Shown piece by piece: positions 1 to 64,000 of a stretch of DNA of 64,000 nt. Under the pieces are notes generated by a model that worked only from the letters and a program-made list of their open reading frames with translations, did no database searches and was not told where the DNA came from. The translations under genes were made by a program, and so were the position numbers. The stretch is taken from assembly GCF_905475395.1 (NCBI RefSeq), contig NC_058337.1, forward strand, positions 84,624,368-84,688,367, given 5' to 3'. This DNA comes from Chrysoperla carnea. Taxonomy: Eukaryota; Arthropoda; Insecta; Neuroptera; Chrysopidae. The first letter of the stretch is position 1; every line of letters starts with the position of its first letter.

Positions 1-248
1 AAACTTTCGACTTGTTGAACCGATTTTGAACTTTATCTACTTGAAAGCTGGTACTTTCCGTGTGGTTCCATTTCATTTTGGTCCAGTTCTGAGAACGATA
101 TCCATGAGAAAATCATAAAAGTCTTAAATTTGCATTAAGTATACACGACAAGAGGGCGAATAACTCAATATCACGATAACCGATTTCTATGAATCTTTTT
201 TTTAGTGGCAAATTATTTAGTGTACTTCAGATTCACTAAAAATCATAA

Positions 249-553
249 AATAAAAAAACTTTAAACAAAAAGAAAACCGACTTTAAAAGATAAACTTTTC
301 GCAAACAAATTAATATGCACCAAAAACTAAAAAAATAACGATAATATAATGTAGTTAAAATTATTGTTATTTTTGGAGTCGGTGTCAGTTCTGTCAGAGT
401 TGTTTCCTTGGCTGACTCCGACTCCAAAAATAACAATAATTTTAACTACTATTATATTATCGTAATATTTATACTTTTAAGTGCATATTAATTTGTTTTG
501 GAAAAGTTTTTCTTTTGAAGTCGGTTTTCTTTTTGTTTAAAGTTTTTTTTATT
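249..553. repeat. Foldback (long inverted-repeat) element
   Basis: Two arms of about 140 bp (249-388 and 412-553) are reverse complements of each other at roughly 90 percent identity by eye, around a loop of about 23 bp (389-411). The innermost 14 bp of each arm (375-388 and 412-425) differ at one position. I saw no clear target-site duplication at the ends. The structure fits a foldback or MITE-type non-autonomous DNA element. A short open frame on the minus strand here is only the arm read through and is not a gene. Confidence 0.85.
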
Positions 554-3500
554 GAATTCTATGTTTATTGTTTGATTAGTGTGTGTAGTCCTTGTAGGCT
601 TTGTTCAAATCACGCCTGTTTATAATTGTTACAAACACCATTTTCAAAACAATTGTGAATTTAAGTTTTCTTTTAACAGTTTTTGGGAGTTATCGATCCC
701 CATGCAGTATCATTTATTAAAGACTTGATAAATTTTCCTTCACAACTTATTGAATATCAATTAAAGTTTAAAATATCATATTTATATGTCATTTTTTCTG
801 CTCGTTAATCTTTCAATATTTTATATATTCATAGAATCATCGTAAAATCATAAGTAATGCAAAAAAAACATCGTAAAACATAATATTTAAAAAGAAAAGA
901 TATCCTTTTTATAATAAACGATGGGGCGTATATCCCATGGGGCATTATGAGAAGATATATAATAAGATGGTTACTATATAAACTAACGATTTACCGCAAA
1001 TGTATATAAAAATCAGTCGATTTTACTTGTATTTTTACTATTCCTTGTGCAAAATAGAGGAATCAGCCAAAAAAATTTGTAATAAATTGGCAGTACATGG
1101 TCGGTGTGGTACTGAAGTCGTGTGAGTGCGACCCCTGTAGACCACACAACTAACGTCCCGGAGGGTGGAAAAACACTAAAAAAAGGTCTTGATAGCCTTC
1201 ATAGATTATTCTTTGAACTTATACTGCAGCTTATGCTGGAACGATCTTTATCTCCATAGATAAATTATGTGTTTTATCCACTTTTCAGATTCTGTTTATT
1301 CAGTTTTTTCCAGTGTCACTTGTTAATGTCATATCTGGTGCGTAAGATAATCGAGGCGAAAGAATTCGAACGAACACACGCACATACGTACACACAGACA
1401 CACACAGGCATCACATTGAAAAGGTTTGATTCGGATATTGCGGCCTTGAAACCGCGGAAATATGTAAAACTGGAATTTTCAAAATCGGCCTTATTTCATT
1501 AACTTCCTCTGGGAAGTTAATTCATTTTGAGCAATTCTGAAATCCTTTTGTACGTCCATAAATAAATTCGTAAATACCTCGCATTACTCCAAAACGTGGA
1601 ATGTTGAAATTTTTGATTAAGGAACGTTGTAACGTATAATTTTACATCCTCTCGTTTGAATTTCTTTATACGTAACTACATGGAATTTTCCGATATCTCA
1701 CATACCTGAAAAGCCTTGACATTTTAAATTTTAAACTTTCAATAGAAATGTCTATTTTGTTGATTTTGCAAGCGTACAAGGAAGTCAAATGATATGTTAT
1801 CCACATCAGATTTGTATTATAATAAATAAATTTTTCTTGACGTATAGACACTTATGGAAAAACTTTAGATGATTAGTGTCAAAGAAATTGTTTTCTTTTT
1901 AGACGAATGAAATGTCCTTCGATTTGAGTTCTAAGCATTTAAAATTTGGGACTAAACTTAATATATTTTAAAATTAATATACTCTGATATATTTCATATA
2001 AAGGTTATAAGTAATATATAACTAAAAATATTCTACAAAATTACGGGATTGCATAGCGATATCTATAGTTTGATGTGTTGCCATAAAGTTCGTGGACGAC
2101 CTCCAGAATCCTCATCGTAGAACGGTCAAAATTTTGTCCAACACTGATTTAAAACTCGGGCTTCTGGCAAAAAACTACAAAAGAGGGTTAAGATGAGAAA
2201 CAATAGGCAATTAAGATTTCAAGAGTCAAGAGTTAATTTAAACAGTCCTAAAAAAAAATCAAATATTGGAAAATGTGAAAAAAATTTGAAATGTAAAAAT
2301 TTCTTTCTATTTCTCGATCATTTTGTTCTTTTTCTCTGTTTACTTCTAAACTTGTCCGAATGTATTTATAATTACATTCCAAGGCCATTTAATTCCAATA
2401 TAACGTAGTATTTTTAGGATAACGCAAATGGATTTGTCTTGACACATTAATAGAAATCAAATAAAAATCCTTTTAGTTTTATAAGGATTATATAACACCA
2501 ATGACCACGACAAAATTAGACACTATGCGATAAATAAGAAAATACGAATGAAAACACGATATGCTTAGGCTGTGTGAAGCAACCACCTTCATATGTGAAT
2601 TTATTGAAAGCAATCTTTGGCATAACACTTTTTTTCACCACCTTAAATTTTGCTTTACATTATGTTTGTTCATTTGTGTATTCTGGGTGGGCACGAGCGA
2701 ATATTCCCTGACTTCATTGGTAGAATTCACAAGAACAACTTTTACTGTGATGTTGAAATGATGCAGATTTTTTTAGGAAGACATTTGTTGTTTGCCATTT
2801 GCCACGCATTATGCATATTATAGTCCAATAATAAGTATAGCACCCGTCAGTAGTAAAGAGATCATAATATGGAAGATTTTCGGAAAAATCACATTTAGGG
2901 GTACTAACTTCTCACAACTACCTACCTATATAATTTAACCACCAAATGAATGACAACTTGATAGGATTATTTAAAGAGACATATTTAGAACACATATTGT
3001 GAAATCAGCGGGAAAAACTACTAAGCCCCTTCTTGCTTGATGTTTTTTTGGTCACCAAAGATTTGTAATATTTATTAGACCAGAAGAAAATACAGAATGC
3101 AGCAATGATTTGTTATATCAGTAAAGTAGAAATGATAAGGTTCTTCTTTCACATACTCCTCACACCCTGCGTGTACGTATGTATGTAAGTTTATATTCCT
3201 ATAAATTCTATAATATTAGGTATGTTTAACACGCAATATATTTTACCCCCTAAATAGAAGTTTAGTATCATTTTTGTATGTTGTTTATTTGTTGAAATAT
3301 GAAGAATTTTTTTTATTGAGTTTTTGATATTCCGTTCAAAAAAATGCGGAAAAAATTATTTTTCATTCTCTATCTCATTTTATTATCTACGTATAAATTT
3401 ACATCGTACATCGCGAGTGTACCGCGCATAACTCAAAAACGAGTCGAAAAATAAAATTTTGTATTAACTCTATTATAACTTCTAATTGTACCATTTTTTC

Positions 3501-4790
3501 AAGTGGAAGTCTTGTACCTTTTTTCACACAACATGGCATTTTATGGATTACTTACCAATGTAGGAATAAAATTTAATTGTATTATACAATAATTGGCAGT
3601 TAATAATCTACAGTTCCTGCTAACGGAGTCTTTCAATGAAAAAAGTAACAAGAAACAAATAAGTTACTTTCATTTTTCATCGTTTTGCGACCTCTAAGTA
3701 GAATAATATAGAAATACACAATTTAATTTAGTTTCAAATTCTAAGAAGTGATGAATTTGAAGTATTGAATCAAAATTTTTAAAAAATTCAGCTTATTTCT
3801 AAAATTGTGCCAATTCTATTCGGTATATGTGTTGACAAACTATTAAATTGGCATTAACTTTACCCGCATCGGGCATTGCGTATATTTGACTGACAAGTCA
3901 ATACCAATTTTGCCAGTTTACGATACTCATCAAATACCGCTACTGTACTGCAACAGTAGCTATAGGGATGGCATCTTTATATTGATATTATAAAATATCG
4001 ATATTGAGTGGTAGTAATGAGAAAAAATTATCGTTATAATGGACATAATACGGTGCAGAAGATGCCTTGATGGATAAGAGATCTTTATCGATATTTATCA
4101 GATAGATGATATTTTTTACATCTTGACATTTTTATACCAATATTGATGTTATCTTTTACCATTTCAACTTAACAGTTACTTTTAGAAGAGAACGAAGTGT
4201 ATTTTATAACAATTTTATTATAAAAAAAAAGTAACCATTAAAAAACCAAATTAATAATTAATAACGTTCATGTTTCATAATAATTACGTTTCAAACGGAA
4301 AGTAAATAAACAACACTTTCAAACAAAAATGTTTGTTTTTAAACATTGTAATTAAAATCATTAAATTATTTCATCAATTTAAACAAATATAATAGAATGT
4401 GATTATTATATTCAAAATTTATATTTAAAAAACGAAAAATTAAATTTTACACGAAATTATATTACGTACGCACACTCAACGATGATTTTTTATAATTGAC
4501 GTTTAATATTATGTAAATCTACCAAAAATTTTTATAACATGTCAAATTATAATATTAAGTAACAAAGTTTTTAATCGGAGTTTATAGCTACATATTAGTA
4601 TTATTTATTTCGTTATTCTACCATACATGGGTATCGATTTTCTCAGTTCTCGTGATCAAAAACAGGTTATTTCCTGCTAAGCGGAGTGTTTCTAGTTAAA
4701 CTTCTAGTTAAAATTCGGGTATAATTTTTTCAGATGCGAGATGTATCTTATTAGGAACTTTTTTCCCGCAAAACCTAGTGTGTTACAGTG
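554..4790. other. Intergenic, no gene seen
   Basis: AT-rich sequence with stop codons frequent in all frames. It contains a short CA-rich microsatellite (about 1371-1411) inside a slightly more GC-rich block (about 1080-1520) that looks like a dispersed-repeat fragment. A phrase about non-adapted 'cgcataactcaaaaacg' near 3425 resembles wording in other repeats of this window (near 13045, 21705 and 42705). The open frames here are short, lack recognisable domains and are low-complexity. Confidence 0.6.
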
Positions 4791-4894
4791 CAGAGAACAT
4801 CGAGGCGGGCACACTGGCAAGGATTGCAGCAGAAAAATTGCTATTCATTAATTGAGTAAGCATTTTGGGTTTTTTTTAAGTGTATTTCTTTACC

Positions 4895-5085
4895 TCTGTG
4901 TAGAAAGTGTCAACTTTCTTCCCGCTGTACAAATTGAAGTTGCGCTTTCTGTCTTCGGCTGGGAGACAAATAGTATACACACCACGGGAGCAAATAAAGA
5001 ATGTCTCAGATCTCATGTTTGTCGGCCGAGACGAAGCCGAGAACATGAAATCTGAGACAATCTTTACAATTGCTCTCTAGATGTG
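4895..5085 (+). repeat. GC-rich dispersed repeat, copy 1, with hairpin
   Basis: A stretch clearly richer in GC than its surroundings. It begins with a small palindrome (gaaagtgtcaactttc, about 4903-4918) and carries an 18-bp inverted repeat, 5002-5019 against 5042-5059 (17 of 18 match), whose loop holds a second inner stem (tcggc/gccga). It ends with a ctctctag plus atgtgtat boundary that recurs near 26030. Related sequence is found at 25645-26050 and, reversed, at 60300-60445. The family is unidentified. The hairpin plus CTAG-like end could suggest a Helitron-type element, but that is weak. Confidence 0.6.
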
Positions 5086-6219
5086 TATCATACTATTAAA
5101 ATAAGTAGAACTGAAAACCCTATCTTGTATTTATATAGTATTTTGAAGAATAATTTTCTCTATTGAATTCAAAAAATCGCAACTCTCTAGACTTAGACGG
5201 AAAAAAATTGTACTGAACTTACTTTACCTATTGTTTTTGTGTTTTATTAATTTATTATGATATAAATTAAGTAATGTGAAATTACAAAAAAAATGTGCGT
5301 CTAATATTTCAAATAATTGATTTAACTTTATAAACCTACCATAAAGACTTTGTTTTGCTTCCTTTAAAGTAATCGCCTTACAATGGTAAGGACAAATCGT
5401 AATTTTTTTACATTTTACCCTTCATCTCGAATAAAACAATAGACAATCTTAATTTTTTTTATCAATAAGAAATCACACCATATACAAATTGATTAGTGTT
5501 TTTTAAAAAAGAATTATTTTACTAAGTAATCTTGTGTATTTAAGTAAAAATTATTGTCCTCAATAATTATTGAACCATTCAAAAAACATTGTAACCAAGG
5601 CTAAAATCTGTGGTTATTTTTTTAATGAAACTTAATTATATAATAATTAAACGTTTATATGAATCTGGTATAAAACACTCATACGACTACTATATACAGA
5701 ATACAAAATCGTTAGACGCAGTGAAACAACAGCAATGTTCGTCTTTTATTTAATTCTTGCAAGAAAATTTCGATGTGAATTACAATAGATTAAGTCAATG
5801 TAGTTATTACACTAAAAAAATTGATTTTTGAAATAATTTGAAAACTTTTTCTCTTCCATTTTTAATAAAAATAGTTTCAATTGCAATACACACATGTATT
5901 TTCCTAATAATCCTACTAATATTATAAACGTGAAACACACAGATTAACACATACCTTTTATCCCGGAGAAAATGCAACCACTTTTCCGGGAATACAAACA
6001 CAGAATGCAACCATTAGAAAATTATTATGGATATGTCTTATGGAACATTATTCCGAGATAATAAAGGCCAGGCCAATTTCCAGGCATCGTACAACAAAAA
6101 TTTGATAGCGAAAAATCTAATGAATCATAATTGCAAGCAGGTTAAAAGTCTTTTAAAAGATTTTATACCCATCAGGCTTGTTGTACTCTTATAAACCCGT
6201 CAAAATGTATGTATTATAT

Positions 6220-6381
6220 ACCTACCTGGCCAAAAATTAATTTTCATCGAAATCAAAAAATCAAAAAATTGCAATATCGCTTAAAATATAAAAACAAAGC
6301 ACCTACCTGGCCAAAAATTAATTTTCATCGAAATCAAAAAATCAAAAAATTGCAATATCGCTTAAAATATAAGAACAAAGC
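6220..6381 (+). repeat. 81-bp direct tandem duplication, in frame
   Basis: Two nearly identical 81-bp units (6220-6300 and 6301-6381). The unit length is a multiple of three, so an open frame at 6209-6478 runs through both and repeats a lysine-rich 27-residue block before a short unique tail. I recognise no protein family in it, and the frame may be accidental. The duplication itself is certain; coding is doubtful. Confidence 0.85.
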
Positions 6382-7151
6382 TTATGCAAAGAAGGAAAGC
6401 GCACAGCCAGGTGTTGCAAAAGTCATAAATCAGAAATTACAACGTTCTATAGCTAATATAGGTTATAAATTTTATTAAAAGTTGCTTGGCGTTCTCGCGT
6501 TTTTTAGAATTTTTATATTTTAGTTGAAAATAAAAAATATTTTTTAAAAAATTGTCATAATTTTTATAACATGTACATATTTATTTTTAGCCACACATTC
6601 ATCTAAATGTGTCTATCTGGACACAAATATTGCTTTTTACTTTTCACTCACAGATGGCGAGTTTTTGTTTATGTACTGGTGCCATTAAAGAATACCAATT
6701 TTGTGTACTTTTTCTGTTAATGTTTTTTTATTTTGTTTTATATCAAATAAATAAATAAATAAAAATACAGCTAATGTTATACCTGTAAACAGTTCTATTC
6801 ATAAATTATCAGAGGATAATTTAGATCTTGAAATGCGTGACTACCTTTACATAAAGAAGAACAATATATTGTCTTGTCGAATAAGATATTAGTTAGATTT
6901 GTTAAATGTATCTTGAATAACAGACCTCATACTGTATACTTAGGTATAATTATTCTAAATAGATGCACACATCTGCATTTAACAATAATTAATAAACATT
7001 TTAACAATATTGGAATATCAAGCAAATGCGACACGAAAATTTCTATCTATATATAATATTATAAACGTGAAGAGAACATGGAAGCGAGCACACTGAAAAC
7101 GATTGCAGCAGAAAAACAAAAGGAAAGATCTACAGCAGGATTGAAATTATT

Positions 7152-8118
7152 GCAAAATTCCTCGAAACTTGTAACTAACGAAGCAAAGCGGCTGGGACTT
7201 ACCTCTTAAACTCTTAAAATGAGACAACTTTGGTACAAACCGCTATGCGATGCTGTTTTCTTCCTTCAAAATTTAATTTTTGCACACTTTTATATTTACG
7301 TCAATTTCTTAACAATCTGTAATCGGATTAACAATTTATATATGGTATTGCTATTTTTTCGCCAAATAGAATAGAATCCTGTGGGATTGATACTGTACAC
7401 CTTGCTTGTCTCCACTCTTTCAACAAGCAGGGATTTTTATAACGATTTTTATATTGAGTTTTTGATATTCCTCGAAACTTGTAACTAACGAAGCAAAGCG
7501 GCTGGGATTTTTTATTGCACAATAGAGTTTTGATAGGTGTGACTTACCTCTTAAAACGAGACAACTTTGGTACAAACCGCTATGCGATGCTGTTTTCTTC
7601 CTTCAAAATTTAATTTTTGCACACTTTTATATTTACGTCAATTTCTTAACAATCTGTAATCGGATTAACAATTTATGTATGGTATTGCTATTTTTTCGCC
7701 AAATAGAATAGAATCCTGTGGGATTGATACTGTACACCTTGCTTGTCTCCACTCTTTCAACAAGCAGGGATTTTTATAATGATTTTTATATTGAGTTTTT
7801 GATATTCCTCGAAACTTGTAACTAACGAAGCAAAGCGGCTGGGATTTTTTATTGCACCATAGAGTTTTGATAGGTGTGACTTACCTCTTAAAACGAGATA
7901 ACTTTGGTACAAACCGCTATGCGATGCTGTTTTCTTCCTTCAAAATTTAATTTTTGCACACTTTTATATTTACGTCAATTTCTTAACAATCTGTAATCGG
8001 ATTAACAATTTATGTATAGTATTGCTATTTTTTCGCCAAATAGAATAGAATCCTGTGGGATTGATACTGTGCACCTTGCTTGTCTCCACTCTTTCAACAA
8101 GCAAGGGATTTTTATAAA
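7152..8118 (+). repeat. Three-copy tandem array, 337-bp unit
   Basis: A long unit is repeated head to tail. Copies begin at about 7152, 7462 and 7799. Spacing between copies 2 and 3 is 337 bp, and copy 1 is about 27 bp shorter because it lacks part of the segment around 'tttttattgcac'. Copies are almost identical (single-base differences), so the array is young. Upstream, 7069-7135 resembles 4791-4845, so the unit lies next to, or is part of, a dispersed repeat. No coding potential is evident. Confidence 0.9.
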
Positions 8119-8505
8119 AACTTTTGAGGTCAAATTAAAAAATTTTGTCTCTTCATCCTTTTCATAACCTCATCGGCGGACATGCTGTATACAATCTTTT
8201 TTTGATGAAATAATGAATACCTAAAAAATGAATGATAGATTATCAGATAATAGAGCAAGACTCGAAACGGGTACAATTCTTTCATAGGTGCAATTTTATT
8301 GTATAGTATTGTACATTTCGTATAAACAGGAAATTCTACTAATTTTATAAATGGTAAAGTTTGTATGTTTGGATGTTTGATACTCAATAAAGCCAAAACG
8401 GCTGAATGTATTTAGATGTAATTTGGCACAAAGACGGGTTATTAACTGTATTAACACATACAAAAAAATGGTATCCTGTGAGATCATCGAAAAATTAATT
8501 ACAGG

Positions 8506-8563
8506 ACGTATTCTTAACGTATAACTTAACGTATCCTTAACGCACCCTTAACGTATCCTTAAA
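8506..8563 (+). repeat. Short minisatellite (ccttaacgta-like)
   Basis: About five imperfect copies of a 10-12 bp unit of the form cttaacgtatc lie in a row. The unit is not the insect telomere repeat. Confidence 0.75.
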
Positions 8564-9458
8564 ATTTGTTATAAATGTACCTTATGAAATATTATTCTGA
8601 ATTAAAAAGTATTCTTTATCTTAATAAACTATCTGCGAGCGAAATTTCAAACAAATCCATTCAGCCGTTTTTGTGTGACAGTTAAAATGGCATCAATTTC
8701 TATTCGTAAAAATATTATTATCGTTGATATATCTAGAAGAAGGAATTCCGCTTTTCATTTACATCTACAAACTTAATATCGGTTATCGAAGTGGGCAGGA
8801 ACAAGCTAGTTGTTCTGTAATTTGACTATTCCAGATCAATATATGTAGGTAATGTAGGCTCTATGTACACAATATTGTGAATATGCCTTTGTACTTCTGT
8901 TTAATTTATATGCATGTAAGCCAATCGATATAGTAATAATAGGTTAAATCTTCTCAATTAATTAATTAACTTAATTATAATTAAGAGGATTTACAATTGA
9001 CAGCTTCTTAATCATATACCACTGTTTATTGTTTACAAATCATTTGAAAAAATCAATAAAATGATAAAGGATCTGAATCAAAGTTTTAAGTCGAGTGAAT
9101 GTTAATTTATGTATGAGAACAGACTCTTTCTGCGCGGAGGTGAGAAATATCATTTATATTACTAATTGTCGATTGTAGCCAACCTTGAACAAAATTTCTT
9201 AGATTTATTAAGCTTTCGGCTTCGTCTTTAGCCGGATGTTGTGGAGATAGCCGATTAATCGGCTTCGTCTTCGACTAATAATCGACCTTCGATCCGACGC
9301 TAGCAATTTTTAAACATTATCGATTATCCATCTCATTAACTTGTATAAACATTGCTTATACTAATTACGGTTAATTACTTGGATTACTTATTTTCTAGAC
9401 TAAAAAAGAGCCATGACATGCCATCGCGGATTCATGCCTCACATTGTTTCAACTAATT

Positions 9459-9799
9459 ATCGTGTGCATGATTAAATGTAAACAACAACAATAAGTAATA
9501 ATAATAAATAAGTGGATAAACAAATTAAAAATTCATTGAGTTGAAAAAATTGCATTCGTGTCTAGAACTCGAATAGCCTAATTGGTAAGGCGCTTGACAT
9601 GAATCCAAGAAGTCCGGTCTCGAGTCCTGGTTCGAGAGTATTTTTTTCAATTCTCTTTAATTAAGATTACTAGACAAGATATTTGTCAATATTTAGTTTA
9701 CGCCTTGTATGTAACATATTATATCAAAATATAGTCGAATAGACCATGATGTAAATATCGTGTGCATGATTAAATGTAAACAACAACAATAAGTAATAA
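9459..9799. repeat. 43-bp direct repeats flanking a tRNA-like sequence
   Basis: An almost exact 43-bp sequence occurs at 9459-9501 and again at 9757-9799, 298 bp apart in the same orientation. The enclosed segment includes the tRNA-like sequence at 9566-9638. The repeats are far too long for a normal SINE target-site duplication, so a local duplication or a slipped copy is more likely. Confidence 0.8.
9566..9638 (+). tRNA. tRNA-like sequence, probably a pseudogene or SINE head
   Basis: A possible cloverleaf is visible. Acceptor strands ctcgaa (9568) and ttcgag (9631) pair. A D arm has stem gcct/aggc around an A-box-like tagcctaattgg. An anticodon stem cttg/caag encloses a seven-base loop. 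A T-arm region gtctcgagtcc resembles box B with an inserted base, and a T run follows at 9641, as at a Pol III terminator. The T loop is too long, the base before the anticodon is A rather than T, and the anticodon stem has a mismatch. A degenerate tRNA or tRNA-derived element is therefore more likely than a working tRNA; I do not assign an amino acid. Confidence 0.35.
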
Positions 9800-12700
9800 A
9801 TCAACTAATTATGTTTTTCCTCTAATTTCTCCATATTTTCGGACTAACTATTTACGTCGTGATTTGCGGTATCGTCCAACTGGTTTCTGCGATAATAAAT
9901 GTAAAAGCCATTCAGAATTACAAGATATTATATGATTCTCGTTTGTACCATCATCAAAACTACCGAAAAGAAAATCTAACATAAAGAACATTTTCCGTAA
10001 AATTCCAAACCTTAAATACTTGTTTTAACACTGAATATATTAGATATCAATATATAATTTTAATGTCTATACATATACCATAGCAATATTTAGAGATTAA
10101 AATTGGAAGTATCTATGGTAAAATATATGGTATCACAAGAGACAATTTCGTGCCTTCTACTATGGATTACAAATTTTATCTATATAGATACAAAATTACT
10201 TCATCTGTTTACCACCACTAATAATAATTACTTGTATTTAATAGTGTATTGTACATGATAGTGAAATATGTGTTGGAGAGAGTGTTGTACCAAGGTCAAA
10301 ATTTTTATTGGTACGTTTTTTATTTAAAACGGTTCTATACACATTTTTCAATGGCGTGAAATCATTATTTGATTGGCGTGAAATTTTATAATTTTTTTAA
10401 GACTCCTCTTAAACATTCGTTGGTGGAAAAATATTTTTATAAAGAAAAACGGTTTTCCAGATAAGAATGGTTAAAGTTACAATTGAATTTCAAGCACTGC
10501 GATTATACCCTTTACTCTATCGGTTTGAAATTTGGATATGTTATAGGTACTCATTTTCTATCTGCCCAGTTTATATTGCTGTACAGTTTCATCAAAAACC
10601 ATTCGCTAGTTTTTGCGTGAAAGTTTAACAAATAAACAAACAAACAAACAAACATCCTTACTTTCACATTTATAATATATAGGGATAGGAACAATGTAGA
10701 TGGTTCCTCTAATGGTGATGAATTCGGTTCTGCACGCAACAAAATACAGACACATTTTTAAGCAGCAACATTGTGTTCTATATTATTACATTTGAAAGTA
10801 TTTGATGAATGAATGCATTTTCAAAATTTTTCAAATAGATACAATAACAGCATTCACAACAATATAATATACATGGATATAATATGAAAGGAATGGTATT
10901 AGTTAGTAGATATAGAACGTATAGTATTGTTGTAGATATTACGTACAATGATAATATATGGGAAATTTTATGATGCATTACCTTAATATGTTAAATGTTT
11001 GACATTCCATAAATAAGCAATTTAAACTAAACAACATTCATTGTTGTTGTTGTTGTTATAATATGAATTTATACATTATACTAAGAACACTATTGGTGGG
11101 GGTAGCAGTGGGGGAAACAACTCCTATTTACACTTTTAATAGTATCTCTTATATTCATGTCATATTGAAAGTATTGCTATAATTTTTCATAAATAATTAA
11201 AAATTTTAATCGTTTTGGATATTATACAAAATTAAATAAATGAAACATTGCAATGCAAATTTTTGTTTTCCAAAGTAAGCGAAACAATCTGTTTATGTGA
11301 ATGCTACCCTTCAGTATAGACAGAAATACACTGCCTACCCTCCATAATTCAGACAAATATGTATAATCTTGTTCTGATATGTAATATTATTTATCTACGA
11401 GTACTATCAGTAAACACAGACTTAGACAGTGTCTTTTACAACACGACAAACTACGGCATTTACCGAAGTAGCTTCGTTTCTTATTCATTTAAATACACCT
11501 ACACTACAAGTATTTGATTGATCATAGTTGATCTCCATAATTTATAACGATTGGTGATAAACGCACATAAAGTATTATTATTTTCGTCTTATTGTTTTCA
11601 TACTGAGTCGAGTCGAATATTGATTGTTTTGGTTAATGAGAGAAAAGGATAATATTAACTGCCAAACTTGTTCAGATGGTGTGTATATAGAAAAAAAATC
11701 CTGCGTTTTCAAAAGTATCTTTTGATGAGAAAAAAAAATTGATCGTGAAAGGTCTTTGTACACCGGATTTGCAATTAATACGAACTAAAGGTAAAGTCAA
11801 TCGTAAATTCAACACAAAACGATCTGATTCATATTATTGACTGACAAGCAATCAACACAGCAATCGATTATTCTGTTTCTCTTGTCTACCATTTGCCAAC
11901 AATCAAACCATTTGGAACGATACCGGTTACAACAATGTTCAAAATTTTTCTACGACCGCAAAAAAACACGATCAATCTGAAAAACACCTAGAAGGTTCCC
12001 TTAAGTATCACACCTTTGGAAAAAATTCGTATACTCACACCACCATCTTTTAATTGCTATTATTTAATTCTAATCTTTAAAGATCAGACAATCTATGGAT
12101 ATTTGTGGTGACCTACATTATTATTTACTCACCATGACGATAATCCAAAACCAACATGCAGTATTTTTGACTGAAGATATAGTATCTTTTAAAAATTTCT
12201 GCCCATCCTGTCTAAAAACTCTGTTCACGCCACTGCTACCCTTATGGTCGACATCATCAACTTCCCAGATAATAAATATAAATATTTTTTTATCATAAAT
12301 AGTGTAACTCATAGAATAAGCACGCGCTTTAAAAGTTATGGAATCAAAAACAAAGTTGGAAATAAATATTATAGAATATGGGTGGAGACTGTTAAATTAG
12401 GCGAATAATTTATAAAAAAATAATTGTATAATGCTTTTGTGACATAATTCACAAAAATTATAATTAGGTTTTTTAGTTTCTTGACCATTTTTATCTCTCG
12501 GCGCAGGGTAATTTTCAACCAGAAAGTTTAATTTTTTAATTTATGTTAAAACACGAGGTTTAGGAAGTACGAGCGCCAGGGCAATTTTGGATAATAGGCT
12601 TGATTTTTTTTATATGAAGTTGGGGGTTGCTCGATTATTTAAATAAATAAATGACTAAAAAGTTGGCGTATTTAACATTGGTCTTGTGGGAAAACGATAG

Positions 12701-12889
12701 ATGGATGATATGTTTTCATAGATTGCTCCAAAACTAGTCGGTAGAAATTAAAAAACAAACTATTTAAAGTTAAAACCTTAATAAATTATTGGAAACAAAA
12801 AAAAAAACCGTTGTGCTCGATTAATTAAGGAAGTATGAGCATTTCATTGCTCTGTGGACTTAAATAACTAAAATTATTTTTATACCATG
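9800..12889. other. Intergenic, no gene seen
   Basis: AT-rich DNA with only short frames that lack domains. A (ttg)n microsatellite lies at about 11040-11056. The stretch around 12580-12650 and 12815-12850 reads like fragments of dispersed repeats. Nothing else is supportable. Confidence 0.6.
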
Positions 12890-13497
12890 TTTATATGAAA
12901 TATACATAGTATATTAAGTTTAGTCCCAAGTTTGTAACGCTTAAAAATATTGATGCTACGAAGAAAATTTTGGTTTAGGTGTTCAAAGAATCACCTAATT
13001 ATTCCATTTCCGGTTGTCTGTCCGTCTGTCCGTCTGTCTGTCAACACGATAACTCAAAAACGAAAAGAGATATCAAGTTGAAATTTTTATAGCGTACTCA
13101 GGGAATAAAAAGTGAGGTCGAGTTCGTAAATGAGCAATATAGGTCAATTGGGTCTTGGGTCCGTAGGACCCATCTTGTAAACCGTTAGAGATAGAACAAA
13201 AGTTTAAATGTAAAAAATGTTCCTTATACAAAAATAAACAACTTTTGTTTGAATACATTTTTTTGTAAACATCACTGTTTACCCACGAAGGCGTTAATTA
13301 GGTGCAAATTTTATAGTATGTATTAATATGAGAAAATCAGTTATGTGTGTGAGGCCCTTTAAAAGTGGAAATCTTTTGTTATTTACGTGACGTCAAAAAA
13401 CAAACGATTGCGTCATCAACACTGTCTATACATGGTATTTCAACAATTAACTCAGTCAATTGCTTGTTTTCACTTGTTTTACTAAATTTCTAGTTAT
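12890..13497 (+). repeat. Dispersed 600-bp repeat, copy A
   Basis: An element that recurs in inverse orientation at about 42270-42870 and in pieces at 46085-46195 and 63080-63785. Landmarks in this orientation are a 'gatgctacgaag' segment, a gtctgtccgtctgtcc minisatellite at about 13014-13041, 'ataactcaaaaacg', a 'gggtccgtaggaccca' palindrome near 13159, 'acgtgacgtcaaaaaacaaacg' and a closing 'actcagtcaattg' segment. No open frame of useful length is present, so it looks non-autonomous. Confidence 0.85.
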
Positions 13498-13764
13498 GTG
13501 AGTGTGATGGCTGGTTTTGTCAATAGTTTCAGCTGTCTGAACGTATTTTTTAGTAGCAGTTCAAATAAATCATTGTCGAGTTTGAAATCCTCTTCATTAT
13601 CTTGGTTTGCGATGTCGGAAACTTCGGTTGAACTAGTTACCTTGCGTATGAAATTGGTTTCTCAAATTCTCGAGGTGTTGAGTTTTTTTCCCGTTTCGGC
13701 CAAATACAAATTTCTCGAAAATTATCGGGCAGAAACCGAGGATTTCAGAGCTTTTTTTTTCTAA
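13498..13764. pseudogene. Possible degenerate coding fragment
   Basis: This 267-bp block directly follows the repeat and is less AT-rich than its neighbours. The plus strand is open throughout but gives a serine-rich protein with no domain I know. The minus strand reads as an acidic stretch (…ANQDNEEDFKLDNDLFELL…) ending at a stop near 13497, with a frame break upstream. Serine-rich frames often arise opposite acidic coding sequence, so I think the minus strand is the likelier original coding strand. It could be the eroded C-terminus of a transposon or host protein, or chance. Confidence 0.25.
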
Positions 13765-14833
13765 ATTTATTGTGTCTTTGTAAAAAATTGGTTTGGCTTT
13801 GCAAAACTATTATCTATTTCATCAGATGAACTTTTTAAAAACACATATAGAATCCCTTTGAGCATTCTACAATTTTTAACATAAAAATGTTTCCTATAAA
13901 CTGAGATAAAAAATATTCTAAAAATCTGTAAGGACAATTTTTCTTCATTCGTATAAAAATATTTCCTGGCCATTGTTCACATCGCATCCCTATGAATCGT
14001 AGTATATAAAAGTAGTATCTAACTTTTTTATATAAATGATACTAAACGGTAACTCCCATAATTTATTATAAATTATACACATTTTATCTAGAAAAATTAT
14101 TTTTTAAAACTACAAAAATTATTCTTCTAAGAAATAAAATAAAATTGTATTCGGAAAAACTTATGTATGAAGAATACTTTTTATATTGTGAGAATTATCA
14201 TAGTTTATTTTTTACTTATTATTTGACATTAAATGAAGTCATAAATTTTATACAATTATAAAAATAAGTGGAATTATTTTTATTCTTAGAAATTATATTT
14301 AAAAAATATTAGACAGATTTAACTTTATGTGATTCGTAGAAAAAAAATTTTCTTGAAAACACGCAACTCTATTTCAGAAAAAAATTTATATAGAGGTTGT
14401 TTGATTCATAGTGAAAAATTTTTTCTATACAGATATATTTTTTAATGATCCTGAGTTTAAAACCGTATTTATGTACGTATTAGCCAAATTAACTGCTGCT
14501 TTTTCGGACATTTCCTTTTTAATTAAGCTCTCTCCCCAGTTTACCCTTATGATTCATTTGGCCTCAGGAATAATTTGATATGAAATTTCAGCCTAACTCT
14601 GTAAAAACGTCTTTGTACTGTCATATATAATGTTCCACTCATCCAGCGATGAATTTAACAGATGAGCAAAGGAGCATATTTCCACTGCACCCCTCCCCGA
14701 GGATTCAAAAAAATGTTTATATATATATACTTGGTACAGACACGAATGGAGCGTACTCAATGGAGAGTGCTCAATAAATTGATTAAAAAGATTTGCTATG
14801 CATTAATTTCTTCAAACTTACCTATTATGGTAC

Positions 14834-15044
14834 AGGAGCTCGCAACGTCGGCAAAAAAAGAATTTTATTATTGCTGATTTTATGATATGATGTTCTTCAT
14901 GCCCTTTCTTTTAGGCTGGGCAGTACTAAACGCAACCACTACCGCCAGCCAGACAGCCCAAGCTCTATCTGAAAGAGCAAGAAGAACAACATATCATAAA
15001 ATCAGCAATAATAAAATTCTCTCTCGAAAACGTTGCGAGCTCCT
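14834..15044. mobile_element. Small inverted-repeat (MITE-like) element
   Basis: Arms of about 65 bp at 14834-14898 and 14981-15044 are reverse complements with few mismatches. The outer ends are aggagctcgcaacg and cgttgcgagctcct. The roughly 80-bp centre has no coding capacity. I could not define a target-site duplication confidently. It fits a non-autonomous DNA transposon. Confidence 0.75.
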
Positions 15045-18000
15045 ATACTATTACTTTCGATAAAAACTAAAGACTAGACCAGAAAATTCGATGTGAGGGG
15101 GTCCTGAAAGTATAGTTTCGGGATCCTTAGGGAGAGTTGTAAACTAGGTCTTTTTCTCTAAATTCGCCATTCCACTCGCCTGACCATCCAAGACCGTTCC
15201 GGAACATTCATACAAATTTTCAGCTTGAATACTCAAACACTCGAAAAACCAAGGAAAGTACGAAGTCTTTCTCCTAATAAAATAAATAATCATTAACGCA
15301 GTATAATATTCTATATAAGCTTTCCCGAATTTAGAGCATTAGAAGAACAGAAAAATGTAGAAATCTAAATTCTTAGAAGAAAAATTATAGTCTTTAAATT
15401 CGGTGTAGCACTAACGAGATAGCACCTCGTTAATTAATTTTAATTTTTAGGATTTTGAGAATTTATTGATTACCTACTCAAATTCTATTTTTCATATAGG
15501 GTAAAGTTGTATAAAATAAAATGTATTGCATACAATATAGCATCTGATTATTTTTCTGATACTTTAACAAAATTTACTAGAATTTATCCGCTTAGCCATT
15601 TGTTCTAGGGACATGAAACTTGGAAAGCGTGTTGGAGTTCTTTATATAAACTACTACTACGGGGGCAAAGTTTGTATGGGACAACGTGATTCCTTGATCC
15701 AATTAACTTCAAATTTTGCATAAACATAATATTAAAATAAATTGTAGATGAAACGAAGTTCACCGGGTCAGCTGGTCTTTATATAAAATAGACAAATGGT
15801 CGAAATTCAGTGAACACCACTGCTCAAAAGTAAATTTTCTACATCGATAATTGTACTAAAAAGTATTAAGGCCATATTACATTGCTACAGTAATATTTAA
15901 CTCTACAAAAAAAAAATTAAAATATTAAAAACTAAACACAGCAGGTAAAAAAAAACTCACCTACATAATAATACAATAAATATACCCTATTTTAGAAATA
16001 CAGTTTAGTCCAGAAAAAAATACAAATCAGTGAACAATGAAATTTAATTAATGTAATCGTATTAACTTAATACAATATTTTTATGTTTATAAATATATAC
16101 GTGAAAGTGTTGTACCATGGATAACATTTTGCATCTATACGTATAAAATCATTTTTTTAATGGTACATTGCAAACAGTCTCTTCATATAGCTGCATTATT
16201 CTTACACACTATATATTTAAATAATAAATGGCCATCGATAAATGGCCACCATATTTATACTTTATTAATAATTGTGATCCATGATAGTAGGTACAACTTT
16301 ATTAATTATTGGAATCCATGGCACTCTTTTCTACGAGCGTCCAGTAATAGCTTTAACTTGCTGTTTTTCATTGATTTAGGTCATGCTTACTTATAAAAAA
16401 TTGGCCAAGTACGTGCAGCAAAGATCCCAGTACATTTTAAAATAGAACCGAGAGTGTTAGAACCCACCAACCTCTTTATTTAAATTACAAAAATGTGTAT
16501 TACAATTATCTGTAATTCAATTTTTCAAAAATTAGACTAGAATAGAAAATATACTTTCTTTTAATGGGGAACTAGTTCCCAAGAAAATATGACAAGTGGC
16601 AAGGTTGTAAGGGTTTTCTCTAAAATAACTGTGTTCATTAAATTATTAAAATAGTTCGCTGTTTCGAAACACAGTTCGTCTTTGCGCCTTTTCAAAATTT
16701 AGCTCCTCAACATGGTTATGTTTAAAACTAAAATATGGCAGAACAAAATTCCCACCAATAAACAGAGATTTGAAAAAATGTGATTTTTAACACAAAACAC
16801 AACATCAATTAGCTAATAAATAAGAAACTGTTTTACTTTATACACCATAATATTTTATTTAGTTTTTACTTGTACGCAATGGAACGTGGATAGCAAAATG
16901 GTGATCCAAGATGTCTTGACTATAAGATACAACACTTTACCCTACATAATATTAATATATCGTATAATATAACCTATATTACAGTAAAAAATATTACGTT
17001 TTTATTTGCTCTATTTATAAACAAAAATCAATTAAGTAGAGATTTAAAAAAAATTATACGAGATTTTTCAAAAACGATTTACCATTTGGATTTAAATATT
17101 TTAAGTATTAAAAAAATGGCCTACATAATGTTTTCCTCTTGTAATCTATAAAAAATTTGACGTGGACATTACATCACTTCCCGTAGGCTACGTACATACA
17201 AACAATTGCAAAGTGATAGGTGTACTATTAAATATTCTTAAGAGTCCAAACTAATCCAAAATTTCAATATTCTCCCGAAAACAGTTTCTAAACTATGCAG
17301 GTACATACGTGAATACTAACGCCACGCCAAAACTTATCAAATGCATTCAGAGAAAGTTAAAATTGATATTTGTAATGGCAACGCACTATTGAATTAAGTT
17401 AATTCAATGAGATTGAGTTTTTAGTATAAACAAAATCTCAAAATAGTACTTCAGTACCGGTGTTTTTGTGTAGGTATTCTAAATACATTTCTAACCAAGC
17501 CTGTCCTTTTTAACAAGCTTGATTTTCTTGAAACAGTTAATACTACTGTTCGAAACAAAAAGAATAGGTAGTAATTTTTGAAGCAACTATATTTTCCACT
17601 CATCTTTGATACCATATTCTCGCTACCTTTATACATATAACAATGAAAAGTAGGTACCTTTAGAAGTTTTGAAAAGTTACAATGAAAATGGTGTTACATA
17701 CATGGTTATATATTGTTGAATAATGTTTTATAATTGTATTTTCAAACTAATTACATTGTTGGCAACTAAAAATGACACACACAAGTGTACTAAAGTAATA
17801 ATAATAGTGACAACATCAAACTACCCCGACATGAAATTAGATTATATCAATGAACACAAAAACATGATCCAATGTTGTATATATACGCCTATATATCCGC
17901 CCCTATTACAACATTCAACATTTTCACCGCAGCAACCCTTTTTCATCATCATCAAGCTATCAGAGTAACAGCAATACCTAGCTCAGTTCAGTTTAGTTTA

Positions 18001-18183
18001 GCATAGCGAGTGATATTTACAACAGTTATATTGCTGATACCAAGTTAGTGGGCTATAGCTATAGCACATTTAAAATATTGTACAAATAACTTTTGAATTC
18101 GATATGGAGGAGATTCATGTATTTCATTTTTGGGGTACAAACAGTTGGAGAGGTAGCAGTCATGCTTTTTAGTATTCCTAGAC
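15045..18183. other. Intergenic, no gene seen
   Basis: AT-rich. The end of a common insect repeat type is recognisable at about 15640-15780 ('acgaagttcaccgggtcagctgg'). The open frames are short and low-complexity. Confidence 0.55.
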
Positions 18184-18470
18184 ATCAAACATGAAGCTCT
18201 CAAAATTAAAATACAAAAAAAGAAGCGTAATGGCTTGTTTGAGAATGCTACATCGAAAAACTGATCAGAATTATAGTGATTTCGACACCTTTACCCAAAT
18301 CTTTGGGTTATTCTGCCCAAAAATGGGTTGCGAAATCAAACATGAAGCTCTCAAAATTAAGATACAAAGATAGAAGCGTAGGGGCTTGTTAGAAAATGTT
18401 ACATCGAAAAACTGATCAGAAATATAGTGATTTAGACCCGTTTACCCAACTCGTTTGGTAGAAGAAGACT
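18184..18470 (+). repeat. 151-bp direct tandem duplication
   Basis: A unit starting atcaaacatgaagctctc occurs at 18184 and again at 18335. The second copy is slightly diverged and incomplete. A short open frame crosses the first copy but is not conserved in the second, where it meets stops, so it is unlikely to encode protein. Confidence 0.85.
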
Positions 18471-21400
18471 CCATTTTTTCTCATTTTTAATATTTATATT
18501 AACTGCAGGTCTTACATATTCCCGGGAATGAATTGTGAATTTTTCCAGGGATAATACGACTTGGAGAAATATAAGAAAGTCATAATGTTTGTGGTCTATT
18601 ATCTAGCCCTTTTTTCAGCGGAAACAATTTAAAAAGATTCTATCTAAAATGGCCTGAGGTCAAAATGGCCTAGAATTACATTTTTAGAAAAAATCCCAAA
18701 ATATAGGTACACTTACGTTGAATTAATTGTAGCATCATTTGTAGTTATTTCTAAATATATTATTTTATAAGTGAGTCTACTTAACTGAACTAAAGGCTTG
18801 ATAGTAGGGTTGCCAACTATATTATAATAACACAACCTATCTTATAAAAATATGCCTAAATACTTTATTTTCAATTTTAACTGTGATGCGTATAACGAAA
18901 CACCCATATGGGTAAGTACTGAAATATTCATCGATACTTAGAAGTTAAAGCAGAACGTACATATGATTAAAACGATTTTTTACTTTTTATCGGTAATTTC
19001 TCATTTTTATCGATATGAACGGAGATAAAATTGGTTTTTAAAACGTCATAACTTATTTTGGAGAAATGAAGTTAAATTTGAACATTTTAAAATGGTAATT
19101 ACGAAGGGCAACTTACAAGATAGATTAACTATTAAGATGGACGTTTTATATTCCGGGTCAATAAGAATTAAATGTAAAAATAAAATATTTCTTTTTACTC
19201 TCTGTTCTGCCACTTCAGCTTTCACTATTAAGAAAGTAAACTTTTTCGGTTATGAATTTTAAGTGTTATAAGAAACAGATCGTCGATAAATTTAATAAAA
19301 ACGAGTTATTTATTTAAATCTGAGTCTTAAGTTTCAATTGTAAAACTAGGTTTGAAAATTTTATAGATAATCAAAAATTGTCAAGGAATTAAACCATAAA
19401 TTTGAAAAATACTTTTTCTTACTTTCGAATACTTTATTTTTTTCCTATTCAAACAATTGGATATTTTCTTTTTGTCAAAAAAAGTTGTCAACCCTTCTTG
19501 ATAGTGTGATGAGTAGGATGATGGTAACATGACTATAATATTTTATGTGAGTCGCGATCCCTAACTATGTTTTACATATTCACTGGCTCAAAAGTGTAGT
19601 ATAGTGAGTTTATCTTCGTCTACACTCTACGTCTTCAATTACAAGACTTCATTCTACTATTTCTACTTAATATCTACCTACCTAGAATTTTCTAACCTAC
19701 TATCAGATTATTTTATATTTAAACATGAAAAGTATTTTATTGATTTTTTTAATCATTATAATAAATTAATACTTCTTACTTCTTGAATAGAAGTGAAATG
19801 GGTAGTTTAAGGGGTATTTTGGCGCAGTTGTATACATAGATGAGGGGTGGCCAATCAGCAGCTCACGAGCCACATTTGCAGGATTATTGTGACTCTCGAT
19901 AAATTTACCCAAGTTCCCTTTCCATTTTTGTGTTATTTATCAAAATATCTTGTAAATTACATCTCACAGTGTATATTTAGTTTTCAAATTAGCATAGTTT
20001 ACAACTTTTTCAAAAGAACATTAAAAATAAAAAATGTGCTTTTAAAATCAAAATCATCCAGCGAAGCGGACAGGTAAATTCTATCTTTATACTAAATTAT
20101 TGTAAAGTTTCATTAAAATTCACTCAGTAGTTTTAGAAATCGTCCAGCGAAGAATATCCAAGCAGTAGTTCTCGAAATCGTCAAACGCAGCGTCGGATAA
20201 CTGGTAACGTGTGATGTTATATAGCCTATAGCCTTCCTTGATAAATGGGCTATCCAACACTAAACGAAATCTTCAATTCGAACCAGTTCGTGATATCAAC
20301 GCGTTCTACCAAACAAACTCTTCAGCTTTATAATATTAGTTAAGATTTCAAATTATTATTAGTAATACGATTTCACTGTAGCCATGCATACTTTAATTTA
20401 ACGGACGTTATCTATACTTCTACTATTTTATTTAAAGCATATAAGATTCTTCCTATTTTCCGGTAGATAGCAAACCATAGTTTGCTTGCAGTATGTGTTT
20501 TCGTGTGATAAATATTAAAATTTATTTCTTATTTGAATATTGTATACCACCTAAGTTCTAGTTGGTGATAGATAGATAGAAAACAGCTGACGAGAATTAG
20601 ATATATACTGGGTATCTCGACCGCAGTTACACACCTCCTAATATTAAAAATATGCTTCCGAATGTGAAACTTAAAACCTTTTTAAAAAAAAATGTCGGAT
20701 TGGTTTAACGTATTTTTAACTTCGACTTCGCGCCGAAAGTGACTTAGTCAGATTCTTTTTCTTAACTCAGAGGGAGGAGTACTTAAGTTAGAATCATTCC
20801 TTTTAAAACAATTGAAAACAAATTTTAGAGTGTATTCGTTTTTCAAAAAAGTTGCTTACAAAAGTGTTTAATTTCCTTCAAAAGTGTTCAAGTTTCCTAC
20901 AAAATTTTTCCATTTCTTATCTAATTATTTTATAAGAAAAAACTTAAACTCAAAATTAAAGCAAAAAATAATGTTTTCATTATTTTTAAATTTTGACAAC
21001 ACACAAGTCGTGAAAGGCATTCGTTTATACTTAAAAATCTAAAAAGAAGTAGGTTCTAATAATTGTAAGCATTTATGATACTTTGTGAAGACCCTCCTAT
21101 TGGCAAGTTTGAATCAAATTTACAAAAAAATTGGTGTCCAATTTACAAAAAAAATGTTCAATTCAAATTTCGCGCTTAATAATGACCATATCTTTTTTTC
21201 CTTGCCCCAGGGCGCAAAATGACCCAAAAATTCGTTGTTCAGCCATTCACAGTTTTTTTTTTAAATGGGCTCGATTTTGACTACCAGGAGACTGGCTTAT
21301 TTATAAGGGATATACGAGTGTTCAAAGACATCCGGTATACAGTTTGTCTATTTTGTGTGCTAGACTATTACCTAGGGTAAAATATATTTTATATTAGTAT

Positions 21401-21576
21401 GCTTTACTCCAATTTTATATTAAATTTAAATTTCAAGTCATTTAAATTTCAACTTTTGTCGAATCAAAATAAAATTTAATATAGGAAAAGTGTTCTTATT
21501 CATTTAATGTGGTTACGGCTAGGAAATATTGTTAAATTTACGTTTAAAAATGTAATTTGGGCTATTGACTTTTACT
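18471..21576. other. Intergenic, no gene seen
   Basis: AT-rich. It contains fragments of repeat tails ('ccagcgaagcgga' near 20058, 'cgtcggataactggtaac' near 20190) and a short gata run near 20568. No gene seen. Confidence 0.55.
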
Positions 21577-22140
21577 TCCTTTTACAAAGTGAAGGAAGTA
21601 TTGAAATCGCAACAAAATTCGGTATTTGAACACGAAAATATCCATTTTGAATATCCAATAGTTTCGCCGGGATGTCTGTACGATCGGGCGTAAATCTGTA
21701 CGTATTTCGCATAACTCAAAAAACCTTGAGCCGAAGATAGTTGGAATTTTTATTTAAAATAATAACTCTTTCTAAGAATGTGGTAGGGCGTGTAGTTGTG
21801 TACCTGTAGTAATGTTGGAATTTTCGATATAGGACTGTTGGGCCCGCTTTGCATATTTCCTTTTAGTTAGTGATAACGAAAAAAATGTTCGATATTGTGG
21901 AATCACGAGTTCTAACAATACCGTTAACAAATATCTTGCATAACTTAAGCGTCAGTAGCCGTAGAATTTTGAAATTTTGCTTTTAGGACTGTTTTCACAT
22001 CTAGCTGTGCACCACACCTTCTTAAGTTCCTTTTTCGTAGCGATAATAAAAATTTTCTCTCTTCAAAATATTATTTTTTAATAACCTTCAATAATCCATT
22101 TTGACTAATTTGTAAGTGCGTACAAGTCGAAAAAATTACG
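21577..22140 (+). repeat. Dispersed repeat fragment
   Basis: A sequence with 'gcataactcaaaaaacc' and two internal, diverged versions of a phrase ending 'taggactgtt' (near 21826 and 21984). A third version is at about 60180-60230. The phrase suggests an old repeat family with an internally duplicated unit. No coding capacity is seen. Confidence 0.5.
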
Positions 22141-22921
22141 AAAATCGTTCGTTTAAACTTATACATTTTCCAGCAATCTATAACTCGTTATATTATTACG
22201 GTTTTCGTGTTTTTATAACCCAATTCACTATGGTAAACTTTGACAAAATCGATGATAATAATATTTTCTTTAGTGATGAGGGATAAGTACTATTTTAGTT
22301 CTATGCATTCGATGATTCAACTGATGCTACCCAACTATATTTTTCGCACACAATATAGATTTCGAGTTTACTGTACCATACAAAGTGAACTTAAAATTAA
22401 AATCTTATATTAAAAATTATATAATCTAATTATCTCTTAATTATGGAACCTTGATATTGATTTCATTTGTTCTGTTTGTTATCCGATTCTTCTAAAAATC
22501 TAAATAATATATGAGATTAATGAAATAATATTTTTTTTACCTAATATTCTTGAAGCGTTCAAATTGTCGAATTGATTATTATAATATAACAACTGACCAT
22601 ATCCTCATTTTCATGTAAATTTTCCCACATTTTAAATTATTATAAATTATAAAATTTATAACCATTTTTGTAAAAGAATATACAGAGTGAATCACTAAAA
22701 CTCAAATTAATAAAATCATGGCAAAATGTATAATTTTTTGTTTACGTTCAATGTTAATTAAACAAAAAGGCAGCGTCTGTTTTTTTTCTAATTTATTTTT
22801 AAACTACATCCGATATACGATTAAATTTTTATGATGTTATTGGAGTCGGTTACTTCGTTCTTATCTCCCTATTAATTATTATTATTATTTTACCGCCCTA
22901 TTAATAATAATTTCTCACACT
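22141..22921. other. Intergenic, no gene seen
   Basis: AT-rich sequence between a dispersed repeat and a tRNA-derived element, with an (att)n run near 22872. No gene seen. Confidence 0.5.
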
Positions 22922-23010
22922 GCCGCTGCCTGGATTCGAACCCGCAACCTCCCAGTCAGTAGCCGAACATGCTAAATAATTAGATCGCTCAACCACTGAG
23001 CCTGTTGATC
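22922..23010 (-). mobile_element. tRNA-derived element (SINE head or tRNA pseudogene)
   Basis: Read on the minus strand, it has an A-box-like ggctcagtggttgagcg (about 22986-23002) and a perfect box B, ggttcgaatcc (22932-22942), about 50 bp apart. That is the internal Pol III promoter layout of tRNA genes. The part between them does not give a clean anticodon arm. A SINE head or a tRNA pseudogene fits better than a working tRNA. Confidence 0.55.
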
Positions 23011-23986
23011 GATAACATCACAACGTACAGAAATCGTATAGAAACAGAGAATTAACCAGCTTGTTTTCGTTACACCTTGTAAAAATATCAGTACCTGCCT
23101 CCTTTGTACACATTCCGTCATCAAACCAAAAAACCATATTCATTATTATTTTTCATTAATACGTATATAAATTCATTTTTTATGTTCGTTATGGCTGCTC
23201 GCGTACAAAAATGAAATATGGATTATTATTATTTGATATACATAGAACACACACAAATACACTCATACACTCGCATAAAAAAAAAATAAATGAAAATATA
23301 TTTTTTTGATAGATTAAATTTTAAATAATAACTGTTTCTGCTCTAAAAACATTTTTAACTAATGGGGCAGGAAGTAAAATATTCATAAACAGACTCCACA
23401 TAGTATATGTATCAGCTATCAGGTGCTTAAATACAAATATGTACCTAGTGTTTAGGGAAATAAAAATTATAGGTATTAGCTTTAAAGTTATTCAAAAATA
23501 TTAATTCTTGAGACACATTTACTGTATGCTTGTTTCCGAAAGAGTTCTTTATCTTTTCTTAATTACAAAGAGGCAATGATTAAAGAAAACTCTGCAAATA
23601 GGTAAAAAATTCTGGATCGTTTATCTTTCATTTTATCTCTTATAGAAAATTTTTCCGGAGAATCTTAGATTCCCTACACATCACCATTTTCTACTTTTTT
23701 CTAATGTTTACAATTGAATTAATTACTACGCAAGTCATCTATATTTCTAATAGGCGGCCAAAAATCAACTAGGACTCTGAAGGTTAATGAACCTTGGTGC
23801 TCGTTGACTCCTTACACAACGACTACATAATGCTAATTATTGATAATTCAATACTTATAGTTTTTTTTTTTCGAGAAAAAAAAGTTTTGTATATACTCTC
23901 GTAAATTTACATGACTACTGTTTCCGCTCGAGATTCCGAAGTTTCAAATTTTTGTTAGTCCAGTCATGCTTAAAATCACTACATAC

Positions 23987-24420
23987 ATTTGTACGTATGT
24001 TGAACAAACGTTAACTAAACTCATTAACACTCAGACCTCCAAGCGCTTCAAACACTTTGTCTTCACCCTATGTGAGAAAAATAAGAATTTTTAGAAGAAA
24101 AGAAGTTATAAAATTCATATTGGGCAGTCCTTTGCGATATAGTAAATTTCCACCGAGTAGAACTACTTTGATCCATGTGGAAACCAATTAACCGTTAGTA
24201 TTATGAAGAAAAAAAAAAACGTTAGGAATAAGAATGAAATCGTAAGACTTAACCGAATTAGAATAGCACAATTTTCCTGCCACCGCTTAAATGTAATTTT
24301 TTTGATTCGGTTAAATATATTTTCATCCAAATTTGTACGCATGTTGAGCAAACGTTAACTACACTCATAAACATTCGGACCTTCAAGCGCTTTAAACACT
24401 TTGCCTTCACCCTATGTGAA
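23987..24420 (+). repeat. Direct duplication of a 90-bp segment, 344 bp apart
   Basis: 23987-24076 and 24331-24420 share about 85 percent of their bases by eye, in the same orientation ('gttaacta', 'caagcgctt', 'cttcaccctatgtga'). They may be the ends of a larger element or a local duplication. The sequence between them shows no coding region. Confidence 0.75.
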
Positions 24421-25644
24421 AGCAAATTTCAAATGGCAATTTTTAATGTTTTGTTTATTATTATAAAACAACTGGTATTTAAATATTCACTTATGATTTA
24501 GTGTGTACCCCCTTATATGTAACATTTTTGAATATTTCAAAAGTAGCGTATATCGGTATATCCATCTACAAAAATGTTTTTGAACATTTGAATATACTCA
24601 GTAATCAACTGATTACAGGAAACAATATCATAAATAATATTTTCAATAAAACGAATGGATAAAAAATTTGGAACAACTCCTCATTTTTATGGTTTATTAC
24701 ACTCAATAAAAATATATACAAGGTGAAAAATATATTGCGCGACATTTTTATGAATTAGATATTAAGATCTAATTCCATAGCCAAGATTTGGTCAAGAATT
24801 CAAATCGATTTTAAAAACTACTCCATGAAGAAAGTTGAAATTAAATGGAATTTGTTGAAATATTCTGTTCGAATAACGTATCGGTCATACCAAATTTCAG
24901 TTTTGTTTAATCAATATAATTCTTTAAATAGAAAGATATGTTCTCAAAAGAGAAACTCAATAGCCAATTTGCATTTAGATAAATTCGATTATCCTCATTG
25001 CATCCCTGAAACATTCAAAATGTTTAAATTCTTTTATTTTTCGTCCTATGTTTTTGGAACATAAAAATCCAACCCCTACTGATTGAAACAAATTGAATAA
25101 CATATATCTTTACTTAAATACCTTGCCTAGTCGAATACATATAATAATAAAACAAGACCATCTACCCCTAATATAAATCTGTAAGGGTAGAGGGACGTGT
25201 TTAAGATCTATTGGTATGCAGTGTCAAACATAATAACGGTATTCATTCCATTCAACTATTTTCAAAAACTTTACCTACCTAAAAGCAGTTCAAATTACAC
25301 TTAAAACTAAAATTAACCAACAATATATTCGACTCCAATCATGAAGAAACTGTTTTTAACAAGATGAAAATTTATTTAATTCTTCTGTTTTTATTACAAT
25401 ATATTAATTGTTATCATCAATTTAAAAGTAAAATTTTATATAAAAATATGTGTATAATTTTCTACCGTTTTCGCTTATCAAGTTCATAAAAATTGGAAAT
25501 TTTTAATTAAGTGCATATTTTCTTTAATTGTCCAAGTACGTAGCTTTATTTATAATTTATTTTTTAAATATTACTCCAAGTTTTTGTAATTATTCTTCAA
25601 ACTATGATTTTGTAATTTTTTAATAATTTTAAATGATTTTATAC

Positions 25645-26050
25645 ACCTCCGAGCAGAAAGTGTCAACTTTCTGCCCATTGTACAAAACTAAGCTGCCGCT
25701 TTGCACCTCCGCCGGAGAGAAAAGTAGTAATTGAAGATCAGTAAACATTGTCTATGAACTAATTATTATCTAATATGCTTAAGTCTCATGAAGTTAGTCA
25801 TCTCTTTCGTTTCAATAATCGAAAATAATATTGATAAATATCTTTATTTTATAAACAAATTATTTTTCTCACCTCCGCACAGAAAGTGCCAACTTTCGCC
25901 CCGCTGTGCAAAGCGAATTTGCCGCTTTCTGCCTCCGTCGGGGAGAAAAATAGATCATATGTTTGTCACCCTCGACTTCGCCTCGAGCGACAATAAACAG
26001 GGATCTGACACATTCTTTACTTTTCCTCCCTAGATGTGTAATATACTATT
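25645..26050 (+). repeat. GC-rich dispersed repeat, two copies in tandem
   Basis: Copies at about 25645-25760 and 25868-26050 carry the same opening (cctccg…cagaaagtg.caactttc) and the same ctccg.cgg.gagaaaa module as the repeat at 4895-5085. The second has a short stem-loop (ccctcgacttcgcctcgag, about 25968-25986) and closes with cctccctagatgtgta, as at 5074. An 81-codon frame crossing the second copy is not conserved in the others and is not a gene. Confidence 0.65.
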
Positions 26051-26604
26051 ACTATTCCGCTTAAACTCTTTTGACTGTGAACATATCAATATCAACTCGT
26101 TTTCATTTGGACCCAAAATTTTGAAATCGTACGAATATTACCAACTTTCGCCACGAAGTTTTCGTTTCTTACTACATCAACACCCAAGGTAAATTTCTTA
26201 TTACATGGTACAAGCATAGCCTGAAAACTAAAATTTACGTGATTTTCTCGTAGCTCACGCACTCTCCTGTCGACTTATAATCAATTACTACTAAAATATT
26301 TAAATTAAAATAAATTGTCCTCAAAAATTTTCCGCTATTATTATATACAAGATATGAAGTAATATTTTTAAAATAAATTCTATTTAATAAAAAAATTGAA
26401 CTATAATTAATATACCTGTGCCCAGATATATTTTTACTAAAAATTACCTGTACCTACTTGTTTTAGTTGTAAGACTTTTTCAAAGAAAGGGTGAATCTAT
26501 AATTTTTATTGAACTTGATACGATTGAAATTTTTTTTTTACCTTTGTATTTTGAATTTTTATTGCTAAATGTAATATTAACAATTGATTTTTGTATTGTT
26601 TCAG

Positions 26605-29600
26605 CTCGACGTTTAAGCGAATACGTTTCACATTATGAGCCATTATCATATGATACACAGGTGGTTCATAAAGCTCATTTACGTGTACGTAGATCAATTA
26701 GTAGAGATCGACCGCAAGGTGAACACGTACAAATACAATTTCATGCACATGGTCGACATTTTAACTTACGTTTACGGCGTGATACAGAAACATTTCATGA
26801 TCGCTTGCGAGTCGATGGACCAGATGGTAATGAAATTCACGTTGATACAGCACATATCTATCAAGGACATCTCAAAGGTAAGCCATATATAAACTTTTAT
26901 AGCCGATTTCAATTTGTTAATTTTATTTGAGCTTCGCGGCTAATTTGATGAAGTTTTATTAAATAATATTCTTTGTAGAACTATTTTAATGCCAATGAAA
27001 ATGAGTAAGTATATGCTATGACTAAGTTCAGAACTTTAAAATTGTTGGAACGAGAGATCAAAATCATGCATCTTTTTGATTAAGAGGTCCTATACTACAA
27101 TAAATAGCAAAGTCCCCAGCACAAGCCTTACGGGAGAAACTTTTACCTAACTTGAATTTATTTTATAAGATAGATCAAATATCTCTACATCTATCGAATT
27201 TAAAAACTCATTTTTCTTTCACAAATCAGAGGGCATAGTTCAAAATAGGCATAATACACGCCTTTGGGAATTTAACAGTTACTGGAAGGCTTGTATTCTG
27301 TATAAAATTTACACAACGATAGCTTATAGCTTACATAATGAGTTGATTGTCAATAAAAATTAATTCCACAACTGGATTCCCAAAAATAATTTTTTATCCA
27401 TAAAACTGGCTGATAAAAGTTGTTATTTTCGGACATCCTATTGTCTGAGATCGTCGATCGGCAAATCATTTGTCGGATATAAGCTTTTGATGGGATTTTT
27501 AATTACTTATTTTTGTGCTTTTATCACCGATGAGTCAACAAAAAACAAGTCCCCATACTTGATGGTCTTGGAGATATTGATTATCAAAGAATCAATTTTC
27601 CGGGACTATGTTTGAAGTCACCGAAACTGTTTTTCATAAATTTGACCGGGAACTTTTGGCCTATGTGAGCTAAAATCCTCAAAAAAGGAGAATAATTTAA
27701 CAAAAAGTCGCAGAAATACAGCAGGAAAGAAAATCAGGAATAGGAAACGGCATATTTCAAGCTTATTCTCGTCTCTCTAATTTTAAAAAACAATTTCAAA
27801 TTTTAAATAAAAACTCACCACAAGAGAAGGCGTAGTTTTCGTACTCAATGCGTAGCGTAGGTGCATCACATATGATAATTATTAAAAATTTTTTTTTAAT
27901 TTCGTCTTTTGAACACTGCATCTTGTTATTTTAAAAAACAAATACAAAATCTGAATTTGATATCGTTTTAAATAATCAAGTAAACTAGCAACTTTAGTTA
28001 ACTTTTCGTAACTTTTATGAATTTCTCTGGATAATTATGAAGTACTTGTTTTAATAATCAATTTTGAAATAATACATTTCTCATTGCAGATGATTCAAAC
28101 AGTTATGTATTTGGATCGGTGATAGATGGTGTATTCGAGGGCAAAATAGTGTCTTCTGATGACTCATTTTATGTAGAAAAAGCACATCATTATTTCCCCA
28201 AAGACCAACAAACAAACCAAAGCTTCCATTCTGTGATTTATAATGAAAAACATGTTACTGATCCACATCTCCACAAGCGTAAACATTCAAGTGGATGCGG
28301 TGTTACCGATGATATGGTACAATGGATGGATAGAGTTGCAAATTCCGCCGTAGATGATGATAATATCGATGCTGAATCCAAATTAACAGAACAAAATAAA
28401 ATTAAAAATAGTGTACCAGAAAATGTGAAAGAAAAACATAAACAAGAACAAATTTTACCAAAAAATCTTAGAAATAGTTTTGAGAATCCATATGAGAAAT
28501 ATAGTCGTGAAGCGAATTCCAATGATTCGTCGTCACATCAGCGACACAAACGTGCTGCTCCAAAAGAGAATAAGCGTAATACATGCTCATTATTTATACA
28601 GACTGATCCACTTATTTGGAAACATATACGTGAAGGTTTCCCAGACCACAGAGATCCTAATAAAAGACTTGAAATAGATGAGAAAACTAGGGAAGAAATT
28701 TTATCATTAATTGCACATCATGTCACTGCCGTTAATTATATTTATCGAGATACGAAATTCGATGGCAAAATCGAACACAGGAATATTAAATTTGAAGTTC
28801 AAAGAATTAAGGTAAGATTCTGAATATTTTATTATCCTTAAATAAATTAACAAGATATTTCCATTGGCAAAAGGTTTTAAAATGTGTTATAATTGGAAAT
28901 CCTTAACATTATAATTTTGAAAAAAACTGATTCTAAAAAATTTTATTAAAAAAATTAATTATTATAAAACATCTCAAGATCTATTAATTAAAAGCAGAAA
29001 GTTTACTCAAATCCGCCTGTCAAATGCTTTCTTAAAGATTTTCCGTTGAACTGGGATTGTTAGCTTCATAGTTTACCAAACTTCAGCTTAATTGCTCGAA
29101 TAGTGAACAATACCAATTTTTAAAGTTTAAGACAATGTTTAATAAAAGTGGAATGGTATAAGAGCTGGAAACATCGCGCAAGTTGGTTTTAAGTATGATG
29201 GATTTTAGATATATCTTTTTTCATTCTTATTAGGTAGAAATGAAGTGTGTCTGGCACCTGAGAACGGTTGAGTTAATTAAGTTAATATTTCACGCAAAAT
29301 AACTGTTTTCACAAATTATTAAACATTTTTTAAAACGTTTTTTTTTTCTTCTAGATTGATGACGATTCAGCATGTGGCGGCTATCCATATCGTGGTGAAT
29401 CAAATCCATTTTGTATGGAAAATATTGATGTCAGTAATTTTTTAAATTTACATTCGTTGGGGAATCATGAAGATTTTTGTTTAGCATATGTATTTACATA
29501 TCGTGATTTTACTGGAGGTACCTTAGGATTAGCATGGGTTGCATCGGCGTCAGGTGCTTCAGGGGGTATTTGTGAAAAATATAAAACATACACAGAAACT

Positions 29601-32600
29601 GTCGGTGGTACTTATCAATCAACAAAACGCTCATTAAATACGGGTATTATTACATTTGTCAACTACAACAGTCGTGTACCGCCAAAAGTGTCACAATTAA
29701 CATTAGCACATGAAATTGGTCATAATTTTGGATCACCGGTAAGTATTAAAAACAAATATTACTCCTTAGTAATACCATAGATGTAAAGTAACCAAATCAT
29801 TCCAGCCTTTAACTTTGAAAATTTTAGTCTTATATAAGAAAAAAAAAGTGAACTTTAAGAGCCAGCACACTACTCTTATGCACTGGGCTGTTTGCTGCCA
29901 ATCCAACATATCACTGTGTATCAACCTACTATGTAGCCTAAAGGCAATCAAATGGATACCATACTGGCTGCTGCAGCCAAAACAATAAAAAAGCGTTTTG
30001 TTATAAATAAATGATAAATTTTTTAAATTTTACAAGAGAAATGAGAGTCTATTACAATCCAAATAATGTCAAATTACTATAATTGTAAAGAAGTAAATTC
30101 TAGTAGCTCAGTTCGTTAAAGCGTATCCAATTCCGTTCGCGGTATGCCTAGGGTAGCGGGCTCGATTCCTGCCGTCACAACAAAAATTTAATTAAAATTT
30201 GTGATGGACTGGTGTAGTGCATGGCATATGCATGAAGGAAGTGCTCTCAGTCTCTGAAAATAATTGAGGAGCTGATAAATGAAATTGTCAGCGGAAAAGG
30301 TAGCAAAACACATGTATGATTTGGTATCACAATAGGCTCTATAGCCTGAGTGTGTCCTTCGTGGACAGCCAATATAGCTTAACCTAACCTGTACAAAACT
30401 TACATTATAAAAAAAGGGAAAAGTATTGATGTAATGTTTTCTTTTTTGTTTGGGTTTCGCGAATTGCATACGCGATGTACAAATAATAAAAACGCCACAC
30501 TTTTTGTTTCGTTAAAGTTACAGATGTGTAACTTTGTTACCTTTGATCCTTTTGGGCTCTACTAGAACTTACATTAAGAGTATGTAAATAATTGAGCTTG
30601 AAGATGGGCTGTTTTAATATACTGTAAGATTCGAAGTGTTGTGCAATCGCAAATTCAAAATTTTAAAATGATATTAAAATAAATCGTGACACAGTCCAAA
30701 AGAACCAAAGATAACAAACTTACATGCCTGCAAATTGTCGCATTTGAACGAAGTGTATTACATGTTTAAAAATGTCCCCGTTTATACTTACTCTTCAGCT
30801 CTTCCACGCGATTCAAATACTTGAAAGAATTAATTTACAGAAATATTTATATTTCAGCATGACTATCCACCAGAATGTCGTCCTGGTGGATTAAATGGCA
30901 ACTTTATAATGTTTGCTTCGGCGACTAGTGGTGATCGCCCGAACAATAGTAAATTTTCTCTATGTAGTGTGGGTAACATATCAGCCGTCCTAGATGCCAT
31001 TGAGGACAATAAGAAACGCAACTGTTTCACAGCAAGTGAAGGTGCATTCTGCGGCAACAAAATCGTTGAAGCCGGTGAAGAATGTGATTGTGGTTATGAT
31101 GATTTAGAATGTTCTGATAAATGTTGTTATCCACGTGTTGTCAGTGAAGTGGAAAAAATGAAAAATGATTCAGCAAAAGGTTGTCATCGTAAATATGGTA
31201 CACAATGTAGTCCAAGTCAAGGACCATGTTGTCAATCATCGTGTCATTTTGTTCCTGCGTCAGCATATAGTGTGTGCAAAGGGGCGTCGGATTGTAGTTA
31301 TTCAAGCAAATGTGATGGCAAATCACCAGAATGTCCTCCGCCATTACCAGTGGCGGATAAAACACGTTGTAATAATGGTACACAATTATGTATTAAAGGC
31401 GATTGCGCTGGATCAATTTGTTTGGAATGGAATTTAACGGAATGTTTTTTAACATCTAATATTATTCCAAACATAAATAAACGAAAGTTGTGTGAGTTAG
31501 CATGCCAAAATGGAACAGATCCACAATCATGTAAAAGTACCAGTGAATTTGCACATCTGGTTGGTTTACCTCCTGGAGGTATTAGTCTGCGTCCAGGATC
31601 ACCATGTGATAATTTCCAGGTAAGGTTGTGTATATAATATTTACAAAAGACAATTTGTATAGGCTAATGAGTGAAGTGAATATTTTACCGCTAGAGTGTG
31701 GATAGAAGACAATTCACGGAGTTAATGTTATTTCACACAGTTCGCAGAGTCTCTCAATGTGCGACAAGAGAGTATATTTACAGTAAAAGATAATTTGTGA
31801 TATTTCGTATATTCAAATTTTCAAGAGACAATAAAGGCATTTTTTTAATAACTTATATAATTGTGATAATTTTTTTCCAGGGTTATTGTGATGTGTTCTT
31901 CAAATGTCGAGCAGTCGACGCTGAGGGGCCACTAGTTCGATTAAAGAATTTATTATTTAATAAAGAGACATTATTGACTGTCGCACAGTGGGTCACAGAG
32001 TTCTGGTGGGCAGTACTCTTAATGGGCGTTTTATTTATTATATTTATGGGTGCTTTTATCAAATGTTGTGCCGTGCATACACCATCATCTAATCCAAAGA
32101 AACCACCTGCACGACGTATTAGTGAAACGTTACGTAGACCAATGAATACGCTGCGTAGAATGGTGAGGAATTTTGTAATATTTATATATACATTGTATAA
32201 AAGAAAGTCGCTATTCGCAAATCTCTGTCTGTCTGTTTATTCGCTAACTTATTCTAACTATGCAACGGATTTTAAAAAGGTTTTCACCATAATGTAGATA
32301 TATTTTTTTTGCAATTTTATTTGTGTTCATAATAAATTCTAAAGTTCTATACATACATATTTTTATACTTTGCGTACTTAAAAGTGCGGAAACTTCCCAT
32401 GCGACTCGGACCCGATCGTTAATTTTTTTTATAATTAGAACTTTTTGCAATTTTTATTTTCTACAGCATCGGCATCATCATCATCATCATCACCCACCGG
32501 CTGGACCAACACCTATGCCACGAAATAGTAGTAGTTCGGGAAATCGTGGTCGAGGTGATGGAGCGTCTCGGCCTTCTGCTAGCCGTGCACCGCCACATGG

Positions 32601-33987
32601 TTACGGTGAAGGTAGAGGACAATATTATCCACCTAAAGGTAAGTTTTTTGTCTAAATAAATCATTGATTAGCTACGTGCACACAAACTGTGGTAAAATAT
32701 CCATCGCAGTCAAGACAATCGATGAACAATGTTACTTCAACAGGACTACGTAGAGATTTTAGAGAAAGGAGATTTAAGGATGTTCCAGCATGGTATTTGC
32801 AGTTTCTATGTTAAAGCAATGGTACAATTTTTTTTTCGACAGAATTTAACGAAAAATTAAATTTAAGAATTTAATAATGCTTACTATTAATTCCCAAAGT
32901 TTCAGAAATTTTGACCGTTTAAAATGGGAAATAATTATGCCAACGTCCCAATTTCGATCAATTTACGTCAAAATTAATATCTCGAAAGTGAAAATTAATT
33001 TCTAAATTTTTTTTTTAGAATTGTATTGTATAAACATTTTTTTCTACTTTTTCTTCAATATATAATAATATCATAAAAAATAGTTGGAGAGACCGGACAT
33101 TTTACATGCTTTAAATGGGACATGACCCTCAAAATCGCGAACTTTGTCTTTAAATATCTCGCGATCTAAACGGTCAAAAATTCTGAAATTTTAGGAATTC
33201 ATAAATAAAGCTATTATAAACCCGAGAAAAAAAATTCGGCCAAATCTGTCGAAAAGTGATTTCATGCTGGTACTACCTTAAGTACAGATTTAACAAAGTG
33301 AAGAAACAAAACAAATTTACACGGTCAACAACGATGTTTATAATAAAATTACTGTCGCCTTCAATAACAGTGAGCAGATTCATATAGCAGTGAATTTACT
33401 AAAAATCATAAATTGATCGCTAATTTTTCCATTCATTGTGTAAGCTTCATTTTATTTCAATTGTCCGCTTTGCGTAACCAGCTGCATAAGTGTTGGTAAT
33501 AAAAATTTGCGTTCCGGAGCGTTCCGGATACAAATAAAATGACGTGTAATTTAAATAAATTTTGAGACTTTTTTATTTTAAGCTATTGAGTGATAAATCG
33601 CACTCTAACTTTACATTCCAGGTAGGTTGAACTTATTAACTATACTACTAGGTGAATAGAGACAAAGTTTGAATAATTTAATAAATTTCCAGTAAGCTTT
33701 ATATCTCACTAACTGTTGTCCCCGGCGCGTTCTTGGCCCAGAAGAATTGAATTTTTAGTAATTCCGTTCATTTCATATTTGTGATACCCATGGTAACTTT
33801 AATACATAAAACAACATACTGGTATAGATTTTTTCGCGGACAAACATTTGTGGCAATTGATTTGTATTTATAAAGAATTTTTTTTCTAGCTTCAGCACCG
33901 TTACCAGCAAATTATAATCGTTCAAATCATCCAGAACTATACGCTGGAGCATATGAAATGCATCGTCAAAATCAACATAAAGTCTGA
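26605..33987 (+). CDS. kuz: ADAM10 / Kuzbanian metalloprotease, 5' exon(s) missing
   Basis: Membrane-anchored zinc protease; in animals ADAM10/Kuzbanian sheds Notch, its ligands and other surface proteins. Exons: 26605-26877, 28090-28811, 29355-29738, 30858-31619, 31881-32162, 32467-32638 and 33890-33987. All introns are GT-AG and all phases agree. They give about 897 residues. Numbered from the first visible codon: prodomain 1-246 ([16 protein letters not shown]), a GCG possible cysteine switch at 160-162, and furin site RHKR at 243-246. The catalytic domain has the zinc motif [12 protein letters not shown] at 451-462, split by an intron after SP, and a Met-turn at 478. Disintegrin and cysteine-rich regions run from about 525 to 735. 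The membrane helix ([15 protein letters not shown]) is at about 755-774. The cytoplasmic tail of about 120 residues has an [11 protein letters not shown] segment, a run of seven histidines and arginine-rich stretches. The catalytic glutamate and the three zinc histidines are intact, so it should be active. The signal peptide must lie in an upstream exon, because exon 1 here starts mid-codon after 'tttcag'. Intron lengths range from 252 to 1251 bp, and one holds a SINE. Identity is secure; exact exon edges lack transcript proof. Confidence 0.95.
30097..30390 (+). mobile_element. tRNA-derived SINE inside a kuz intron
   Basis: Starts with an A-box-like tagctcagttcgttaaagcg and a box-B-like gggctcgattcc (about 30158-30169). 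These are followed by about 220 bp of non-tRNA body and a tail ending in cttaacctaacct. This is the usual SINE layout, and it lies in the sense orientation between exons 29355-29738 and 30858-31619. It is unrelated in body to the tRNA-like elements at 9566 and 22922. Splice sites of the intron are not disturbed. Confidence 0.7.
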
Positions 33988-34660
33988 CAACAAACTGGTG
34001 CTTTTCCACAACATTTTTCCACCTATACTAATAGATAGGCAATCCTGTGAACAAAGTTACGCTACATGTGTTATTAATTATTATTTACTACAATTTTACT
34101 ATGAGTGTATTATAAAACAAAAACTATAAAAGAATTATATAGAAAAAATTAACTAATTTAAAAGACAAAAATCTATTAATAAAAAAAAGTTTTTAAAAAA
34201 TAATTAATTTCTATAAAAAATAATAACAATAAATAATGTAATAAATAGTTAATTATTTATAATTAACTAATTAATTCGCGTACAATATTTTTGTACTTGC
34301 CGATTGAAGAAGATTCCGACGCAAAAAGTGTGAGCCAAGGTGATTTTTAAATATCTAACAATAAAACATACTAGTTATACGTGCGTATGGCGTTGATAGG
34401 AATAAATAATTGACAACCAATTAATATATTTGTATATATAATAGGAATATATGAGGCGTGATTTAATTAAACGATTCCTATCGATTCATCTATTTTTTTC
34501 TTCTCTGATCTTGTAATTAAACACGTCTAGCGTCATATGTACGTACACTTTGTATATGTATACATATTATAAATATAAAAAAAAGTGAAAAGAAAATTTT
34601 GTGCGAATGATCGAATATTATGAATGTGAAAAATAAAAGAAAATTGTAATAGTTTTTCTC
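33988..34660 (+). other. 3' UTR region of kuz with poly(A) signals
   Basis: AT-rich non-coding sequence after the stop. Candidate AATAAA hexamers lie near 34229, 34240 and 34401, with AATAAA in an A-rich context again near 34631. Which one is used cannot be decided from sequence. Confidence 0.5.
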
Positions 34661-37600
34661 TCATTTTAATTTAAAAAACTGTTACAATTTTGTTCGAAGT
34701 ATTAGTAAGTTTTATTCTTCTACTATACAACAAATTTTTTCATACCAAGCACAGATTTTCCAAAAAAAATTGTAATAATTAATAAAAATAATAATAATGA
34801 TAAGGAAAATAAAAGAAATACTGAAAATTAATTATTTATATTTAAAAAATTAATTTTATATTTTTAGCACAGATATGTATACTAAGCTTAAATAGTTGAT
34901 TTCCTGTTGTCGGAGAGTATTTTTTATTTTTAACTTTTGTTCTTTAAAATAATGCCATTGACAATCGTTCTAAGAAATTTACGTGACTAAAACCTTCATT
35001 TCTCATTCATATTTGACACATTCTTAATTAAAGAGTAATTTATTTTTAAAAGAACCTTGTCTTGTGATCCCACCATTATGAAATAATATGAACAATAATT
35101 CACAAATGGCGTCTATCATAAAAAAAATTTGAAAAATAAATATGACGATATAGGAAATCTAAGATATGACAGTCATTTTTAACTGTTCTAGCGATTTAAG
35201 TTTAGTATAGATTTCTGTGTTTTTTGAATTTTTGAACATGTCAGCTGATTTTAAAGTCATTAATAATTTTTAAAGAATGTTAGTATTTTAATAGATGTGT
35301 AAAATCCAATCATTTTTCTAAACCTAGAAGATTCGAATTTTTGAACTTAAGATTTTGCATTATGACCTATGTCATAAGACTTCGCGATTATTTCGTCGAT
35401 CGAATTATTTGATAGTAGTTTAAATTTTGAATAATTCAATGAATTAATATTGAAAAAATTTGGTTTGTTTATACGTCTATCAAAATACAATAGCAAATAG
35501 TTCGTAATTTGTAAAATAAAAATCGTTAATATGTTTTAAGATTATGTTATAATTTCGAATCGAATGAAAATAATTTTACTAAAATCTTAAATCGTGTTTT
35601 TTTTTACTGTGACTTTTTAATTAACAATAACAATTTAGTCTAATTTTTCTTGGTATTTAGAGTGTCTAAAATAGTTTATAGAATTGTGATTCGCTATTAC
35701 CATTTCGAGATAATAATACTTTATTTGTAATGATTTACGGGACCAACAAATTTATTTTCAAAAACCTAGTTTTATATCATGATTTTTTTAATAAGAAATT
35801 TTAAATCCTGAAATAAATTCTACAAACTGAATTTCTTTCACAAAATACTAAGTAATTATCCCTGAAAATGTTTAATTTTACAATGATATTCTTTGTGTTC
35901 CCCATAAGCCTATTACCTATGCCCACTTCCGGGCAAGAATTCCAAATGTCCTTAATTCAACAGAAACTCTTGTAAATGTTTTAAAAAAATTTATCGTACT
36001 CTACACATGCAAGTAAGAGTCTTTTTTTAGACTTCTCCAATGACATGTTGCATTTTTATTCAGCAAGGCAAAAAAATTCTATTATTTGAATTACTTTTAT
36101 TCATTAAATTCAATTTCTGTTTTATTTCATACGAAAGCAATTTTTAGGTTAATCTGATTTACTCATCCATTGACAAATATTACGTTTGGTGTACGGAAGC
36201 AAGTGGCTAAATAGACAGACCTCGAAATGAACATGGGAAACATTACTTTAAACGTCTATATAAAATGTTAAAAATCTTAACGTCTTATTTAAGTTTTTCG
36301 AATAGACGTTTTTAACTATTTGTTATTTTGTTTAGGACAGTTATCAAAAAACTGTTCAAGCAAAAACTATAAATATATTTTATCTTTGTCAAACAGTGCG
36401 GTCTGAAAAAGATAAAAGATATAAGATAATTTTTAATTGAATAGTTTTTTGACAAACTACTAGAAACAATAAATAAAAAATTTGCATTTGAAAAATCATT
36501 AAGTAAATTAACAGCACGTGTACACACGTAGGTTATCTATCTCACAAATGCTTAGAGTATAATGTACACCTCCTTATTTACCAAGAATATCTTTCAAGGG
36601 TGACTTAATTACCTTGTGCCCTGAAATGTAATTTTTTTATTATAACATCTCAAGAATATTTTATCATTTAAATTTCATGTATTTCTCATAGACTTTTTTC
36701 TACTTAACGACATGAAATATCGGTGAAACGCTCACGCGCGATAATGCACATATTTTAGGCTGAAACTTAAGTGCAGGCGATAAAATAGCATAGAGACTAG
36801 CGTATCTTTGTTCCTATGAATTGTATGAAATCATGATTTAACAGTAACAAATTTTTCAATACAAAATGAAAGCGAAGCCAAGAAGAAATTTAAAAAAAGT
36901 CTATACAAATTTCTTCATATCCTCTTTTTTTTCCGGTAGTTACCTCCTACCTTATTTATGTAACAAAAATACAAGTCCTTATTTATAATGTTAAGTAATA
37001 GCAAATCACTTTAATCAAGAATTAAAAAATGTGTCAAAAGATTTCCCATTTACAAAAATAATTATTAGTTTAAGGTACACATTTCCGAACTGAAGACTCG
37101 ATAATCGAATTAAAATTAATTATTTATAATTACTTATATTTAAATTAATTGAATAAATGCATTTTTAGGCCTTTAGGGACCTATCACAAATAATGGAAAA
37201 AAGGTTCCTGTATTATTTTTTTTTATAAAAATGATTTTTTTTTGTGTGAAATTAATATTTTCATACTAGCCACCGATTTTGATCAAATATTATTAATTAT
37301 GACTAGTCATATTTAATTTTAAATATTATAATATTCGAAAATAAATGACTTATCACAGCTGACATAGTTTTTTTTATAATTTATAATTCGATTTTAATAA
37401 AAATTAGTAAAATCTTACTTATTTTGTATAAAATTTTCAAATCGATAATTTATGAGTAATTGATTAAGTTGAGTGACAGAATGAACATATTTTAAAATTT
37501 ATGCAACTTGGAAGACTATAATATTGATGTTTGAAAGCTTTTGTGAAGTTTATGATTTTATAAGAGCAGTTTATTCAGCATAAAACACTATTATTGTTTT

Positions 37601-39868
37601 TGTTTTCTGTGACACATTAAGTTTAATCCAACTCAGAAGCAACATTGTTCAAAATAATTTTATGTAGTATTAGTTAAAATGCACTGCCATGGTAAAGAAG
37701 AACCGTCTTAATTTAAAAAATTCAAGTTGTTGAACAAATTTTAAGGATAGAGATGGTAATGGATGATTGAAAAAGTATTTAAAATTATAAAAGAAATGTT
37801 ATCTGACTGTTGAATAGGTGACGATTTTTTGAGCAAATATTGTGCTCTTACATTGCATATTATTTTAATATTTTGTGGCTTGCTTATGAACTTTTTGAAA
37901 ATAAATTTGTAAGATTTTAATACTAATTTTTATAATATTAATTTTTAGTTTCTAAAAAAATTTACAAACTGGATCTTATGACCCAAATCTTAATTGCCGT
38001 TCATTTAATTTATCTTTATACTCAGTAAAAAATAAGCGGCAGTCTTGTCTAGTGGCAGTTTTCGAACATGTTTACTAATAAATAAAATACAATAATTAAA
38101 ATAAAATCTTTTAAATAATTAAAATACATATGAAACATTCAAATCTTAAAAAAACATCGTTACCAAATCAAAAGAGTCAAGTTAAAAGTAAAAAAGGTAA
38201 AAAATGATTTTTAAAATAAAATAAAAACCAAAATTTCAACTTTTTTTTATTAAGTGTGATTTACGACCTTTTTCCTTTACAAAGGAAATTTCGCGCTCTT
38301 ATTTTTTATTAAAATATTTTTTTTTTCTTCAATATTACTATGAAAATTTGCTCTCTTGATTAGGCAATCATCTTTTCTCGCTACTGTAGAATCATCAGGT
38401 ATTAATCAACTTTCTGGTGCTGAAATACTGCCAGCCATTCTTATAGACGATAAATTCGTAATTATCGAAAAACCAATAAGAAAATTTTATCGGAATGCGA
38501 TTAATTAAAAAATTGAATTGGAACGATAAGTAAAAAATAAAACATATAAAATTTTTGTTTATTAAGGTTTTTTAAAACAACAACCGGTTTGTAAATATGG
38601 TATTATTGTTTTTATTTTGTAATTAAAAAAATATCTCTCATTATATTTTGTAAAGTGTAATTTACAAAAAAAAAAAAAAAATTATTCAACTTTTATTTGC
38701 ATTATTATGTTTAAGAAATTTGTATCAACAAAGATGTCTTTCCTCCGAATAAGTTTTGTTATAGATATACAAAAAAAGGAAAATACTGAATTCATAAAAT
38801 ATTAAAAATAAATTTTTTTTAATGAAATTAAACGGTAGTTTTATCATTGATTAAACATATTAAAAAATTTTATTAACCTCCATGTATGAAATGAAGTTAA
38901 TGATTCATTTAAAATTCTGAAATAAACATTCTTCCAAAACGAATTGGGAACTGATTTGAATGCGCTTTGTTTGCAATTTTACCATGCTTTGTTTGCAATC
39001 AGACATTTATGAACAACCCTATGAAATTAGTGGAAAACATTAAACGGAAAAATTGTTAAAGGTTCTCTTAATTTAAAAAAAAGTCATTTAAAATTTATGA
39101 ATCAACTTCGGAATCTACCGCCTTCTATCCTCCCAGCAGCGTATGAAAAACCGGTCTAATTGTTTAGATAATGAAAACTACTGCTTGATTCTTGTTTAGG
39201 TTGTTCGATTCATTCTAACAAGAAGACGGTCTAATTATAATACCGGTTGGTGATTTTTCGTACCTAACCTACTTGCCAGAAGAGGTCTGTGACAAATTTT
39301 TTACTTTCGGAATTATTTTTTGCCTCTTATTTTAATTTAAAATGTTACTGTTCTTAATTTTTATAAAATGTTACTGTCAGAAAAGAGTTATTTAAAAATT
39401 TGATTAATTTAATCATACGGAAACTTAAATGAATGCACTCTCGTCAGTTCCCAATAATTAAGTAAGGGTAACTTTTAACCACAATTTAGATATCGGTTGA
39501 TCCTTTTTACTGATTAATTGAGTAACTAAGAACGTTTGATACATTTTGATGGCCGTGGTATATACAATAAAACAAATACACATGCAAAATTATTGGTAGA
39601 ATTTTACAGTTTTTATAATTTTGCATCAAAAATTTATAAAATAATAAAAACCGATAAAAATTATGAATCAAAACTTTACAAAATAGTTATTTATAACCTA
39701 TTTAAAAAAATGTAATTTTTATTATGAAACTAAATGTACATTTATTTTCAATTCTTGTGTGCTTTTATACCATGGATTGTCGAGGATAATAATAATTTTG
39801 TGAAAAGGATTACAAATATGGCTGTTTGACTCAAAAAGTGTTCACAACATTATATTACTACTATACCA
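34661..39868. other. Intergenic, no gene seen
   Basis: Over 5 kb of very AT-rich, mostly non-repetitive sequence. Long open frames are nearly absent on both strands. I saw no splice-linked coding run, no tRNA and no clear transposon. Confidence 0.6.
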
Positions 39869-40253
39869 CGCTGCAGCATTTCATCTACTGCGGTGGTTGA
39901 AATTCCAATTAATTCCATTAATAGTGGTAATAACAAACAATTTTTATATGTAAATGTGGAATTACTAAGATGCGGTTACATAAATAGTTAGCGTTCAATA
40001 AAAAGATTTTATTGATTAATAAAATTTTATTATTGAACGCTGCAGCATTTCATGTATTGAGGGGTTGAAATTCCAATTAATTCCATTAATAGTGGTATAT
40101 ATATATATGGAATTTCAACCACTTCAGTAGATGAAATGCTGCAGCGTATAATAATTTAATTTTTCTAATCAATAAAATCTTTTTATTGAACGCTAACTAT
40201 TTATGTAACCGCATCTTAGTAATTCCACATTTACATATAAAAATTGTTTGTTA
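39869..40253. mobile_element. Nested inverted-repeat element
   Basis: Two inverted pairs overlap. The 38-bp sequence at 39869-39906 (starting cgctgcagcatttcat) pairs with 40109-40146 with two mismatches, and a further direct copy starts near 40037. The 88-bp sequence at 39931-40018 is a perfect reverse complement of 40166-40253 as far as I can read. The order suggests one foldback element inserted into another, or a rearranged pair. No coding capacity. Confidence 0.8.
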
Positions 40254-42269
40254 GATAACTCAAGAGACTTGTATCATGATGTTAAATTCGTTAATCACAT
40301 GATATTCAGATTAATTTCCCCTTTACTGGTAGACATTCCTCGTATTGTATCAAACGATCTTAAGCTTTTATTATGAACATAAAATTTGATAATATCCTAA
40401 GGAAAATTGGCAAGGGCTTGGGGTCTTTATTCTCAGTCAAAGATCCTTTAGATAAATAAATAAAATTTGGCTACGAATTCCATTTTCTCAGTAAGCTTCT
40501 TGTCATCATATACTATTCTCAACTTATACACTAACTTGTGTTATTGCAATATTAGTTACATGAATTAAAAAACTGTCTTCATTAATCAAGATTATTTGTT
40601 GTCAACAAATACTTTTCCATGCGATTTACTGTAGAGCTTAGTTAACTTGACTTTTACTCTTACTTGAGAAACTACTTGCATGAAGTAGTGGTAAATTAAA
40701 TTAAATGTGAATAGTATAGAAATTGGCCAGACCATTATCTGAAGTGGCGAATTGTTGTATTTCAACTTAATAGATACAAAATGATTTAATTTTTTCCTCT
40801 AAAAAGTGAATAAAATACTTTCTTCTTCATGTATATACATCTATCGGCAATTACATGGGTAACTCTTCATCGAGCTAGGGCGTTTTAGCTTCTAATGTTT
40901 AAGAGACATACATCTACGATTATTTCCTAGAAGTTATAATGCATTACGAAAATTAATTACAACATGAAGAACGTTTATCAATATATTTCAATTCACATGC
41001 AATACAATCTTTTCTAAAGTTGATGGACGGCCACTTTCCATGCTCTTACTTAACCTTGATATCGCTGGCGTTGTTACGCTTCATCTTCGGGTTTCTGCAG
41101 GACCATGGAGAGGTTTAAAAACAAACCGCAAGAACTTGGAAATCTATTTTAATATTTTCTTTTAAAACAATTTCGATTAGAACTTTGGTGTAAGTAGTTT
41201 GTAACAACAAAAAAATCTATAAAGCTATGAAATTTTACTCTGATAAAATAGTAAATATCGACACATGAGTAATATTTGTAAATAGTAAAACAAATCGCTT
41301 TAAAAATAATATGCAAAATTTAATTAAATTTCACATATTTAATTAATTCTAATTAAAATATAATGTTTACTATTTTGTCTATGGTAATAAATTAATGATA
41401 AAGAATAAAAAATATTGTCTATAAAATGAAAAAAAAAAAAATCATCAAAATATTTATATATATTTTTGGTACAATATTTCTCAACTGTATACAGAAAATA
41501 CCTATTATATATAATATATTATTGTCAACATTACATACAATTTATATATAAATTATATATAAACTCATTTCATAAAATATATACGGGATATCAATTTTAA
41601 TAAAACGATTTATATTTCTGTAAAAAAATATTTATATCAAAGTATTTAGTAACATATTGCATTTAAAGGAAAGGCAAATCATAGACCTTCTACGTTTATA
41701 CCCACAATATCACCTCTAATTTTTTTTATATAATAATGGCTGATTTACAAGTTGTGAAGTTCTACCAGACCAATTACGATATCACTGACATGCCGGATCA
41801 GTATCACCTATTCCACCGATTCTAATTCGAAAGTTTGTTTTTTCGTCATCCCACCGGGTCCAAGAGTGTTTCTACCTATTTTGTCAACGTTTCTGTACCT
41901 ATTTTGCCAGGAAACATATAATTTTTTTAAATTATTTTCTCAAAATTTTATTACAAAGTCCGCGTATCTTTCGAATTAGAGTCGGTCGAAATGAGTTGTA
42001 GTCCACTGCGAGAACACTCTGATTTTTTCCACCACCGCTTATTTCCACAGCACATAAGATACAGGCTTCAATGAAAACAGAACGGAAATCGTTTTGTTGT
42101 TATATACACTAGTACGAATTATAAACTGGGTGATGAGTCTATAAATAGGTGAAGTAGGGACATTAGTAGTGACTACAGTACCACAGGTTTACGAGTCACT
42201 GACTAGATATTGTTTACATCATGTAATAAATCATCAATTAGAGAAATATTTCCCTTTTTTTATTATACT
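40254..42269. other. Intergenic, no gene seen
   Basis: AT-rich, with two less AT-rich islands at about 41020-41110 and 41750-42060. Neither gives a long open frame in any phase, and I recognise no motif. Decayed transposon sequence is possible. Confidence 0.5.
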
Positions 42270-42870
42270 CGAACATATATTTAAAAAAACAAGTGAAAAA
42301 CAAACAATTGACTGAGTTAATTGTTGAAATACCATGTATAGACAGTGTTGATGCGCAATCGTTTGTTTTTTTGACGTCACGTAAATAACAAAAGATATTC
42401 ACTTTTAAATAGACACACACACAACTGATATTCCTATATTAATACACACTATAAAATTTGCACCTAATTAACGCCCTCGTGGGTAAACAGTGATGTTTAT
42501 GAAAAAATGTTTCAAACAAAAGTTTTTTATTTTTTTATAAGAAACATTTTTTACATTTAAACTTTTGTTCTATCTCTAACGGTTTACAAGATGGGTCCTA
42601 CGGACCCAAGACCCAACTGACCTATGATGCTCATTTACGAACTTGACCTCACTTTTTACGTCGTGAGTACGCTGTAAAAATTTCAGCTCGATATCTTTTT
42701 TCGTTTTTGAGTTATCGTGTCCACAGACGGACGGACGGACGGACAGACAACCGGAAATGGATTAATTAGGTGATTCTATGAACACCTATACCAAAATTTT
42801 TTTCGTAGCATCAATATTTTTAAGCGTTACAAACTTGGGACGAAACTTAATATACTATTACATATATACA
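42270..42870 (-). repeat. Dispersed 600-bp repeat, copy B (reverse)
   Basis: Reverse-orientation partner of 12890-13497, with all its landmarks in reverse order: caattgactgagttaattg, gacgtcacgtaaataac, the gggtcctacggaccca palindrome, the ggacggacggac minisatellite and 'cgtagcatcaatattttt'. Identity to copy A is high by eye. The open frame at 42778-42987 lies partly in this repeat and is not a gene. Confidence 0.85.
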
Positions 42871-45800
42871 TGGTATAATAAATACGTTTATTTTTGTGCT
42901 CCAAATTGGTTGATATCGACAAATGAAATTCGTTATCGAATTGAAAAAATTTGCACATTCGCTTACAGGACCTGTTTCATTTCGTAGGATACGTGCGTGC
43001 TTTTCAGTTCCTTTTAATTAAAATATATACGTTTTTATCTGGATTTAAATTAAAGCTTTCATCAGAATTTTAATTCAAAGATGAAATTGACCGTAGTTTC
43101 GGCATTCATAAATAACTAACTACTCGTTAATAAAATTAAAACAAATTTACGGAAGATAAATGGAAAATTATACAAAAACTACTGAAAATGTTGTACTACA
43201 GCTTTATTTTGGAAAAGAAGGAAAATTGGAAAAATCGTAAAAACTCTAAAAATTAATGACATAGCTTTCAATCTTCAAAACTTTACAAACTGTATTTTGT
43301 CTGTGGTTTTTTATGTTAGACAGAGATAATTAAGTCTTGATTGTATACAAGTTTTCGGTAAAAATGAAAAAACTAATGACCTAGACGTTAAAAGCGACCT
43401 TAAATAAAATTAAAAAAAAAAAAAAAAAAAAGAAAAAACTGATGTAGAAAAATTTTACATTTTATGTTTTTAGGAATTTGTATGCCCTTGGTAACTCTAA
43501 TGAATAAAAAACATATTCAATATTGCACCGTTTTTATACACGGTCAATTCATTAATCGAATACTTGTATATAAAGTTATCAAATTAAAAGAATACCTACC
43601 TAAGAAGAAGAAGCACATTAATATTTATGATCGGCATAACTTTGAGCGCCGCGCCAAGACTCTCGGATTTCTATTAATTACATTTATTTTAGCGTAAGGG
43701 TTTGAATAATTAAGAAATAAAACTAATTTCCAAACACTCAATTCAAGAGAATTCAAGAGAAAACAAAAAATTCAGAAAAATTGATCTTTAAAATATTACA
43801 TGATGTGTGTTCAAAATTTGTAAGAAAGACTGAACAAATGATTAATATATTAGAATTGAGGTTGCTGTAAATCTGCTGTTTGAATGGAGGGAGGAAGTTG
43901 AATGTAATGAAGGAGCAATATTGATCATCTAATTTTTTTCTCTAAGAAAGACAGAAAGATCTTACAACCTCGATTAAATCGAAAGTGAATGAATGAATTA
44001 ATATATTTTAAAATGTGCCTTTAGAAGATGTCGCATATCTATTTTTCCAATACTAGTTTGGGATGCACGATAAAAAATTTTATGGATCCAAACTTTACAA
44101 AATGGACATTTCCATTATATCCTCAATCCGGTAGGCTATGAGTAAATTTTTTATTTTTTTTATTACAATTTGCGTGACTACATTGCTTGTTACTAGATAC
44201 TTTGAGTGTTAAAGTGTTGTTTGATCATGAAAAAAATTGGATAGTACAAACCGTTTGGAAATTGATGATTTATAAAACAATTGTTTAGTTCAATGAAGTG
44301 TAAATTTGGAAAAATTTAAGCAAAAAATAATAGTATGCCAAACAACATTTATTTAAAATTCAAATGGTGCGAATACAAAGTATGTCTTTCTTAGGAATGA
44401 ATTTTCGCTCGATCTACACACATACAAATCCTCACAATTTAAATGAAGTTTCTTCGGTTTTTTTTTATATTAAGTAACTTTTAATATATTCTTTGACATA
44501 CGTTTGTGTTCGTACAGCGAAATATAAAAAATTAAATCGAAAACCAGTCGATATGATTTAACGTATTAATTTCTATTTATAACCATTTTGAAATGTGATA
44601 GTCTTTAAAAAAACAAAAAGAAGCTGGACATTTTTTGCAATCTTTACAGGACGTTCAAAATAACTTTTCCTAATTTTCAAGAGTAATAATCTTTAAAAAC
44701 TACATGCCCAGTATTTTTAAGTTATAATATAACACCCTTAAAATTGCAACATTGATAACAATATATGGATAATAATATCCATAAATAAGCTTTTTTTATT
44801 TCATTTTGTTTTGTTTTTAAATAAACTTACCATTGACAAGCTGAGGTGTGCAAGGGTGGAAATCTGTTATCTCCACTACTTACAAGAAAAAAACAGCAGA
44901 TGATACAAGATGCATTTGCCTTTCTTGTTTTATTAATCCGTTGAATCAGATTTTTGCATGAACTCTGAGGACGAAAAAATCACTATTGTTTGATTATGAT
45001 AATATCAAAATAACGAATATCAGTTGTTTAACAGAGCTTACTTTGTATAGACAGGTGAATAAATCAGGAACTAATTACGTTTTGTTGTTAAAGTTCTTAG
45101 AGTTGCACGGCAGAGTTAAATTTCAAATGATCTAATTTAAATATTTTATTAACTTTTTTAGTCAACAAAAATTTAGGAAATTAATGGCCACAGGCGTCCG
45201 ATTTTCAGATTAGATACATAATTTTACCGAAATTTATACATCTTGTAAAGGTATTTTACAATGCAGGGGCTTGGTGTTGTAGACTTTAGTTTTAATAACG
45301 TTATATTTCGATGTAAAACATTTTTGGGTCCAAATAAACAAAAGTTGCTTATGTTAACAAGATCTCTTACTTTTAAAAATTTGATAAAAGTTATTCTGAA
45401 ACAATCTGTATAATATCATCCATCTTTAATATTTAGTGCCAAATAAATTTAATTCATTTGGTAAAAAAACCATCATTTCTCATTCATTCGAATCAAATTG
45501 TCGTTCAATATTTAAAAATAAGTATTTTTCTAACAAACAAAGCAAAAAGGCAATATAAATTTGTATATTGTAAAAATTTATTTCTGTAAAATATAAATTG
45601 ACTGTAATTTGTGTCCAGTCCATTTACCGATTACTAATAATATTAATTAATAATTAAAACAATAAAATTATTATTCAGAAAAAAAAACTTCATGCTAATT
45701 TAAAATTTTGTGAAAAATATGTAAAAAAAAAACAAACATGTAAATATGAATAATAAAATATTATAGTTGTTTTTATATCAAAAATAATTTTTTTGTAATT

Positions 45801-46084
45801 TTATTTGCTTTCCTTTTTAACAACAATTTATTGGTAGGTACTGGGTTATTTATAGCTACTGAAGGCGTGAAGCGTGATTAAGCAAGAGTAAGAGATGCAT
45901 TTATAATTTTAAAAAAAACAAAACTGTATAAAATATCAATACGATTTTTTTAAATTTTAGTCATTGGATATTAGATAATAATAATATTTTTATTAAAAAA
46001 TAAGTTCAAGAAATAAACGCCTATCGGAGCGGCGCGGTTGTTAGCTTTTTTTAAAAATGCGGGTCATTTACATTTCTATGCCAC
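42871..46084. other. Intergenic, no gene seen
   Basis: AT-rich with a long poly(A) run near 43413. A 77-codon frame at 43464-43697 has no recognised domain and starts beside an acceptor-like 'ttttag'. I do not treat it as a gene. Confidence 0.5.
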
Positions 46085-46195
46085 AAAACCACACTAAACG
46101 ATTGCGTAGTAAACACTGTCTATTATACATGGTACAGACAGTTAACAACAATTAACTCAGTCAATTGTTGGTTTTCACTTGTTATTACTTTGCTT
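46085..46195 (+). repeat. Dispersed 600-bp repeat, truncated copy C
   Basis: Only the terminal part of the repeat is present: 'aaacgattgcgtagtaaacactgtcta', then 'aacaattaactcagtcaattg', then 'ttttcacttgtt'. It lies 0.8 kb upstream of the ATPAF1 start. Confidence 0.75.
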
Positions 46196-46994
46196 TCCAC
46201 AGTATTATTAAATGATTTTACTTAATACGGCAGTGGAAAAGGTCGCCATTTTCTATTTTTTTCTTAATTTAAAAAAAAGGAGGAGAGGTTTCTTCCGAGA
46301 ACAAAATTCAGCAAGTGACTTTTATAATGAAATAGCAAAACAGTATACATGTAATGTGCCGTTGATAATTTTATGCTTAGTAATTTCGCAAGTTGTGGTA
46401 CCTAGTATATAGTCACACATCGAATTCACAAATATCGTTCATAGCAGTAGGACACTCTGTAGGTTCCAATTAAAGAGACTGAAAACATCACGCAAATGCT
46501 GTAGATAATTTCGCACCCAATTATTTTATAAGTTTTGACAGCATTTTCAAGTTGATTTTACAAAAAATATTCGTTATTTAAAGACATTATATATGTCTCT
46601 AAAATCATGCATAGCCTTTAAATAATTACGAGCTCAATTATTTCGCAAGTTGTGAAAGCTATATCAAGTTATTCGAATTCATCGCATTGTTTAGATTGTG
46701 TATTTATTTATATGCGAAATTCAGGCTTTTCTGGTTGATATTCTAGAGCAAGTCTACAGGATTTTGTATTTTCCCGCCTATGTTATTTTTAACACATGCG
46801 TTAAATATAATGATTTAACATTTTAGCAGATATTAATAAATTTTTTAGATTTTTTATGTTAACTCAAATAAAATTGGAATTTAATATTAATTATTTTTAT
46901 GATATTTATTTCAGATCAATTCAAATTATGTTTAAATTACTTAGATGTTTATAGGTTAGAAATCCTTCGTAAAGATTTCTGTCATTATGTCAAA

Positions 46995-48193
46995 ATGGCA
47001 TGCTTACGGCCAGTAGTTAAGCAGTTGAGAATAAGTTGCACAAATTTTCAATTAAAAAGACTTATAATGACTTCAAGTTCAGATTTAAATAAAGCTGTTG
47101 ATGAATTACAAAAAAATCCGTATTTCGATAAATACGCGCAAAAGATTGCTAAATTACAACAAACTTCACCCGAAGAATTTTTAAATAGAATCGAACAGAA
47201 AATGCTAAAAGAAAAGGCTGATAAAGAGAATGCAAAATTAAAAGAAAGGTATTTCTAATAAAAATTGTTTTTATTGAAGGGAAATTAATTTTTGAAGTGT
47301 TTTAGACAATTTTCGTCAGTACTCAACCCTAAACCAGACATTACCTCAAATGAGTCAAAAGTAGAAACAAAAAATTTAGAAGATATTATGAAAATAGAAT
47401 TAATAAAAGATAAAACATCGGAAGAAATCGCAGAAATTTGGAAAAAATATCATTTAACAAAAGATGCAATTTCAGCTGTTATACAAAAAGAACAATTTGG
47501 ACAGATACGTGAAAATATGAAAAAACACCCAATCTTTATATTCCCATTACCTCGTAGTCAGGGATATGAATTTATTATGTGTCAATTTTCTGGTACAATT
47601 GCACACTTCACCCCATTAATTTGTTATCAGGTAAATTTCCCACTAACTTATTAGATTTGATTAAAATTGATAGATAGGCAAAGGTCGTTCAAAACGGAGT
47701 GAGTGTTCGAGAATGTAGATATGTGGACTTAATTATATGTAACTCTACTTCTACACTCTCTCCTATTCGATCTCATTTCATTTTGAATGATCTAAATGTT
47801 TCTAATTTTAGTCTACTGGTTTCTAAAGAATAAATGAAATAAAATTAACTTTAATCATATAGTTAACTTATGTAGATTTCCAATCGAAAAAATGTTGCTT
47901 ACAATATTTTGTATTCTTTTTCCTAGGTTCATAAAGAAAATGCTCCAGAATGTTTAACTCTGGTTCATTATACAGAATTAGAAGCGGATAAAGGTATCGT
48001 ATTAATGAGAGGCGAATTTGATAAAAATGTAATTGATACTAAAGAGGCACAATGCTTAGCAAATCAATTACAATTGTATTATGGGCAAAATGATGAAGAA
48101 CGTTTGAAAATTCTAGAAACATTTACACATAAACCTGATGAATTTAAGCATATGAGCTTAATCAAACAACTTGAAAACTTACAATTAGTCTAA
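46995..48193 (+). CDS. Atpaf1: ATP synthase F1 assembly factor 1 (ATP11 family)
   Basis: Mitochondrial chaperone; family members bind the F1 beta subunit and help build the alpha/beta hexamer of ATP synthase. Exons 46995-47248, 47306-47630 and 47927-48193 encode 281 residues, within the family's usual range. Introns are GT-AG. The first is only 57 bp and splits an arginine codon (AG/A), and the second lies between codons. The first about 25 residues (MACLRPVVKQLRISC…) are basic without acidic residues, as expected of a mitochondrial presequence. A charged helical stretch follows, then the ATP11 domain from about residue 115: MKIELIKDKTSEEIAEIWKK, FPLPRSQGYEF, HYTELEADKGIVLM, EAQCLANQLQLYY and HKPDEFKHMSLIKQLE. 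The reading frame is open upstream to 46899, where a 'tttcag' suggests a 5' UTR acceptor. I chose 46995 because the upstream segment is acidic and unlike a presequence; a later ATG (MTSSSDL) is possible. A poly(A) signal may lie near 48381. Confidence 0.93.
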
Positions 48194-48648
48194 TTACTAT
48201 GTGATATTTATTAGATTTTTAGAATTATAAAGATTTATGCAATTTTTATTTTGTTTTTACTACCAACACCACCACTCTACAGAATAATATATCGATAACA
48301 GCAGCGAGAAAAATAAGGCGTCTGAAAAATTTGTCGAAAAAAAAAACAAAAACACTTAAAATTGTATGTTAATTTTTATAATAAATTAGATAGTAGTTAA
48401 TAACTTATAATTTTCGGAACTTGCTTTTTAAAAATTATTTTTGAAATTATCGAACAATTTCTTCTTTTAATATAAAATTTATTAAAAACAAGATTTGTGT
48501 AAAGATTGTTAGTTTTTTGCTATTTGATAATATTTCTTATTGTGCAATTCTAAATTTGATAATAAATGCTACAAATTTCGATTTTTACTCCAATTTCCTA
48601 GATAAATTTGTATTAAATAATTACGAATTTCGAGTAAAACAGGTTATT
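48194..48648. other. 3' flank of Atpaf1
   Basis: AT-rich non-coding sequence with an AATAAA-like signal near 48381. The short open frame at 48517-48711 runs into the inverted repeat that follows and shows no domain. Confidence 0.5.
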
Positions 48649-48804
48649 AAATACTCGAATATCATTTACTTAAACGGATCACGTGATCCACGGGCAGTAG
48701 TCAAACATTAATCACCTGATCAATCAGCTTCAATCGGGTGGTTAATGTTTGGCTATTGAGCGTGGATCACGTGACCTTCTTAAGTAAATGATAATAGAGT
48801 ATTT
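48649..48804. mobile_element. Inverted-repeat element with CACGTG core
   Basis: Arms of about 68 bp at 48649-48717 and 48737-48804 are reverse complements at roughly 85 percent. Each arm contains gtggatcacgtga or its complement, so an E-box-type CACGTG occurs twice. It looks like a short foldback transposon. A regulatory role is not shown. Confidence 0.75.
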
Positions 48805-50426
48805 CACCACAATTTGTAGATAGGTACATAAAAAATATAAATTGTCTACACACCAAAACACCAGTGTGCAGATCGAAACCAAATTAGCATCGCGTAACAT
48901 ACGCTTTTAAAAACGTAATTACGATTAGCTAATTCATATTGGCTATCATCAGTTAGTCAAGTTAAGTATGCGCGCAAAGGAACCGCGAAAGGAATATTAG
49001 ATAGGAAAAATGATCACAAAAATTTTTAACGAGTAGTTTTCGAGCTACGGGCGATCAAAGCTACGAATATATTATTTATAGTACCCATATGACTAGGAAA
49101 ATGACTTTCTGGGAAACTTTTTCAAAATATTTCAATCTCTTACAGGCCTTTTTTACGGCGCATTAAACAAATACAAGTATTAGGATATTTAATTTCTCAG
49201 ACTCTGGACTACCTCTGTACCAAATTTTATTTAAATCGGTTCAATAGTTTATGCGTGATGTAACACACTGAGCTTTTATAATATTAGTAGGGACTAGTAA
49301 GGATTTGTTTATTACATAATATATTGCTTAATGTGTAGGCAATTACATTATGTAATAAAAACTCCAAACTTAACATTACTTATATTATTATTAACAGATG
49401 TCCATAAATTGTATCTCTTTCACCCTAATGTATGAAATAGCAAAACAAAAAATATGACTGTAATTTCTTTTTTTCACTCCTTAGGCAAGACCTAGTCATC
49501 CCACCCACTTCAATTTTCACTTCTTAGGTGACGCAAATTATACTGGAAAAAGGGCGGACATATTACATATCACGAGCAGATTTTCCCTATCATTTTATCC
49601 GCCATTACCAAAAAAGGTTCCCCTCACGTACTTTTTACATAATGATAACAACATTGAAAGGACTACAGATCACGAGCAGAACACGTCTCTATATGTTAGT
49701 CCATTAAAGTGAAATTTATGTTCGAAGTTTTAGAATACAAAGTTTGAATATATTTTTACTCGGCGAAGGTGAATTACTTCTCTCTTATAATCACTTTTTG
49801 AAACTTAAAGCGAACTACCCAAAGATTTGCATACTTTCGCTAAGGTAACACTATACCATCGTGTTCGCAAGTGTGGAGGATAGATGTAAAGAAGACTATC
49901 TCAAAGAATCCAAAATTTTCCAGCGAAGCGGATGCGTAACTACTAGTTATGTATAAACTACATATGAAGTCATGGAAGTAAGCAGAGTTGATATGGAAAC
50001 TATCATTTATCAAATTATTTTAAATTTTGAATTCTTGAATGTAACTATTAATCATATTTGAGGGGTGCTTAAATAAGGAATTAATTTCGGTAAAACCTCA
50101 AATGTAATCAAATTTCAGTTCATTTCTGGTTTTGCCAGTTTTTATTTAGAATAAATATCAAGGTATATTTTCATGATTTCTGCTCAAGTTTTTAATCAAC
50201 GCATTATATTTTTTGTCAGGTAGATTTATTTTAAGGGTTTCTATCTCTTTTGTCTTTTATATTTAGATAAGACATGATATTTATCAATGTGTAAAATAAA
50301 TATTGGAGCATAAGTTTTGTTGACCATCATTGCCAAACTGGATTTATGTACTTCATTATAATTTTTAATATATTTGCTTGTATTGTGTTGTTGCTGTTTC
50401 GTGTATTCTCAAAGGAAAATTGATGT
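48805..50426. other. Intergenic, repeat fragments
   Basis: AT-rich. The stretch at about 49190-49300 carries repeat-tail wording ('aatcggttcaatagtttatgcgtgatgtaacacac'), and another tail lies near 49918 ('ccagcgaagcggatgcgtaactactagt'), typical of old insect transposon ends. No gene seen. Confidence 0.55.
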
Positions 50427-50480
50427 CTATATAATCCTTGTCTAAAACTTTGAGGTATGTTTCAAATTTTATAAGCAAGG
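50427..50480 (+). promoter_or_regulatory. Conserved upstream block of micropeptide gene 1
   Basis: A TATA-like tctatataat precedes tctaaaactttgag (50441-50454), which is followed directly by gtatgt. The same order (TATA-like motif, identical 14-mer, then gta) is found at 52971-53020 before gene 2. Two readings are possible: a non-coding first exon ending at 50454 and spliced to the acceptor just before the ATG at 51078, or a core promoter around a start site. The gta directly after the 14-mer in both copies favours a splice donor. Confidence 0.5.
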
Positions 50481-50833
50481 GTAGACGAATTTTAAAATCA
50501 TATGGGTAAACAGGGTACATTTAAAAAATGCTTAAAAAGTTTGTTTTTATTGAAAATGAGCTATTAAAATTTCCCATGCGAGCTTTTTGAACCAAGATAT
50601 TCGATTTCCAAGCCAAATTCACGCCTCTAATTTTAAGTCTGTATCTTCTAAAATAATCACGGTACTGAAACTTAACTCATATGAATCGAAAACTGAAACT
50701 GCCTTTTTTAAGTCTTTGCAGAAAAATTTCAGCACGATGATTGTTCCTAAGATGCAGGGTTTTAAATCCCGAAATGCAATATTTGGATTTAATTGAGCCA
50801 CAGCAAAACGTGGCCGGGACAACTAGTTAATTC

Positions 50834-50905
50834 GATCCTTAGGAAATACTGCAGAACATCAGTACCTGAGATCCTTAGGAAATACTGCAGAGCATCAGTA
50901 CCCAG
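50834..50905 (+). repeat. 36-bp tandem duplication
   Basis: gatccttaggaaatactgca occurs at 50834 and at 50870, with the rest of the unit almost identical. It lies at the end of a degraded repeat (50780-50830, 'gagccacagcaaaacgtggccgg'), all within the presumed 5' intron of micropeptide gene 1. Confidence 0.8.
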
Positions 50906-51077
50906 ACATCTCTAGTAACTGTTTTGAATAAACACATTTCTAAGCAATATTATAAAAATCACTATGAGGATTTTTCGTCCGAATCCCCCAGGTCTTGGCC
51001 CCTCAGGAAAAAATCGAACACCTCACCTCGTGTTCTTACCCTTAACTCCAAATTATTTTTATTATATTAATTTTTAG

Positions 51078-51376
51078 ATGAAAAATCCAATTTGGTGTAT
51101 TTTATGGTTCTTGGCATTGTGGTTCTTTGCATTTTGGATATCAGGGATTTCTTCCTGGCTTTTTGTTTGGGTTTACTTATTTTCACAATGCTTTCCTGGT
51201 CTGGAGGTATTACTTTTTTTTACCTGTTCATGTTTTTTTGAAATATATTATTTTGAATATACGTAGCGAAATTAAAACAATTTCTATTATAGGGTGCGGC
51301 AGATTTTTTGCTAAAAGGCATGCAGTTAGCGGGATATTGTGCCAATAAGATGATTCACTGCGAAGGATGCTCTTAA
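51078..51376 (+). CDS. Trp-rich membrane micropeptide, family copy 1
   Basis: No function recognised. Two exons, 51078-51206 and 51293-51376 (86-bp GT-AG intron between codons), encode 70 residues. Residues 1-43 are strongly hydrophobic with six tryptophans (MKNPIWCILWFLALWFF…) and probably form one or two membrane passes, ending QCFPGLE. Residues 44-70 are amphipathic, DFLLKGMQLAGYC…, and end CEGCS. A splice acceptor-like 'tttttag' abuts the ATG, so the start is the first codon of its exon. Gene 2 at 53829 has the same exon structure and tail, and gene 3 at 60962 the same first exon. The 3' flank shares 'taaaatggt…actat' and '…cagaaaaaa' with gene 2, showing a duplication that included the UTR. 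I have an impression, not a match, that other insects encode unnamed proteins of this size and N-terminus. Splice consistency across copies is the main evidence that it is real. Confidence 0.8.
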
Positions 51377-52970
51377 AATGGTCAACTATAAAATCAATCG
51401 TAGCCAGAAAAAATCGGAAGCAACATTAGTCGACTTAAAATTTTATGGGTATTTCCTACTCTATATTTGGTAGTCATTTTTAGAAATTAAACGGACATTT
51501 AACTGTAAAACAAACAAGAGGACACACGTCCGTCTTTCATCCTGAAGTGATATCAAACCCCGATGATACCGATTTTTTTTTCTACGCTCTTGACTTAAAA
51601 TAATGTATTTAAAAAATAAAATATTGATGTTTCAAGCCGCACTGATTTATAACAAACGTTTATTTCACTTGTATTTAAATGTTAGTCCTTGTAAAAAATA
51701 AAGTCATTTAAAAATTTACTTTGCTAAGAAAACTTTTTTTTTTTGTTGTAATCTTTTGAATGCCCAATTGGATACACCTTACCTGTTCTTGCCACTGAAA
51801 ATATTACCGTTTATATAGCCAATTTCAATCACATGCAATTTTCATTCATACAAACTGAAATTGTCTCAGCATCTTATAGACCGAAGCGCGCATAATGAAT
51901 CAAAATTTCTTCAAGGTTTGATAAATGTAAGTTTAGTGAATATGAAAAAAAAAAAGTTTTAACGGTAGCTCGAGTGTCTTTATGAAAATCAAGTTTTTCG
52001 TTTTCGTGTGTTGAAAGTTTGCAACATTCGGAAAATATCTTTTGTCGTTTCAACATTTGTAATTTATTGTGGGCGTGAGCTAGATTTTGATCAGAACGAT
52101 CCGAAGAATTTCGGGGGCGGTTAGAAAAAAATTTCACGGAAATCCATTTTCCTATCTAATCGGGCGGGGTCCTTTTACTTGCAAACTATGCATTAATGCA
52201 TTTTTCTGTTGTTTGTGGCTGTTTGTTATTGTTGTTATAGAGACACAATCAATCAAATTATTATTTATTTGTTTTCGTAATCAATCGTATTCAAAAGATT
52301 TTAAAAGTAAAACCTCAAATGTAAAAAATTACAGTTTTGTCTGGTTCGACGGCCCGTTTTTATTTGAAAAAAACGGAGGTATGTGTAATTTTGCAATGCT
52401 TGTTTTTTCAAATTTAAAAAAAAAAAAATGAGGAATATATAAGAAATTAAGGATAGCCAGATAAAAAAAAATGGCCAAAAGCACTTTTGTACAATATGTT
52501 GTGAGCTAGGTGATTTTCGTGAATGGATTTTTGGTAACTTAAAGATTGAAGATGATATTTTTTTAATAAATGCAAATTTATGTTATAGTTACGTACGTCT
52601 ACGATACTTATTTGATATCTAACTAATTTGCAGTTAATTTGAAAAAGCCAGACAAAAAAAATTATATTTACTGTTTATATATAATTATATTTAACTTCAA
52701 GAGTGTTCATCATAATTATTCTCTACTTAAATTTTAATATTTTCACCTAATAACTTAATAAGTTTTTACTCATCGTAATATTGAAGCAAACTATCTTCAA
52801 AATTTTTTCTTACAGGTCTAAATGATCTTATAACATTGTACATTGAAACAAAGGTAGAAAAACAGAGATAACCATTTCATCGAGCGAATATCACATTGGA
52901 TTTTTAAGGACATTCAACAATTGCCATTGTGTTGTGATATGTTAACGGTGTGCCCTTCGCCTTTATTACT
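51377..52970. other. 3' UTR of gene 1 and spacer
   Basis: Poly(A)-signal-like AATAAA motifs lie near 51618 and 51699, just after gene 1. The remainder is AT-rich spacer. Open frames at 51874-52137 (minus) and 52087-52431 (plus) overlap each other, have no domain and no splice partners, and I do not treat them as genes. Confidence 0.5.
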
Positions 52971-53020
52971 ATAAAAGTTTGAGTCTAAAACTTTGAGGTA
53001 AATTTTAAATAATGCATGCA
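52971..53020 (+). promoter_or_regulatory. Conserved upstream block of micropeptide gene 2
   Basis: TATA-like actataaaag is followed by the same tctaaaactttgag 14-mer (52984-52997) as at 50441, then gtaaat. The similarity continues loosely for about 20 bp. It probably marks either a 5' non-coding exon spliced to 53829 or the core promoter. No matching block was found upstream of gene 3. Confidence 0.5.
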
Positions 53021-53597
53021 AATGAAAAAAAAAAGAAACACTGGTCACACAACCTCTACATAATATAACATATATATGCTTCTCTTTCCAAAAGTTTTTG
53101 AGGACGTCTTAAAATTTAAAAATAATACATACTTACAATTAATATTTGTTTTAAAACTAAATTCAAGAATCCCACAAAAATCATTTTTATCGTAGAAAAA
53201 TTTTTTGGAAATATTTTTAGAAAACTTTCCTCGCATTTTGTTTTTGTCGTAGCTATCGGAGAGCGATACTAAAACCGCAATTCCCCACTTTTCAAAATTT
53301 ATTATAGTACCAATTAGTTCCGGAGCAGTGGCAAGAGAAGATTCAATAAATTTTTACCTGCGGTCTTTAGGTATACACTATGACAAAAGTATGCTCTTGT
53401 CATATCTTCAACGCATTCCACCAGCAATGGCTCGAAAAACTTCATAGTAAAATTTCCAAAGAAGAATGATCGACTTTGACGAAAATGATAAAAAACGTAT
53501 TAGGTTAATTTTCTTAATTTCTTTCGAACCAGGATCGGTGAAATTTAAAAAATACCTACAGAGAGTTATAAAACTCTAGCTTGTTGACGAAACTTCT

Positions 53598-53660
53598 TCA
53601 TCCCTATTAGTTTACTTTGGTTTCATCCCTATTAGTTTACTTCATCCCTATTAGTTCGGC
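53598..53660 (+). repeat. Three short direct repeats (ttcatccctattag)
   Basis: The sequence ttcatccctattagtttact occurs at 53598 and 53622, and its first 16 bases again at 53641. It lies in the presumed 5' intron of micropeptide gene 2. Confidence 0.8.
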
Positions 53661-53828
53661 TTTGTTAAGTTTTTAGACAGCTCATTGGACATTTTTATTA
53701 CTTTAATCGCTTGTTTCTCATCTCCCGCTGCTTTGTATGTGAATTCGCCATTAGAGGTTGTGTGCCACCTGTTACAGCATTTTCCTCTATATTTTAAGTT
53801 TCAGTATAATTTTTTTTGCATTCATTAG

Positions 53829-54105
53829 ATGGGGTGTATTTGGTGTGTTTTATGGTTCTTAGCTTTAATCTTAGCGGGAATTTGGGTTTCTCAAATCTGT
53901 TCTTGCTGGTATGTTTGTTGTTACGTGTTGTTACAGTGCTTTTCTGGTTTAGAGGTGAGAAATTTCGGATTCTGAAAGGAATTTTGATATATCTAATATT
54001 AGAAACGTATTTTTTTTTAAGAATATTGTGGAATTCACCCTAAAAGGAGCAAAATTTGCTGGATTTTGTACTGAGAAAATGATTAGCTGTAAAGGTTGCT
54101 CGTAA
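53829..54105 (+). CDS. Cys/Trp-rich membrane micropeptide, family copy 2
   Basis: No function recognised. Exons 53829-53954 and 54022-54105, with a 67-bp GT-AG intron between codons, encode 69 residues. The first exon gives a hydrophobic segment starting MGCIWCVLWFLALILAG and ending QCFSGLE. The second gives NIVEFTLKGAKFAGFC… and ends CKGCS. It aligns with gene 1 along its whole length with a one-residue gap, and the second exon is exactly the same size (84 bp). It holds ten cysteines, twice as many as gene 1, including a CC pair at 30-31 and C3 and C6 near the N-terminus. This might allow disulphides, lipidation or metal binding, but none is shown. The ATG directly follows 'ttcattag', an acceptor-like site shared with the other copies. 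The N-terminal MG is compatible with myristoylation only in principle. An upstream in-frame TTG at 53816 adds little and breaks the alignment. Confidence 0.8.
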
Positions 54106-57024
54106 AATGGTTACTATGGACCACCTTAGTCAGAAAAAAATTAAGGAGAAAGACTTATGGGTTTAGAAATGTATACTATAGAAAAACGTTGATAAAAACA
54201 ATGGAAGTACCTACATCAATAAATTATATGTACAAAATTTGTTTTTAAAATAAATTTTGTAAGCAATTTTCCAGCTTGAATCAAAATTCGAAAAGTAAAA
54301 CCTTAATGAGAGTTGTCCCTTTTTCTGATTATGGTACTGGTTTGTAAAAAAAAGTATTTGAAAAAATATAAGTGATGTTTGTTTTAAATTAGTGGTTTTT
54401 CATATCTTTTATCTGGTTTTACAGTTTGATTCACGAAAGACGCAGATTTCATTTTGTAAAGTCATATACAATATATATATACTTATCGATAGTGATAAGT
54501 TCATATAATAGATGAATATACCAAAGATGACTAAAAGTTGTGTAGTTAAGAAACGTGTGCATTACGAACATTAGGATTTCACTATACACTTTCTAATAAC
54601 TCAGTCATAAAATTCTATGTACTAAAGGACATTGAACTTCAGTTTTACCAATCAATGTTATGAACATTGATAAAATATCATTATAGTGGCTAATAATAAC
54701 AGCCGGCAACAAATTTTTACTGTTAATTCGAAGTTAACTTAATGTTCTTATAACAAGGCTTTGTTTGCACAATATGCTTAACGGCTTCTGAAAAGACTGT
54801 TGTATCTATAGTAATGTCAACTTTGTAAAAAGTTATTCCGGGACATTTTAAAATTTAATCAATTATTATACGGGACAAGTAGTTATTAAGCGGGACAAAA
54901 AATTCATATTTAAAATTCATATTTCATATTAATTTTTTAAGTACTCAAATGATTGAACACATAAAAAATAAGGAACATGAATAACTATTATTTGTATTTG
55001 TTGTTTTCTATCCTTAGATAATATTTATACTTTTTATCCATATAAAAGATGACCATAAATATTTAAAATTCCATAGACTACTAATAAAAGAAGCAATGAG
55101 GTCTTTAAGAAATGAGGTAATAATTAATAAATCAGAATAGTTGAGTTTGCTAGACAAATGCCACCACACAATACAGGGTTTCGGGATGTTTCAACAAAAA
55201 CTCATTTGTCCGTTTAGTGGAAAACCGGTATTATAATATAGTTTAAAATATAACTGCTAGTAAAATAAACCGCAGACGGATAACTGCTAATTAATTCATT
55301 ATGAAGTGTCCGTAAAAAAAGTTATGTATGGAATCAACTGGAAAACAGTATCGTTTTCATTATGAAAATGAATGATAGTTTTCAAATTTATGTCGAAAAA
55401 AGCAAGAATAAGGACAATTACTTTGAATACACTTATTGTAATGCTAAATATCTTTTTGATTCGCTCGACAAAAAATTATTTTTGAACATATGTTGATATG
55501 AGCTTTCTTGTTTCTTTTGCTAGAGAACACACATCTAAAATATACTCGTACAATTTTGTATCATCCTGTATACCATTTTCGAATATCAATACTGAAGGTA
55601 TGGATCCCGCACCCAGCGCTTCCTAGATTTATCAACGCAACGTATTGAGAATTAATCCCAAGAATAAACTTTTTGTGAGTGTTTTTTTGCATTATGGGCC
55701 CTTGTTTTTTAGTCTTCCAACTACCTGTAATATATTTAGATTGTACCGTTTGCGTTTTGTTGATTGCAACGTCATGATGCTTAGTACACTAACAAGCCAT
55801 CCCCAGACTGGATTTACAACTAAATTTAAAATAGAATTGTGTTTGTTATTTGTTTACGCCTAAGCTAGTTTTAACATACAAGTTACAGGTGTGTGTTTTA
55901 TTGAAATATTAGAATATAAATTGTTTTAAAAGTGTGTTTTAAACTTTATTTTTTTAACTAAAAGCGAGGTAAATATTTTTTTTCAACATTTAAAAAGTAA
56001 TTTTACAAAATATTCATTAATAATATAATTTTAAATTAAATAAGATACGAATATTAAGAATTTTATTTCTCGATTACATCATTTTATATGAGATAGGATC
56101 ATAAATCTAAAAATATTATTCTTGTTTATTATGTGCCTTTAATAAACCAGTGATTTCTAAAATTATAGACAATCTACCTAAATTAAATATTTATGCAAAC
56201 TTACGTATTGCATGTAAAATGTGTAATGATATCATTTTAGATATTTGTTTACAATTTGTTACATTTCGTATTTACATATTAAAAAACATGATAAATGATA
56301 AATTTAACCTTCGAGAATATTTTAGAATTCATCTGATAGGTAATTATCTAACTTTACTTTCTTGAATAAATAATTTCAATTTATATATATTTTTGTATTT
56401 AAAGGCTGAAAATATTCAAACTTCATCATCAAAAAGAGTTAACTTCTTAGAGATATGATAACTTATTTTTAAAAAGATTCGGTAATTTCGGTTGAGCTTC
56501 TTTATAACCTTCATGGTTGAGCTTAATTATTTTAGGTTAAGTATACTAGGGCATTATTATTATTATTATTATTCACTGAGCAAGAACATATGTGATTTGA
56601 AAAGTTTGTTAGGTAAATTAGGTGTTTAAGTTCAATCGGTTTAGTTAATAATTAATCGATTAAAAAGATGTCATAAGGGGGCCTGAAAATTCACTCGGTT
56701 TGCAAAAAGTTTACAATTTCGAAATCAGCTGTTGGCTTATAAGTAATAAATACGTATATTGAAAAATCTCTTACCTTATTACAAAAATTCAAATTTTACA
56801 TGCCGTGGAAATAGTGTATAAATTATAGATAGTATTTTGATTAGTATAGTACTGTTAATATTATTAACAGTTTTCTAAAAATTAAAATAATGCATATCTT
56901 TTGTAGAATATCTGTGAACAACAAGTCGAATAGCAGTCAAAATTGCAAATATAAATAAATAGACCTGAAAATAAAAAAAAACCCCACTATTACTGGAGTA
57001 AATCTAAGCAAAAAAAGGCTGTTA
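54106..57024. other. Spacer between micropeptide gene 2 and the palindrome
   Basis: AT-rich. AATAAA motifs near 54211 and 54250 may end the gene 2 transcript. An (att)n microsatellite lies at about 56552-56573. Frames at 55645-55863 and 56150-56365 have no recognisable features. Confidence 0.5.
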
Positions 57025-59007
57025 TATGGATTAAAAGTTCGAGCAACGAAACTTTGGGGTTTTTCTTTTCACATCAAAATAAGTATTTTTTGAAATTTTT
57101 TACTTTCCCGGAGTGGTGCAACATGTTTAAAAAACAAAATGGCGTCAAAAATGAAATTTTTTTCAGAAATTTTATCATTTTTATTTTATATTCGCAAAAG
57201 GAGGCATCGGTGCATATCCAAATTTGGTAGGTTTGTAGTCCATGTTAAGAACTACTCCTCATAATTTTTTGGTGGGGTTTCGTCCCTTCCCCTCCCAGTT
57301 ATATATATATGTATACATACATATGGTAAAACAGTTCATTTAATTATAACTTGAAAAATATTCGATTGATTTTAATGAAACTAATATCAATAGTAGGTTT
57401 TATTACTTACAACTTTCGGTTAAAATTTTAGCGAAATCCGTTAAATAGTTCGGCCAAAATTTCCAATTTAGGAAATTGTTTAAAATGGCTGCCATTTTAT
57501 GCCATTTTGTCCTACGAGGTTAAATTTTTTTTTAAATTGTAGCATTTTTTATTATCTTTCGATTTTATAATAAGTGGCTTACCCGTAAAATGACTCCTTG
57601 ATCCATATTTTTGCGAAAAACGGAAAATTTTGCACTTTCTGTAAATAATTGTTTGGGGGGTGTATGGACTGGCTTTGGGGGGTGTTTTTTGCTTTGGCAT
57701 GAGAAAACTATTTTTAAAAGAGGTCTATATGGTTTAAAGCAAAATTTTTAAGTTTTAACCCCCGCGCTGTAAGGGGAAGGGGTGTATGAAATAAATGTGT
57801 CTTAAAAGATTTTAAAAAGAGGTCAAAATAGTTTAAAATGCTAAAGTAACCCAAAATTTTAGATGATTTTATTAATATAGCACTTTTTACAACATCCACC
57901 CCTTCCCCTCCTGCTTTCATATTTTTTGCAAATTCAAAATTTTTATGACGTATAAAGAGGTTTTGGGGGTCGCTGATCTCGAACTTTTGGCCCAAATAAG
58001 TACACCCCCTAAAAATATTACAATTGTTTTTGATAATCTATTGCAAAATTCGAGATCAGCGACCCCAAAAACCCCTTTGTACGTAATAAAAATTTTGAAT
58101 TTGCAAAAAATATGAAAGCAGGAGGGGAAGGGGTGGATGTTGTAAAAAGTGCTATATTAATAAAATCATCTAAAATTTTGGGTTACTTTAGCATTTTAAA
58201 CTATTTTGACCTCTTTTTAAAATCTTTTAAGACACATTTATTTCATACACCCCTTCCCCTTACAGCGCGGGGGTTAAAACTTAAAAATTTTGCTTTAAAC
58301 CATATAGACCTCTTTTAAAAATAGTTTTCTCATGCCAAAGCAAAAAACACCCCCCAAAGCCAGTCCATACACCCCCCAAACAATTATTTACAGAAAGTGC
58401 AAAATTTTCCGTTTTTCGCAAAAATATGGATCAAGGAGTCATTTTACGGGTAAGCCACTTATTATAAAATCGAAAGATAATAAAAAATGCTACAATTTAA
58501 AAAAAAATTTAACCTCGTAGGACAAAATGGCATAAAATGGCAGCCATTTTAAACAATTTCCTAAATTGGAAATTTTGGCCGAACTATTTAACGGATTTCG
58601 CTAAAATTTTAACCGAAAGTTGTAAGTAATAAAACCTACTATTGATATTAGTTTCATTAAAATCAATCGAATATTTTTCAAGTTATAATTAAATGAACTG
58701 TTTTACCATATGTATGTATACATATATATATAACTGGGAGGGGAAGGGACGAAACCCCACCAAAAAATTATGAGGAGTAGTTCTTAACATGGACTACAAA
58801 CCTACCAAATTTGGATATGCACCGATGCCTCCTTTTGCGAATATAAAATAAAAATGATAAAATTTCTGAAAAAAATTTCATTTTTGACGCCATTTTGTTT
58901 TTTAAACATGTTGCACCACTCCGGGAAAGTAAAAAATTTCAAAAAATACTTATTTTGATGTGAAAAGAAAAACCCCAAAGTTTCGTTGCTCGAACTTTTA
59001 ATCCATA
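57025..59007. repeat. Near-perfect 2-kb palindrome (inverted repeat)
   Basis: Arms 57025-57983 and 58049-59007 are reverse complements with only occasional mismatches and no net length difference (mirror positions sum to 116032 at both ends). They surround a 65-bp non-palindromic spacer. Transcription through it would give a hairpin with a stem of about 960 bp. The duplicated frames on opposite strands (for example 57512-57700 and 58332-58520, identical in translation) are mirror images and have no domain. I saw no target-site duplication at the ends. It could be an inverted pair of transposon copies, a foldback element, a hairpin-RNA locus or an assembly artefact. Confidence 0.9.
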
Positions 59008-60299
59008 CACAAGGCGTAATTTCACTCTACTATATGCATTAGTGGGATTTTAACCTTCATTGGAATAAAGAATCCTTACTAACACACTTTAAAAAATTTA
59101 GTTTGGTCTAGGTGGACCTTTATATTGTCATAATAATTTTTATTAGTCTACTGTTAAAAACTTATATTTAATTTGTTGGTTTTTTATTATAATGAAAATT
59201 TCCAAAAATTTTCGGTGGCGGCTTCAAGAAGTCGAATAAAATAAGAGACAGAGGAAAATGTCGCGAAATGAACGACGAATAACATATATCTTATGTGAAT
59301 AATTACGATTTATGTAATTTATACTGATGATGACTACATTGTAGACGGAATACATATTATAACATTATTCAAAATTATTTCCAATACTTAGAGCTCTCCT
59401 GGAGCTTTAAACAATTATCTTTGATAATTTAATAGTCAGATGTAAAGTTATAAAAAATAGTACTCAACGATAACGCGGAAATTAAGTTTAACAAAGTTAT
59501 CTGGGGCACACGCGTGTTAGCCGTTGTTATTGACAAAGACATTGTCGGCTCGAAGCCAATACAATTGCGGGTCAGTTGTTTGTTGCCTATAATGTTAAAT
59601 ATAAAACTTAAAAATTAGAAAATAATATTGATAGGCTCTATCAAAAAGATCAAAAAAATTCATTAACAAAATTTTATGAGTCGTGAAAAAGTAACTTCTT
59701 AAAGTTGTAAGCGCACCTTTTTAAAATTACATTACATAATTGCATTGGTATTTATACATAATAACTTTTAACTCTGTAAAACTGAAACAGTCAATCAGTA
59801 ATAATTATTAAGGTGCGGCTTAACACCATGGCGAACATTTGCCATACATCAAATATTTGTTATTCATCAGATATGTGTTCCTCGTTGTTATATGTAAAAC
59901 ACCAAACAACCTAGCCACAATAGTGATGTATAACAAATATTTATTGTTAGACGTATATAAGTATTTGTCTCGCCCTTACATCATGTTGGTATTTTTAATT
60001 AATAATTTTGATATATATTTTTATTTTTAATGAAACATATTCCGTCGAGTTTGAAATGAAAACAATAAAAATTTAAATGAAAATGGGATAAATTTTATCT
60101 TGGTAGTTCACAGCAATAATATTTACTTTACACTCTAGAAGTCTAGATAATTAAAACAATGGTAGGTGCCAAATAATGTTGAAATTTTAGATTTAGGACT
60201 GTTGTAACATCAAGTTGTGTACATAAAATTTTCAATATCTTGCACACCTCATTTCGTGCACTTTTCGATATATCCCACAATTAAGCCGTAGAAACTTGG
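59008..60299. other. Spacer, no gene seen
   Basis: AT-rich. About 60178-60260 carries the 'taggactgttg' repeat phrase also seen at 21826 and 21984. No coding run seen. Confidence 0.5.
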
Positions 60300-60445
60300 A
60301 TTTAGAAGGGGGCAAACATGTGATCTGAGACATTATTTACTTGTTCTCGTGGTATGTATACTATTTTTCTGCTCAACGGAGGCGGAAAGCAACAACTTAC
60401 CTTAGCACAGTGGGCCGAAAGTTGACACTTTCCGCCCGGGAGGGA
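60300..60445 (-). repeat. GC-rich dispersed repeat, reverse copy
   Basis: Reverse-orientation relative of the repeats at 4895 and 25645. It has 'catgtgatctgagaca', the 'cggaggcggaaagc' module and the closing 'gaaagttgacactttccg' palindrome, here read from the other strand. It lies about 0.5 kb upstream of micropeptide gene 3. Confidence 0.6.
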
Positions 60446-60961
60446 AGAAAAAATATTTTTTATACTGCATATATTTGATCATTTTGTATGTTCAGAGTGG
60501 TCACATGTGATGTTTCACAAATATTTGTTGTGTGTTGTATTTTTATACGACAAATAATCGTTGTGTTCGTCATTGTGTGAATCCTCACCTTTATGCAAAG
60601 ATTAAAATAAATATTAAATAATAATAAACACTTAGTTTGGTGTGAGTAGTATAGTTTTAGTACCGCTGAGATAAACATTATTTTATTTTTATACAGTGGG
60701 TAGAAGAGTGTGAGTGTGTAGATTCGGATCAGTGAGTGTGTTGCTTGTTAATAAAAATTATTATTTTTAATTTGAATTATTTTAAAAAATCACAAAACTT
60801 AGCGCTATTTTAGCCAATAGAAACGTAGTATTTAAAGGTAGTTTTCCCTTTTTTAATTTTCTTTTGCACTAGTGATAAATTTACATACTGTATACATAAC
60901 TGTTTTTCAGTGATTTTTTGAAGCTTTTTTTTTATTTTGTTTGGTTTTTTTTGTCTGTTAG

Positions 60962-61090
60962 ATGGGGAATCCAGTTTGGTTTGTTTTTTGGCTCCTAATT
61001 TTAATATTTATTTCATGGTGGGTGGCATCATTTTGCGCCTTTTGGTATATTATTGTTTATACATTAACATTATGCTTCCCTGGATTAGCG
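60962..61090 (+). CDS. Trp-rich membrane micropeptide, family copy 3, first exon only
   Basis: First coding exon of a third family member, 43 codons: MGNPVWFVFWLLILIFIS… ending CFPGLA, then a strong donor gtaagt at 61091. It has five tryptophans and two cysteines and aligns without gaps to exon 1 of gene 1 (51078). A pyrimidine-rich tract and 'gttag' abut the ATG, as in the other copies. The frame stays open past the donor to 61237, but the extension has no similarity to the second exons of genes 1 and 2, so I end the exon at 61090. No second exon with the …KG….C…C.GCS pattern was found up to 64000. Either the intron exceeds 2.9 kb and the exon lies beyond the window, or it has been lost. Sequence between it and gene 2 suggests an older split than that between genes 1 and 2. 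Confidence 0.7.
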
Positions 61091-62832
61091 GTAAGTAATT
61101 TTTTTATTCCGGTGAGTTTTTTAAATTATTTTTCAATCTGTGAAATTACAGGTGTATATTCATTATTCATACGTAAGCAATTTGATAATATTTTAAATTT
61201 GCATATACTATTTGATTGTTGTTACATGTATAACTAGTAGGTACAGTGTACAATCATGCTTATTCCATTGCGATATTTTAAGGCGGATCATGGTAAAATT
61301 TTTCAATTGATAACTTTTACAGCATTGGCTATTTGTAAACCGCTCGCTCCCGGCTTCATAGTTTCAATGTTTTTTAGCATATTTTTTCTCATCAACAAAA
61401 AGTTCTATCGGAATTTTGATTAGGTAAAAATTTTTAGTTTTGTTTGAAGGATTAACAGTTGCGTTTATACGTCGATATCTGATGTATTTAGCTATTGTTT
61501 AACCAATTAAGCTTATTTATTTGCTAAGCAGAATTTGTGGCTTTTCATGAATGTTTTTGCTTTCCATACACCCACAACAAATCAACAAATACAGATAGAT
61601 TAAAGCTACTATTTGTACTTTGTACATGATATTGCTACAAAAAATTTAATTAAAGATGTTGTTTAACGATTTAATAAAAATGTTGTTGAAAGATTTAAAA
61701 AAATTAATTTATGAATAATTGCTTGACTCAAACGCAAAATGGTTGTTATTTTAAGTAAACTTATTGAGGCCTTTTTAGGCTCCAAATTATTCTTTTTTAC
61801 TTATCTTTCATTTGCCGTTAGTTGCATACAGTAGCTTAAATAAGTATTTACCGATTTGTGGAGTTATGGAATAAAAAAATTTTCATGAAAACCGCAAATC
61901 TCTAATAAACAAATAAGTTAACTATTACAAATTTCCAAATTCATCAACTCCTACTTTATTCAACAATGTCTTTTCTTTGTGGGTTAAATTTAATAGTGCC
62001 CATAACTCAACTATTGAGTTTTGGACAAAAGTAGATATATATAACGCTCTTTCGACTTAAAATTGACCAAAGAATACGCTCTTAAGCTAACTATATCGAG
62101 TCAAGGGAAACTTTGAAAGGTCACCAATTTCTGGAGTGATTCAAATCTAAACTTGTTTTAAATCTGTTTTAATAGCATCTAAAAAAATTTTAAAACAGTT
62201 TAAATTTTGCATTTTTATGTGAGGTTAAATAAAATTTCTAAATTAAACTAGTTTTTAAAGCTAATATTTGTACGAGAAACAGTAGGTTAGAATTCACAAT
62301 CATATGTAAAAATTGTTTTAAAAAATAAATAAATAAAAGTCTATACAAATTCTTGCACGATTTTTAAATAATTTACCGGATTGTGACTCGAAATTTAAAA
62401 ATAGGATTAGATAACAGCAACCAGATGTTGTTATTTGACAAAATATAGAAAAATTCTGAAATTATTTTCAAAAGTTATTCACTTATTCAACATTTATGAA
62501 ACTCTCAAGTGACATCCATATACAAGTGTATTATTTTTGAAATTATTTGCTTTTCAATTTAATAGCGTAAAAATATACTATGCATCATCTTAATGTAGAG
62601 GAGTGATTTTTGGGTGTAAATTAGTCCAAATATCAGGCTAAGAAGTTTTTGGCAAATGAATTTAACTCCGCAGTCACTTCCACAAAGATTTTAATTATTA
62701 TATATTTACTGGATTTAAAAAAGACACTATAAAATCTTAAAACAATAAATTTCTGAAAAATTAGAAGTAAATTCCCCTCTAAGCATTCCGTTGCAAGTGA
62801 AGATTTTATGCTTTTGTCAAAGGTGTAAAATT
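61091..62832. other. Probable large intron or 3' flank of gene 3
   Basis: AT-rich, without an exon resembling the family's second exon. No repeat of note. Confidence 0.4.
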
Positions 62833-62979
62833 ATGGAATCGATTTTTATCGCCCATAATCATAATCCACGTTTAATTTCACAAAACCTTTTAAAAACAGA
62901 CAACCTTGGCTTGTTAATTTTTATTTTATCATTGTGGATATTGTTTTTAGTATTTATTTCACTTTGTAATTGTGTGTGA
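62833..62979 (+). CDS. Candidate 48-residue single-pass membrane micropeptide
   Basis: A short frame from ATG 62833 (MESIFIAHNHNPRLIS…) to a TGA at 62977. Residues 1-24 are polar and residues 25-48 are strongly hydrophobic (LLIFILSLWILFLVF) with two cysteines at the end, so it would be a tail-anchored or single-pass membrane peptide. The N-terminal half is less biased than random AT-rich frames usually are. I recognise no family, and it does not resemble the Trp-rich cluster beyond being small and membrane-bound. It lies downstream of micropeptide gene 3, possibly inside that gene's intron. It may be chance. Confidence 0.3.
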   Translation: MESIFIAHNHNPRLISQNLLKTDNLGLLIFILSLWILFLVFISLCNCV

Positions 62980-63079
62980 TGATTAATACAAAGATAAGAT
63001 TAAATTTTAATTACTTATCCCGCATCAATAAACCTTAAGTGAAATAATATTTAAAAAATATATATTTAAAACAGATGAA

Positions 63080-63785
63080 AGCAAACAATTGACTGATTTA
63101 ATTGTTGAAATACCATGTATAGACAGTATTAATTACGCAATCGTTTGTTTTTTTTTATGTCATGTAAATAAAGAAAGATAACCATTCTTACACTACAAAG
63201 TAATAAGAGTATCGTTCCTCACACTTCCTCAATGGATATAGTAATAAACAAACAAACACATACATGGTATATGTAACGTATAAATTTAAAATACATACTA
63301 TACCTGTATATATATACTATGTAATATTTCTAACCTAATCTGCGCCCTAACGGGTAAACAGTTTTTGAGATATCGTGTTCACAGGCAGGCAGACAGACAA
63401 TCGAAAATGGGTTCTTTAGGTGATTTTATGAACACCTATACCAAAATTTTGTTCGTAGCATCAATATTTTTAAGCGGTACAAACTTTGCACTAAACTAAG
63501 TTTACCTAAATATATTTCAGATATAACAAAAGTTTAAATGTAAAAAATGTTCCTCGTAAAAAAAACAATTTTGCCTCAAACATTTTTTGAGGTCGCAAAT
63601 TATATAGTATGTATTATATGTGAATATCAGTAATGTGTGTGTGACATGTATGTTTGTCTGGCTATCTAAGAGTGGCTATCTGTTTACTTACATGATGTGA
63701 AAAAAAACGATTCCGTAAACAACACTGTCTATAAATGGATTTCAAAAGTTAACTCAGTCAATTGTTTGTTTTCGCTTGTTAGATA
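63080..63785. repeat. Dispersed 600-bp repeat, inverted pair of partial copies
   Basis: 63080-63500 is a reverse-orientation partial copy (caattgactgatttaattg … cgtagcatcaatattttt). About 63520-63785 is a forward partial copy (aaaagtttaaatgtaaaaaatgttcc … actcagtcaattg). The outer ends are mirror images, so the block resembles a rearranged or foldback version of the repeat at 12890-13497. Confidence 0.75.
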
Positions 63786-64000
63786 TTTGTTTTGTATATA
63801 ATATAAATAGATGATTTGGTAACCCTGAATCCAAGTAGGCAACGATTAGAACGTCTTGCGCTTTTGTTTTCTAGGCGCTTTCTTTCACTGATAATTTTTA
63901 AGAAATTTACTGAAAACGCATTCAAACCAAATTCTTTTTTTTACATTACTGGGGCCACCATCGTATTCTGAAATAATGGATTGTCCTCATTTCGATGACA
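63786..64000. other. Window end, nothing identified
   Basis: Non-coding by eye and cut by the window edge. Confidence 0.4.

Follow-up and report, generated by a model that had tools for sequence, protein, structure and literature searches.

Insect membrane peptides of small size have been described before, among them the Drosophila class of 'longer' smORFs, whose products are about 80 aa in length and often transmembrane (PMC4359375), and Hemotin / Stannin, a membrane smORF peptide of 88 aa that acts on 14-3-3zeta at early endosomes (PMC4807881). Three neighbouring same-strand genes on chromosome 1 of Chrysoperla carnea, located in an analysed stretch of 64,000 nt (the window), encode related tryptophan-rich proteins of 70, 69 and 70 aa, which are like the 'longer' smORF products in their length of about 70 aa, their hydrophobic helix and their signs of selection, this being a class and not a homology family, with no member carrying the lacewing sequence identified. 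The features of the class were observed as a frame of fewer than 100 codons under purifying selection (69–70 aa; dN/dS of 0.27–0.53, rough values) and as a transmembrane-type hydrophobic helix (modelled at residues 4–38, with insertion predicted), and the lacewing proteins fall into this class, a known one among the small membrane proteins of insects. Compared by description with the available text on Hemotin / Stannin, they are likewise small hydrophobic insect membrane peptides, with the regulation of a partner reported there and proposed here; unlike Hemotin / Stannin as described in that text, they form a tandem triplet and are rich in tryptophan. Caveolin (PF01146; caveolin-1, PDB 7sc0) shows a hydrophobic helix, a cysteine and an amphipathic segment in the same order, although the lacewing proteins have less than half of the 178 residues of caveolin-1 and exhibit no significant sequence similarity to it.

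The assembly of Chrysoperla carnea carries NCBI RefSeq annotation, according to the part of PMC10116181 that was available. Within the locus, all three genes possess intact reading frames, a last coding exon of 84 bp and an internal intron of phase 0 starting with GT and ending with AG (coordinates in Table 1). The exon positions that the initial annotation had given for genes 1–3 were verified; the 84-bp second exon, which it had reported as common to genes 1 and 2, extends to gene 3 beyond the window, and its claim of a conserved intron position and phase agrees with the junctions in 3/3 genes. The last exon of gene 3 was located 2.7 kb past the window end, behind an intron of 5634 nt, with a profile built from genes 1 and 2 alone, scoring 60.5 versus 18.0 for the runner-up in 74 kb of six-frame sequence. 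The internal donor of gene 1 is weak (top 12.7% of 3190 GT sites), and the GC content of the local DNA is 29%. A gene with an ATP11 domain adjoins the triplet.

Table 1. Coordinates of the upstream blocks, coding exons and introns of the three genes, numbered from the first letter of the window.
Feature	Position	Strand	Description
Gene 1 upstream block	50428-50457	+	TATA-like TATATAA, then GTCTAAAACTTTGAG/GTA (50440-50457), same in gene 2
Gene 1 first coding exon	51078-51206	+	43 codons; Trp-rich hydrophobic helix (modelled)
Gene 1 intron	51207-51292	+	86 nt; phase 0; weak donor
Gene 1 last coding exon	51293-51376	+	84 bp including stop
Gene 2 upstream block	52970-53000	+	TATAAAAG, then 18-nt block 52983-53000 identical to that of gene 1
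Gene 2 first coding exon	53829-53954	+	42 codons
Gene 2 intron	53955-54021	+	67 nt; phase 0
Gene 2 last coding exon	54022-54105	+	84 bp including stop
Gene 3 first coding exon	60962-61090	+	43 codons
Gene 3 last coding exon	L007:2725-2808 (window-equivalent 66725-66808)		84 bp; outside the window

The relationship of the three genes was assessed by a held-out test in which each first coding exon was scored with the profile of the other two, and genes 3, 1 and 2 obtained scores of 116.5, 117.5 and 117.0, with the best scores elsewhere in the window (six frames) being 11.5, 13.0 and 14.0, respectively. The three pairwise alignment scores (203, 174 and 164) were higher than every one of 1000 layout-preserving shuffles each, whose maxima were 63, 72 and 66, and the identity among the paralogues ranged from 39 to 52%. 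The closest relationship is that between genes 1 and 2, which have in common an upstream element and a CxGCS tail, and gene 3 is a more distant copy; searches of the genome recovered the same three genes and three weak matches (E 0.4–4.2). Judged by their sequences, the three genes almost certainly constitute a real coding family, and from the cluster of Trp-rich membrane micropeptides that the initial annotation had put forward, the coding family of Trp-rich small membrane proteins is supported, and the two-exon structure is probably wrong.

Selection was estimated by the Nei-Gojobori method, pairwise among the three paralogues and with 1000 codon bootstraps, giving dN/dS values of 0.27 (genes 1 and 2), 0.40 (genes 1 and 3) and 0.53 (genes 2 and 3), which are rough because dS between the paralogues is high (1.0–1.4); the initial annotation had called for this ratio between genes 1 and 2. 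In the codon bootstraps, pN was lower than pS in 1000/1000, 990/1000 and 964/1000 replicates, respectively. The differences at codon positions 1/2/3 show a clear third-position excess for genes 1 and 2 (22/18/36 in 69 codons) and a weak one for genes 1 and 3 (33/21/34 in 70 codons) and for genes 2 and 3 (31/24/31 in 69 codons), and exon 2 alone gave a dN/dS of 0.83 between genes 2 and 3. The three genes show signs of purifying selection.

A strong 3' splice-site context was observed directly before the ATG in 3/3 genes, and because the ATG is so placed, an extra upstream non-coding exon is likely; the genes are predicted to have, probably, a further non-coding 5' exon, and their description as two-exon genes is probably wrong. 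Upstream of genes 1 and 2, 18 nt are identical, which was reached by 0/300 Markov-shuffled pairs, and putative 5' splice sites were found at 50455 in gene 1 (GAG/GTATGT, top 0.6% of 3190 GT sites) and at 52998 in gene 2 (top 1.5% of GT sites). The block of gene 1 may be either a core promoter or a first exon without coding sequence, and no RNA structure was detected in it (z -0.26). Besides genes 1 and 2, the best approximate match of the block in 48–64 kb has 4 mismatches and lies within a foldback element. For gene 3, no such block was seen in the 2 kb compared, where the longest common word was 13 nt with gene 1 and 12 nt with gene 2, both near the shuffled mean longest word of 12.1 nt computed for genes 1 and 2.

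The AlphaFold model, which covers exon 1 only and was built with three sequences (pTM 0.49), predicts a single 35-residue helix at residues 4–38 with a mean pLDDT of 89.9. Octanol-scale values gave transfer sums over residues 4–38 (each protein in its own numbering) of -31.6, -30.3 and -22.5 kcal/mol for genes 3, 1 and 2, and residues 1–43 contain 0, 2 and 1 charged residues, respectively. Seventeen positions are invariant in all three proteins, namely M1, W6, W10, L12, L14, W20, Y33, C38, F39, G41, L42, L50, K51, G52, C59, M63 and C66; the motif CFPG occurs in genes 1 and 3 and CFSG in gene 2, and the C-terminal helical moment is 0.34–0.41. A face of tryptophans on the helix was not significant for gene 3 (p 0.26) or gene 1 (p 0.13) and marginal for gene 2 (p 0.04), so that a Trp-faced helix is not claimed, and six other helix-face tests on small residues and all aromatics gave p values of 0.34–0.65. 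The proteins are very probably embedded in the membrane.

None of the family matches was significant. With genes 1 and 2, the Pfam-A scan yielded no family at E ≤ 10 and the NCBIfam scan 0 families, and the sole Pfam match of gene 3, Strabismus (E 0.65; 9 bits versus a cut-off of 25), was judged to be chance. The same was concluded for a cyanobacterial glutaredoxin that appeared with five sequences in a PDB profile search (E 0.048 for one and 0.73–0.75 for four; profile residues 30–62), and for the phmmer matches of gene 1, which were to tetraspanin-7 (E 1.5) and, with its tail, to a pair of engineered defensins (E 0.34 for one, 0.48 for the other). Scans of viral_contigs (60 and 10 pattern matches) and of the prokaryotic genome_contigs (39 pattern matches) contained no confirmed relative and are silent on insects, as neither is an insect collection. 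With C. carnea as the one insect genome searched, no homologue appeared beyond it. No description of this Trp-rich family was found in a literature search that covered titles, abstracts and motif words in full text, and as far as this search reaches the microprotein family is apparently undescribed.

The explanation that we favour, with about an even chance of being correct as a whole, is that the tandem paralogues are membrane microproteins working by a helix anchor, a surface tail and lateral docking. Residues 4–38 would be the membrane anchor, a single long helix that is rich in Trp and very hydrophobic, the last 27 residues would lie as an amphipathic stretch at the membrane surface with the conserved LKG, Cys, Met and Cys, and a tail cysteine may be lipidated. 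The helix could dock laterally, either on a bigger protein of the membrane or on a second copy of itself, making the protein a small modulatory subunit in a mode that would broadly resemble that of the small membrane peptides studied so far in insects. The topology assumed here is tentative, since a single helix of 35 residues is longer than a bilayer requires. A small membrane-inserted regulator is our best guess, and its action as a regulatory subunit by lateral docking is proposed tentatively, with the balance somewhat against it.

Secreted peptides, in which exon 1 would provide a signal sequence and linker and the Cys-containing last 27 residues the mature peptide, are unlikely. The intron does separate the hydrophobic part from the Cys-containing tail in a two-part layout, tandem and diverging paralogues are frequent among secreted peptides, and the very weak defensin matches of the gene 1 tail point the same way; however, the hydrophobic stretch is modelled as an unbroken 35-residue helix, longer than the core of a signal peptide, and is itself conserved at W6, W10, L12, L14 and W20, a basic N-terminus is absent in genes 2 and 3, and the tail of gene 3 holds just two cysteines.

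It is distinctly unlikely that the proteins form a caveolin-like scaffold, which would pair a monotopic helix with a palmitoylated amphipathic tail, oligomerise and bend the membrane. Homology to caveolin was rejected, as the alignment to residues 82–178 of caveolin-1 was no better than 1000 shuffles each (p 0.27 for gene 3, 0.71 for gene 1 and 0.09 for gene 2) and no caveolin match appeared in the Pfam scans of the three proteins, leaving in its favour the like order of a long hydrophobic helix, a Cys (followed by Pro in genes 1 and 3) and an amphipathic stretch. The genome search with PF01146 gave 0 matches at E 0.001 (7 candidates scored), by which the role could be vacant, though this search had no positive control (0/14 control genomes matched) and does not establish the absence of caveolin. 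That the proteins are minimal caveolin-like monotopic scaffolds with a Trp-rich helix and Cys tail, oligomerising, membrane-shaping and diversified in lacewings, is highly improbable.

That the proteins are small supernumerary subunits of a complex in mitochondria or another organelle is quite improbable as well: their size and single hydrophobic helix are compatible with this, and six tagged Drosophila smORF proteins of 52–90 aa are mitochondrial in the accessible text of PMC4359375, but a tandem triplication at 39–52% identity is odd for a stoichiometric subunit, no Pfam family reached the cut-off, and the ATP11-domain gene next to the triplet is probably a coincidence. Chance open frames or decayed pseudogenes, which small genes within DNA of 29% GC might suggest, are extremely improbable, being contradicted by the held-out scores, the predicted exon of gene 3, the 3/3 intact frames and dN/dS below 1.

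Many insect membrane microproteins still await characterisation, as stated in the available part of PMC4359375, and the lacewing paralogues, read as membrane microproteins, would add to them a concrete family of small proteins in which the coding models of all three paralogues are complete. Until homologues have been identified and a phenotype is known, the general importance of the family is modest, and its exon coordinates make it readily checkable with lacewing RNA-seq.

The three paralogues each encode a small protein from two coding exons, with spliced products of 70, 69 and 70 amino acids for genes 1, 2 and 3, respectively. The coordinates proposed in the initial annotation for the three first coding exons were confirmed, but gene 3, which had been left without a second exon, does have one, located beyond the window. 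A profile trained solely on the final exons of genes 1 and 2 was run across the terminal 14 kb of the window and the 60 kb beyond, and gave a single strong new place at window-equivalent position 66725 (the same numbering continued past the 3' end), scoring 60.5 against 18.0 for the next; this exon is preceded by AG, has the correct phase, is 84 bp long and carries a stop codon at its end. The gene model thus made a correct out-of-sample prediction. When held out in turn, the first exons scored 116.5–117.5, compared with at most 14.0 anywhere else in the window, and the whole-alignment scores of each of the three gene pairs exceeded all 1000 shuffles.

Features of the locus (window coordinates)
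Feature	Position	Placement	Remark
Disintegrin and ADAM10 Cys-rich domain gene	frame 30834-31634	upstream, same strand as genes 1-3	domain scan
ATP11-domain gene	frames 47289-47651 and 48005-48190	upstream, same strand as genes 1-3	domain scan
Tandem repeat	50834-50902	upstream of gene 1	pair of 33-nt repeats, 36 nt apart and 97% alike
Gene 1, first coding exon	51078-51206
Tandem repeat	53597-53661	upstream of gene 2	three 21-nt units (100%, 100%, 81%)
Gene 2, first coding exon	53829-53954
18-nt block GTCTAAAACTTTGAGGTA		620 nt (gene 1) and 828 nt (gene 2) 5' of ATG
Foldback element, ~2 kb	56993-59030	between genes 2 and 3	TA flanks 56991-56992 and 59031-59032
Foldback arms	57010-57987 and 58045-59022		57 nt in between
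Gene 3, first coding exon	60962-61090

Selection on the protein had been proposed because intron position and phase are conserved and intron sequence is not, and the Nei–Gojobori dN/dS ratios agree with it, at 0.27 (genes 1 and 2), 0.40 (genes 1 and 3) and 0.53 (genes 2 and 3), with dS values of 1.39, 1.26 and 1.00, respectively, which are high for so few codons. In codon bootstraps, pN was below pS in 1000, 990 and 964 of 1000 replicates for the same pairs. The weakest signal came from exon 2 of genes 2 and 3 (ratio of 0.83 over 27 codons), and a clear third-position excess was observed for genes 1 and 2 only. Genes 1 and 2 represent the closer pair, since they are 52% identical in each coding exon whereas gene 3 is 39% identical to either, and this pairing is also seen in their common CxGCS tail.

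Whole-genome protein searches (559 Mb, 337 contigs) with genes 1, 3 and 2 as queries detected only the three genes at E < 0.05 among the best candidates scored, so very diverged family members could escape. A weak match on another contig, C2:86835894-86836004 (4883-5011 of the fetched stretch L015, minus strand), has a tblastn E of 0.435 and an exon-1 profile score of 57, is preceded by an in-frame stop codon, and had no second exon within the 10 kb examined. This match could be a dispersed copy that has decayed, or could have arisen by chance. Two further weak matches had E values of 1.23 and 4.15. Searches outside the lacewing genome, which covered viral and prokaryotic contigs, gave no confirmed relative.

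Upstream of the coding exons, the ATG of all three genes is immediately preceded by YAG and a long pyrimidine tract. When all AG sites of the window are ranked by a simple pyrimidine score, these three fall in the top 2.1, 1.1 and 0.9%, and the internal acceptors scored for genes 1 and 2 reach only the top 20 and 45%. Genes 1 and 2 also share the identical block GTCTAAAACTTTGAGGTA, and a common 18-nt word was reached in none of 300 Markov-shuffled pairs (maximum 15). Two readings of this block remain on sequence grounds. It may be a core promoter with the transcript starting just past it, as favoured by the distance of the TATA-like box that starts 12 to 13 nt earlier in both genes; or it may belong to a short non-coding first exon, as favoured by the predicted 5' splice site within it (top 0.6 and 1.5% of 3190 GT sites) together with the ATG-adjacent acceptor. 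Ten ATGs lie between the block and the start codon in each of these two genes, and an unspliced leader is therefore unlikely. For gene 3, no similar block was found within the 2 kb compared.

Of the neighbouring genes, the disintegrin gene is presumably kuzbanian-like and the ATP11-domain gene is taken to be ATPAF1-like. The nearby frames 28068-28820, 31794-32294 and 46872-47255 matched no family in the same domain scan. The window occupies positions 84624368-84688367 of contig C1, taken as chromosome 1 of the common green lacewing; its GC content is 29.2%, and 29.1% is reported for chromosome 1 of assembly inChrCarn1.1 (PMC10116181). Of the 978 positions of the foldback arms, 12 are mismatched; these are confined to the outermost 15 and innermost 41, leaving 922 nt perfectly paired. 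At least 83 genome matches to the arm were detected with 40 of 1098 candidates scored, most near full length and 98–99% identical. Five other copies (L030-L034) aligned with the window on the left and four (L030-L033) on the right, L034 having no right-hand match to the seed; the copies compared have common ends with TA on both sides, as in Tc1/mariner-type insertions. The foldback looks like a non-autonomous element that has recently spread, and it is a potential source of long hairpin RNA.

Genes 1 and 2 matched no Pfam family, nor any NCBIfam family in a scan limited to these two; the Pfam match of gene 3 to Strabismus was dismissed as chance-level, and no significant PDB match was found for gene 1 or the three-sequence profile. 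The order of parts is reminiscent of caveolin; homology was not supported on testing, and caveolin itself may be missing from the lacewing genome. In Drosophila, smORF-encoded proteins of ~80 amino acids with transmembrane helices form an established class (PMC4359375), of which hemotin is one member that has been studied (PMC4807881); the lacewing family fits this class. AlphaFold predicted one helix for the three exon-1 peptides (residues 4–38, mean pLDDT 89.9, pTM 0.49), this stretch is extremely hydrophobic, the first 43 positions contain 0 to 2 charged residues, the C-terminal tail is moderately amphipathic, and invariant residues include W6, W10, W20, Y33, C38, LKG, C59, M63 and C66, as well as G-L near the exon junction. 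From these features we infer that the family is probably a membrane-embedded microprotein, which may serve as a modulatory subunit acting through lateral docking and could undergo cysteine lipidation.
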